This document shows positions 1 to 46,862 of a stretch of 46,862 bases of DNA, piece by piece. Positions within the stretch are counted from its first letter, which is position 1. The number at the start of each line of letters is the position of its first letter. The translations under genes and the position numbers were made by a program. The DNA is taken from positions 1 through 46,862 of the forward strand of contig JAJZSQ010000012.1 in assembly GCA_021849615.1 (NCBI GenBank), read 5' to 3'. Under the pieces are notes generated by a model. The model saw only the letters and a list, made by a program, of their open reading frames with translations, searched no databases and was not told the DNA's origin. Source of the DNA: Pseudomonadota bacterium (GTDB lineage: Bacteria > Pseudomonadota > Gammaproteobacteria > Steroidobacterales > Steroidobacteraceae).

Positions 1-801
1 CAGCAGACCCGAGGGCAGGTTGAGGAACCACATGATCCGCCAGCCGAACTGGGGCTGCAGGAGTGCGGAGAATCCCGAGGCGGCGAGGTAGCCGCCGAGT
101 GCGCCGATGCCCCCGACGACCACCAGGCTCCAGCCGCGGTGCCGGGTCGGCATGATCTCCGCCAGCAATGCATAGGCGACCGGCAGCAGGCCGCCTGCGG
201 ATGCGCCCATGAGAAAGCACATGAGGACATTCCAGCGGAATGACGGCATGGCGCCGCAGATCGATGTCCCGATGAACATCACGGCGGCGAGCAGGATCGT
301 TGCGCGCCGTCCGTACCGGTCGGCGAGCGTACCCCAGATAAACGAGCCGAGCGTAGCGCCGGTCAAAGCGGCGAACGGCAACACCGCCACGTGCGCCGCG
401 CTCAGACCGTACTCGACACGCATCCCGGGGACCACGAAGCCCAGGGTACTGACTTTCAGAATGTCGACCACGAGAGCGACGGACAGTGCGCCGCCGGCTG
501 CCCAGTGCCACGCGGTGAGCGGCGCGTCCTCGGGCGCCGCAACGCGCAGGTGCAAGGCGGCTGCCTGCGGGTCGGCGTATTTCGGCAACAGACCATAGGC
601 GGCCGCCGCGGCGCCGGCCAGGATGCAGGCCATGCCAATGAGCATCGGCGTTCCCATCGGCATGCCCGCCATGCGGTAGTCCATGGTCCGCGCCATCAGG
701 AAGGCCGGCAGGTGCAGCAGCACGCCGATCACGACCGACAGACTACCCAGCGCGAAGGCCGTCGGACTGCGCCGATCGGCGAACGTGAAGCCAACGCTCA
801 A
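1..801 (-). CDS. MFS transporter, partial (C-terminal part lies beyond the window)
   Basis: A reading frame of 267 codons on the minus strand runs off the left edge. It shows alternating hydrophobic segments and the MFS loop 2-3 motif (G-T-L-A-D-R-Y-G-R-R, read near base 300), followed by E-I-M-P-T-R-H-R-G, typical of sugar/aromatic-acid-type MFS carriers. About 50 residues between the first hydrophobic stretch and the MFS core are polar (K-Y-A-D-P-Q region), so the N-terminal part is longer than usual. I chose the TTG at 799-801: GAGGGAG lies 7-8 bases upstream, there is no ATG or GTG before the in-frame stop at 853-855, and the only other candidate is an ATT. The substrate cannot be told. 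It follows the pyruvate carboxylase gene in the same direction with an 80-base gap, so co-transcription is possible. Confidence 0.8.
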   Translation of the reverse strand, partial: MSVGFTFADRRSPTAFALGSLSVVIGVLLHLPAFLMARTMDYRMAGMPMGTPMLIGMACILAGAAAAAYGLLPKYADPQAAALHLRVAAPEDAPLTAWHWAAGGALSVALVVDILKVSTLGFVVPGMRVEYGLSAAHVAVLPFAALTGATLGSFIWGTLADRYGRRATILLAAVMFIGTSICGAMPSFRWNVLMCFLMGASAGGLLPVAYALLAEIMPTRHRGWSLVVVGGIGALGGYLAASGFSALLQPQFGWRIMWFLNLPSGLL

Positions 802-881
802 TGGAACTCCCTCGGGAATGCCGTGGCCGGATGGCCCGTCGCAATTATATCGTTACACGATGTTTATGCCCCGACAGGCGC

Positions 882-3800
882 TCAGCGCAGCACGACGAGC
901 AGATCCTTCGGATCGACCTGTTGGCCGGGCTTGACGAGAATCTCAGCGACCTCGCCATCGGTCTCGGCCCGAACCTGAGTTTCCATCTTCATCGCCTCGA
1001 GGCTCACCAGCACGTCGCCGCGGGCCACCTTGCGTCCCACGCTCGTCGCGATGGTCGCCACGGTGCCCGGCATCGGCGCGCCCACTTGCTTCACATCGCC
1101 CGGGACGGCCTTGCGCTGCGGCGGCCGCTTCGCGACCTGGCTGCGGTCCGCGACCCGCAGCGTGCGGGGCTGACCGTTCAACTCCATGAACACGGTGCGA
1201 GTGCCGTCCTCGTGGACTTCGCTGCAGGCCACGTACCGCACGAACAACCGTTTGCCGCGCTCCAGATCAACGCTGATCTCCTCGCCCGGCTCCATGCCGT
1301 AGAAGAACACCGAGGTCGGCAAAATACCGACGTCGCCGTAGCGGGCACGCTCCGCGGCGTAGTCGAGCCAGACCTTCGGGTACATCAGGTAGGAGGCGAG
1401 ATCATCGTCGCTGACGGTGCGCGGTGTGGCCGTCTGGATCTTGGCGCGCTCCGCGTCCAGATCGACCGGCGACATCGCGGCGCCCGGCCGTTGCGCAAGC
1501 GGCGCGGCGCCCTTGAGCACCTTTTGCTGCAGCGCGGCGGGGAAGCCCCCGTACGGCTGGCCGAGATCGCCGTGGAAGAAGCTCACCACCGAGTCCGGGA
1601 ACGGCACGTCGACGCTCGGATCGAGCACCTGCTCGCGCGTCAGGCCGCTGGTGACCATCAGCAGCGCCATGTCGCCCACGACTTTCGAGCTCGGCGTGAC
1701 TTTGACGATGTCGCCGAACATCTGGTTGACATCTGCGTACGCCTGGGCGACCTGCGGCCAGTGCGCGCCGTCGATGCCGAGCGCGCGGGCCTGCTCGCGC
1801 AGATTGGTGAACTGCCCGCCGGGCATGCCGTGTACGTACACCTCGGAGGCGCCGGCGCGGATGTCGCTCTCGAACGCACCATACAGCCGCCGCACCTGCT
1901 CCCAGTACGAGGAGAGCATGCGCAGGTTCGCCGGCTCGATCCCCGGGTCGCGCGGGCCATGCCGCAGCGCCTCGACGATCGAGCCGAGGTTCGGCTGCGA
2001 CGTCAGTCCGCTCATCGCATCGATGGCACCGTCGACGGCATCCGCCCCCGCTTCCACTGCGGCCAGCACGCTCGCGGCGGCGATGCCGCTGGTGTCGTGG
2101 GTGTGGAAATGCACCGGCAGGCCGGTCTCTTCCTTCAGCGCTTGGACGAGCGTGAACGCCGCCCGCGGCCGGCACAGTCCCGCCATGTCCTTGATGCCGA
2201 GCACGTGTGCCCCGGCGGCCTTGAGGTCCCGGCCGAGGCGCAGGTAGTAATCGAGCGTGTACTTCTTCTCGTGCGGATCAGTGAGATTGCCGGTGTAGCA
2301 GATCGCGGTCTCGCACAACCGGCCGCTCTCGAGCACCGCGTCGATGGCGACGCGCATGTTCTCGACCCAGTTGAGTGAATCGAAGATGCGGAACACGTCG
2401 ATGCCCCGCTCGGCCGCCCGCTTCACGAAGAAGCGCACCACGTTGTCCGGATAGTTGGTGTAGCCGACCGCGTTGGCCGAGCGCAGCAGCATCTGCAGCA
2501 GCAGATTCGGCATCCGCTCGCGCAGCACCGCGAGGCGCTGCCAGGGATCCTCGCGCAGAAAGCGCATCGCCACGTCGAACGTCGCCCCGCCCCAGCATTC
2601 CACCGAGAACAGCTGCGGCGCCAGGCTCGCGTAGTACGGCGCGATGGCGGCCATGTCGAAGGTGCGCATGCGCGTGGCGAGCAGCGACTGGTGCGCATCG
2701 CGCATCGTCGTGTCGGTGAGCAGCACGCGCTGCTCGGCGAGCATCCAGCGGGCGAACCTCTCCGGCCCGAGCTCATCGAGCTTCTGTTTGGTGCCGGCCG
2801 GGGCCGCTGCGGGCGGGACCGGCGGCAGCTTCGGCTGCTCGATCCGCTCCGGCCGCGGCCGGGCGCGCGTCTCGGCGTTGCCGTTGACGATGGTCTCGGC
2901 GATATGGGTGAGGATGCGGCTCGCGCGGTCGCGCTTGCGCGGCCAATGAAAGAGCTCCGGGGTCTCATCGATGAACTTGGTGGTGTAGGACCCGTCGGCG
3001 AAACGCCGGTGGCTGATCACCTGATCGAGGAAGCGCAGGTTCGTCACCACGCCGCGGATGCGAAACTCCCACAGCGCGCGGTGCATGCGCGCGATCGCCT
3101 CTTCCGGGGTCGAGGCCCAGGCGGTCACTTTCACCAGCAGCGAATCGTACGAGCGGGTGATGATCGCGCCGGTGTAGGCCGTGCCGGCGTCAAGCCGGAT
3201 GCCGAATCCGGCGGGGCTGCGGTAGGCACTGATCTTGCCGTAGTCCGGAATGAAGTTGTTTTCCGGGTCCTCGGTGGTCACCCGGCACTGCAGTGCATGC
3301 GCCTGGATGCGGATGTCCGGCTGCGCCGGCACGCCGCTCTCGCGGGTGCCGAGGCGCGCCCCCTCGGCGATGCGGATCTGCGCCTTGACCAGATCGATGC
3401 CGGTGGCGCACTCGGTCACGGTGTGCTCGACCTGGATGCGCGGATTGACCTCGATGAAGTAGAACTTGCCGCTCTCGGCATCCTGGAGGAACTCCACGGT
3501 GCCGGCGTTGCGGTAGCGGGCGGCGCGGCCGATCGCGAGCGCTGCCTGACAGATCTCCTCGCGCTGCGTGGTGGTGAGAAACATCGCCGGGGCACGCTCG
3601 ACCACCTTCTGATTGCGCCGCTGCACGGTGCAGTCGCGTTCGAACAGGTGCACCAGACCGCCGTGGGCGTCGCCGAGGATCTGCACCTCGACGTGGCGCG
3701 CCCGGCGCACCAGCTTCTCGAGGTACACCTCGTCATTGCCGAACGCGGCCTTCGCTTCCCGTCGCGCGAGCGGCAGGAGCTCCTGAAGCTGTTGGTCGTT

Positions 3801-4328
3801 CTCGATCACGCGCATGCCGCGGCCGCCGCCGCCCCAGCTCGCCTTGAGCATGACCGGATAGCCGATCTGATGCGCCAGGCGCACGCACTCGGGCAGTGCC
3901 TCGGGCAGCGGTGCGGTGGCCGGCATCACCGCGACGCCGGCCTGCTCGGCGAGATTGCGGGCCGAGACCTTGTTGCCGAGCAGGCGCATCGTGTCGGGCT
4001 GTGGGCCGATGAACACGATGTCCTCGCGCGCGCAGCCGGCCGCGAAGTCCGGATTCTCCGAGAGGAAGCCGTACCCCGGATGCACCGCATCGACGCGCGC
4101 CTCGCGAGCGATGCGCAGGATGTCCTCGATGTCCAAGTACGCCTCGATCGGGCCTTTGCCCTGGCCGACCAGGTAGGCCTCATCGGCCTTGGTGCGATGC
4201 AGCGAGAAGCGGTCCTCGCGCGAATAGATCGCCACGGTCCGCAGGCCGAGTTCGTTCGCGGCCCGCATCACGCGGATGGCAATTTCGCCCCGATTGGCGA
4301 TCAGAATGCTGCGAATTCTGTGTGGCAT
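882..4328 (-). CDS. pyc: Pyruvate carboxylase, single-chain
   Basis: The protein makes oxaloacetate from pyruvate, bicarbonate and ATP using biotin (anaplerosis, cytoplasm). About 1148 residues match the usual length of the one-chain enzyme. Order of domains: biotin carboxylase (I-A-N-R-G-E-I-A near the start, glycine-rich S-W-G-G-G-G-R-G-M ATP-grasp loop, E-V-N-P-R-I-Q-V-E-H), carboxyltransferase from about residue 535 (T-D-T-T-M-R-D-A-H-Q-S, metal motif H-T-H-D-T, K-D-M-A-G-L) and a C-terminal biotinyl domain with E-A-M-K-M-E-T, whose Lys is at about 1114. An in-frame GTG at 4340 would add four residues; the ATG at 4328 gives the family's usual start M-P-H-R-I-R-S-I-L-I-A-N-R. It is transcribed divergently from the isoaspartyl peptidase gene with only about 75 bases between them. 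Confidence 0.96.
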   Translation of the reverse strand: MPHRIRSILIANRGEIAIRVMRAANELGLRTVAIYSREDRFSLHRTKADEAYLVGQGKGPIEAYLDIEDILRIAREARVDAVHPGYGFLSENPDFAAGCAREDIVFIGPQPDTMRLLGNKVSARNLAEQAGVAVMPATAPLPEALPECVRLAHQIGYPVMLKASWGGGGRGMRVIENDQQLQELLPLARREAKAAFGNDEVYLEKLVRRARHVEVQILGDAHGGLVHLFERDCTVQRRNQKVVERAPAMFLTTTQREEICQAALAIGRAARYRNAGTVEFLQDAESGKFYFIEVNPRIQVEHTVTECATGIDLVKAQIRIAEGARLGTRESGVPAQPDIRIQAHALQCRVTTEDPENNFIPDYGKISAYRSPAGFGIRLDAGTAYTGAIITRSYDSLLVKVTAWASTPEEAIARMHRALWEFRIRGVVTNLRFLDQVISHRRFADGSYTTKFIDETPELFHWPRKRDRASRILTHIAETIVNGNAETRARPRPERIEQPKLPPVPPAAAPAGTKQKLDELGPERFARWMLAEQRVLLTDTTMRDAHQSLLATRMRTFDMAAIAPYYASLAPQLFSVECWGGATFDVAMRFLREDPWQRLAVLRERMPNLLLQMLLRSANAVGYTNYPDNVVRFFVKRAAERGIDVFRIFDSLNWVENMRVAIDAVLESGRLCETAICYTGNLTDPHEKKYTLDYYLRLGRDLKAAGAHVLGIKDMAGLCRPRAAFTLVQALKEETGLPVHFHTHDTSGIAAASVLAAVEAGADAVDGAIDAMSGLTSQPNLGSIVEALRHGPRDPGIEPANLRMLSSYWEQVRRLYGAFESDIRAGASEVYVHGMPGGQFTNLREQARALGIDGAHWPQVAQAYADVNQMFGDIVKVTPSSKVVGDMALLMVTSGLTREQVLDPSVDVPFPDSVVSFFHGDLGQPYGGFPAALQQKVLKGAAPLAQRPGAAMSPVDLDAERAKIQTATPRTVSDDDLASYLMYPKVWLDYAAERARYGDVGILPTSVFFYGMEPGEEISVDLERGKRLFVRYVACSEVHEDGTRTVFMELNGQPRTLRVADRSQVAKRPPQRKAVPGDVKQVGAPMPGTVATIATSVGRKVARGDVLVSLEAMKMETQVRAETDGEVAEILVKPGQQVDPKDLLVVLR

Positions 4329-4402
4329 GCGCTGGTTCACCGGTAAAATCCATCCCGATCATAACGGCTGCAGGCGCCCCGCGCGCGGAGTACTCGTTCT
4401 AT

Positions 4403-5323
4403 ATGTATGCCATTGCGATTCATGGGGGCGCCGGCGCGCTGCCGGCGCAGGGACTGTCGATCGAGCGGCAGCGGCACTACCACGACGGGCTCGCCGCGGC
4501 GCTCGATTGCGGCTACGCCGTGCTCGAACGAGGCGGCTCGAGCCTTGAGGCCGTAACGGCCGCGGTGCGCACCCTGGAGGATGATCCGTTGTTCAACTCC
4601 GCCCGCGGCGCAGCGCTCACCCGCGAGGGCGGTGCGGAGCTCGACGCGGCGCTGATGGACGGGCACACGCTGCGCGCCGGGGCGGTCGCCACCGTGCGGC
4701 ACGTGAAGAACCCGATCGAGCTGGCGCGGCGCGTGATGGAGAAGTCCCGCCACGTGCTGCTGGTCGGCGCAGGCGCCGAGGAGTTCGCCCTCGAGGAGGG
4801 ATTCGAGCTCGTCCCGAACGCGTACTTCCGCACCGCCGAGCGCCACGCGGAGCTCGAGCACCTGCGCAGCGGGCGCACTGTCTCGGAGTTGATGCCCTCG
4901 CCGCAGGGCACCGTCGGGGCCGTGGCGCGCGACGCGGCCGGTCATCTGGCCGCCGCCACCTCGACCGGCGGCATGGCCAACAAGCGGCCCGGGCGGGTCG
5001 GCGACTCGCCCATCATCGGCGCCGGCACCTATGCGAAGGACGGCGTCTGCGCGGTGTCCGCGACGGGACACGGGGAATACTTCATGCGCCTGGTCGCCGC
5101 CCACCACATCGCCGCATCCGTGGAGTACCGCGGCGTCGGCCTCGCCGAGGCCGTGCGCGAGACGCTGCACGAGCGGCTGCGCGATCTGGGCGGCACCGGC
5201 GGCATCATCGCGGTCGATGGCGAGGGCCGGATCTGCCTCGATTTCACCACCGAGGGGATGTTCCGCGCCGCGCGGGATTCGACTGGGCTGCGGGTGGTGG
5301 CGAGCGGCGCGGCCGAACGCTGA
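4403..5323 (+). CDS. iaaA: Isoaspartyl peptidase / type III (plant-type) L-asparaginase, Ntn hydrolase
   Basis: 306 residues, the normal size for the family. The protein should cleave itself before Thr170 (motif Q-G-T-V-G-A-V-A) to make alpha and beta subunits, with the new N-terminal Thr as nucleophile; it then hydrolyses beta-aspartyl dipeptides and asparagine. The glycine-rich S-T-G-G-M-A-N-K-R-P-G-R and G-D-S-P-I-I-G-A-G-T-Y motifs of the beta subunit follow. The opening M-Y-A-I-A-I-H-G-G-A-G is characteristic and fixes the start at ATG 4403, although the frame is open further upstream. No signal peptide is seen, so it acts in the cytoplasm. It is divergent from pyc and convergent with the next gene. 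Confidence 0.93.
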   Translation: MYAIAIHGGAGALPAQGLSIERQRHYHDGLAAALDCGYAVLERGGSSLEAVTAAVRTLEDDPLFNSARGAALTREGGAELDAALMDGHTLRAGAVATVRHVKNPIELARRVMEKSRHVLLVGAGAEEFALEEGFELVPNAYFRTAERHAELEHLRSGRTVSELMPSPQGTVGAVARDAAGHLAAATSTGGMANKRPGRVGDSPIIGAGTYAKDGVCAVSATGHGEYFMRLVAAHHIAASVEYRGVGLAEAVRETLHERLRDLGGTGGIIAVDGEGRICLDFTTEGMFRAARDSTGLRVVASGAAER

Positions 5324-5348
5324 GCGAGCGCAGCCGGCGCCACCGGCG

Positions 5349-5365
5349 GCGGCCCTTCGGGCCGC
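5349..5365. terminator. Hairpin between convergent genes
   Basis: GCGGCCC-TTC-GGGCCGC forms a perfect 7-bp stem in the 83-base gap between the isoaspartyl peptidase gene and the leftward gene at 5407-6072. There is no T-tract on either side, so it is at best a weak or factor-assisted terminator that could serve both strands. Confidence 0.45.
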
Positions 5366-5406
5366 GGCGCCGGGGGGCTGAGTGACCGTGCGCCCGGGAC
5401 GTGCCC

Positions 5407-6072
5407 TTAGAGCGCGTCGTGCCCGCTGTGGCGCAGCGCGGCCGCGGTTTCCGCAGCGAGCAGCCGCATTCCCTGCAGCCGCGCGCGCTGGTGCGCCGCA
5501 CCGCCCTCGGCGGCGCCCTGCAGCAGCTCGGCCCAGAGTTCCGGGGTGTTCAGCCAGCGCGGGCGCAGCCACGGCCACAGCCGGCTGCCCAGCTGATGAG
5601 CGCCGAGCACGCTGTGCGCCGCGATCCACTCGGCGCACAGCGGGTGCATGCCGAGCACCAGCCGTGCCTGGACGGCGTGCCGGCGGGCGAGCGACCAGGC
5701 GTAGACGAACACCAGTTCCGTGGCCGTGACGGCCCGCGTCACTGTGAACACGCGCTCATAGGCCGCCTCCGGCGGCGGGTCGTTGACCTGACACGCCAGG
5801 TCAAGGTTCTGCCAGCGGTGCGGATCGGCAAAGCCGGCATCGAACAGCAGGTACGGGTGCGCGGCTGCGCGCCGCCGGGCCGGCCCATCGAGCGCGAGCC
5901 ACCCCTCGGCGATCTGCTGCGCCGCGCGGTGCGGGCTGCCCGCCCGCGCCTGCTCGGCGAGTACCTGGAGACAGAACTCATTCAGTTCGGGCAGCGCTTC
6001 GATCACTTCCCGCGGCGGTCCTGCAACCCCTGGACCGCGCCCGTTGCGGGCATCCCCTTCGTGGTCGGACAT
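5407..6072 (-). CDS. Hypothetical protein, 221 residues
   Basis: I do not recognise this protein. It looks largely alpha-helical and is rich in Ala, Leu, Arg and Trp. It contains W-P-W-L-R-P-R-W-L and R-W-Q-N-L-D-L-A-C-Q, with no signal peptide, clear membrane segment or metal cluster. Codon use matches its neighbours. ATG at 6072 is preceded by GGAGG eight bases upstream; a GTG one codon earlier is also possible. It is divergent from the FlhC-like gene at 6265 (192-base gap) and convergent with the isoaspartyl peptidase gene. The even codon bias and the good ribosome site support a real gene; function unknown. Confidence 0.7.
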   Translation of the reverse strand: MSDHEGDARNGRGPGVAGPPREVIEALPELNEFCLQVLAEQARAGSPHRAAQQIAEGWLALDGPARRRAAAHPYLLFDAGFADPHRWQNLDLACQVNDPPPEAAYERVFTVTRAVTATELVFVYAWSLARRHAVQARLVLGMHPLCAEWIAAHSVLGAHQLGSRLWPWLRPRWLNTPELWAELLQGAAEGGAAHQRARLQGMRLLAAETAAALRHSGHDAL

Positions 6073-6264
6073 CACGCATCCTCCGTGTGACCTTCGTGTG
6101 ACCCTCGTCGCCGCACCGATGGTAGCGCCGCGGCGGCCGGGTACACCCCCGCATTTGCATTAAATTTCACAATTTCGCGCCATTGCGCCCGGCCGGCAAA
6201 GGTCGACAATGGCGTCTCTGGGGGGAATGCGCGCCACGGTTCGACCGGGAAGGAAGGAAGCGCC

Positions 6265-6830
6265 ATGCGTATCGTCGAGGATCGCTACGAGGGGGAGCTC
6301 GAGAACTTCCATCTGGCGCTGCGCTTCGTGCGCTACGAGGCCCGCACGCGCACCATCCGCATCTTCACCGACTCACCGACCACCGCATCCGCAAGCTCTG
6401 GCAGCGCTATTGCGGTGGTGCGCGCGAACTGCCGCGCCATCGTGGCAAATCGCCGCAGCAGGCCGGATTTTTCACCCGCACGGCGCGGGTGCGCCTGGAG
6501 GCCTCGCTGCTCGCCGCGGCGTACTGCGCCTGCGGCCTGGTCCGCGAGGAGCCGGCCGTACGGCGCACCCGACCCGCAGCCGCGGGGCTGCGGGTCGGAA
6601 CACTGCTCTGCGACGTCTACGATTACTATTGCACCCTCGTGCCGGAGCCGGCGATCTCGTTCGAGCACGCCGTGTTTCTCGCCGAATGCCTGCGCGCCGG
6701 TGAGCCGCTGACGGTGCGCCGCTGCGCCAAATGCCACGGCCTGATGGTCCTCGAGCGCTTTCCGATTCGCCGCCGCTGGTGCGATCATTGTCTTCCCCCC
6801 AAAGGAGCCCGCAGCGCGCGCGGCGCCTGA
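6265..6830 (+). pseudogene. FlhC-like transcriptional regulator, frameshifted by one missing base near 6370
   Basis: The first 35 codons (from ATG 6265, R-I-V-E-D-R-Y-E-G-E-L) are in one frame. From 6372 the match continues in another frame with L-T-D-H-R-I-R-K-L-W and ends with the zinc site R-C-A-K-C-H-G ... W-C-D-H-C-L-P-P, as in FlhC (four Cys). Adding one base after G6370 would give T-G-L-T-D-H-R, the usual FlhC-type helix-turn-helix entry, so a GG was probably shortened to G. The joined protein would be about 188 residues, close to FlhC (about 192). FlhC normally works with FlhD to activate flagellar operons; no flhD and no flagellar gene is in the window. Either a true recent knock-out or a sequencing/assembly error. 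AAGGAAGG precedes the ATG, so the start looks good. Confidence 0.72.
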
Positions 6831-6848
6831 ACGCATCGCAGCTTCGCC

Positions 6849-7748
6849 ATGAATCCCGTTCGCCCGAATTTCTTCGCCGGCACCTATATCGACCGTCGCA
6901 CCGAGGTGCGCGAGGAGGCCGACTGGCTCGAGCGTGCGCTCGCCGATCCGCACTGCCAGTTCCTGCTCGCGCGCGGCACGCGTCAGCTGGTACGCAGCGC
7001 GCCGCAGCCGCACGTCGCCTTCGTGTCCGGCCGCCACCCGGCGGTGGCGGCGGCCGAGCCGGAGCGCTTCGTGCTGCTCGGCTGGTACCGCGAGCGCCGC
7101 TGCGTGCTACTGTCGCTCGCGCCGGAATGGCCGGACGCCGACTTGCCCGAGGGCAGCACGTTCGAGGAACTGCGCCCGCTTTCCCCGCAGCTGGAGGCCG
7201 ACGAGGCGGGCCTGCTCGCCTACGCCCGCGCGCTCGCGCTCTGGCGGGCCCGGCGGCGCTATTGCGGCGTCTGTGGCGGGCCGACCCTGCCGGCCCGCGC
7301 CGGCCACAGCCTGGTCTGCGCCGACCCGGCCTGCGCCGAGGAATACTTTCCGCGCATCGATCCGGCGATCATCGTGCTCGTGACCGAGGGCGAGCAGGCA
7401 CTGCTCGGGCGGCAGGCCAGTTGGCCGACGGGCCGCTACTCCACCATCGCCGGCTTCGTCGAGCCGGGCGAGAGTCTCGAGGACGCCGTGCGACGCGAAG
7501 TGATGGAGGAAACCGGCATCCACGTGCTCGGCTGCCGGTACGATTCCTCTCAGCCCTGGCCGTTTCCCGCCTCGCTGATGCTCGGCTTCCAGGCGCTCGG
7601 GGCTCCGGGCACGGTGCGCGTCGGGCGGGAACTCGAGGATGCGCGCTGGTTCTCCCGTGCCGAGGTGCGCAGCGGGACGATCACGTTGCCACCGTCGCAC
7701 TCGATTTCCCGGCGGCTGATCGAGGCCTGGCTCGGAGCGCCGCTCTAG
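6849..7748 (+). CDS. nudC: NAD(+)/NADH diphosphatase, Nudix family
   Basis: 299 residues. The protein hydrolyses NADH or NAD to NMN(H) and AMP and, in E. coli, removes NAD caps from RNA. The sequence shows an N-terminal variable region, a zinc ribbon (Cys 139, 142, 157, 162), the Nudix box at about residues 202-224 (G-F-V-E-P-G-E-S ... R-E-V-M-E-E-T-G-I), and the NudC signature S-Q-P-W-P-F-P at 234-240 just after it. That last motif separates NudC from other Nudix enzymes. It starts 18 bases after the broken FlhC-like gene and its TAG stop overlaps the next gene's GTG start. Confidence 0.95.
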   Translation: MNPVRPNFFAGTYIDRRTEVREEADWLERALADPHCQFLLARGTRQLVRSAPQPHVAFVSGRHPAVAAAEPERFVLLGWYRERRCVLLSLAPEWPDADLPEGSTFEELRPLSPQLEADEAGLLAYARALALWRARRRYCGVCGGPTLPARAGHSLVCADPACAEEYFPRIDPAIIVLVTEGEQALLGRQASWPTGRYSTIAGFVEPGESLEDAVRREVMEETGIHVLGCRYDSSQPWPFPASLMLGFQALGAPGTVRVGRELEDARWFSRAEVRSGTITLPPSHSISRRLIEAWLGAPL

Positions 7749-8518
7749 TGTGCCTGCTGGTCCTGGCCTGGGACGTGCATCCTCGGTATCGGCTGATCGT
7801 CGCGGCCAACCGCGACGAGTACCACGACCGGCCCGCCGCGGCGCTCGCGCCATGGACCGATGCGAGCCACCTGCTCGCCGGCCGGGACCTGCGCGCCGGC
7901 GGCACCTGGCTCGGCGTCGATCGGCGCCGCCGCTTCGGGGTGCTGACCAACTACCGCGAACAGCCGGGCGCTGCGCCCGGGGCGCCCTCGCGCGGGGCGC
8001 TGATTCCAGGGTACCTGCTCGAGGCGCACAGTCCCGCGGACTACCTGCGCGCGCTCGCGCCGCAGGCGGACCGCTACGGCGGGTTCAACCTGCTGCTCGC
8101 TGATGGAGACTCCCTCTGGTACGCCTCGAACCGCACCGCGCCGTTCGAGCGGCGCCTGGCGCCGGGCGTCTACGGGCTCTCGAATCACCGCCTCGATACG
8201 CCCTGGCCGAAACTCACCCGGGTGCGGCGCGCGTTCGAGCAGTGGCTGGCCGGCGCGACGCCGGACGATGCGCCGGCCGGTCTGCTGGCACTGCTCGATG
8301 ACCGCCGCCCGGCGGGCCTGTGCGATTACCCGAGCGGCTCGCGCGAGCGCGCGCTGGCCGCGCCGTTCGTCGAGCATCCGCAATTCGGGACGCGCTGCTC
8401 CACGGTGCTGCTGCTCGAGGCGGACGGAGCGCTCTGGATGCGCGAGCGCGCCTTCGACCGGCAGGGCCGGCCCGCCGCCGAACGCGATTACCGCCTGGGT
8501 GCGCAGGAGTGGTGCTGA
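7748..8518 (+). CDS. NRDE family protein (TANGO2-like)
   Basis: 256 residues. The family is named for the motif Asn-Arg-Asp-Glu, seen here in A-A-N-R-D-E-Y-H. A Cys directly after the start Met is typical and decides the start: GTG at 7748 gives M-C-L-L-V-L-A-W and overlaps the TAG of nudC (TAGTG). Further family features are G-G-T-W-L-G-V, L-T-N-Y-R-E, Y-G-L-S-N-H and the near-terminal C-S-T-V-L-L. The biochemical role is not settled; links to haem and lipid handling are known from eukaryotic TANGO2. The Cys2 resembles an Ntn-type nucleophile after Met removal, which is inference. Translational coupling with nudC is likely. Confidence 0.88.
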   Translation: MCLLVLAWDVHPRYRLIVAANRDEYHDRPAAALAPWTDASHLLAGRDLRAGGTWLGVDRRRRFGVLTNYREQPGAAPGAPSRGALIPGYLLEAHSPADYLRALAPQADRYGGFNLLLADGDSLWYASNRTAPFERRLAPGVYGLSNHRLDTPWPKLTRVRRAFEQWLAGATPDDAPAGLLALLDDRRPAGLCDYPSGSRERALAAPFVEHPQFGTRCSTVLLLEADGALWMRERAFDRQGRPAAERDYRLGAQEWC

Positions 8519-8540
8519 GCGCGGCAGGGAACGGCGCGCC

Positions 8541-8568
8541 GTGAAACGCTGTCAGCTCAGACTACAAT
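8541..8568 (+). promoter_or_regulatory. Possible sigma-70 promoter for tamA-tamB
   Basis: GTGAAA (8541-8546), a 16-base spacer, then TACAAT (8563-8568, five of six consensus bases). Transcription would begin near 8575, about 30 bases before the tamA ATG. The -10 is good and the -35 is weak. Confidence 0.45.
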
Positions 8569-8607
8569 GATGCGTTTATGGCATGCCGGTCGGAGTCTCA
8601 ACGCTAG

Positions 8608-10554
8608 ATGGCGAGTCGCAATCGGTTCCGCGGGGCTCGGTGGGCGCGAGTCTTGCTCGCGCTGCTGTTGCCGCTCGCCGCCGCCGCGCACGCCGGTATC
8701 GCGCTGACCCTCCACGGCGTGCAGGGCAAGCTGCGCGCCAACGTGCTCGCGTACCTGAGTTTCGAGCGCTACAAGGACAGCAAGCACCTGGATGCCGCCA
8801 TCATTGAGCGGCTCGAGAACCGGGTGCAGAGCGAGGTGGACTCGGCGCTCGAGCCGTACGGGTACTTCCAGCCCACCGTCCATCCGACGGTCCGCCGCAC
8901 CGGAGCGGATCGCTGGCGCGTGGTGCTCGAGATCGATCCGGGCCCGCCGGTGCTGCTGCAGACGGTGGACGTCAAGGTCACCGGCGCCGGCGCCGGTGAT
9001 ACGCGCTTCACCCGCATCACCGATCATGTGTCGCTCAACTCCGGGCAGCGCCTGGACGAGGCGGCCTACGAGCGCCTCAAGGGCGAGCTGCTGCAGACCG
9101 CCGCGACCTATGGCTACCTCGATGCGCGCCTCACCCGCCACCAGATCCAGGTCGATCCGGCCAAGCGCCGCGCCAGCGTCTTTCTCACGCTCGCCACCGG
9201 TGCGCGCTACCGTTTTGGGTCGACGCAGATCGAGCAGCACGCGCTCACCGATGCGCTGGTGCGGCGCTATCTGCGCTATCGGCACGGGCAGCCGTTCGAC
9301 CTGACGCAGCTGCTGCGCACCCAGTTCGTGCTCGATGACACCGGCTACTTCTCCGATCTCGAGGTGGTGCCCGGCAAGCCCGACAAAGCCCGGCACACCG
9401 TGCCGGTGAACATCCGCGCCAATTCCAGCCGGCGCAACGTCTACTCCTTCGCCGCCGGCTACGCCACCGACACCGGCGCCCGCGGCATCGTCAGCTGGCA
9501 GGATCGGCGGGTGAACCGCGAGGGCGACCGGATGAGCGTCGACCTGGAGGCTGCGCAGCTGACCAAGTACAGCCTGCAGAGCCGCTACGTCATCCCGATC
9601 GGCGACCCGGCCACCGAGAATCTCACCTTCACCGCGAGCGTCGAGCAGCGCCAGCTCGCCGCGGTGGATGCGCGCACCATGACGTTCGGCGTGCACCTCA
9701 CCCGGGTGACGGGTCGCTGGCAGACCGTGTGGTTCCTCGATGCCATGCACGCCACCGGCTCGGTCAACGGGGCGATCTGCCCCGCCGGGGTCCTCAACGC
9801 CGCCGGTACGCAGTGCGAACTCGCCGGAGCGAACGTGGCGGCCCCCAACGCGGTCGCCAGCGTGGTCGGCAACATGCTCGTGCCGGGTGTGGAGATCACC
9901 TCGGTTCCGAGTGGGTATTTCGGTGAGCCGATTTTCGAGCACGGGGTGTCGATCGTGCTGCGCGGTTCGCACGGTGCGCTCGGCTCGCGGGCCGACTTTG
10001 TGCAGCTGCGCGTGCAGCTCGAACGGGTCTTCAACTTCGCTCCGCGCTGGCATCTGCTGCTGCGCGATGAGTTCGGGGCGACCGCCGCGTCGCACTTCAA
10101 CAACGTGCCGCCGGTGCTGCGCTTCTTTGCCGGCGGCGAAGGCAGCGTGCGCGGCTTCGAATACAACTCACTCTCGCCGACCCAGATCTTCTACGCCTCG
10201 GGCGCCTATCAGGTGAACAACGTCACCTACACCTGCTACGGCGGTACGGCCGCCCCGCAGAACGTGCCCAACCCTTCGCAGTGTCCGCTGCAACCGGTGC
10301 AGGCCGGTGGCAAGGACATGATCAGCGGCTCGGTGGAGATCGACCGCGACCTGCCGCACAACTTCGGCGTGGCGGCATTCTTCGACTACGGCAACGTGTT
10401 CAACAGCTTCCATGTTCCGCACCTGCTGCAGTACGGTGCCGGCATCGGATTTCGCGTGCGCCTGCCGGTGATGACGCTCGGCATCGACGTCGGCGAGCCG
10501 CTCTCGGAGCCGGGCAGCCCGCGTCTGTACATCAACTTCTCGCCGCGGCTATGA
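8608..10554 (+). CDS. tamA: Translocation and assembly module TamA (Omp85 family)
   Basis: 648 residues with an N-terminal signal peptide (hydrophobic core about residues 13-25, then A-A-H-A-G). POTRA domains follow to about residue 270 (V-D-V-K-V-T-G, tyrosine-rich Y-G-Y-L-D-A-R-L), then a 16-strand beta-barrel ending in L-Y-I-N-F-S-P-R-L. The Omp85 barrel motifs are visible: F-F-A-G-G-E-G-S-V-R-G-F (the G-x-x-x-V-R-G-[FY] motif) and F-F-D-Y-G-N-V-F near the end. With TamB it helps insert outer-membrane proteins and, by current work, carries phospholipid between membranes. A Cys-containing loop (about residues 390-410 and 535-560) is longer than in E. coli. tamB follows after 13 bases. Confidence 0.94.
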   Translation: MASRNRFRGARWARVLLALLLPLAAAAHAGIALTLHGVQGKLRANVLAYLSFERYKDSKHLDAAIIERLENRVQSEVDSALEPYGYFQPTVHPTVRRTGADRWRVVLEIDPGPPVLLQTVDVKVTGAGAGDTRFTRITDHVSLNSGQRLDEAAYERLKGELLQTAATYGYLDARLTRHQIQVDPAKRRASVFLTLATGARYRFGSTQIEQHALTDALVRRYLRYRHGQPFDLTQLLRTQFVLDDTGYFSDLEVVPGKPDKARHTVPVNIRANSSRRNVYSFAAGYATDTGARGIVSWQDRRVNREGDRMSVDLEAAQLTKYSLQSRYVIPIGDPATENLTFTASVEQRQLAAVDARTMTFGVHLTRVTGRWQTVWFLDAMHATGSVNGAICPAGVLNAAGTQCELAGANVAAPNAVASVVGNMLVPGVEITSVPSGYFGEPIFEHGVSIVLRGSHGALGSRADFVQLRVQLERVFNFAPRWHLLLRDEFGATAASHFNNVPPVLRFFAGGEGSVRGFEYNSLSPTQIFYASGAYQVNNVTYTCYGGTAAPQNVPNPSQCPLQPVQAGGKDMISGSVEIDRDLPHNFGVAAFFDYGNVFNSFHVPHLLQYGAGIGFRVRLPVMTLGIDVGEPLSEPGSPRLYINFSPRL

Positions 10555-10567
10555 GGAACGCTGAGCG

Positions 10568-13500
10568 ATGCGCCGGATTCTGATCTGGGGCGGTGTGCTG
10601 ATCGGCCTGGGCGCGGTGCTTCTCGGCGCGGCCGCGTACACCGTGTTTTACACCCAGGGCGGTCTGCGCTTCGTGGTGGCGCACCTGCCGCAGCGCTTCG
10701 GAACGGCCAAGGTGCGCATCGAGCAGGTGAGCGGCACGCTCGCCACGGGCGTACGCGCCGAGCGCGTACTGATCGATCAGCGGCACGTCTATCTGCGGTT
10801 CGATCACGTGTACACACGCGTGCATCTCTCGGCGCTCTCCTGGCACACGCTGATCAGTCCCGAGACCCGCATCCGCAGCGCGTACATCCGCGTCAAGCCG
10901 GTGCGGCCGCTGCCGGTGATTGCGCCGAAATTCCTGCCGTGGGGCCTGGACATCCGGGTGATGCACGCCCAGGTCGGCGCCGTGCAGCTGGTGCTCGAGA
11001 ACGGTCGGCGTCTCGAGGGCACCGGCCTCCGTGGCGCCGTGCAGATCGGGCATCGGGATCTGCACGTGACGGACTTCTCGCTGCGCATGGGACGGGCCAC
11101 GTACCACCTGGCGGCGGCGCTGCACGCGGCCCGGCCGCTGCAGCTCACCGTCGGCGGCGATTTCACCTGGAGCCCGCCGCGCCAGCCGCGCTGGCAAGGT
11201 CAACTGGCGCTGCGCGGCAACATCGCGGTCATGACGCTCACGGCGCACCTCGGCGCCCCGTTCTCCGCGGCGCTGCAGGGCACACTGCGCGATCAGCACG
11301 GTCGGTGGACCACGCAGAGTGAGCTCGGCATCCGCGGACTCGACCTGCCTGCCTGGCACCGCACCGGACGCTTCGGGCGCATCGCGGCGCAGCTGGCGCT
11401 CACCGGCGGCGTGCACGGCTTTCGTCTCGGCGGAACCGTCGATCCGCAGGGGCTGCACGCCGGTCTCTTTCACGTGCAGCTCGACGGTCGCTACGGCGCC
11501 GGCGTGCTCAGTGCGCGCCGTTTCGTGCTTGCGCATCCGGCCAGCGCCACGGTGCTGCGCGGCGCCGGCGCGGTGCGTTTCGGCGGCGGACGGCCGGATC
11601 TGCAGCTGCACGGCAGGTGGCGCGGGCTGCGGTGGCCGCTGAACGCCGCGGCTCGCGTGCGCAGCCCCTCGGGCGAATTCACGCTCAACGGCCGGTTCCC
11701 CTACGCTCTCGCCGCGCACGGACTCGCGCAGGTCGGTGCGGCACGGCCAGTGCCCGTGACGCTCGGGGCGACACTGACCGCGAGTGGCCTTGCCCTCCAA
11801 CACGCCACGGTGCGGATGCTCGGGGGTCAGATCGAGGCGCGCGGTGCGCTCGCCTGGACCCCCGTGAAGCGCTGGCGCGTGCACCTCACCGGCCGCAGCA
11901 TCGACCCGGCCCGGTTGCGCCCGGTGCTCAGCGGCCGGATCGGCTTCACCCTCACGGCCGCCGGCGAAGGCTTCGGCGCCGATGCGCCGCTGCGCGTGCG
12001 GCTCAAACGGTTGAACGGTCAGGTGCGCGGCCAGCCCGCCAGCGGCAGCGGCGAAGTGCGCCACGATCATGGCGCGTGGACGTTCCAACGATTGCACCTG
12101 GATCTGGGGCGCACGCGGCTCGCCGCCGATGGGCGGCTGGCGAGGCACGTGCACCTGCGGTTTGCACTGACGGGGGATCTGCAGCTGATCTCGAGCGCCG
12201 ATCGCGGCACCTTCACGGCGCATGGAACGATCGACGGGTCGCGGCGCGCGCCGCGCGTGAATGCGTGGCTCGCGGGTTCGGATCTGCACGCCGGGGCCAA
12301 CTCGCTCGCCGCCCTGCGGGCGCGCATCGACTTCGACCCGCGCCCGCAGCACCGCTCGCACGTGACGCTGCAGTTGCGAGAGCTGCACTCACGCCATCGC
12401 CTGCTGCGCAGTCTGGAGTTCGATCTCGCCGGACCGGCCGCGGCGCTGAGCGCGAGACTCGAGGTGAACGCTCCGGGACTGCACGCGGCAGCCCAGGCGT
12501 CCGGCAGCTTCGTCGCGGGGGTCTTCAACGGGCGCGTCACCTCGTTCAACGTGACCGGGCCGCAGTCGCTGCGTCTGCATCTGCGCGAACCGGCGCAGCT
12601 GACGCTCTCGCGGCAGCGCCGCGCGCTGGGCGCGCTGTGTCTGGAGGGGACGCCGGGCGCGCTGTGCACCGGTGCGACCTGGACCCCCGGGGGCTGGTCG
12701 GCCTATGTCAGCGCCAGCCAGCTGCCGCTGGCGACGCTCACCGCGGGCATGACCCCTGCGGTCGAATATCAAGGCACCCTCGGCGCGTCGCTCGAGCTCA
12801 CCGGCAGCGCCGGTAAGCCGCTGCAGGGCACGCTGCGCATGACGCTCGCGCACGGAGTGCTGTCGCGCAAACTCGTCAGCGGCACGGTCGAGCACACGAG
12901 CATCGGCTCGGGGTTGCTCACGGCGGTTGCCGGGCCCGGGACGATTCACGCACGAGCCTCGCTGACCGCCGGTGCGATCGGCACGTTCGACGCCGTGCTC
13001 GACATCCGGCGCGGTGCAGCCGATTGGCGCGCGATGCCGCTGACGGGCAGCCTCGAGGCGCGCACCGCCCGGTTGAATCTGGTCTCACTGTACCTGCCGG
13101 GCGTCGATGCCGTCTCCGGGGTGCTGCTCGCGCACGCCTCGTTCGGCGGAACGCTCGGGGATCCTCGTCTGCACGGCGCGGTGAAGATCGTCGATGCATC
13201 GGCTGACCTGTACCGCACCAACCTGCAGATGCGCCAACTCTCCCTGACGGCGCAGCTGGTGCAGAGCGGTCTGAGCTTCGTCGGCTCGGCGCAGGTCGGC
13301 AAGGGCACCCTGCATGCGACCGGTACGATGGGCTGGCACGACGGGGCGGCGAGCGGCGAGGTGCACCTGCGCGGCACCGATCTGCGCGTGGTGGATCTGC
13401 CCGAGGCGCGCATCGATGCCTCTCCGCAGCTCGATTTCCACCTGGTCGGCCACCGCATCGATGCCACCGGCAAGGTGCACATCACACATGCGCACATTGC

Positions 13501-14332
13501 GCCACGCAACTTCAGCGGCGCGGTGCGTACGTCGTCCGACCAGGTGATCGTGGGCGCGGAGTCCTCCAGCGCCGCGCATCGCTACCACGTGGTGAGCGTG
13601 ATCACGTTCGACCTCGGCCGGGATGTCGACATCGAGACGATGGGCCTCACCGGTCAATTGAGCGGTGCGATCACCGTCAGCAGCGGACTCGGCCAGGGCA
13701 CGACCGCCACGGGCGAGCTGTTCGTGCGCAAGGGACAGTATTCCGCCTACGCACGCCGACTGACGATCCAGACCGGCCGGCTGTTCTTCCGCGGCGGCCC
13801 GCTCGACAACCCCGGTATCGAGATCCGCGCCGTGCGCCGCTATCCGGACGTGACCGCGGGCATCAACGTCAGCGGCACGCTGAAACAGCCGCAAGTGTCG
13901 TTCTTTTCCAACCCGGCGCTCTCGCAGTCGCAGATCATGTCGCTCATCCTGTCCGGCGGCGGCGGCTCGCTGCAGGCCCTGCAGACGACCACCGGCGTGC
14001 AGAGCCGCCAGAGCACGGCCGCCAACGAGCTGCTGGCGCAGGGCGGCGCGATTCTGGCGCAGCAGCTCGGCTCGCGCATCGGCCTGCCGGACGTGAGCCT
14101 GCAGACCGACATGAACAACCAGACCTCCATCGTGCTCGGCAAGTATCTCTCGCCGCGCCTGTACGTCAGCTATGGCGTGGGCCTGACCGAGCAGTTGAGT
14201 GCCGTGCGGCTGCGCTACAGCATCGGCAAGCACTGGACGATCCGGCTCGAGGCCGGGCAGGGCAAGCTCGTCGGGCAGACCAAGAGCGGCGAGCTCGGCG
14301 GCGCCGACTTGGTGTTCACGGTGACCAAGTGA
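10568..14332 (+). CDS. tamB: Translocation and assembly module TamB (AsmA-like, DUF490)
   Basis: 1254 residues, typical of TamB. One N-terminal membrane anchor (L-I-W-G-G-V-L-I-G-L-G region, residues 4-27) is followed by a very long beta-rich repeat body, thought to form a lipid-conducting groove across the periplasm, and the conserved C-terminal DUF490 domain (L-S-G-A-I-T-V, G-x-L-F-V-R-K-G-Q-Y, G-G-P-L-D-N-P-G-I-E-I-R-A, L-Y-V-S-Y-G-V-G-L). The last part docks onto TamA. It is in an operon with tamA. Its stop lies 4 bases before the -35 of the arginine operon promoter, and I see no terminator between them. Confidence 0.94.
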   Translation: MRRILIWGGVLIGLGAVLLGAAAYTVFYTQGGLRFVVAHLPQRFGTAKVRIEQVSGTLATGVRAERVLIDQRHVYLRFDHVYTRVHLSALSWHTLISPETRIRSAYIRVKPVRPLPVIAPKFLPWGLDIRVMHAQVGAVQLVLENGRRLEGTGLRGAVQIGHRDLHVTDFSLRMGRATYHLAAALHAARPLQLTVGGDFTWSPPRQPRWQGQLALRGNIAVMTLTAHLGAPFSAALQGTLRDQHGRWTTQSELGIRGLDLPAWHRTGRFGRIAAQLALTGGVHGFRLGGTVDPQGLHAGLFHVQLDGRYGAGVLSARRFVLAHPASATVLRGAGAVRFGGGRPDLQLHGRWRGLRWPLNAAARVRSPSGEFTLNGRFPYALAAHGLAQVGAARPVPVTLGATLTASGLALQHATVRMLGGQIEARGALAWTPVKRWRVHLTGRSIDPARLRPVLSGRIGFTLTAAGEGFGADAPLRVRLKRLNGQVRGQPASGSGEVRHDHGAWTFQRLHLDLGRTRLAADGRLARHVHLRFALTGDLQLISSADRGTFTAHGTIDGSRRAPRVNAWLAGSDLHAGANSLAALRARIDFDPRPQHRSHVTLQLRELHSRHRLLRSLEFDLAGPAAALSARLEVNAPGLHAAAQASGSFVAGVFNGRVTSFNVTGPQSLRLHLREPAQLTLSRQRRALGALCLEGTPGALCTGATWTPGGWSAYVSASQLPLATLTAGMTPAVEYQGTLGASLELTGSAGKPLQGTLRMTLAHGVLSRKLVSGTVEHTSIGSGLLTAVAGPGTIHARASLTAGAIGTFDAVLDIRRGAADWRAMPLTGSLEARTARLNLVSLYLPGVDAVSGVLLAHASFGGTLGDPRLHGAVKIVDASADLYRTNLQMRQLSLTAQLVQSGLSFVGSAQVGKGTLHATGTMGWHDGAASGEVHLRGTDLRVVDLPEARIDASPQLDFHLVGHRIDATGKVHITHAHIAPRNFSGAVRTSSDQVIVGAESSSAAHRYHVVSVITFDLGRDVDIETMGLTGQLSGAITVSSGLGQGTTATGELFVRKGQYSAYARRLTIQTGRLFFRGGPLDNPGIEIRAVRRYPDVTAGINVSGTLKQPQVSFFSNPALSQSQIMSLILSGGGGSLQALQTTTGVQSRQSTAANELLAQGGAILAQQLGSRIGLPDVSLQTDMNNQTSIVLGKYLSPRLYVSYGVGLTEQLSAVRLRYSIGKHWTIRLEAGQGKLVGQTKSGELGGADLVFTVTK

Positions 14333-14335
14333 GGC

Positions 14336-14363
14336 TTGACGTGCGTGAATTATTATTCATAAT
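14336..14363 (+). promoter_or_regulatory. Sigma-70 promoter of the arginine operon
   Basis: TTGACG (14336-14341), a 16-base spacer, and CATAAT (14358-14363), both five of six to consensus. Transcription would start near 14370, about 38 bases before the argR ATG. The spacer and the -10 lie inside the ARG boxes, so bound ArgR would block RNA polymerase. Confidence 0.78.
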
Positions 14364-14380
14364 ACGCGCAATTTTATGCA
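14346..14380. promoter_or_regulatory. Two ARG boxes (ArgR operator)
   Basis: Box 1 core is TGAAT-TATT-ATTCA (14346-14359), a perfect inverted repeat identical to the Enterobacteria ARG-box consensus arms. Box 2 core is CGCAA-TTTT-ATGCA (14367-14380), weaker (good right arm). The two cores start exactly 21 bp apart, which is the known spacing (18-bp box plus 3 bp) for one ArgR hexamer. This predicts arginine-dependent repression of argR and of the genes behind it. Confidence 0.82.
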
Positions 14381-14407
14381 TATCGGCCGCCCCCATCCGT
14401 AACCGCC

Positions 14408-14854
14408 ATGGACGCTCAGCAGCTCGAACGCCGCCAGGCGGTGGTGCGCATTCTGCGCAGCGGGGTGGTGCACCGGCAGGAGGACCTGGTGCGGTTGCTG
14501 CGCGAAGAGGGCTACGAGGTGACGCAGTCCTCCATCAGCCGCGATCTGCGCGACCTCGGCGTACTCAAGGCGAGCGGCCGCTACGTGCTGCCGCCCGACG
14601 AGGTCTCGCGCACCCAGAGTGATTTCGCCATGCTCGCGCAGTTCGTGCGCGAGCTGAAGCGGGCCGGCACCTCGTTGACGGTGCTGCGCACGACGATCGG
14701 CGCCGCCCAGAGCGTCGCGGTCGCAATCGACCGGGCCGAGTGGCCCGAGGTGGCCGGCACCCTCTCCGGAGACGACACGATCTTCATCGCCACCGCCGAT
14801 GGCCGCGCGCAGGAACAGCTGATCGCGCGGCTGCAGGCGCTCTTTCGGATCTGA
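14408..14854 (+). CDS. argR: Arginine repressor ArgR
   Basis: 148 residues. The N-terminal winged helix carries the canonical S-S-I-S-R-D-L-R-D-L-G recognition helix (about residues 39-49). The C-terminal half forms the hexamer and binds L-arginine (T-T-I-G-A-A-Q-S-V-A motif and G-D-D-T-I-F-I-A-T). It controls arginine synthesis genes in response to arginine. It is the first gene of the cluster and lies directly behind two ARG boxes, so it very likely represses itself and the downstream genes. argG follows after 4 bases. Confidence 0.95.
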   Translation: MDAQQLERRQAVVRILRSGVVHRQEDLVRLLREEGYEVTQSSISRDLRDLGVLKASGRYVLPPDEVSRTQSDFAMLAQFVRELKRAGTSLTVLRTTIGAAQSVAVAIDRAEWPEVAGTLSGDDTIFIATADGRAQEQLIARLQALFRI

Positions 14855-14858
14855 ACGC

Positions 14859-16103
14859 ATGTCTACAACCTCGACTTCGGGCGCAGAGCCCATTGTTCTC
14901 GCCTATTCCGGCGGCCTCGACACCTCTTTCCTGGTGCCTTGGCTGAAGGAGACGTACGGGCGGCCCGTGATCACGGTCACCGTCGACACTGGCGGCATCG
15001 ACGCCGAGGCGGCGCGCACGCTCGCCGAGCGCGCCCGCGCGCTCGGCGCGATCGATCATCATCAGGTCGATGCGCGCGAGGCGTACTTCGAGCAGGTCCT
15101 GCGCTTTCTCATCATGGGCAACGTCAAGCGCGGTCAGCTCTATCCGCTGTGCGTCGGCGCTGAGCGGGTCATGCAGGCGCAGACCATCGCGCACATGGCG
15201 CGTAAGCTTGGCACCCGCATGATCGCGCACGGCTGCACCGCTGCCGGCAACGACCAGGTGCGCTTCGAAGTCGCCATGCGTACGCTGGCGCCGGACTTGG
15301 AAGTGCTCGCCCCGGTGCGTGACCGGGCGTTCAAGCGCGCCGAGGAACTCGCATTCCTGAAGGAACGCGCGCTGCCGGTGCCCCCGTTCGGAGCGGCGTA
15401 CTCGATCAACCGCGGCCTATGGGGCGTGACCATCGGCGGGCAAGAAACCCTCACCTCGGGTGGCAGCATTCCGGAGGAGGCGTGGGTGTTGACCCGCGAG
15501 GCGTTCAGCCGCGCGCGCGCGCCCGAGACCCACACGATCGCCTTCGAGCGCGGCCGCCCGACCAGTCTTGATGGCCGCTCGCTCACGCCCGTGGCGCTCA
15601 TCGAGGCGCTCGAGGCGCTGGCCGCGCCGTTCGGCATCGGTCGCGGGATCCATCTCGGCGACACCATCATCGGCACCAAAGGCCGGGTCGCGTTCGAGGC
15701 ACCGGCCGCCGAAGTGCTGCTCAGCGCACATCGCGAACTGGAGAAGCTGGTGCTGACCCCCCGCCAGCAGCGCATCAAGGATCTGGTGGCGCAACCGTAC
15801 GGGGACTGGGTGCACGAGGGGCAGCTGCTCGATCCGGTGTGCCGCGACATCGAAGCGCTGCTCGAATCCTCCCAGGAGCGCCTCAGCGGCACGGTGCGCA
15901 TCGCTTTGCGCCCGGGCAACCTGTTCATCGAGGGCGTCGAATCTCCGTACTCGCTGATGAGCGCCTCGAAGGGGGTCTATGGCGAGGCCGCCGGGGAGTG
16001 GACGCCCCAGGATGCGCTCGGATTCTCCAAGATCGTCGCACTCACCGGCGTATTTCACCGCCGTGCCGGGGAACGCGCCGCGGGCGGTGCGGGAGGTCAG
16101 TGA
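14859..16103 (+). CDS. argG: Argininosuccinate synthase
   Basis: 414 residues. The enzyme joins citrulline and aspartate with ATP to make argininosuccinate, the seventh step of arginine synthesis. The PP-loop ATP site V-L-A-Y-S-G-G-L-D-T-S is near the N-terminus, then N-V-K-R-G-Q-L-Y-P-L, A-H-G-C-T-A-A-G-N-D-Q-V-R-F and Y-S-I-N-R-G-L-W-G. From memory, the blocks after the PP-loop (Y-P-L-C-V-G-A-E-R, A-K/R-Y-S-I-N-K/R-G-L-W-G) resemble the Bacteroidetes form more than the E. coli or Xanthomonas forms. The next gene begins one base after the stop. Confidence 0.94.
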   Translation: MSTTSTSGAEPIVLAYSGGLDTSFLVPWLKETYGRPVITVTVDTGGIDAEAARTLAERARALGAIDHHQVDAREAYFEQVLRFLIMGNVKRGQLYPLCVGAERVMQAQTIAHMARKLGTRMIAHGCTAAGNDQVRFEVAMRTLAPDLEVLAPVRDRAFKRAEELAFLKERALPVPPFGAAYSINRGLWGVTIGGQETLTSGGSIPEEAWVLTREAFSRARAPETHTIAFERGRPTSLDGRSLTPVALIEALEALAAPFGIGRGIHLGDTIIGTKGRVAFEAPAAEVLLSAHRELEKLVLTPRQQRIKDLVAQPYGDWVHEGQLLDPVCRDIEALLESSQERLSGTVRIALRPGNLFIEGVESPYSLMSASKGVYGEAAGEWTPQDALGFSKIVALTGVFHRRAGERAAGGAGGQ

Positions 16104-16104
16104 C

Positions 16105-17181
16105 ATGAGCAACGGAATGCGCAGCGTCGTCGTCGACAAGATCGCCTCGGTGGCCCAGGCCTGCGGCCTCTCGCGAGAGGTGCGCATCGCGCCGGAGATC
16201 CCCGCCGAGGAAGGCGTGGTGATCGTCGTCGAGGTGCTCACCAACAAGTCGACGTACAACACCCTGGAGTTGACCAGCGGCCGCATGGCCAAAGTGCGCA
16301 AGGGCGACATCGTGGTCGGCGCGCTCGGTCACCGTAAGGCGCTGTTTGGCTACTCCGGGCACATCCCCCCGACGGTCAAGCCGGGCGATGTGATCCAGAT
16401 GCTCAACATCGGCGGGGTGCTCGGCGCGTGCGACTCGATCAATCCGGACAAGGGGCAGCCGTTCGACTGCCGCGTGCTCGGGGTGGTGCTGCGCTTCCCT
16501 TACCTCGGTGAGCGGATCGGCGTGCCGGCCCGCGTCGGCATCCGCCCGCTCGACCAGGCGGCCGCCCTCGAGACGCGCGCCGTCCCGGTGGTGGCGCTGG
16601 CCGGTACCTGCATGGAAGCGGGCAAGACCGCCGCGGCCTGCGCCATGATCAGCCGCATGCGGCACCGTGGCCTGACGGTCGATGCGTTCAAGGCCACCGG
16701 CGTCTCGCTGCGCCGCGACATCATGGCCATGGAGGATGCCGGCGCGCGCCGCTCGGCGATCTTCACCGACTTCGGCGTCGTCACCACCACCCGGCACAAT
16801 GGCCCGGCACTGACCCGCACCATGCTGACGGAGCTGTCCGCCGGCCGGCCCGAGGTCATCGTGTTCGAGCTCGGCGACGGCATTCTCGGCACGTACGGGG
16901 TGGATGCCATCCTCGAGTGCCCGGACATCCGCTCCGCGCTCACCGCGGTGGTGCTCTCGGCCAACGACCCGGTCGCCGCCTGGGGTGGGGTGAAGCTGCT
17001 GCGCGAGCGCTTCGGGATCGAGCCATGCGTGGTGACCGGGCCGGCGACCGACAACCAGGTCGGCATCGACCTGATCACCGAGCAGCTGAAGGTGCCGGCC
17101 TTCAATGCGATCAGCGATGGCGCCTCGCTCGGTGATCACGTGATGAAGGCCGTGGGACTCGCGGCGGGATCGCCGCCGTGA
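16105..17181 (+). CDS. Unrecognised P-loop protein inside the arginine operon (distant DUF1611-like appearance)
   Basis: 358 residues. The N-terminal part (1-150) is beta-rich (K-V-R-K-G-D-I-V-V-G-A-L-G, G-Y-S-G-H-I-P-P). The C-terminal part is a nucleotide-binding fold with A-G-T-C-M-E-A-G-K-T as Walker A (about residues 167-176), then F-K-A-T-G, F-T-D-F-G-V and V-F-E-L-G-D-G. The G-T-x-x-x-x-G-K-T plus A-T-G pattern recalls DUF1611 proteins, one of which (DgcN) has been described as a D-glutamate N-acetyltransferase, but the likeness is distant. A GGAGG lies nine bases before ATG 16105; argG ends one base before, and the stop overlaps the GTG of argC by four bases. Such tight packing argues for a role in arginine synthesis. 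The operon lacks a gene for the first step (N-acylglutamate synthase), so that is the leading guess; a kinase, ligase or regulatory role is also possible. Confidence 0.85.
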   Translation: MSNGMRSVVVDKIASVAQACGLSREVRIAPEIPAEEGVVIVVEVLTNKSTYNTLELTSGRMAKVRKGDIVVGALGHRKALFGYSGHIPPTVKPGDVIQMLNIGGVLGACDSINPDKGQPFDCRVLGVVLRFPYLGERIGVPARVGIRPLDQAAALETRAVPVVALAGTCMEAGKTAAACAMISRMRHRGLTVDAFKATGVSLRRDIMAMEDAGARRSAIFTDFGVVTTTRHNGPALTRTMLTELSAGRPEVIVFELGDGILGTYGVDAILECPDIRSALTAVVLSANDPVAAWGGVKLLRERFGIEPCVVTGPATDNQVGIDLITEQLKVPAFNAISDGASLGDHVMKAVGLAAGSPP

Positions 17182-18239
17182 GCGCAACCATTCCGGCGGT
17201 GGTGCTCGGTGGGACGGGGTACGTGGCCGGGGAGCTGTTGCGGCTGCTCGCGGGACATCCGCGTCTGCGGGTTGCGGCGGTCATGTCCGACAGCCAGCCC
17301 GGTGAGCCGCTCGCGTCGGCCTTCCCGCACCTCGCCGCCGCGTACGAGCCGATGTGCTTCGAGTCGCAGGAGCACGTGCGCTCGCTGCTGACTCGCGAGC
17401 CGGTGTGCGCGCTGTTCTCTGCGGCGCCGCACGGGGTGTCGGCGCCGCTGATCGACTCGCTGCTCGGCGCGGCCGCCGCCGCCGGCACCCGGCCGCGCGT
17501 CGTGGACATCTCGGCGGATTTCAGGTTCCGCTCGGCCGAGGACTACGCTGCGGTCTACAAACACCCGCACGGCGCGCCTGGACGGCTCGGGCAATTCACC
17601 TGCGCGGTGCCGGAACATCACACCGAACTCACCACCGAACACGTTGCGCATCCGGGCTGCTTCGCCACCGCGGTGCTGCTCGCCAGCGTACCGCTGCTCA
17701 CTCTGGGTCTGGTCCGGCCGCAGCTGTTCGTCGCCGGCGTCACCGGCAGCACCGGCTCGGGCCGCAAGCCCACCCCGGGCACGCACCATCCGGTGCGTCA
17801 CAGCGACCTGTATGCCTACAGTGCGCTCGCTCACCGGCACGCACCGGAGATCGCCGCGTGCGCCCGTGCCGCGAGCGGCGTCGACGCCGAGTTCGCCTTC
17901 ATCCCGCATTCCGGGCCGTTCGCCCGCGGCATCCACGTGACGGTGCAGGCAATCCTCTCACGCCCGCTCGGCACCGCGGATCTGCTCGGCGCGCTGCGGG
18001 AGTTCTATGCGCGCGCGCCGTTCGTGCGGGTCCTCGAGGGCGCCCCGCGCATCAAGGACGTCACGGCGAGCAACTACGCCCATCTGGGCGTCGCCAGCGA
18101 CGGACGGACCCTCGCGGTCATGTGCGCCATCGACAATCTGACCAAGGGCGCCGCCGGCGGCGCCGTGCAATGGATGAACCGGATGCTGGGCCTGCCCGAG
18201 ACCGAAGGTCTCAGCGCGCCCGCACCGGGTTGGACCTGA
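17178..18239 (+). CDS. argC: N-acyl-gamma-glutamyl-phosphate reductase
   Basis: 353 residues. The enzyme reduces N-acyl-glutamyl-5-phosphate to the semialdehyde with NADPH. Seen: the dinucleotide motif L-G-G-T-G-Y-V-A-G-E-L-L-R-L-L, the active-site Cys in H-P-G-C-F-A-T-A, G-S-T-G-S-G-R-K-P, F-I-P-H-S-G-P-F-A-R-G-I and I-D-N-L-T-K-G-A-A-G-G-A near the end. The H-P-G-C-F-A-T-A form (instead of N-P-G-C-Y-P-T) and the F-I-P-x-x-x-x-F-x-R-G-I block recall the Bacteroides enzyme. Start GTG 17178 overlaps the preceding stop (GTGA). Standard name N-acetyl-gamma-glutamyl-phosphate reductase; the acyl group here may be succinyl (see argF'). Confidence 0.93.
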   Translation: MSATIPAVVLGGTGYVAGELLRLLAGHPRLRVAAVMSDSQPGEPLASAFPHLAAAYEPMCFESQEHVRSLLTREPVCALFSAAPHGVSAPLIDSLLGAAAAAGTRPRVVDISADFRFRSAEDYAAVYKHPHGAPGRLGQFTCAVPEHHTELTTEHVAHPGCFATAVLLASVPLLTLGLVRPQLFVAGVTGSTGSGRKPTPGTHHPVRHSDLYAYSALAHRHAPEIAACARAASGVDAEFAFIPHSGPFARGIHVTVQAILSRPLGTADLLGALREFYARAPFVRVLEGAPRIKDVTASNYAHLGVASDGRTLAVMCAIDNLTKGAAGGAVQWMNRMLGLPETEGLSAPAPGWT

Positions 18240-18252
18240 CACGAGAATCCCC

Positions 18253-19425
18253 ATGACCGCATCGCCGCAAGCGACTTCCGCTCCCGCGCCGCACAAGTCC
18301 GTGCTCGCGCCCGTGTACGCGCAGTATCCGTTCGAGGTGACTCGTGCCGAGGGCGTCTGGCTCATCGGTCCGGGCGGCGAGCGGGTCCTCGACCTCTACG
18401 GCGGGCACGCGGTCGCCGCGCTCGGCTACGGCGATGCCCACTGGAGCGACGCGCTCGCTGAACAGGCGCGCACCTGCCAGTTCCAGACCAACGCGTTGCC
18501 CATGAGCGTGCGCGAGCACGCCGCGCAGCGACTGCTCGAGTTCGCGCAGCTGCCATTCGCCAGTGTCTTCATGGTCAACAGCGGCGCGGAGGCCAACGAG
18601 AATGCCCTGCGTCTGGCGCTGCGCATGAGCGGTCGGTCGCACGTGGCGGCGGTCGAGGGCGCCTTTCACGGCCGCACCGCGGCGGCCTCGACCGTCACGT
18701 GGGGATCGCAAAGCTGGTACGGGTTTCCGCGCACGCCCTTCGACGTCAGCTTCCTGCCGCGCGGGGATCTGCAGGCGATCGACGCTGAGGTCACCGAGCG
18801 GACCGCGGCCGTCATCGTCGAGCCGGTGCAGGGGCTCGCCGGGGCGGTCGACCTCGGAGCGCCGTATCTGGCTGCGCTGCGCGCGCGCTGCGACGCGGTG
18901 GGCGCGCAGCTGATTTTCGACGAGGTGCAGTGCGGATTCGGCCGAGTCGGGGTGCCCTACGCCGCGGGCCTCTACGGCGTGATGCCCGATATGCTCACCA
19001 CCGCCAAGGCGCTCGGCAACGGCTTCCCGGTCGCTGCGCTGCTGACCTCGGCGCAGGTCTCGGCGACGCTGAAGGTCGGGCTGCTCGGCACCACCTACGG
19101 CGGTGGCCCGATGGCCTGCGCCGCGCTGCTCGCGACGATCGAGGCCATCGAGTCCGGGCGGCTGCTCGAGAACGTGCGGCGCGTGTCGGCCTACATCCGG
19201 CGCACCTGTCTCACCGGGCCGGTGAGCGCCGTGCAGGGTGAGGGCTTTCTGCTCGGACTGCGCACCCGCCGGCCCGCCAAGCAGATTCAGGCCGAGCTGC
19301 TGCGCCGCGGCATTCTCACCGGCACCGCGAGCGATCCGGACGTGGTGCGACTGCTGCCGCCGTTCATCCTGCAGGAAGCGCAGGTTGATCTGCTGAGCGG
19401 AGCACTGGCGGACCTCGGCGCATGA
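18253..19425 (+). CDS. argD: N-acylornithine aminotransferase
   Basis: 390 residues, a class III PLP aminotransferase. It converts N-acyl-glutamate semialdehyde to N-acylornithine using glutamate. Seen: V-N-S-G-A-E-A-N-E-N-A-L (PLP phosphate and substrate region), G-A-F-H-G-R-T, F-D-E-V-Q-C-G-F-G-R (Asp binding the PLP ring nitrogen), and the Schiff-base Lys in T-T-A-K-A-L-G-N-G-F-P-V. The TGA overlaps the ATG of argF' by four bases, so the two are translationally coupled. Acyl preference cannot be read from the sequence. Confidence 0.93.
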   Translation: MTASPQATSAPAPHKSVLAPVYAQYPFEVTRAEGVWLIGPGGERVLDLYGGHAVAALGYGDAHWSDALAEQARTCQFQTNALPMSVREHAAQRLLEFAQLPFASVFMVNSGAEANENALRLALRMSGRSHVAAVEGAFHGRTAAASTVTWGSQSWYGFPRTPFDVSFLPRGDLQAIDAEVTERTAAVIVEPVQGLAGAVDLGAPYLAALRARCDAVGAQLIFDEVQCGFGRVGVPYAAGLYGVMPDMLTTAKALGNGFPVAALLTSAQVSATLKVGLLGTTYGGGPMACAALLATIEAIESGRLLENVRRVSAYIRRTCLTGPVSAVQGEGFLLGLRTRRPAKQIQAELLRRGILTGTASDPDVVRLLPPFILQEAQVDLLSGALADLGA

Positions 19426-20423
19426 AACGCCTGCTCGATCTGGCTGACCTCGAGCGCGAGGAGGTGCTCGCGCTGCTCGCGCTCGCCGCGCGCCTGCAGC
19501 ACAAGGGCGAGCCGCAGGCGCTCGCCGGGAAGATTCTCGGGCTGCTGTTCATGAACCCCTCGTTGCGCACGCTCGCCTCGTTCCAGGCCGGCATGGCGCG
19601 CCTCGGCGGCAGTTCGTTCGTCATTACGCCGGGGCAGGGCACGTGGCAGCTCGAGACGCGCACCGGGGCGGTGATGGACGGTGCGGCGGCGGAGCACGCG
19701 CGCGAAGGGATCCCGGTGCTCGCCTCCTACTGCGATGCGCTCGGCATCCGGGCGTTTGCCTCCGGGCAGGATCTGGCCGCCGATCTGGCCGAGACGACCT
19801 TCAACACGCTCGCGGCGCTCACCGACAAGCCGCTGATCAACCTCGAGTCGGCGGTCAACCATCCCTGCCAGGCGCTGGCGGACTGGAAGACGCTCGATGA
19901 CCTGGCCGTGGCGCCGACGGGGCGGTTCGTCCTCTCCTGGGCGTATCATCCGCGGCCGCTGCCGCTGGCAGTGCCCGCAGCGGTACTGCACATGGCGGCC
20001 CTGCGCGGCATGGAGGTCGTGGTGCTGCGGCCCGAGGGATTCGCGCTGCCCGAGCCGATCATGGCCAAGGCGCGCCGTGCCGCAGTCCTCGCCGGCGGAT
20101 CGGTGCGCGAGAGTGACGATCGGCGCGAGGCGCTCGCCGGCGCTCAGGTCCTCTACGTGAAAGAATGGGCCGCCACCGCGTGCTACGGCGATGCGGCCGA
20201 GGATGCACGCCGGCGTGCCGCACTCACCGACTGGTGCGTGCGTGAGGACTGGTTCGAGCCGGCCACGCGCGACTGCCGTCTGATGCACTGCCTTCCCGTG
20301 CGCCGCAACGTCGCGGTCGCCGACGAGGTGCTCGACGGTCCGCGCAGCATCGTGCAGCACGAGGCGTACAATCGCCTCACGGTCCAGATGGCGGTGTTGT
20401 ACCGCCTGCTCAAGGGGCTGTAA
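19422..20423 (+). CDS. argF': N-acylornithine carbamoyltransferase, N-succinylornithine type likely
   Basis: 333 residues. The enzyme would transfer the carbamoyl group of carbamoyl phosphate to an N-acylornithine, giving N-acylcitrulline. Seen: N-P-S-L-R-T (carbamoyl-phosphate loop, residues 45-50), T-W-Q-L-E-T ... G-A-V-M-D-G, A-Y-H-P-R-P-L-P-L-A-V-P and H-C-L-P-V-R-R-N-V. The W-x-x-x-P-R-P-L and H-C-L-P-V/L-R-R-N blocks mark the acylornithine branch, not ornithine carbamoyltransferase. Residue 90 chooses the substrate in this branch: Glu (Glu92 in Xanthomonas) for acetylornithine, Pro90 in the Bacteroides succinylornithine enzyme; published Ala, Ser, Val and Pro replacements of that Glu switch to succinyl. 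Here it is Ala90 (codon 19689-19691) in M-D-G-A-A-A-E-H. The second Arg of the usual S-x-R-T-R is Leu51, which is odd. argB follows after 47 bases. Confidence 0.9.
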   Translation: MKRLLDLADLEREEVLALLALAARLQHKGEPQALAGKILGLLFMNPSLRTLASFQAGMARLGGSSFVITPGQGTWQLETRTGAVMDGAAAEHAREGIPVLASYCDALGIRAFASGQDLAADLAETTFNTLAALTDKPLINLESAVNHPCQALADWKTLDDLAVAPTGRFVLSWAYHPRPLPLAVPAAVLHMAALRGMEVVVLRPEGFALPEPIMAKARRAAVLAGGSVRESDDRREALAGAQVLYVKEWAATACYGDAAEDARRRAALTDWCVREDWFEPATRDCRLMHCLPVRRNVAVADEVLDGPRSIVQHEAYNRLTVQMAVLYRLLKGL

Positions 20424-20470
20424 CCCAGCCATGTGTTCGTTCGCTTAAGACTCAGGGGCTCCTCACTGCA

Positions 20471-21409
20471 ATGATCATGCAACCCGCCGACCAGGCATTG
20501 GCCATCCGTGCACTGAAAAGCGCCGCACCCTACATCCGCATGTACCGCGGCAAGACCTTCGTGGTGAAGGCCGGTGGCGGCGTATTCGGCGATGACGCCT
20601 CGACTCGCGTGCTCATCGAACAGATCGCGATCCTGCATTACTTCGGCGTGCGCGTCGTGTTCGTGCACGGCGGCGGGCCGCAGGTCACCGAGCTGGCACG
20701 CGCCCTCGGCGTCAACTCGCGCATGGTCGAAGGCCGCCGGGTCACCGACAGAGAAGCGATTGACGTCACCGCGATGGTGCTCAACGGCACGATCAACACC
20801 GGCATCCTCGCTATCTGCCGCGAACTGAACCTCGAGGCGGTCGGGGTGAGCGGCGTCGATGCCGGCCTGATCCGCGCGCACCGCCGTCCGCCGGTGCGTC
20901 TGGCCTCGAGCGGCGAGATCCTCGACTATGGTTTCGTCGGCGACATCGACGCGGTCGATCCGACCGTGCTCAGCAAGCTGCTCGACAACGGCCTGATGCC
21001 GGTCGTGAGCCCGCTGTCGGCCGACGACGACGGCGTTCTGCTCAACGTCAACGCCGATACGGTGGCCGCGGCGATCGCCGCGGCGCTCGATGCCGAGAAG
21101 CTGATTCTGTGCACCGGCGCGCCGGGCATCCTCGCGAACCTCGAGGATCCCGGTTCGCTCATTTCCTACACGGACCTCGAAGGGCTCGCCCGGCTGCGCG
21201 AGGACGGCGCGATCGGCGATGGCATGCTGCCGAAAGCGACAGCGATCGAGGCGGCGATCCGCGGCGGTGTGCGGCGCGTGCACGTGGTGTCCTACCAGGC
21301 GCCCGAAGGCATCCTCGGCGAGGTGTTCACCAACGAGGGAACCGGGACGCTGATCGTCGAGGACATCGATGCGCTGACGCCGGCTGAACAGAGCGGCGCA
21401 GGAGCGTAG
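20471..21409 (+). CDS. argB: N-acylglutamate kinase
   Basis: 312 residues, amino-acid-kinase fold. It phosphorylates N-acyl-glutamate with ATP, the second step of the pathway. Seen: V-V-K-A-G-G-G-V-F (in most homologues K-x-G-G), F-V-H-G-G-G-P-Q-V, the V-N-A-D-T-V-A-A-A-I-A block and the end block G-G-V-R-R-V-H-V-V. ATG codons at 20471 and 20477 are both possible. argH follows after two bases. Confidence 0.92.
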   Translation: MIMQPADQALAIRALKSAAPYIRMYRGKTFVVKAGGGVFGDDASTRVLIEQIAILHYFGVRVVFVHGGGPQVTELARALGVNSRMVEGRRVTDREAIDVTAMVLNGTINTGILAICRELNLEAVGVSGVDAGLIRAHRRPPVRLASSGEILDYGFVGDIDAVDPTVLSKLLDNGLMPVVSPLSADDDGVLLNVNADTVAAAIAAALDAEKLILCTGAPGILANLEDPGSLISYTDLEGLARLREDGAIGDGMLPKATAIEAAIRGGVRRVHVVSYQAPEGILGEVFTNEGTGTLIVEDIDALTPAEQSGAGA

Positions 21410-21411
21410 GC

Positions 21412-22602
21412 ATGAGCCGGCTGTGGGACAAGGGTGCGCCGCTCGATGAGCGCGTACTGCGCTACACCGCCGGCGAGGACTACGGACTCGATGAGCGCCT
21501 GGTAGCCTATGACGTGCGCGCCTCGATCGCGCACGCCGAGATGCTCAGCGCGCAGGGTCTGCTCGGGGCCGATGATCTCACCGCCATCCGCACTGCGCTG
21601 ACTGCGCTCGCCGCCGAGCACGAACGCGGGCTGTGGCGCATCGAGCTGGCCGACGAGGATGGTCAGACCGCGCTCGAGCGCCGGCTGACCGAACGCATCG
21701 GGCCGGCCGGCGGTCGGGTTCATCTGGGGCGCTCGCGCAACGATCAGGTGCTGACCGCGCTCAGGCTGTATCTGCGCGACGCGGTCGAGCGGCTGCACGT
21801 CGGCGCCGTCGAGGTTGCCGAGAGCCTCGAGCGTCTCGGCGCGCGCGAGCAGGCCACCGCACTGCCCGGCTACACGCACATGCAGCAGGCCATGCCGAGC
21901 TCGGTCCCGTTGTGGGCCGGCGGGTTCGCCGCCGAGATCCGCGATGACGCCGACGCGCTGCGCCACGTGCACCGCCGCCTCGCGAAGAGCCCGCTCGGCT
22001 CGGCGGCCGGTTACGGAACGCCCGGGCTGCCGCTCGACCGGAACGCTACGCGCGCTGCCCTCGGATTTGCCGAGGTGCACGAACCGGTCACGGCGGTGCA
22101 GCTCTCGCGCGGCAAGGCCGAGGCGGAACTGCTCTTTCACCTCTGCCTGCTGATGCAGGATCTGGGGCGACTGGCCGCCGACGTACTGCTCTTTTATACG
22201 CAGGAGTTCGCCTTCGTCGAGTTGCCCGAGGCCTTCACCACGGGCTCCTCGATCATGCCGCAGAAGCGCAATCCGGACGTGTTCGAACTGATCCGCGGCC
22301 GCTCCGCCACCGCCCAGGCTTGCCTCACCGAGGCGCTCGCGGTGTGCGCGAAGCTGCCCTCCGGTTACCAGCGCGACCTGCAGCTGTTGAAATTCCCGCT
22401 GTTCCGTGCGATCGACGTGGCCGAGGAAACGCTCGGCATCCTGCCGGCCGCGCTCGAGGCGATGCGGTTCCGGCCGGAGCGGATCGCGCTCGATCCGGCC
22501 ATCCACGCCGCCGAGCAGGCGAACCGCCTGGTGGTGCGCGAGGGTATTCCGTTCCGCGAAGCCTACCGGCGCGTCGCGGCGGAACTGAAAGGGTCGCGCT
22601 GA
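21412..22602 (+). CDS. argH: Argininosuccinate lyase (short)
   Basis: 396 residues. The enzyme splits argininosuccinate into arginine and fumarate. The fumarase-superfamily signature G-S-S-I-M-P-Q-K-R-N-P-D is present (about residue 277), as are H-L-G-R-S-R-N-D-Q and the G-Y-T-H-M-Q-Q-A-M-P block. It is some 40-60 residues shorter than common bacterial ArgH because the C-terminus stops soon after G-I-P-F-R-E-A-Y. No acetyltransferase (ArgA-like) domain is fused. It is the last gene of the operon and a GC-rich hairpin follows. Confidence 0.93.
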   Translation: MSRLWDKGAPLDERVLRYTAGEDYGLDERLVAYDVRASIAHAEMLSAQGLLGADDLTAIRTALTALAAEHERGLWRIELADEDGQTALERRLTERIGPAGGRVHLGRSRNDQVLTALRLYLRDAVERLHVGAVEVAESLERLGAREQATALPGYTHMQQAMPSSVPLWAGGFAAEIRDDADALRHVHRRLAKSPLGSAAGYGTPGLPLDRNATRAALGFAEVHEPVTAVQLSRGKAEAELLFHLCLLMQDLGRLAADVLLFYTQEFAFVELPEAFTTGSSIMPQKRNPDVFELIRGRSATAQACLTEALAVCAKLPSGYQRDLQLLKFPLFRAIDVAEETLGILPAALEAMRFRPERIALDPAIHAAEQANRLVVREGIPFREAYRRVAAELKGSR

Positions 22603-22608
22603 AAGTCG

Positions 22609-22637
22609 GCGCCGGCGGTTGCCGGACTCGCCGGCGC
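22609..22637 (+). terminator. Hairpin behind argH
   Basis: GCGCCGGCG and CGCCGGCGC pair as a perfect 9-bp stem around an 11-base loop, 6 bases after the argH stop and before mmsA. There is no T-tract, so termination is likely partial or Rho-assisted. Confidence 0.4.
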
Positions 22638-22665
22638 ACGGCATCAGCAAAGGAGCGCCAGACCG

Positions 22666-24177
22666 ATGAATGCTGCACAACACCCGAGCGGACCGCGCGT
22701 CGGTCACTGGATCGGCGCGGGCGTTCGTGCGGAGGGCGAGTGCTTCGGACCGGTCTTCAATCCCGCCACCGGTGAGTGCATCCGCCACGTGCCGCTCGCC
22801 GATGCTCGGCTCGTCGATGCCGCCGTGCAGGCCGCTGCGGCCGCCGCGCCCGCCTGGGCCGAGACCCCGCCGGTGCGCCGTGCCCGGGTGCTGAACCGAT
22901 TTCTCGCTCTGCTCAACGCGCATCGCGAGGCGCTGGCGCGCCTGATCACCGAGGAGCACGGCAAGGTGCTCTCCGATGCCCGCGGCGAGGTGATGCGCGG
23001 CATCGAGGTGGTCGAGTTCGCCTGTGGCATCGCGCAACTGCTGAAGGGCGAGTACACCGACCAGGTGGCGACCGGCATCGACAACTGGACGCTGCGCCAG
23101 CCGCTCGGCGTGGTGGCCGGCATCACGCCGTTCAACTTCCCGTGCATGGTGCCGTGTTGGATGTTTCCGCTCGCGCTCGCGGCCGGCAACGCCTTCGTGC
23201 TCAAGCCGAGCGAGCGGGATCCGTCGGCGGCGCTGCGCATGGCCGAACTCATCGCCGAGGCCGGCCTGCCCGAGGGGCTGCTGAACGTCGTACAGGGCGA
23301 CGGGCAGACTGCACAGGCGCTGCTCGAGCATCCGCTCGTCCAGGCCGTGAGTTTCGTCGGTTCCACGCCGGTGGCGCACCAGCTGTACTCACGCGGCGCG
23401 GCCCTCGGCAAGCGCATCCAGGCACTCGGGGGCGCGAAGAACCACCTGGTGGTGCTGCCCGATGCCGACCTCGAGCTCGCCGTCGAGGGTCTGATCGGGG
23501 CGGCCTTCGGCTCGGCCGGCGAGCGGTGCATGGCGATCAGCGTCGCGGTCCTCGTCGGCGCGTCGGCCGATGCGCTCCTCGAGCGGCTCGCCGAGCGCAC
23601 CCGTGCCTTGCGGGTCGGCGCCGGAACGGACGAGGCGGTCGACATGGGGCCGGTCATTACGCACGGCGCGCTCGAGCGCATCCGCGGCGCCATCGATGCG
23701 GGCGTGCGCGAAGGCGCGCAGCTCCTGGTCGACGGCCGGACCTTGCGGGTGCCGGGGCACGAGCAGGGGTATTTCCTCGGTGGCACGCTCTTCGACCGCG
23801 TCCAGCCCCACATGCGCCTGTACCAGGAGGAGATCTTCGGGCCGGTGCTGTGCTGCGTACGCGCCGCGGACCTCGACGAAGCGATCGCCCTCGTCAACGC
23901 TCATCCGCTCGCCAATGGGGTTGCCTGCTATACGCGCAGCGGGGCCGCGGCGCGCGAGTTCGCCCGCCGCATCCAGGTCGGCATGGTCGGCATCAACGTG
24001 CCGATCCCGGTCCCCATGGCCTGGCACGGGTTCGGGGGCTGGAAGAGCAGTCTGTTCGGCGACACGCATGTCTACGGCGCCGAAGGCGTGCGCTTCTACA
24101 CCCGTCAGAAATCAGTGATGCAGCGCTGGCCTCGCGCCGGCGGGGGCGCGCAGTTCGACCTGCCGTCCTTAAGCTGA
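22666..24177 (+). CDS. mmsA: CoA-acylating methylmalonate-semialdehyde dehydrogenase
   Basis: 503 residues, aldehyde dehydrogenase superfamily. The enzyme makes propionyl-CoA (or acetyl-CoA) from methylmalonate (or malonate) semialdehyde, in valine and beta-alanine breakdown. Seen: [15 protein letters not shown], which marks the MmsA branch; S-F-V-G-S-T-P-V-A; catalytic Cys in G-E-R-C-M-A-I-S; and E-I-F-G-P-V-L. A-A-G-G-A-G at about 20 bases before ATG gives an AAGGAG ribosome site. A 3-hydroxyisobutyrate-dehydrogenase-like gene, which would supply its substrate, is at 39570-40457, far from it. Confidence 0.92.
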
Positions 24178-24219
24178 GCGGCTCGGCCGCCACCGCGGCG
24201 CTTGAGGCATAATCACCCC

Positions 24220-25332
24220 GTGACCGCCCAGGTTCGATCCGACGGCATGACGCAGCACGCGCTCTCGGACGGCACGTTCCGCGGTGCCGGCGACTCCTTT
24301 TATCTGCCGAACTTCTGTGCCTCGCGCGCCGCGGTCGCCGTCGTGGTGATCGTGGAGCTCACCGCCATCGTCCTGTCCATTGCACGCAGCGACTCGGCGG
24401 ACTTCTGGTCCGAGCTCGCGCGCAGCTCCCTGTTTCTGCTCTGGGTCGGGCTGGTGTGTGCCGCGCTGCTGTGTGCGCTGCGGCCGGCTCTGGCGCGCCT
24501 CGGCGCTGCCCGCGGCTCCGGCGCGGTGCTGGTGCTGCTCACCGCGGCGGTGGCCGGGATTTCCTTCGGGGTCGGCCTACTCGGGCACAGCCGGCTGCTC
24601 GCGGGCGCCGCCGTGCTCTTCCCGCACCGCATCGGCTCGTTCGTGCTGCGCAACACGGCGATCGGCTTCGTGATCGCCGCCGTTGCGCTGCGCTACTTCT
24701 ACGTCACGGACCAATGGCGGCGTAACATCGAGCTGCGCGCCGCGGCACGCGTGCATGCGCTGCAGGCCCGCATCCGTCCGCATTTCCTCTTCAACAGCAT
24801 GAACACCATCGCGGCGCTGACGCGCTCCTCGCCGCCGCAGGCCGAGCAAGCAGTGCAGGACCTTGCCGATCTGTTCCGCGCCTCGCTCGCCGATCCGCGC
24901 CAGACGATCACGCTCGCCGATGAGTTGGAAATCGCGCGCACCTACCAGCGCATCGAGCAGCTGCGGCTCGGCAGCCGGCTCGAGGTCATCTGGGAGGTCG
25001 AGGCGTTGCCCGGCGATGCGCGCGTGCCCGGTCTGTTGCTGCAGCCGTTGCTGGAGAATGCGATCTACCACGGTATCGAGCCGCGCACCGCCGGCGGTGC
25101 GGTACACATCCGTGGGGAGCGCTCCGGGGAGCTGATTTCGGTCGTCGTGCGCAATCCGCTCGGCGCGCCGCCCGCAACGCGCCAGGGCAACCATCTGGCG
25201 CTCGAGAACATCCGCGAACGGCTGGCGCTGCTGTACGGCACGCGGGCGCTGGTGAAGGCCGGCGCCTTCGGCGAGGAATACATCGTGACGCTGCGTTTCC
25301 CGTACGTCGCCGCGGCCGCGGTGACGGTCTGA
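24220..25332 (+). CDS. algZ: Sensor histidine kinase, LytS/AlgZ (FimS) type
   Basis: About 370 residues. Four hydrophobic segments make up the N-terminal half; the cytoplasmic part carries R-I-R-P-H-F-L-F-N-S-M-N, whose His is the phosphorylation site, and a GHKL ATPase with L-L-Q-P-L-L-E-N-A-I-Y-H-G-I. The R-x-R-P-H-F-L-F-N form is that of AlgZ. Start is uncertain: GTG 24220 has GAGG twelve bases upstream, ATG 24247 lacks a ribosome site, TTG 24202 is also open. The response regulator gene follows after 12 bases. In Pseudomonas, algZ-algR lie next to argH; here only mmsA separates them. Confidence 0.85.
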   Translation: MTAQVRSDGMTQHALSDGTFRGAGDSFYLPNFCASRAAVAVVVIVELTAIVLSIARSDSADFWSELARSSLFLLWVGLVCAALLCALRPALARLGAARGSGAVLVLLTAAVAGISFGVGLLGHSRLLAGAAVLFPHRIGSFVLRNTAIGFVIAAVALRYFYVTDQWRRNIELRAAARVHALQARIRPHFLFNSMNTIAALTRSSPPQAEQAVQDLADLFRASLADPRQTITLADELEIARTYQRIEQLRLGSRLEVIWEVEALPGDARVPGLLLQPLLENAIYHGIEPRTAGGAVHIRGERSGELISVVVRNPLGAPPATRQGNHLALENIRERLALLYGTRALVKAGAFGEEYIVTLRFPYVAAAAVTV

Positions 25333-25344
25333 GGGACCGGGGCC

Positions 25345-26076
25345 ATGCTGCGCGTGCTGATCGTCGATGATGAAACGCCGGCGCGCGCGCGCCTCGGTCA
25401 GCTGCTCGCGGAGATCGGCGGCGCGGAGCTGATCGGCGAGGCGGCGAGCGGACCGGAGGCGCTCGAGCAGGCCATGCGGCTGACGCCGGATGTGGTGCTG
25501 CTCGATGTGCGCATGCCCGGCATGGACGGCCTGGAAACCGCCCGGCATCTGAGTGAGCTCGGCGAGCCGCCGGCGGTCATCTTCACCACCGCGTACGACC
25601 AGTATGCGCTGAACGCCTTCGAGACTCGTGCAGCGGGCTACCTGCTGAAGCCGGTGCGCAAAGACAAACTCGCCGCCGCGCTCGAGCAGGCGGGGCGTCT
25701 GACGCGCGCGCAGCTGCAGCGCCTGGCCGCGGCAGCCGGCGCGCCCGGCCGGACCCACATCGCGGTGCGCCGGCGTGAGCAACTGCGGTTGATTCCGCTC
25801 GAGCAGATCCTGTACTTCCAGGCCGACCAGAAGTACACCACCGTGCGCCATGCCGGTGGTGAGGACCTGATCGAGGAGTCGCTGCGCACCCTGGAGGAGG
25901 AGCTCGGGGCACGTTTCGTGCGCATCCACCGCAATACGCTCGTCAACGCCGCGCACCTCGAGGGCATCGAGCGCAGCGAGGACGGCCGTTACAGCGTGCG
26001 CCTCGCCGGCCTCGCCGTGCCGTTGCCGGTGAGCCGCCGTCTGGCCGGCGAGCTGCTCGAGCGCTTCCGGATCTGA
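25345..26076 (+). CDS. algR: LytTR-family response regulator, AlgR type
   Basis: 243 residues. Receiver domain 1-120 with acidic pair D8-D9 (I-V-D-D-E), phospho-acceptor Asp54 (V-L-L-D-V-R-M-P-G-M-D-G) and L-L-K-P-V. A LytTR DNA-binding domain occupies about 140-243 (I-L-Y-F-Q-A-D-Q-K-Y-T-T-V, F-V-R-I-H-R-N-T-L-V-N). It is the partner of the kinase just upstream. In pseudomonads this pair controls alginate, twitching motility and virulence; its targets here are unknown. Confidence 0.9.
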   Translation: MLRVLIVDDETPARARLGQLLAEIGGAELIGEAASGPEALEQAMRLTPDVVLLDVRMPGMDGLETARHLSELGEPPAVIFTTAYDQYALNAFETRAAGYLLKPVRKDKLAAALEQAGRLTRAQLQRLAAAAGAPGRTHIAVRRREQLRLIPLEQILYFQADQKYTTVRHAGGEDLIEESLRTLEEELGARFVRIHRNTLVNAAHLEGIERSEDGRYSVRLAGLAVPLPVSRRLAGELLERFRI

Positions 26077-26108
26077 CCGCGGTCGGGCAGTTGGGGTATC
26101 CTCGGGCC

Positions 26109-26939
26109 ATGCGCATCGCGTTCACCAAGATGCACGCGCTCGGCAATGATTTTGCGGTGTTCGATACGCCGGACGGCCAAGCGCCGCTCGCCGCCGGACA
26201 GCTGCGGAGCCTCGCCGACCGCCACACCGGCATCGGCTTCGACCAGGCACTCGTGCTCGAGCCGCCGCGCCGTGCCGCGACCGACGTGTTCTACCGCATC
26301 TTCAATGCCGATGGGCGGGAAGTCGAGCAGTGCGGCAACGGAGCCCGCTGCATTGCCGCGCTGCTCGCAGCCCGCGGGGCCGCCCGCTCCGGGGCGCTGA
26401 CGCTCGACAGCCCTGCCGGGCGCATCGAGGCGCGAGTCCATCCCGGCGGTCAGGTCTCGGTGAACATGGGTCCGGTGCGGTTCGATCCGGCGGCCCTGCC
26501 GTTCGAGGCGCCGGGCGAGGCCGATCAGTATCCGCTGGCGGTGGACGGCGACACGGTTGAGATCGGCGCGGTGTCGATCGGCAACCCCCACGCCGTGCTG
26601 ACGGTGGAGTCGGCCGAGACCGCCCCGGTGGCCCGTCTCGGGCCGGCCCTCGAGCAGCACCCTCGATTTCCCAACCGGGTCAACGTCGGATTCATGGAGG
26701 TCCGCGACCGCACGCATGTGCGGCTGCGGGTCTACGAGCGCGGGGTCGGCGAGACGCTCGCGTGCGGCACGGGCGCCTGCGCCGCGGTCGCCGTCGGACG
26801 TCGCTGGGGTCTGCTCGACCCCGAGGTGCGCGTCAGTGCACGCGGCGGCGAGCTTGCGGTGCGCTGGGGCGGACCGGGAGAACCGATCTGGCTGAGCGGC
26901 CCGGCGCAGTTTGCCTTCCAGGGCCATATCGATTTGTAG
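26109..26939 (+). CDS. dapF: Diaminopimelate epimerase
   Basis: 276 residues. It turns LL- into meso-diaminopimelate, for lysine and peptidoglycan. Catalytic cysteines sit in E-Q-C-G-N-G-A-R-C (Cys75) and L-A-C-G-T-G-A-C-A near the C-terminus; F-T-K-M-H-A-L-G-N-D-F opens the protein and fixes the start at ATG 26109, though the frame is open to 26091. The order dapF-DUF484-xerC is common in gammaproteobacteria; lysA, usually just upstream, is not here and algR takes its place. Confidence 0.95.
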   Translation: MRIAFTKMHALGNDFAVFDTPDGQAPLAAGQLRSLADRHTGIGFDQALVLEPPRRAATDVFYRIFNADGREVEQCGNGARCIAALLAARGAARSGALTLDSPAGRIEARVHPGGQVSVNMGPVRFDPAALPFEAPGEADQYPLAVDGDTVEIGAVSIGNPHAVLTVESAETAPVARLGPALEQHPRFPNRVNVGFMEVRDRTHVRLRVYERGVGETLACGTGACAAVAVGRRWGLLDPEVRVSARGGELAVRWGGPGEPIWLSGPAQFAFQGHIDL

Positions 26940-26952
26940 GAGCTCCCCTATC

Positions 26953-27663
26953 ATGACGACACGTGAAGCGCGCGGCATCGCCGCCGGCGAGATGGACGAG
27001 GAGTCCATCGGCGCATACTTGCAGCACAACCCGGATTTCTTCGAGCGGCACCAGGCGGTGCTGTTGCGCCTGCGCCTGCCGCACGCGCGTGGCACCTCCA
27101 CCATTTCGCTGGTCGAGCGGCAGATCGAGGTGATGCGCGAGAAGCACTCGGCGATCGAGAGCAAGCTCGCTGAACTGGTGGCCGTGGCCCGCGGCAACGA
27201 TGCGATCGCCGAGAAGCTGCACCGCTTCACCCGCCGACTGCTGCAGGCGCAGACCCGCGCCGATGCGGTCGGGCGGATCGAGGCGAGCCTGCGCGAGGAC
27301 TTCGATGCCTTCCACAGCGTGCTGCTGCTGATCGGGGAGTATCCCGACCTGGTGCCGCAGCGCTTCGTGCGCGCCGTCCCGCGCGACAACCCGGGTCTGA
27401 AGTCTTTCGACACGCTGTTCGATGCCGGCAAACCGCGCTGCGGGCAGGCGCGCGACTCGCAGCGCGAGCTGCTGTTCGGCCCGGACTCGGCGCAGATCGG
27501 CTCGATCGCGCTGGTGCCGCTCACCGAGAAGAGCGCTCCGCTCGGGGTGCTCGCCCTCGGCAGCCCGGACCGCGACCGCTTTCACCCGGGCATGAGTACG
27601 GAGTTCCTCGGCCGCATGGCCGATCTGATCGGTGATGCCCTGACGATGCGCCGCGGCGCCTGA
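26953..27663 (+). CDS. DUF484 family protein
   Basis: 236 residues. An N-terminal block Y-L-Q-H-N-P-D-F-F-E-R-H, typical of DUF484, is followed by a coiled-coil-like helix (E-R-Q-I-E-V-M-R-E-K region) and a GAF-like C-terminal part (A-L-V-P-L ... G-V-L-A-L-G-S-P-D-R-D-R-F). The family is always found between dapF and xerC and has no proven role. ATG 26953 has GGAG nine bases upstream. Confidence 0.88.
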   Translation: MTTREARGIAAGEMDEESIGAYLQHNPDFFERHQAVLLRLRLPHARGTSTISLVERQIEVMREKHSAIESKLAELVAVARGNDAIAEKLHRFTRRLLQAQTRADAVGRIEASLREDFDAFHSVLLLIGEYPDLVPQRFVRAVPRDNPGLKSFDTLFDAGKPRCGQARDSQRELLFGPDSAQIGSIALVPLTEKSAPLGVLALGSPDRDRFHPGMSTEFLGRMADLIGDALTMRRGA

Positions 27664-27680
27664 GACGTGCCCGGGCGCCC

Positions 27681-28634
27681 ATGACGCCGGCCGCACTCCA
27701 CTGGCTTGAGCAGTTCGAGCGCTACCTCGCCACGGAACGGCGCTGCTCGGCGCACACGGTGAGCAACTACCGGCGCGATCTACAGTCGCTGCGCACGTAC
27801 TGCGGGCGCAACGGGCTCGAGGACTGGGCGGGTCTCGACGCGGCGCACGTGCGCACGTTCGCCGCGCGGCTGCACGCCGGCGGCCTGGCGCCGCGCAGCA
27901 TCCAGCGGCACCTCTCGGCGGTGCGCAGTTTTTACGATTTCCTGCTGCGCGAGGCACAGGTGCAGCGCGAGGGCCGCACCGCTCCGCCCGCCGAGCAGGA
28001 CCTGCGTGCCCTGCGCGCCAATCCGGCGCGCGGCGTGCCTGCTCCGAAGGCGGTGCGCCGACTGCCCGTGACGCTCGATGCCGACCAGATGGCGCGCCTG
28101 CTCGCCATCTCCGAGACCACGCCGCTCGCGGTCCGCGACCGCGCCATCATGGAGATGCTGTACTCCTCGGGGTTGCGCCTCGCGGAGCTGACCGCCCTCG
28201 ATCTGGTGCACGTCGATCTGCCGGACCGCACGGTGCGTGTGCTCGGCAAGGGCCGCAAAGAGCGCGCCGTACCGCTTGGGCGGGTCGCCGCCGAGGCACT
28301 CGAGCGTTGGCTGAAGCAGCGCGCCGCCTGGGCCACTGGCGCCGAAGCGGCGCTGTTCGTCGGGCGTGGCGGGCGGCGGCTCGGGCGGCGAGAGATCCAG
28401 AAGCGTGTGGCGCTCTGGGCACGCCGCCAGGGGCTGGCGCAGCACGTGCACCCGCACCTGTTCCGCCATTCCTTTGCCTCGCACCTGCTGGAGTCCGGCG
28501 CGGAGCTGCGCGGCGTGCAGGAACTGCTCGGACACGCCGACATCGCCACCACGCAGATTTATACCCACCTTGATTTCCAGCACCTCGCCCGCATCTACGA
28601 TGCAGCGCATCCGCGGGCGCGGCGCAAGTCCTGA
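27681..28634 (+). CDS. xerC: Tyrosine recombinase XerC
   Basis: 317 residues. With XerD it resolves chromosome dimers at dif. All catalytic residues are in place: Arg in S-S-G-L-R-L-A-E, Lys in G-K-G-R-K-E-R, H-L-F-R-H, His in G-H-A-D-I-A-T-T, and nucleophile Tyr in I-Y-T-H-L-D. A stretch of about 20 residues between the SAM-like N-domain and the catalytic domain (A-Q-V-Q-R-E-G-R-T-A-P-P-A-E region) is longer than in most XerC. Its place after dapF-DUF484 supports XerC over a mobile integrase. Confidence 0.93.
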   Translation: MTPAALHWLEQFERYLATERRCSAHTVSNYRRDLQSLRTYCGRNGLEDWAGLDAAHVRTFAARLHAGGLAPRSIQRHLSAVRSFYDFLLREAQVQREGRTAPPAEQDLRALRANPARGVPAPKAVRRLPVTLDADQMARLLAISETTPLAVRDRAIMEMLYSSGLRLAELTALDLVHVDLPDRTVRVLGKGRKERAVPLGRVAAEALERWLKQRAAWATGAEAALFVGRGGRRLGRREIQKRVALWARRQGLAQHVHPHLFRHSFASHLLESGAELRGVQELLGHADIATTQIYTHLDFQHLARIYDAAHPRARRKS

Positions 28635-28685
28635 CCGGTCTGCCGGCAGCCGACTCTTCTTCCCCCCGGCGATATCGACCGAGTC

Positions 28686-29246
28686 ATGAGCGATTCCAAG
28701 ACGTTCGATCCCCACGGCACGACCATCCTCGGCGTGCGGCGCAACGGTGTCGTCGCCCTGGGCGGCGACGGCCAGGTGACCCTGGGCAACACCGTCATGA
28801 AGGGCAATGCCCGCAAGGTGCGCCGTCTGTACAACGACAAGGTGATCGCCGGGTTCGCCGGCGGTACGGCCGACGCGTTCACGCTGTTCGAGCGCTTCGA
28901 GGGCAAGCTCGAGAAGTACGGCAACCTCACCCGTGCCGCCATCGAGCTCGCCAAGGACTGGCGCGCCGACCGCTACCTGCGCCGCCTCGAGGCACTGCTG
29001 TTGGTTGGAGATCCGGGCAAGCTGCTGATCATCTCCGGCAACGGCGACGTCATCGAACCGGATCATGATGCGGCGGCGATCGGCTCCGGCGGTCCGTTCG
29101 CGTTCTCCGCGGCGCGCGCGCTGCTCGAAGCTTCCGAACTCGGCGCGCGCGACATCGTCGAGCGCTCCCTCGGTATCGCCGCCGATATCTGCATCTATAC
29201 CAACCGCAATCTGACCATCGAGGAACTGAGGCAGGAGGCCGCCTGA
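28686..29246 (+). CDS. hslV: HslV (ClpQ) protease subunit
   Basis: 186 residues, the Ntn-type peptidase of the HslUV ATP-dependent protease. In E. coli the catalytic Thr follows the start Met directly. Here eleven residues come first (ending D-P-H-G) before T-T-I-L-G-V-R-R, so a short propeptide must be cleaved. From memory, Xanthomonas HslV has a similar extension. G-G-D-G-Q-V-T-L-G and [10 protein letters not shown] are typical. The hslU gene follows after 25 bases. Confidence 0.94.
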
Positions 29247-29271
29247 GGCGCGACCGGACAGCCCCATCGCC

Positions 29272-30609
29272 ATGTCATCGCTTACTCCCCGCGAAATCGT
29301 ACAGGAGCTCGACAAGCACATCGTCGGGCAGGATGCCGCCAAGCGTGCCGTCGCCATTGCGCTGCGCAACCGGTGGCGGCGCATGCAGGTCGGCGAGCCG
29401 CTCCGTCAGGAGATCACGCCGAAGAACATTCTCATGATCGGGCCGACCGGTGTCGGCAAGACCGAGATCGCTCGCCGCCTGGCGCGCCTCGCGAACGCGC
29501 CGTTCGTGAAAGTTGAGGCCACCAAGTTCACCGAGGTCGGTTACGTCGGCCGCGACGTCGAGTCCATCGTGAAGGAACTTGCCGACGTCGCCGTCAAGAT
29601 GACGCGTGAGCAGGAGATGGAGAAAGTGCGCCAGCGCGCCGCGGAAGCCGCCGAGGAGCGCGTCCTCGATGCGCTGCTGCCGAAGCCGCGCATGCTCGGA
29701 TTCTCCACCGACGAGCCCGCACAGCCGCGCGATGCGGAGACCCGCGAGAAATTCCGCCGCATGCTGCGCGCCGGCGAGCTGGCCGAGCGGGAAATCGAGA
29801 TCGAGCTGCGTGCCGCACCGATGGGCGTGGAGATCATGGCGCCGCCCGGCATGGAAGAGATGCAGCAGCAGCTGCAGTCGATGTTCCAGAACCTCGGTGG
29901 CAACCGGACCCACAACCGCAAGGTCAAGGTGAGCGAAGCGATGAAGCTGCTGCTGGAGGAAGAGGCCGGCAAGCTCATCAACGAGGAAGAGTTGAAGATC
30001 CAGGCGCTCGCCAACGCCGAGCAGAACGGGATCGTGTTCATCGATGAAATCGACAAAGTGACGCGCCGCCAGGAGACGATGGGTGCGGACGTCTCACGCG
30101 AGGGCGTGCAGCGCGATCTGCTGCCGCTCGTGGAAGGCTCGACGGTGACTACCAAGTACGGGCCGATGAAGACCGACCACGTGCTGTTCATCGCCTCCGG
30201 TGCGTTCAGTCTCTCCAAGCCCTCAGATCTGATCCCGGAGCTGCAGGGCCGGCTGCCGATCCGCGTGGAGCTCGATTCGCTCAAGGTCGGCGACTTCGTG
30301 CGTATCCTCACGGAGCCCGACGCGTCACTCACCGCGCAGTACGCGGCGCTGATGAATACCGAGGGTGTGGCGGTGAAGTTCACCGCAGAGGGCGTGCAGC
30401 GGATTGCCGAGATCGCCTTTCAGGTCAACGAGCGCACCGAGAACATCGGCGCGCGGCGCCTGCACACGGTGATGGAGCGGCTGCTGGAGTCAGTGTCCTT
30501 CGACGCTTCGGAGCAGTCTGGCGCCGAGATGCTGATCGACGCGACCTACGTCGATGCGCAGCTCGGCACCCTCGCCAAGGACGAGGATCTCAGCCGCTAC
30601 ATCCTCTGA
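29272..30609 (+). CDS. hslU: HslU (ClpY) ATPase subunit
   Basis: 445 residues. Walker [12 protein letters not shown] (about residue 61), Walker [10 protein letters not shown], and the C-terminal L-S-R-Y-I-L tail that docks into HslV. The I-domain lies between (M-E-E-M-Q-Q-Q-L-Q region). It unfolds substrates and feeds them to HslV. It is in an operon with hslV and is convergent with the dsbA-like genes. Confidence 0.96.
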
Positions 30610-30620
30610 GGTTCTCGGCG

Positions 30621-30647
30621 CCGCACGCCGGCTCAGCCGGCGTGCGG
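30621..30647. terminator. Bidirectional hairpin whose loop is the stop codon of the dsbA-like gene
   Basis: CCGCACGCCGGC and GCCGGCGTGCGG make a perfect 12-bp stem with a three-base loop, TCA, which on the minus strand is the TGA stop of the gene at 30633-31352. It sits between convergent hslU and that gene. No T-tract is present. Confidence 0.55.
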
Positions 30648-31352
30648 GTGCTCGTGATCCCAGCGGGTGAGGAAGTTGATCAGGTCGATCAGCTGCTGGT
30701 TGCCCCCGGCCTTGCCCGGGTCGGTGCGGTAGCGCCCGTCGACGATGATCGTCGGGGTGTGCATGACCTCGTAGAGCTTGCCGAGTTCGCGCGCCCGGTC
30801 CATCTCGACGTGCACGTCGAAGGAATTGAACGCATTGCCGTACGCCGCGGCGGACAGTCCGTGCCGTTCGGCGAAGGCGACCTGCAGCGCGAAGGTCTTG
30901 CTGCGGCTGCTGCCCATCATGACGTTCTCATCGCCGCCGGCGGCATTCTCGAGGCGGTGCAGCGTGTTGAACGCGGTGTCGACCAGATCACCCCGCCCGG
31001 CCGCCTCGAGCGAATAGTAAAGCCGAGCGTCCGCGACCTGAATCGGTCCCCACATCACCGGCGTGCGCACGAACTGCACGTAGCTCGGCAGATGCTTGCG
31101 CCAGGCGGCGAGGTACGGCTCGAGTGCGTGGCAGTACGGGCAGGCGAGATAGAAGAACTCCATCACCTGCACCTTGCCGGCCGGCGCATTGGTCGGCTGG
31201 GCCGGGGAGAGCACCGTGAAGTTCACGCCCGGCTTCCAGCGCGCACTCGAGGGGACATCGCCGGCGCGCGCTGCCTGCGCCAGGCCGGCACACAGCGCGA
31301 AGGTCAACGCCAGGGAAACGAGCCGCAGCCCGCGGGAGTTGATGCGTTTCAT
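30633..31352 (-). CDS. dsbA: Periplasmic thiol:disulfide interchange protein, DsbA-like (C-P-Y-C)
   Basis: 239 residues with a signal peptide (about residues 1-30, ending A-R-A-G). Thioredoxin fold with active-site Cys71-Pro-Tyr-Cys74 and the cis-Pro loop in T-P-T-I-I-V-D-G-R-Y. The usual DsbA dipeptide is Pro-His; Pro-Tyr is known from glutaredoxins and some other oxidoreductases and should shift the redox potential. It starts four bases after the related lipoprotein gene upstream, so the two arose by tandem duplication and are co-transcribed with cytochrome c4. Confidence 0.88.
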   Translation of the reverse strand: MKRINSRGLRLVSLALTFALCAGLAQAARAGDVPSSARWKPGVNFTVLSPAQPTNAPAGKVQVMEFFYLACPYCHALEPYLAAWRKHLPSYVQFVRTPVMWGPIQVADARLYYSLEAAGRGDLVDTAFNTLHRLENAAGGDENVMMGSSRSKTFALQVAFAERHGLSAAAYGNAFNSFDVHVEMDRARELGKLYEVMHTPTIIVDGRYRTDPGKAGGNQQLIDLINFLTRWDHEHPHAG

Positions 31353-31356
31353 GGCT

Positions 31357-32178
31357 TCACCCTGCGCTCTGGTGCTCGTGGTCCCACTGCGCGAGGAAGT
31401 TGATCAGGTCGATCAGCTTCTTCTCCCCGCCAGCCTTGACCACGTTGGTCTTGTAGCGGCCATCGACGATGATGGTCGGGACGCTGTCGACCTCATAGAT
31501 CTGGTTGACTTCCTCGGCCTGCTGCAGCCGAGTGCTCACGTCAAAGGAGTTGTAGGCCGCCGCGAACGCGCTCGGCGACACGCCGTTCTTCGCGGCAAAC
31601 GCCTGCTGTATGCGCAGAGTATTGGCCTTGCTGCTGCCGACCATGATCGATTCGCTGTTGGTCTGCATCTCGATCTGGTGGATGTACTGGAACGCCTTGT
31701 CCACCAGGTCGTGCCGGCCGAGTGCCTCGAACGTGTAGTACAGCCGCGCATGCGCCCGCTGCACCGGTCCCCACATCACCGGGACGCGCACGAACTGCAC
31801 GTACGAGGGCTTGCTCTTGCGCCACGCCTCGATGAGCGGCTCGAGCGCGTAGCAGTGCGGGCAGGCGAGCCAGAACACCTCCATCACCTGCACTTTGCCC
31901 GGCGGGGCGTTGGTCGGCTGCGCCGGGGAGATCACGGTGTAGCTGACGCCGGGGCGCCACTCACTGCTGGTCGGCAGCGCGAGCGGCGTGTTCGCCGCCG
32001 CCGCCGCGCTCGAGGCGGACGCGGCCGTGCCGGAAGCCGATGATCCGCCGCCTGCGCCCGCCGCCGCGCCGGCGGAGGTGCTGCTGTTCTGCGGCGCCGG
32101 TGCCTGGTGCGAACTGCAGGCACAGAGCGCGAGGGCGAGCGCGGTGGACAATGCGAGCTGGCGGATCATGGGATGCAA
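31357..32178 (-). CDS. DsbA-like thiol:disulfide protein, predicted lipoprotein (C-P-H-C)
   Basis: 273 residues. The signal ends in L-C-A-C, a lipobox with Cys21 as the lipidated residue. A low-complexity Ser/Ala/Gly linker covers about 30-65, and a DsbA domain holds Cys106-Pro-His-Cys109 and cis-Pro in V-P-T-I-I-V-D-G-R-Y. The body is closely related to the next gene (shared T-V-L/I-S-P-A-Q-P-T-N-A-P and P-V-M-W-G-P blocks). The linker would hold the domain off the membrane. A membrane-bound helper or the main DsbA are both possible. Order cytochrome c4 then dsbA matches Pseudomonas. Confidence 0.88.
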   Translation of the reverse strand: MHPMIRQLALSTALALALCACSSHQAPAPQNSSTSAGAAAGAGGGSSASGTAASASSAAAAANTPLALPTSSEWRPGVSYTVISPAQPTNAPPGKVQVMEVFWLACPHCYALEPLIEAWRKSKPSYVQFVRVPVMWGPVQRAHARLYYTFEALGRHDLVDKAFQYIHQIEMQTNSESIMVGSSKANTLRIQQAFAAKNGVSPSAFAAAYNSFDVSTRLQQAEEVNQIYEVDSVPTIIVDGRYKTNVVKAGGEKKLIDLINFLAQWDHEHQSAG

Positions 32179-32197
32179 TTCTCCTTGGGGGTTCCGT

Positions 32198-32959
32198 TCA
32201 ACGCAGGCCTTGCACGTATGAGGCCACCGCCTGCATCTGGGCGGGGCTCAGTCGCTTGGCAATCGTGAACATCATGATGCTGTTGGGGGTCGCCGTGGTC
32301 GGAGCCGCGCCGCTGTAGCGCGTGCCGTTGGCGTAGGCCTCGAGCTGCGTCAGCACATAGGCGGACTGCTGGGCGCGCAGCGCCGGGTAGCCGGACGCCG
32401 GGTTGCCCAGGCCGGTCGGCCCGTGGCAGGCGGCGCAGGCCGGCACGTGCCGCTGCGGATCCCCGGAGCGGTACAGGGCTTCGCCGGCCTTCCAGAGCGT
32501 CGGGTCGGCGGTGAGGCCGGTCGGTGTCTGCGCGGCGAAATAGACCGCCAGATTGTCGATGTCCTGGTCCGACAGTCCCGCCGCCATGGCCGACATCATG
32601 GGGTTCTGGCGGACGCCGGCCCGAAACGCGTGCAGCTGCTCGACGATGTACACCGCATTCTGTCCGGCAAGACGCGGAAAGACGGGACTGACGCTGTTTC
32701 CGTTCGGGCCGTGGCAGGCGAAACACATCGTCGCCTTCGCCGCGCCGGCCTGCACCGAGCCGTCGGTGTACGGATCGGGGGTCACGGCTGCAGGACCGCT
32801 CTGGGCGGACGCCGTCGCTGGCGCCGCCGGCGCTGCGGTCGCAGGCGGCGGTGCCGCAGCGCTCTTCGGCGCAGCGGGCGGTGCAGCCGCGCCGGCCAGG
32901 GCGGCCGCGGACATCAGCACCAGGGTCGGGACGAACAGCAGCAGAGTTTTTTTCGCCAT
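32198..32959 (-). CDS. Cytochrome c4 (dihaem)
   Basis: 253 residues. A signal peptide (cleavage after about A-L-A-G-A-A) is followed by an Ala/Pro-rich linker of about 30 residues and two cytochrome c domains with C-F-A-C-H and C-A-A-C-H. Met ligands are likely in N-P-M-M-S and the S-I-M-M-F block. It carries electrons in the periplasm to terminal oxidases. It is divergent from engB, as in Pseudomonas. Confidence 0.93.
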   Translation of the reverse strand: MAKKTLLLFVPTLVLMSAAALAGAAAPPAAPKSAAAPPPATAAPAAPATASAQSGPAAVTPDPYTDGSVQAGAAKATMCFACHGPNGNSVSPVFPRLAGQNAVYIVEQLHAFRAGVRQNPMMSAMAAGLSDQDIDNLAVYFAAQTPTGLTADPTLWKAGEALYRSGDPQRHVPACAACHGPTGLGNPASGYPALRAQQSAYVLTQLEAYANGTRYSGAAPTTATPNSIMMFTIAKRLSPAQMQAVASYVQGLR

Positions 32960-33018
32960 GGTTCGCTCTCTCGGGAATCAGACCGATGACGCGAAAGGAC
33001 GGATTGTACACTAGGCGC

Positions 33019-33627
33019 ATGCGGCCATTTCCCCAAGCCCGTTTTCTGACCAGCGCTGCGGCGCCGGCGCAGTTTCCCGCCGACCACGGCGTCGAAGTCG
33101 CCTTCGCCGGACGCTCCAATGCCGGCAAGTCGACCGCCATCAACGCCATCGTGGCCCACCATGGCCTGGCGCGCGCCAGCAAGACGCCGGGACGCACCCG
33201 GCTGATCAACTTCTTCGCGCTGTCGGAGCACGCGCGCCTGGTCGATCTGCCGGGCTACGGGTACGCGAGCGCCCCGGAGCGCGAACGGCGCACGTGGCCG
33301 GCGCTCATCGAAGCGCTGCACAGCCGAGCGGCGCTGCGCGGGGTCTTCCTCATCGTCGATGCCCGGCGCGGCGTCGGCGCCGGCGACGAGGTGCTCATCG
33401 AGTGGGCGACCGGGCGGCGCGTGCACGTGCTGCTCTCCAAGAGCGACAAGCTCAGCCGCAACGAGGCACGCCGGGCGCTGGCCGCTGCGGCGGGCGTACT
33501 CGGCCCCGCCGCCACGGTTCAGCTGTTCTCGGCGCATAGCGGCGACGGCGTCGAGCAGGCACAGCGCACCCTGGAGGCTTGGCTGGCGGCGCCTGAGTCG
33601 ACGGACGAAGGGAAATCAGGGGGTTAA
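33019..33627 (+). CDS. engB: Ribosome biogenesis GTPase EngB (YihA/YsxC)
   Basis: 202 residues. G1 is G-R-S-N-A-G-K-S-T, G3 is D-L-P-G-Y-G-Y, and G4 is S-K-S-D-K, in place of the common T-K-x-D. The protein assists 50S subunit assembly. The open frame extends upstream to 32851, but M-R-P-F-P-Q-A-R-F at 33019 fits the family's start, and the upstream part is antisense to cytochrome c4. Its TAA overlaps the T-tract of a terminator that reads on the other strand. Confidence 0.93.
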   Translation: MRPFPQARFLTSAAAPAQFPADHGVEVAFAGRSNAGKSTAINAIVAHHGLARASKTPGRTRLINFFALSEHARLVDLPGYGYASAPERERRTWPALIEALHSRAALRGVFLIVDARRGVGAGDEVLIEWATGRRVHVLLSKSDKLSRNEARRALAAAAGVLGPAATVQLFSAHSGDGVEQAQRTLEAWLAAPESTDEGKSGG

Positions 33628-33658
33628 AAGACCCCGATGGCCGCACTGGCCATCGGGG
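33626..33658 (-). terminator. Intrinsic terminator reading leftward
   Basis: On the minus strand CCCCGATGGCC, loop AGTGC, GGCCATCGGGG is a perfect 11-bp stem followed by TCTTTT. This is the best rho-independent terminator in the window. No protein gene on the minus strand ends here, which points to a leftward non-coding transcript. On the plus strand it would be a hairpin without T-tract just after engB. Confidence 0.75.
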
Positions 33659-33830
33659 CAGACCAACCCGGCACAGGTCTCGTGTGAACCGGGCTTCGCC
33701 CGCTCAGGGAGGGAAGCGGGGAGTGCCGAAGCACTCGATGAATTGGAGTCGCTCCGCGCCGCAAAGTTCCGTGGCCCGATGATCTCGCGCCGGGGCTACG
33801 GCCACGTTCAAGCTTTGCCGCGGGAGTCCC
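33626..33830 (-). ncRNA. Candidate structured small RNA between engB and polA (Spot 42 / ErsA position)
   Basis: The 257 bases between engB and gabD hold no gene. On the minus strand they can fold into several hairpins: an interrupted stem with GCAAAG / CTTTGC and CGTGGCC / GGCCACG arms (about 33755-33820), GAGTGC-TTCG-GCACTC with a stable UUCG loop (33721-33736), CGGGC-GAA-GCCCG (33690-33702), and the terminator above. UUCG loop and T-tract occur only on the minus strand. polA is on the same strand and engB converges, as for spf in E. coli and ErsA in Pseudomonas; here gabD lies between. I find no clear promoter, so the 5' end is a guess, and I see no direct match to those RNAs. Confidence 0.4.
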
Positions 33831-33884
33831 GCTTGGCCGGGCCCCGGGGCGCGTGGGAGACTGGCGCGAGGAGGCTTTGAACCG

Positions 33885-35348
33885 ATGCACCTGAGCGACC
33901 CCCATCTGCTGCGGACCCAGGCGTATGTCGGCGGCCGCTGGATCGATGCCGACTCCGGCGCGGTCACCGCGATCCGCAACCCCGCCACGGGTGTCGACCT
34001 CGGCACGGTCCCGGAACTGGCGGCCGCCGAAACCCGCCGGGCGATCGAGGCGGCGCATGCGGCGTTCCCGGCCTGGGCGGCCCAGACCGCCGAGGCGCGT
34101 GCGGTGCTCCTGCGCCGCTGGCACGCGCTGTTGCTGGAGCACCAGGAGGATCTCGCCACGCTCATGACCGCCGAGCAGGGCAAGCCGCTCGCCGAGGCGC
34201 GCGGGGAGATCGCGTATGCGGCGTCGTTCATCGAATGGTTCGCCGAGGAGGCACGGCGGCTCTACGGCGAAGTGATCCCGCCGCACCAGGCGGATAAGCG
34301 TCTGATCGTGCTGCGCCAGCCGGTGGGTGTCGCCGCGGCGATCACGCCGTGGAACTTCCCGGCCGCCATGATCACCCGCAAGGCCGCCCCGGCGCTCGCC
34401 GCCGGCTGTACGTTCGTGTGTAAACCGGCCATCCAGACGCCGCTCTCGGCGCTGGCGCTCGCGGCGCTCGCCGCACGCGCCGGGATCCCCCCGGGCGTCT
34501 TCAACATCGTGACCGGGACTGACGCGCGCGCGATCGGCGCGGAGCTCACCGGTCACCCGCAGGTGCGCAAGCTGAGCTTCACCGGCTCGACCCCGGTCGG
34601 CAAGCAGCTGATGGCGCAATGCGCCACCACGGTGAAGAAGATCTCCCTCGAGCTCGGTGGCAACGCGCCGTTCATCGTGTTCGACGATGCGGATCTGGAT
34701 GCGGCGGTGCGCGGGGCGATCGTGAGCAAATACCGCAACTCGGGGCAGACTTGTGTGTGTGCCAACCGGCTGCTCGTGCAGGCGGGCGTGTATGACGCGT
34801 TTGCCGCGAAGCTGGCCGCTGCGGCCGCCGGGCTGCGGGTTGGCGACGGGCTCACTGGTCCGACGGATCAGGGGCCGCTCATCGATCAGCGCGCGCTGGA
34901 GAAAGTCGAGCGGCACCTCGCCGATGCGACCGCCAAGGGCGCGCGCATCGTCACCGGCGGGCACCGCCACCGGCTCGGGGGCACCTTCTTCGAGCCGACC
35001 GTGGTGACCGGCGTGACCGGCGAGATGCTCATGGCGCGCGAGGAAACCTTCGGTCCGGTCGCGCCGCTGTTTCGGTTCGAGACTGAGCAGGAGGCGCTGC
35101 GCATGGCGAATGACACCGAGTTCGGGCTCGCCGCCTACCTCTACACGCGCGATCTGTCGCGCGCGTGGCGCTGCGCCGAGGCGCTCGAATACGGCATGGT
35201 CGGGCTGAACACCGGGCTGATCTCCACGGCGGTTGCGCCGTTCGGCGGCGTGAAGGAATCCGGGATCGGCCGCGAGGGCTCGCGGCACGGGATCCTGGAG
35301 TACACCGAACTCAAGTATCTGTGCGTGGCGATCGAGCCGGCCCCCTGA
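33885..35348 (+). CDS. gabD: Succinate-semialdehyde dehydrogenase
   Basis: 487 residues, aldehyde dehydrogenase superfamily. The sequence is of the GabD type: E-W-F-A-E-E-A-R-R, I-T-P-W-N-F-P-A-A-M-I-T-R-K, F-T-G-S-T-P-V-G-K, E-L-G-G-N-A-P-F-I with the catalytic Glu, and catalytic Cys in S-G-Q-T-C-V-C-A-N-R. It oxidises succinate semialdehyde to succinate, probably with NADP. A GAGGAGG ribosome site lies about ten bases before ATG. It converges on polA with an 18-base gap. No gabT or gabP is near. Confidence 0.92.
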   Translation: MHLSDPHLLRTQAYVGGRWIDADSGAVTAIRNPATGVDLGTVPELAAAETRRAIEAAHAAFPAWAAQTAEARAVLLRRWHALLLEHQEDLATLMTAEQGKPLAEARGEIAYAASFIEWFAEEARRLYGEVIPPHQADKRLIVLRQPVGVAAAITPWNFPAAMITRKAAPALAAGCTFVCKPAIQTPLSALALAALAARAGIPPGVFNIVTGTDARAIGAELTGHPQVRKLSFTGSTPVGKQLMAQCATTVKKISLELGGNAPFIVFDDADLDAAVRGAIVSKYRNSGQTCVCANRLLVQAGVYDAFAAKLAAAAAGLRVGDGLTGPTDQGPLIDQRALEKVERHLADATAKGARIVTGGHRHRLGGTFFEPTVVTGVTGEMLMAREETFGPVAPLFRFETEQEALRMANDTEFGLAAYLYTRDLSRAWRCAEALEYGMVGLNTGLISTAVAPFGGVKESGIGREGSRHGILEYTELKYLCVAIEPAP

Positions 35349-35366
35349 GCCGCACGCCCCGACGGC

Positions 35367-38114
35367 TCAGTGCGCCTCGTCCCAGTTGGCGCCGGAGCCG
35401 ATCTCCACGCTGAGCGGCACGCGCAGACTCGCCGCCGAGCTCATGCAGTGGCGGACCGCCTCACGCACCGCGTGCAGGTGCGCAGGGGCCACTTCGAGCA
35501 CCAGCTCATCGTGCACCTGCATGATCAGGCGCGCCTGCCCGGGGTGCGCCCGGCACCAGGCATCGACCGCGATCATGGCCCGCTTGATGATGTCCGCGGC
35601 GGTGCCCTGCATCGGGGCGTTGATGGCGCTGCGCTCGGCATACTGACGGACCTGCGTGTTGCCCGAGCGGATGTCCGGCAGATACAGCCGCCGGCCGAAC
35701 ACGGTCTCGACGTAACCCTGCTCGCGGGCCTGCTGACGCGTATCGTCCATGAAGCGGCGCACGCCCGGATAGCGCTCGAAGTAGCGCTCGACGTAGCGCT
35801 GTGCCGCGCCGCGCTCGATGCCGAGCTGGCGGGCCAGCCCGAAGGCCGACATCCCGTAGATCAGCCCGAAGTTGATCGTCTTGGCCAGGCGCCGCTGCTC
35901 GGGCGTGACCGCCTCGAGCGGCGTGGCGAACACCTCCGCCGCGGTCGCCTGATGGACGTCGCGTTCGGCGGCGAATGCGCTGAGCAGCCCCTCGTCGCCC
36001 GACAGGTGCGCCATGATGCGCAACTCGATCTGCGAGTAATCCGCCGCCAGCAGCACCTGCCCCTGCGGTGCAATGAACGCCTGGCGGATCCGCCGGCCCT
36101 CGGGCGTGCGCACCGGGATGTTCTGCAGGTTCGGATCGGTGGAGGAGAGCCGCCCGGTCTGGGCCACGGCCTGGTGATAGGAGGTGTGGATCCGGCCGGT
36201 CTCGGCGTTGATCAGCTCCGGCAGCTTCTCGGTGTAGGTCGACTTCAGCTTCGCGAGCGCTCGGTACTCGAGCACGGTGCGCGGCAGCGGGTAGTCGCCT
36301 GAGAGCTCCTCGAGCACGTCCTCGGCGGTCGAGGGCTGGCCCTTGGGTGTCTTGCGCAGCACCGGCAGCTTCAGCTGCTCGAACAGCACCTGCTGCAGCT
36401 GCTTCGGGGAGTCGATGTTGAACGGCGCGCCGGCTTCGGCGTGCGCCTGGGCGGTGAGTTCGGCGAGCCGGCGGGCGAGCTCGCCGCTCTGCGCCACGAG
36501 GCGGGCGCGGTCGACGAGCACGCCGGTGCGCTCCATGCGCAGCAGCACGGGCACGAGCGGCTGTTCGATCTCCTCGTACAGGCGCTTCAGCGCCGGGACG
36601 GCCGAGATCTTCGGCCACAGGCACTGGTGCAGCTGCAGTGTGACGTCGGCGTCCTCCGCGGCGTATTCGGCGGCGCGCTCGAGCGGGACCTCGCTGAAGG
36701 CAATGGCCTTGGCGCCCTTGCCGGTGACGTCCTCGTAGTGGATGGTCTCGATTCCGAGGTACTTGCGCGCCACGGAATCCATGTCGTGTCGGGTCGCGAC
36801 GCTGTCCCACACATATGACTCGAGCATGCTGTCGAAGCGCATCCCGGCGAGTGCAATGCCATGATTGGCGAGCACGTGCGCGTCGTACTTCAGATGATGG
36901 CCGAGCTTGGCGCGGCGCTCGTCCTCGAGCAGCGGTCGCAGCGCCGCGAGCGCCTCGTCGCGCTCGAGTTGGGTAGGCGCGCCCGCAGACTGGTGCGCGA
37001 GTGGCAGGTACGCCGCCTCGCCGGGCTCGACGCTGAAGGAGACGCCGACGATCCGTGCCTGCATGTAGTCGAGGCTCGTAGTCTCGGTGTCGAAGGCGAT
37101 CAGTTCGGCGTCGCCGAGCTTGTGCAGCCAGTGCTGCAGATCGGCGCGCGTCAGAATGGTGTGGTAGTGGCGCGCCGGTGCGTGCGGGTATGCTACGGCG
37201 GACGTCTGCGTCTCGTGCGCTGCGCCCGCGGAGTTGCGGCCGTGCGGCTCGTCCGCCTCGGGCGCTTCCAGCTGGCGCAGCAGGGCGCGCAACTCGTAGT
37301 GCTCGTACAGCTCGCGCAGCTGTTCGGTGTCGGGCGCACCCGGCGCCAGCGCTTGGGGCTCAAGCGGCAGCGGCACGTCGGTGCGGATCGTGGCGAGCTT
37401 GCGTGACAGCTCGAGCGTCTCCAACCCGGCGCGCAGATTTTCCCCGACCTTCCCGCGCACCGACTCGGCATGCTGCACGAGGTCCTCGAGCGAGCCGTAT
37501 TCTCCGAGCAGCTTCGCGGCGGTCTTCGGACCGACCTTGTCGATGCCCGGGATGTTGTCCGAGCTGTCGCCGGCGAGCGCCAGATAATCGATGATCTGCT
37601 CGGGCGTGACGCCGAACTTCGCCTTGACGCCTTCGCGGTCGAGCACGGTGTTGCTCATGGTGTTGATCAGCGTGATCGATGCATCGACCAGCTGCGCCAT
37701 GTCCTTGTCGCCGGTGGAGATCAGGACGCGCTCACCGGCCTGCGCCGCGCGGCGCGCGAGTGTGCCGATGACATCGTCGGCCTCGACGCCCGCGATGCGC
37801 AGCAGCGGCAGCCCCTGCGCCTCGATGATCTTCAAGAGCGGCGCGATCTGGCTGCGCAGGTCCTGCGGCATCGCCGGGCGATGCGCCTTGTACGCCTCGA
37901 ACAGCTCGTCGCGGAAGGTCTTCCCGGGCGCATCGAACACCACCGCCAGCCGGCGCGGCGCATGTTCCTTGCGCAGCTTGACGATCATGTTGAGCACCCC
38001 GAGCATCGCGCCGGTCGGCTCCCCGCGTGAGGTGGTGAGCGGCGGCAGGGCGTGAAACGCCCGGTACAGATAGGAGGAGCCGTCGATGAGGGCCAGGTCC
38101 ACGGAGTCGTGCAT
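35367..38114 (-). CDS. polA: DNA polymerase I
   Basis: 915 residues with all three domains. 5'-3' exonuclease: A-L-I-D-G-S-S-Y-L-Y-R-A-F, V-F-D-A-P-G-K-T-F-R, G-D-K-D-M, D-N-I-P-G-I. Proofreading domain: F-D-T-E-T-T-S-L-D keeps the D-x-E pair, so it is probably active. Polymerase: D-Y-S-Q-I-E-L-R, T-I-N-F-G-L-I-Y-G-M and V-H-D-E-L-V-L-E-V. The frame is open to 38309, but M-H-D-S-V-D-L-A-L-I-D-G at 38114 is the family start. lptM is 53 bases upstream in the same direction. Confidence 0.96.
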   Translation of the reverse strand: MHDSVDLALIDGSSYLYRAFHALPPLTTSRGEPTGAMLGVLNMIVKLRKEHAPRRLAVVFDAPGKTFRDELFEAYKAHRPAMPQDLRSQIAPLLKIIEAQGLPLLRIAGVEADDVIGTLARRAAQAGERVLISTGDKDMAQLVDASITLINTMSNTVLDREGVKAKFGVTPEQIIDYLALAGDSSDNIPGIDKVGPKTAAKLLGEYGSLEDLVQHAESVRGKVGENLRAGLETLELSRKLATIRTDVPLPLEPQALAPGAPDTEQLRELYEHYELRALLRQLEAPEADEPHGRNSAGAAHETQTSAVAYPHAPARHYHTILTRADLQHWLHKLGDAELIAFDTETTSLDYMQARIVGVSFSVEPGEAAYLPLAHQSAGAPTQLERDEALAALRPLLEDERRAKLGHHLKYDAHVLANHGIALAGMRFDSMLESYVWDSVATRHDMDSVARKYLGIETIHYEDVTGKGAKAIAFSEVPLERAAEYAAEDADVTLQLHQCLWPKISAVPALKRLYEEIEQPLVPVLLRMERTGVLVDRARLVAQSGELARRLAELTAQAHAEAGAPFNIDSPKQLQQVLFEQLKLPVLRKTPKGQPSTAEDVLEELSGDYPLPRTVLEYRALAKLKSTYTEKLPELINAETGRIHTSYHQAVAQTGRLSSTDPNLQNIPVRTPEGRRIRQAFIAPQGQVLLAADYSQIELRIMAHLSGDEGLLSAFAAERDVHQATAAEVFATPLEAVTPEQRRLAKTINFGLIYGMSAFGLARQLGIERGAAQRYVERYFERYPGVRRFMDDTRQQAREQGYVETVFGRRLYLPDIRSGNTQVRQYAERSAINAPMQGTAADIIKRAMIAVDAWCRAHPGQARLIMQVHDELVLEVAPAHLHAVREAVRHCMSSAASLRVPLSVEIGSGANWDEAH

Positions 38115-38167
38115 GGCCCAGTATAGCCACTCGCGGCGTGCCCGACGGACCGCGCCGCCGCCGGTCT

Positions 38168-38353
38168 TCAGCGCGCGGCGCCGCTGCCCGGTTTCTTCGC
38201 GACAGGTTTGTGCTCGGCCGCGGGGGGTGCGGCAGGTGCCGGGTGCGTCACCACGGTGCCGTTGCGCGGCGGCAGATAGAGCGGCCCCTTGAAGCCGCAG
38301 GCGCTGCACCCGAGCAGGACGGCGGGGGCGGCTAGGAGTATTCGTGTCTTCAT
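38168..38353 (-). CDS. lptM: LPS translocon maturation lipoprotein LptM (YifL)
   Basis: 61 residues. After a short signal comes C-G-F-K-G-P-L-Y-L-P, the hallmark of LptM, which in E. coli helps LptDE fold. By that motif the lipidated residue is Cys19, though L-L-G-C at Cys16 is the better lipobox. The tail is Pro/Ala/Lys-rich and disordered. LptM is usually encoded next to lysA-dapF; here it precedes polA, and dapF is 11 kb away. Confidence 0.88.
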   Translation of the reverse strand: MKTRILLAAPAVLLGCSACGFKGPLYLPPRNGTVVTHPAPAAPPAAEHKPVAKKPGSGAAR

Positions 38354-38360
38354 GCGTCGC

Positions 38361-38798
38361 TCATGCCGCCGAGGCGCGGCGCGGCACCACCGCCATCGTC
38401 AGCCGCGAGACGCACACGAGCCGCTCGCGCGCATCGCGGATCTCGATGCCCCAGACCTGGCTGCGGTGGCCGATGTGAAACGGACGCGCCGTCGCGGTGA
38501 TCCGGCCACTGCTCACCGGGCGCAGGTGATTGGCATTGAGTTCCTGGCCGAGACACATGAAACGCTCCGGATCGACGCACAGGTTCGCCGCGACACTGCC
38601 GACGGTCTCCGCGAGCGCCGCCGATACGCCCCCGTGCAGCACGCCGTAGGGCTGGTGGACCTCCGGCGTGACCTCGAGGGAAGCACACAGGTAATCCGTT
38701 CCGAGGTCCGTGAATTGGATGCCGATGCGCTCGGCGAATCCGCCGCGCTCGACCTTCTGCAGCGACTCCGCGGTGAGAGCCGAGAACCATATGCTCAT
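38361..38798 (-). CDS. Hotdog-fold acyl-CoA thioesterase (PaaI / YdiI-like)
   Basis: 145 residues. H-Q-P-Y-G-V-L-H-G-G-V-S-A-A-L-A-E-T holds the hotdog helix with the catalytic Glu, and G-Q-E-L-N-A-N-H-L-R-P-V is the YdiI/EntH-type strand. Members hydrolyse aromatic or DHNA-CoA esters; the substrate here is unknown. It ends seven bases before lptM, so thioesterase-lptM-polA form one leftward unit. Confidence 0.88.
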   Translation of the reverse strand: MSIWFSALTAESLQKVERGGFAERIGIQFTDLGTDYLCASLEVTPEVHQPYGVLHGGVSAALAETVGSVAANLCVDPERFMCLGQELNANHLRPVSSGRITATARPFHIGHRSQVWGIEIRDARERLVCVSRLTMAVVPRRASAA

Positions 38799-38914
38799 GC
38801 GGCGGCATTCTACCGGCTCGGCGCCGCCGGCGCGCGCAGAGCATTCCCCCGACGCGCCGGCCGTGGCACTCTCGCTCGCTCGCCGTGCGTCGGCTTCGAA
38901 GGGAATGGTTCGCG

Positions 38915-39550
38915 ATGCAGCTGTTCACGTTCTTCCGCAGCTCTGCGGCGTATCGCGTGCGGATCGCCCTGAACTTCAAAGGCATCGCCTACGATTCGGT
39001 GCCGGTCGATCTGCGCCCGGGCGAGCACCGCCGGCCGGAGTATCTGGCGCGCAATCCCCAGGGCCTGGTGCCGGCGCTCGCCGACGGCGGGGCGGTGATC
39101 GGCCAGTCGTTGGCCATCCTCGAGTATCTGGAGGAAACCCATCCCGAGCCCCTGCTGCTGCCGCGCGAACCGCTGGCGCGCGCCCAGGTGCGCGCCATGG
39201 CGCTCGCCATCGCCTGCGATCTGCATCCGCTGAACAACCTGCGGGTGTTGAACTATCTGCGCGGTCCGCTCGGCCAGGACGAGCAGAGCGTCAACGCCTG
39301 GTATCGGCATTGGATCGGGGTGGTGTTTGCCGGCCTGGAGGTGCAGGCGCGCGCCACCAGCGATGCGCGAACGCTGTTCGCCGGCCACGTCACCCTCGCC
39401 GACGTGTGTCTCGTGCCGCAGCTGTTCAATGCGCGCCGTTTCCAGTGCGACCTCGCGCCATTCCCGACGCTCACGGCCGTCGGGGCGCACCTGGAGTCGC
39501 TGCCCGCGTTCGCGCAGGCCGCCCCGGCGGCACAGCCGGATGCGTCCTGA
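38915..39550 (+). CDS. maiA: Maleylacetoacetate isomerase (zeta-class GST)
   Basis: 211 residues. The zeta-class active site S-S-A-A-Y-R-V-R-I-A-L (usually S-S-x-x-x-R-V-R) is at residue 9 onward, Q-S-L-A-I-L-E-Y-L-E and D-L-H-P-L-N-N-L-R-V-L-N-Y-L follow. It isomerises maleylacetoacetate to fumarylacetoacetate in tyrosine breakdown, using glutathione. The usual partners (fahA, hmgA) are not in the window. The ATG at 38915 fits the family start; an ATG at 38885 is in frame but adds a basic stretch foreign to the family. Confidence 0.88.
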   Translation: MQLFTFFRSSAAYRVRIALNFKGIAYDSVPVDLRPGEHRRPEYLARNPQGLVPALADGGAVIGQSLAILEYLEETHPEPLLLPREPLARAQVRAMALAIACDLHPLNNLRVLNYLRGPLGQDEQSVNAWYRHWIGVVFAGLEVQARATSDARTLFAGHVTLADVCLVPQLFNARRFQCDLAPFPTLTAVGAHLESLPAFAQAAPAAQPDAS

Positions 39551-39569
39551 GGCGCGCTGAGCGGCTCGT

Positions 39570-40457
39570 TCAGTCCCGCGCCGTGCCGTTCTGCGGATCG
39601 AACAGTTCGGCCTTGAGCCGAAAGGCCGCCGAAATATCCTCATCGCCGTGACCGCGGGCGATCAGCTCGGCGTACTCCCCGAGCATGCGCTCGACCACCG
39701 GCAGCGAGACGCCGAAGCGCGCAGCCATGTCGCGGCAGATGGTCAGATCCTTCGCGTGCAGCCGCACGCGAAAGCCTGCCGGATAGGTGCCGCGCACCAT
39801 GTTCGGCGCGCGGTGCACGAAGTACCAACTCGAGCCGGCGCCCTTGCCGAGGGTATCGATGAGCTTCTCGAGCGGCAGACCCTGGGCGCGCGCGAACGCC
39901 ATGGCCTCCGCGACCGCATCGATGATGCCGGCGCACATGATCTGGTTGGTGGCCTTGGCGGCCTGTCCGCTGCCGACCGGGCCGAACAGCGTCACGGTGC
40001 GACCCATGGCCGTGAGCACGGGGCGGGCCCGCTCGAAGGCCTGCGGATCGCCACCGCACATGACGGCCAGCGTGCCGTCGCGCGCCCCTTCGGTGCCGCC
40101 GCTCACCGGACAGTCCAGAAAGGCCGCCCCCGCGGGGCGCAGCAGTTCGGCCGCGCGGCGCGCGGTGTCGGCCGCCACGGTCGAGCAGTCGATGAGCAGT
40201 GCTCCGGCGGCGAGCCCCGGCGCCAGTTGGTTCGTGACCTCGAGCACGTCGGCGTCGGCTGACACGCAGCTGACGACGGCATCGACCCGCGTGGCCAGTT
40301 CGGCCAGTGAGGCGCTCAAGGGGATGCCGAGCTCGGCGGCGAGCGATTCAGCCTTTTGCGGTGTGCGGTTGTACACCGAGGCGAGCAGACCCGCCTTGTG
40401 CAGGTTGCGGGCCATGTGGGCGCCCATGGCGCCGAGTCCGACGAATCCTACGCGCAT
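39570..40457 (-). CDS. NAD(P)-dependent beta-hydroxyacid dehydrogenase (3-hydroxyisobutyrate dehydrogenase family)
   Basis: 295 residues. Rossmann motif G-F-V-G-L-G-A-M-G at the start, substrate-binding D-C-P-V-S-G-G-T-E-G-A, catalytic Lys in A-A-K-A-T-N-Q-I-M, and a C-terminal K-D-L-T-I-C/A block. Substrates in the family include 3-hydroxyisobutyrate, tartronate semialdehyde and succinic semialdehyde. Pairing with mmsA for valine breakdown is possible, but they are 16 kb apart. ATG at 40457 chosen because the Rossmann strand begins there; the frame opens at 40508. Confidence 0.87.
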   Translation of the reverse strand: MRVGFVGLGAMGAHMARNLHKAGLLASVYNRTPQKAESLAAELGIPLSASLAELATRVDAVVSCVSADADVLEVTNQLAPGLAAGALLIDCSTVAADTARRAAELLRPAGAAFLDCPVSGGTEGARDGTLAVMCGGDPQAFERARPVLTAMGRTVTLFGPVGSGQAAKATNQIMCAGIIDAVAEAMAFARAQGLPLEKLIDTLGKGAGSSWYFVHRAPNMVRGTYPAGFRVRLHAKDLTICRDMAARFGVSLPVVERMLGEYAELIARGHGDEDISAAFRLKAELFDPQNGTARD

Positions 40458-40536
40458 CGCTGTGGTGGCCTCGTTGCTTGAGTCGGCCGGCCGGCCGAGG
40501 CGCGCCACTATAGGACGTTCGGGCCGCCAGCGGAAC

Positions 40537-41001
40537 TCAATCCCCGCCCGGCTGAGCGCACCAGCGGTTCATGGTGGCGCGGGCCTTGATGCGGGCCGCC
40601 GTGGCCTGTGTGTCGCTCAGGTAGTGGCGCTGACCGTGTGCCCCGGTGGTGAACAAGCGACGCGCAAAGATCAGCCGATGATAGACCGCCTTGGCCTGCG
40701 TGCAGCGTTTGGCCCGCAGCTTCGCCTCCTCGGCGTGCACCGCGCGCGCATCGGCGGCGTGCCGGATCATGCGGTCGGCGGCGTGGTCCTCGGCACTGAC
40801 GCTCGACGCCGTGCCCGAAGAGGACGTGAAGGCGCCTGGCGCCGTTGCCGCGACCCGCACGGCGCCGGGCCGCCATTGATCGCTGTAATGAACCACCCCC
40901 TGCTTGTCGACCCAGCGGTAGACGCCGGCGTGCGCCGGCGCCAGCGCTCCGAGCAGCACTGCAGCGGTCAGCAGACTGAAGAACATCGTGGTGCGTGACA
41001 T
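40537..41001 (-). CDS. DUF4124 domain protein, secreted
   Basis: 154 residues. A signal peptide (F-F-S-L-L-T-A-A-V-L-L-G-A-L-A, cleaved after A-H-A) is followed at once by G-V-Y-R-W-V-D-K-Q-G-V-V-H-Y-S-D, the DUF4124 motif. The rest is basic and helical with no known fold. GGAGG five bases before ATG 41001 decides the start. DUF4124 proteins are common in proteobacteria and lack a known role. Confidence 0.85.
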   Translation of the reverse strand: MSRTTMFFSLLTAAVLLGALAPAHAGVYRWVDKQGVVHYSDQWRPGAVRVAATAPGAFTSSSGTASSVSAEDHAADRMIRHAADARAVHAEEAKLRAKRCTQAKAVYHRLIFARRLFTTGAHGQRHYLSDTQATAARIKARATMNRWCAQPGGD

Positions 41002-41101
41002 GAGCGCCTCCGGGCGCCGCGGCAGGTTCAGCGCCGCGACGTCGATATTTACTCTGGCACAGCTGCGCGCGCCAGACCAGGGGCTGCCTCTCACAATCGA
41101 C

Positions 41102-41135
41102 GCGCCCCCAGCCGCGGTGCGGCGGCCGGGGGCGC
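41102..41135 (-). terminator. Hairpin behind amtB
   Basis: GCGCCCCC and GGGGGCGC pair at the ends, with an inner GCCGC / GCGGC stem, 17 bases after the amtB stop. No T-tract. Confidence 0.5.
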
Positions 41136-41151
41136 ATCATCTTCAGCGCCG

Positions 41152-42534
<1,383 letters not shown>

Positions 42535-42642
42535 GTGTTCTCCCGGGCGGTTGGCGTGAGGCGCGCCGCCGGCTGTCGCTGGCCCCCTTCGGGGGGTGCA
42601 CGAGCGGCCGGGACGCGCGTAAGCTGATGCCGCGGGCGCTGG

Positions 42643-42658
42643 TGCAGAATCCATGCCA
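42643..42658 (-). promoter_or_regulatory. Sigma-54 promoter of amtB
   Basis: The minus strand reads TGGCATGGATTCTGCA, 14 of 16 to the -24/-12 consensus with GG and GC correctly spaced. Transcription would start near 42632, giving a leader of about 98 bases. Confidence 0.78.
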
Positions 42659-42710
42659 CGACAGATTTTCCTGGCGCTTCCAGCGCTTGCGCGTGTCCGC
42701 GATCGCAGGC

Positions 42711-42727
42711 TGCACCGTCTTGGTGCT
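42711..42727. promoter_or_regulatory. NtrC (NRI) binding site
   Basis: On the minus strand AGCACCAAGACGGTGCA, near-identical to the palindrome TGCACCA-N3-TGGTGCA. Its centre is about 87 bases upstream of the predicted sigma-54 start, a normal enhancer distance. It lies 53 bases before ubiK. Confidence 0.75.
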
Positions 42728-42780
42728 TCCGCGGCCGCCCGACGCCCCACTGCGGGGCATGCTGAACGAGGTCAGAGACG

Positions 42781-43032
42781 ATGGATATTTTCGGGATCGA
42801 CGCGATGGCCCGGCGCCTGGCCGAGAGCGTGCCGCCGGGGCTGCGCACCGTGCAGAAAGACCTGGAGAACAATTTCCGGGCCGTACTGCGCGCCAGCCTG
42901 AGTAAGCTCGATCTGGTGAGCCGGGAGGAGTTCGACACCCAGATGCGGGTGCTGCAGCGCACTCGCGAGCGGCTGGCCGAACTCGAGGCGCGGCTGCAGG
43001 CGCTCGAAGCGGCCGGACCACAGCCGCACTGA
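42781..43032 (+). CDS. ubiK: Ubiquinone biosynthesis accessory factor UbiK (YqiC / BMFP)
   Basis: 83 residues. The N-terminal amphipathic helix (A-R-R-L-A-E-S-V-P-P-G-L) and a C-terminal coiled coil (L-V-S-R-E-E-F-D-T-Q-M-R-V-L-Q-R-T) are the whole family. It forms a complex with UbiJ that supports aerobic ubiquinone synthesis. GAGG precedes ATG. It is divergent from amtB with 246 bases between, holding the sigma-54 promoter and NtrC site. Confidence 0.9.
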   Translation: MDIFGIDAMARRLAESVPPGLRTVQKDLENNFRAVLRASLSKLDLVSREEFDTQMRVLQRTRERLAELEARLQALEAAGPQPH

Positions 43033-43036
43033 AACA

Positions 43037-43061
43037 CCGCCCGGCCGAACGGGCCGGGCGG
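43037..43061. terminator. Bidirectional hairpin between ubiK and the cytochrome gene
   Basis: CCGCCCGGCC and GGCCGGGCGG make a perfect 10-bp stem with a 5-base loop, between convergent genes. No T-tract, although AAACA precedes it. Confidence 0.55.
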
Positions 43062-43085
43062 GTCTGCGGCACCCGGCGCCGCAGG

Positions 43086-43643
43086 TTACTTCGGCTTGCC
43101 CTTGACCATCTGCGGGTCGACCAGCGAGACCATGTAGTTCACCGCCCGCTTGACGACCGCATCCGGCAGACCCGGGCGGCCGCCCTTGGCGGGCATGATC
43201 CCGCTCGAGCCGTGAAAGCCGTGCAGCGCATGGTCGTAGAGCGTGGCCAGCCCCTTGGCTAGGTGCCGGGCCCAGGCGGCCTTGTCACCGGCTTTCGGTG
43301 CGCCCGCGACCCCCGGCCCGTGACAGGCGCTGCAGGTCTGTTCGAACAGCGCTTTGCCGGTGGTGGGTACGCCAAGCCCGCCACTGCTGCCGGTGCTGCT
43401 GGCGGCGCCCGCCGCAGGCGCAATCGCGAGGCCGGCATTGTTCTGCCCGGCGATCGCTTCGCGCTGGAACGGCGTGACGCGCTGCTCGACCCGGTGGATG
43501 TACTCGGTGTCCGACAGGATCTGACGTTCCTGCGTACGGCTACCGACGTAGCGGGCGAAGATGAAGATCAGGATGGCGATCGTGACCAGGAGGCCGATCA
43601 CCATGCTGAACACGTTGATGAAGTGCGAGTCCTGCTTGCTCAC
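43086..43643 (-). CDS. Membrane-anchored cytochrome c5-type protein
   Basis: 185 residues. One N-terminal membrane anchor (M-V-I-G-L-L-V-T-I-A-I-L-I-F-I), an Ala/Gly/Ser linker, and a C-terminal cytochrome c domain with C-S-A-C-H and Met ligand in G-I-M-P-A-K-G-G. c5-type cytochromes pass electrons to oxidases in the periplasm. A likely -10 (TATACT on the minus strand, 43681-43686) is about 40 bases upstream of ATG. Confidence 0.88.
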   Translation of the reverse strand: MSKQDSHFINVFSMVIGLLVTIAILIFIFARYVGSRTQERQILSDTEYIHRVEQRVTPFQREAIAGQNNAGLAIAPAAGAASSTGSSGGLGVPTTGKALFEQTCSACHGPGVAGAPKAGDKAAWARHLAKGLATLYDHALHGFHGSSGIMPAKGGRPGLPDAVVKRAVNYMVSLVDPQMVKGKPK

Positions 43644-43680
43644 GAGACCTCTCTGGGGAATCCGTGAACGCGGAAGGCGC

Positions 43681-43686
43681 AGTATA
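43681..43686 (-). promoter_or_regulatory. Possible -10 element of the cytochrome c5-type gene
   Basis: TATACT on the minus strand, five of six to consensus, within TTATACTG. No convincing -35 is seen at 16-18 bases, so only the -10 is reported. Confidence 0.4.
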
Positions 43687-43869
43687 ACCGCTTGCGGGCC
43701 GCGTGGCTGAAGCCCTGGCCACCGGGTGCACGTCCGCCCGCCGCACGTGGCATCCGGGCGGTGAGGCGCGTATGATCCGCGGGCGCTGGCGCAGGCGGCC
43801 GCGCCGGAGATGCTCCGGAACGACCACCCGTCTGGCCCTTCCTCAGGGTCAGTCGCGCCACCACGCAGC

Positions 43870-43946
43870 GCGCCCGTAGCTCAGCTGGATAGAGTACTGC
43901 CCTCCGAAGGCAGGGGTCACTGGTTCGAATCCAGTCGGGCGCGCCA
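43870..43946 (+). tRNA. tRNA-Arg (anticodon CCG)
   Basis: 77 bases including an encoded CCA. Acceptor arms GCGCCCG and CGGGCGC pair fully; D arm GCTCAGCTGGATAGAGT; anticodon loop C-T-C-C-G-A-A between CTGCC and GGCAG gives CCG, reading the CGG Arg codon; T loop TTCGAAT. It is the border between compact core sequence and the AT-richer, decayed DNA to its right, as often seen where islands integrate. Confidence 0.96.
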
Positions 43947-44410
43947 ATTTATAATAATAAAATCAGTTCGTTATATTCGGGGTCCGCTCGATCGAGCTCC
44001 AATTTGACCTCATGCTTGGTCGCTCCCTGGTTACTCCTGGCGCGCACGTTCGTGGCATTCCAATCCGCTCGCCGCAGCTGACATCCACCGTGTAGCCGCC
44101 AGCGCGGTCGTGAGCGGCGTCCAGAATTTCCACATGGGTCATGGCTCATCTCCATGCCGGGCGTCGGAGGCCTCTCGTAATCCTGGTCGGCATCGCCGAT
44201 GCGTAGGGAAGGCTTTCTCCGCGGCGTCTTCGAGATCGCGATCCAGCGACTTCCAATTGGCGGACCATTGACTCCCAATCAGCCGGTCAGCACACGTCCA
44301 ATCTTCCGGATTCGGGGATGGCATGTTCGGCGATTTGTCGAGCGACGGGCGGAGGAAGCCCTTCTATCTCCGCCTCGTCAAGGTGTAGCGCGCACCCAAG
44401 ACCCAGAACG

Positions 44411-44447
44411 TACGCAAAACCCATGGAAATTTGCCGGGTTTTGCGTA
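44411..44447. repeat. Perfect 12-bp inverted repeat
   Basis: TACGCAAAACCC (44411-44422), 13 bases, then GGGTTTTGCGTA (44436-44447). Too far apart and without T-tract for a typical terminator; may be an operator or an end of a lost element. Confidence 0.7.
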
Positions 44448-44477
44448 TCGGATGAACGGCACCCTCCCAGAAGGTGT

Positions 44478-44594
44478 CTAACTTTCACGTATCTGAAATA
44501 CGCGATAGTTTGTATTTCTCTTGCAAATGTATTTCTCTTGCAAAGCACCCGCTTTGGCGACAACCTTCGCGTATCTGAAGTGCGCGAAAGTTAG
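44478..44594. promoter_or_regulatory. Two related operator-like palindromes before the hipA-like pseudogene
   Basis: Copy 1 (44478-44512) has CTAACTTTC, CGTAT-CTGAA-ATACG, GATAGTTTG; copy 2 (44561-44594) has CAACCTTCGCG, TATCTGAAGTG, CGCGAAAGTTAG. Both are imperfect palindromes of about 34 bp, and 17 of 21 bases match in the shared core that begins CGTATCTGAA. Copy 2 ends five bases before the ATG at 44600. Toxin-antitoxin operons are often controlled through such paired sites. The controlling protein is not encoded nearby. Confidence 0.6.
44511..44544 (+). repeat. Perfect tandem duplication of 17 bp
   Basis: TGTATTTCTCTTGCAAA occurs at 44511-44527 and again at 44528-44544, between the two palindromes. 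It widens the space between them, which may have altered the promoter. Confidence 0.9.
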
Positions 44595-44599
44595 CACTC

Positions 44600-46430
44600 A
44601 TGCCCCTCCACCTCGTCGGTGAGACGATCGACGAGACCCGCACCCACTACCTCTCCGAGACCGGCAAGCTCGTCCAGCTCATGCGGGGAATCTATGTCGA
44701 TGCGGGTGATGAGATCGACCAGGTCGTCCTCAGGCACGCCGTCCGGATCGCCCGCTACTCTATCCCAGGGCCTACCTGTCTGCCGCCAGTGCTGTCCTGC
44801 TCGGCCCTACCCCCGATGGACGGCTCTACCTGACCGGACGGCGCATCCAGCGGACGCGCATCCGCGGGTTGGAGATCGTGCAGAACAGGGCGCCCGACAG
44901 ACCCTCGACCGCGTCCGCCGTTGTTGCCGACAGCATGGGCGAGTTCCCGGTGGTCGTCTCGGCGCTCCGGCAGCGCTTCCTCGAAGCCTTTCGCCTGCGC
45001 AGCGAGCATGCGGCCTCGATCGACACGGGCATGCGCGAGGCCATCGCCGAACGCTTGGTTCAAGAGTACGGCGACCGCAAGGCCGCTGCCGACGCTGTTT
45101 GGACACTTGCCCGCGAGAATGGGTGGTATCGCGAAGGGGAAGGCGCAGAGAAGTTCCTGCTGCGCCGGGCACCCATCGCAGCCGTGCGTAACGAAGCCGC
45201 CTTCGAGCTGACCGTTGCGTGGCATGGCATTCCGCTCGGAGAGCTCGCACACGATGGCTTCGAGTGACGATGGACAGCAGCAACAGACGGGCCGGTCTTG
45301 CCACCGCTCATTCGTCAAACCACACCCGGGCGGCTGCCCCCGTTCATCGTTTCGCTGTTGCCCGAAGGGTGGCTGGAGTCCGTACTCAAAGACCCGGATG
45401 ACCGCGCGCTGCTGCGGACCGGCAAGCGCTACCTATCCAATATCACGATCACCGAGAAGAAGGCGGAGCTTGCCCGCCTTCCCAGCGACATGCTGGCCGC
45501 ACGCCTTGAGGCGTTTACCGGCGACGGAGTCTTCACCGGCACCTACGCGGGGCCGGGACGAGACGCGACTCACCATGATTTCGAGCGCAGGCTCGCGCAG
45601 CTCTTCGAGAGTGCGCAGACGCCGCGCCTGTCAGGCGTTCAGATCAAGGCACCGATGAGCCTCTCGCTCGAGGGCGTTCTGCAACCAGCGACTGGCCTGC
45701 CGTTCACTCACATCCTCAAGCCCGCCGGAACGAGCGGGATTGAAACTCTTCCGCTCGTTGAATGAATCGGCCGCGCGCTTGCGAGAGGCGTCGGGCTGGA
45801 GGTTGCGGAAAATGCGCTCGTGCTGATGCCGGACGGCATGGCCCCGGCCCTGGTCGTCGAACGCTTCGACATTCGAACAAGTGCTGAAGACACGAGCATG
45901 CTTGCCTTGGAGGACCTGTGCTCGGTGCTTGATACAAGTACACCAGCACGATCGAACGCGTCGCGCGCGCGGTCCGGCCTCTCTCGACCGATGTCGAGAG
46001 CGACCTCCGGACGCTCATTAAGAGGGTTCTTTTGGCCTGGCTGATCGCCGATGGGGACATGCACCTCAAGAACATGGCCGTTCTCAAGACGGCAAAGCCA
46101 GGGCAGCAGGCATTTACCTCGGTTCGACTGGCACCCGTCTACGACACGCTGACCACCAGAGTTTTCCCGCGCCTTGAGCACGACCACATGGCCCTCAAAC
46201 TGAACGGGAAAGACGAGCGCCTGCGCCGGGCCGACTTTGTCGCTGTTGCTACGCTGGCGGGTCTACGCGCTGGCGACGCAAATGAGACGCTGGATGAAGT
46301 TCTTCGGGCTTTCACCAAGGCCATCGATGGCCTCAAGGTCCCCGCAGGTTGTCTCAATCAGCCAAACGCCCAGGTGGCTGTCGCCAAGGTGCTCGGCATC
46401 TGCCGGGAACGCCTCGACGGGTTCGACTGA
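44600..46430 (+). pseudogene. HipA-family kinase toxin with an extra N-terminal domain, multiply broken
   Basis: One ancestral gene can be followed through at least four lesions: a missing base near 44760 (…A-R-Y-S joins Y-P-R-A-Y-L), an in-frame TGA at 45265, another TGA at 45763 after L-P-L-V-E, and a frame change near 45932. Order of parts: an N-terminal segment of about 200 residues recalling AbiEi-type antitoxin proteins (Y-L-S-A-A-S-A-V-L-L-G), the HipA N-domain (W-H-G-I-P-L-G-E-L, P-G-R-L-P-P-F), the H-I-L-K-P ATP-site Lys, and the catalytic loop D-G-D-M-H-L-K-N. HipA kinases phosphorylate glutamyl-tRNA synthetase and cause persistence. No hipB gene is seen. Dead by sequence; the stops rule out a single sequencing slip. 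Confidence 0.8.
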
Positions 46431-46862
46431 TCATGTCACAGCAGCGAAGGCCCATGGTGCAGGCGCTACGGCCTCATCAATGAGTCCGCTTCGGACCTGC
46501 TGAATCTTCGCCCGGCACACCCACGCGATCGCCAGTGCCACAGGCAGGCGGCAGGCCAGCGCCATGAAGGCGATGGCGTCCTGCATCGAATGCGCGTACT
46601 CGCCCATGAACCATCCGGACAGGCGGCTCGCTCCTCTCGGCGGCCATGTGACAGCCGTCGAGGACGTTCAGCGCCCCCCGGGGCCCGCTCGGCGATCACG
46701 TCCAAGTACGGCTGCCACATGCCCGAGCAGATGAAGCGGATCTCCAGGACGCTCGCCGCGCGATCGCACCATCCATTCACGGATTTTGCAACCCGCTTCG
46801 CCTGCGCTCATCACTCGGATACTTGTCGCCCAACAAGTATGTGCACAGAATTCAACACGTCG
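46431..46862. other. Right end: no intact gene
   Basis: 432 bases. Apart from the transposase fragment listed next, it holds only broken frames on both strands. The last 60 bases are AT-richer. No terminal inverted repeat of an insertion sequence can be paired inside the window. Confidence 0.5.
46640..46750 (-). pseudogene. ISL3-type transposase fragment
   Basis: The minus strand encodes V-L-E-I-R-F-I-C-S-G-M-W-Q-P-Y-L then D-V-I-A-E-R-A-P-G, and, after one frame change in a run of six G (46674-46679), A-L-N-V-L-D-G-C-H. This is the region of ISL3 transposases around the second catalytic Asp (S-D-M-W-x-P-Y-L-x-V-I ... L-D-R-F-H). The usual Asp in S-D-M-W is Gly here and R-F-H is G-C-H. Only about 37 codons remain. 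Confidence 0.6.

Follow-up and report, generated by a model that had tools for sequence, protein, structure and literature searches.

Arginine synthesis is committed at its first step, and it is known that synthases for this step can be missing from genome annotations. ArgJ can serve as both synthase and deacylase. A succinylated arginine route has been predicted for Bacteroides (BT3761, BT3717 and BT3549), which includes an N-succinylornithine transcarbamylase and a DapE-related desuccinylase, as given in excerpts of two papers (PMC7311316; PMC4581275). In the excerpt of the former, BT3761 shares >50% identity with Cabys_1732, an N-acetylglutamate synthase (PMC7311316). The excerpt of the latter describes Glu92, Asn185 and Lys302 as marks of acetylornithine transcarbamylase, and A/S/P/V/Q, P and V/I/E as the residues of the succinyl type at the three equivalent positions (PMC4581275).

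In this study, a stretch of 46,862 nucleotides from a member of the Steroidobacteraceae (order Steroidobacterales; contig JAJZSQ010000012.1 of assembly GCA_021849615.1), referred to as the window, was analyzed. It contains an arginine operon in which a gene, named X here, is a candidate for an N-acyl-L-glutamate synthase.

Gene X and the arginine operon of the window

The gene order in the window was argR-argG-X-argC-argD-argF'-argB-argH (Table 1). The ATG of X at 16105 follows the argG stop codon, which ends at 16103, after one base, and its TGA (17179–17181) overlaps the GTG start of argC at 17178 by four bases (GTGA), which agrees with the spacing given in the original prediction. Searches with the Pfam and NCBIfam profile libraries also bore out the predicted gene content, in that argR, G, C, D, F', B and H were present and no argA, argJ, GNAT synthase or argE was found within the operon. 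ArgB ended after the kinase model and had no GNAT part. One promoter-like site, a consensus match only, was found ahead of argR, compared with 0.4 expected in shuffled sequences. Judged from the translations by eye, the operon is flanked by a TamA/TamB-like pair ahead of it (8608–14332) and by a pair of a sensor kinase and a LytTR-type response regulator behind it (24202–26076).

Table 1. Positions of X, its motifs and the neighboring arginine genes in the window
Feature	Position	Strand	Basis
Sigma-70-like promoter match upstream of argR	14336..14363	+	Consensus match only
argR, arginine repressor	14408..14854	+	TIGR01529 116.5 bits, below cut-off 130.45
argG, argininosuccinate synthase	14859..16103	+	TIGR00032 over cut-off
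X, candidate N-acyl-L-glutamate synthase, 358 aa	16105..17181	+	ORF and matches in the order
P-loop GTCMEAGKT of X, residues 167-175	16603..16629	+	
KATG motif of X, residues 196-199	16690..16701	+	
ELGDG motif of X, residues 255-259	16867..16881	+	
argC, N-acyl-gamma-glutamyl-phosphate reductase	17178..18239	+	TIGR01850 over cut-off
argD-like acylornithine aminotransferase	18253..19425	+	TIGR00707 298 bits, below cut-off 410
argF', transcarbamylase akin to N-acetyl-/N-succinylornithine transcarbamylases, predicted succinyl type	19422..20423	+	NF003384 over cut-off, PDB matches, signature residues
Ala90 of ArgF', equivalent to Glu92 of X. campestris AOTCase	19689..19691	+	
Pro181 of ArgF', equivalent to Asn185	19962..19964	+	
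Ala298 of ArgF', equivalent to Lys302	20313..20315	+	
argB, N-acylglutamate kinase, 312 aa	20471..21409	+	TIGR00761 over cut-off
argH, argininosuccinate lyase	21412..22602	+	TIGR00838 over cut-off

X matched no Pfam or NCBIfam family over cut-off. In alignment A2, which comprised 97 proteins including 11 distant paralogues, G167, M170, G173, K174 and T175 of the P-loop were invariant, as were K196 and G199 of the KATG motif and E255 of the ELGDG motif, of which L256, G257, D258 and G259 were each conserved in at least 90%. The structure of X was modeled from 97 sequences, paralogues included, with a mean pLDDT of 94.7 and a pTM of 0.90; an earlier model from 31 sequences had a poor N-terminal half and a mean pLDDT of 75.7. 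In the predicted structure, the C-terminal half is a P-loop domain with the fold of dethiobiotin synthetase, CTP synthase and DUF1611/DgcN, and the N-terminal half is an additional, mostly beta part. Dethiobiotin synthetase ranked top for the X model in Foldseek, and CTP synthase, DUF1611 and dethiobiotin synthetase tied with DgcN in the structure comparison. HypB and ApbC were also among the P-loop proteins of this fold. Thus, the predicted fold of X does not single out acyltransferases.

The G-T-x-x-x-x-G-K-T loop and the ATG motif had been predicted for X and were both present. The likeness to DUF1611 that had been proposed along with them stood for the fold of the P-loop domain in the predicted structure, but not for family membership, as X reached 16.7 bits over 41 residues against PF07755, below the gathering cut-off of 25. 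Among 31 X orthologs, 17 matched PF07755 at E ≤ 1, with a best E-value of 0.0013. The structure alignments between the whole-length X model and DgcN or DUF1611 began near model residue 58. A profile of the 31 X orthologs matched none of the PDB sequences at E ≤ 10. No GNAT family was found for X among the Pfam matches to E 10 or the NCBIfam matches to E 1, no match to PF01960 (ArgJ) was found in X, and no bioD profile of NCBIfam matched it up to E 1. A genuine bioD is present elsewhere in the same assembly (L001; TIGR00347 164.5 against a cut-off of 83.3), and the PF07755 match elsewhere in this genome is a dethiobiotin synthase with TIGR00347 over cut-off. Finally, the aligned X regions of L027 and L028 and of genomes G111, G115, G118, G123, G152, G259 and G277 each held one in-frame stop codon. 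The alignments of L027 and L028 seem to cross this stop near the N-terminus, so that their true X start is probably further in.

Distribution of X and of the searched synthases

X was matched at E ≤ 1e-5 in 251 of the 296 genomes of the order. These were sorted by hand into 238 strong matches, 3 contig-end fragments and 10 genomes with distant paralogues only, and the X ortholog count of the order was 241 of 296 genomes. The original prediction had called for a survey of whether homologues always reside in arg operons lacking argA and argJ. Of 50 loci, 49 had X located between argG and argC, the remaining one being at a contig end. In a second set, which consisted of the best 80 of 413 relatives and shared 13 loci with the first, X was between argG and argC in 76 loci, three were at contig ends and one had argG 422 bases upstream. 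The full eight-gene order was found in 19 of 20 long-flank loci of the order that were picked by hand for diversity, the last one being cut by its contig, and in 57 of the 80 second-set loci; in the other 23, some of the eight genes were either not covered or not matched. Among the eight operon proteins, X had the highest mean identity to that of the window (68.7%). Going by their titles, almost all second-set records are assemblies of metagenomes, assigned to Steroidobacteraceae or to unplaced proteobacteria, and the set included one named strain with the X operon, Peristeroidobacter agariperforans KA5-B (NZ_RYFW01000001.1, locus L129). X carriers are a large group of mostly uncultured bacteria. 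The X operon with the gene order of the window was also found in L080, L113 and L133, whose assemblies are titled Klebsiella pneumoniae or Janthinobacterium lividum and are probably mislabelled metagenome bins.

The assembly to which the window belongs (3.19 Mb, 218 contigs, 87% complete) contained no PF01960 ArgJ, no TIGR01890 ArgA over cut-off and no PF04768 NAT, and a check of the rest of this genome, which had been asked for alongside the prediction, found no ArgE among its two M20 proteins either. ArgJ (PF01960) was matched in one of the 296 genomes of the order, as a 49-position fragment at a contig end (G181 contig C24, 20–169), possibly a contamination. ArgA (TIGR01890) was over cut-off in none of the 296 genomes and in one of 14 control genomes. 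TIGR01890 matches below cut-off covered the kinase part (query 2 to about 280–292) and were read as ArgB rather than ArgA. The PF04768 GNAT domain of the fused synthase-kinase was present in 22 of the 296 genomes, and no genome contained both this domain and an X ortholog (Fisher p 1.4e-18, kinship ignored). Given that the genomes are related and that the whole gene order differs between the two operon types, this order-wide exclusion represents few independent events. Neither X nor NAT was found in 33 of 296 genomes. As 29 of these had no ArgB-strength match, they seem to lack the early pathway; the other four, G100, G131, G189 and G192, had such a match and are drafts of about 160–480 contigs. 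The synthase types searched were ArgJ, ArgA and PF04768 NAT; GNAT-type synthases also include the short NAGS, ArgO, Cg3035 and Cabys_1732 types. The readable loci among six from NAT genomes had the order argF'-argG-argE-NAGSK-argC-argH by eye, and in one of them (L190) the fused kinase scored over cut-off, as did both the acetylornithine carbamoyltransferase and the acetylornithine deacetylase.

The signature residues of ArgF' also differed between the two operon types. They were A/P/A in 69 and A/P/V in 17 of the 86 X loci scored (84 distinct), compared with the acetyl-type E/N/K in all six NAT loci. Thus, the first two positions were of the succinyl type in 86 of 86 X loci, and the third was Ala, which is listed for neither type, in 69 of 86. 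One further X locus was dropped, as its ArgF' match misses the three signature positions, and six loci with Ala in ArgF' but without X came from X genomes in which the fetched stretch did not hold a full X. ArgF' of the window scored 343.6 against NF003384 (N-acetylornithine carbamoyltransferase; cut-off 288), compared with 565.2 for ArgF' of a NAT genome.

M20 enzymes were searched for in eight X genomes, that of the window and seven single-contig ones, and each of the eight had DapE. The M20 enzymes found in the assembly of the window were DapE, over cut-off, and one other below every listed cut-off. G070 and G029 had DapE and no other full-length M20, and G088 had one M20 that was closest to ArgE, with 30% identity. 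Among the five single-contig X genomes in which all M20 enzymes were compared, four had no ArgE-closest match and G088 had one; M20 matches were numerous in G065 and G221, and the comparison covered 6 of 13 in the former and 6 of 11 in the latter. No deacylase gene next to the operon was found among the recurrent clusters of flanking ORFs at 20 loci, in a rough listing from which real ORFs are displaced by spurious ones that overlap them. On balance, the acyl group is somewhat more probably succinyl, and DapE would then serve both lysine and arginine synthesis. If the succinylated route is true, a shared DapE would also explain the missing argE.

X was also found outside the order. In a sample of the phylum, 5 of 349 genomes matched X, that of the window included, and one genome of another class, G563, had a strong match of 619 bits. 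In the family of G563, an X ortholog was found in 1 of 59 genomes and distant paralogues were found in two others. ArgJ was present in 58 of these 59 genomes, the sole exception being G563, which is also the sole carrier of an X ortholog and is rated 100% complete (40 contigs). G563 contains the gene run argR-X-argC-argB, whose members were 54–71% identical to the genes of the window and whose argC and argB were over profile cut-offs; argB and argC of G563 (L176) were compared only with loci collected in this analysis. Its carbamoyltransferase is an ordinary ornithine type (TIGR00658 over cut-off, 33% identity). Hence, the X module of G563 represents the early part of the route, and X is not tied to a succinyl transcarbamylase in this genome. 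G563 probably gained X by horizontal transfer, perhaps with argR, argC and argB together as a module. Although it is one event and ArgJ can have two functions, G563 is the strongest single argument for placing X at the first step.

Two groups of more distant paralogues could be aligned to X across some 300 residues, with hhalign E-values of 1.9e-42 and 9e-32. The paralogue group of about 340 aa adjoins an M20-like gene in five loci, with the paralogue directly downstream of that gene (L177 9133–11341, L180 9247–12042, L181 9537–11725, L182 5891–8678 and L188 9426–12366). The M20 protein of L180 was over the Pfam cut-off, and the nearest models were those of hydrolase PRK07338 and glutamate carboxypeptidase, both below cut-off. 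In L180, a flavin-reductase-like gene precedes the M20 gene, and the same third gene was seen in L182 and L188 by eye only. A paralogue of the second group is about 1.5 kb from a cluster of the arginine succinyltransferase pathway, with astC, an M20 hydrolase gene, astD and astB (L179 2395–10347). Since neither astA nor astE was seen by eye among the listed ORFs beside this ast cluster, the paralogue and the M20 hydrolase could stand in for both. Two second-group paralogues were within 8 kb in one genome (L185 6071–7237, minus strand, and 12618–13733, plus strand). Moreover, distant X relatives were found in 7 plasmid records, all with <60% identity. On the Priestia megaterium plasmid NZ_CP085446.1 (L243 2730–11418), an X relative annotated as hypothetical is part of a phosphonate-like biosynthetic cluster, which also encodes an M20 peptidase, a member of the PEP-mutase family, an ornithine carbamoyltransferase and two ATP-grasp proteins. 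These neighborhoods fit, but do not show, a family of amino-acid N-acylating enzymes paired with deacylases.

Possible functions of X

The operon, the order-wide conservation, the exclusion with the searched synthases, G563, the ArgF' residues and the predicted P-loop fold suggest that X is a new, non-homologous N-acyl-L-glutamate synthase, whichever acyl group it uses, with a probability of about 0.75. A new type of N-acylglutamate synthase, perhaps using succinyl-CoA, was also what the original prediction had proposed, and the exclusion between X and NAT, the lack of ArgJ in G563 and the residues of ArgF' lend support to it. X would acylate L-glutamate in the first step of arginine synthesis, and the product would be passed to ArgB and ArgC and then to ArgD and ArgF'. 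ArgF' would make N-succinylcitrulline, from which a desuccinylase, possibly DapE, would free citrulline for ArgG and ArgH. The P-loop of X may bind ATP or the phosphates of CoA. The most specific form of this reading, in which X is a P-loop N-succinyl-L-glutamate synthase, arginine is made wholly via succinylated intermediates, DapE is shared between lysine and arginine, and the X family is N-acylating, is tentative. Alternatively, but rather unlikely, X would be an N-acetylglutamate synthase of an acetylated route in which the ArgF' residues have drifted, a variant whose share lies within that of the synthase reading. The NCBIfam name of ArgF', N-acetylornithine carbamoyltransferase, the ordinary ornithine carbamoyltransferase beside X in G563 and the title of DgcN as an N-acetyltransferase are consistent with this variant. 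However, the Ala and Pro at two signature positions in all 86 X loci, compared with Glu and Asn in all six NAT loci, argue against it, as does the lack of an ArgE-closest M20 in four of the five fully compared genomes, with the one of G088 at 30% identity.

Neither a synthase nor a deacylase is present in the X operons, and ArgJ can take on both functions, so that presence and absence by themselves do not reveal which of the two gaps is filled by X. X could be an analogue of ArgJ that fills both gaps by returning the acyl group of N-acylcitrulline or N-acylornithine to glutamate. In line with this, the NAT-type operons that were read have both genes, G563 has X where ArgJ is absent, and G070 and G029 have no full-length M20 besides DapE. 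A purely cyclic route, however, needs a primer synthase, and the synthase types searched yielded none; the order would use acylcitrulline as the acyl donor but G563 acylornithine, as its carbamoyltransferase is of the ordinary type; and a P-loop is not expected in a CoA-free transacylase. Such a function is improbable. That X is the missing deacylase, with an unseen synthase elsewhere, would agree with the operon without argE and with the two M20 enzymes of the 87% complete assembly, neither of which is ArgE. Against this, X of G563 stands with argC and argB of the second and third steps and not with late genes, its fold is predicted to be of the P-loop synthetase type, and paralogues of X adjoin an M20 hydrolase gene, so that the family seems not to do the M20 job itself; a deacylase is very improbable. 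Least probable is that X regulates the arginine enzymes or assists in their assembly, a role for which the P-loop fold shared with HypB and ApbC would speak. The operon already contains argR, and such a role would leave 241 genomes with no known enzyme for the first step and the lack of ArgJ in G563 unexplained. An N-acyl-L-glutamate synthase remains the preferred reading of X. If true, it would fill the synthase gap for a large group of gammaproteobacteria that annotation might call arginine auxotrophs, and a nameless P-loop family would gain a testable function. X would then be a synthase outside the GNAT and ArgJ families. In the tentative, most specific form of the reading, the wider X family, with its two paralogue groups, would represent many amino-acid N-acylating enzymes that have gone unrecognised as a family. 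The excerpt of PMC7311316 proposes a succinylated arginine route for Bacteroidetes, which would also extend to another phylum.

Comparison with known systems

No paper naming the X gene or a P-loop N-acylglutamate synthase was found in the open-licence literature. Reactions of this kind and succinylated routes have precedents elsewhere, whereas the literature searched contained no P-loop enzyme for such a reaction in this place. Among the known synthases, the fused synthase-kinase NAGS-K (PF04768) of sister families of the order performs the pathway step that is predicted for X and is also part of an arg operon with argF'. In NAGS-K, however, the kinase carries a fused GNAT domain (in L190, NF003387 was over cut-off), whereas X is a separate P-loop protein without a GNAT match. 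The X operon also differs from the NAGS-K operon both in gene order and in the acetyl type of ArgF' found in the latter. As for ArgJ, X is present in G563 where ArgJ is absent, and X has no PF01960 match.

Similar to X, dethiobiotin synthetase and the amidoligase domain of CTP synthase possess the P-loop fold and the GTxxxxGKT motif, and they are its best Foldseek/VIA matches. X differs from them in its extra N-terminal half, its arginine context and its lack of a family match over cut-off. The identities between X and DgcN and DUF1611 proteins (PDB 7xrj, 2g0t and 2obn) ranged from 11 to 13%. DgcN is a D-glutamate N-acetyltransferase, whereas the substrate of X would be L-glutamate. Finally, the Bacteroides route and the X route are both predicted to include an N-succinylornithine transcarbamylase and a DapE-type desuccinylase, but BT3761 is, by its description, a different synthase from X.
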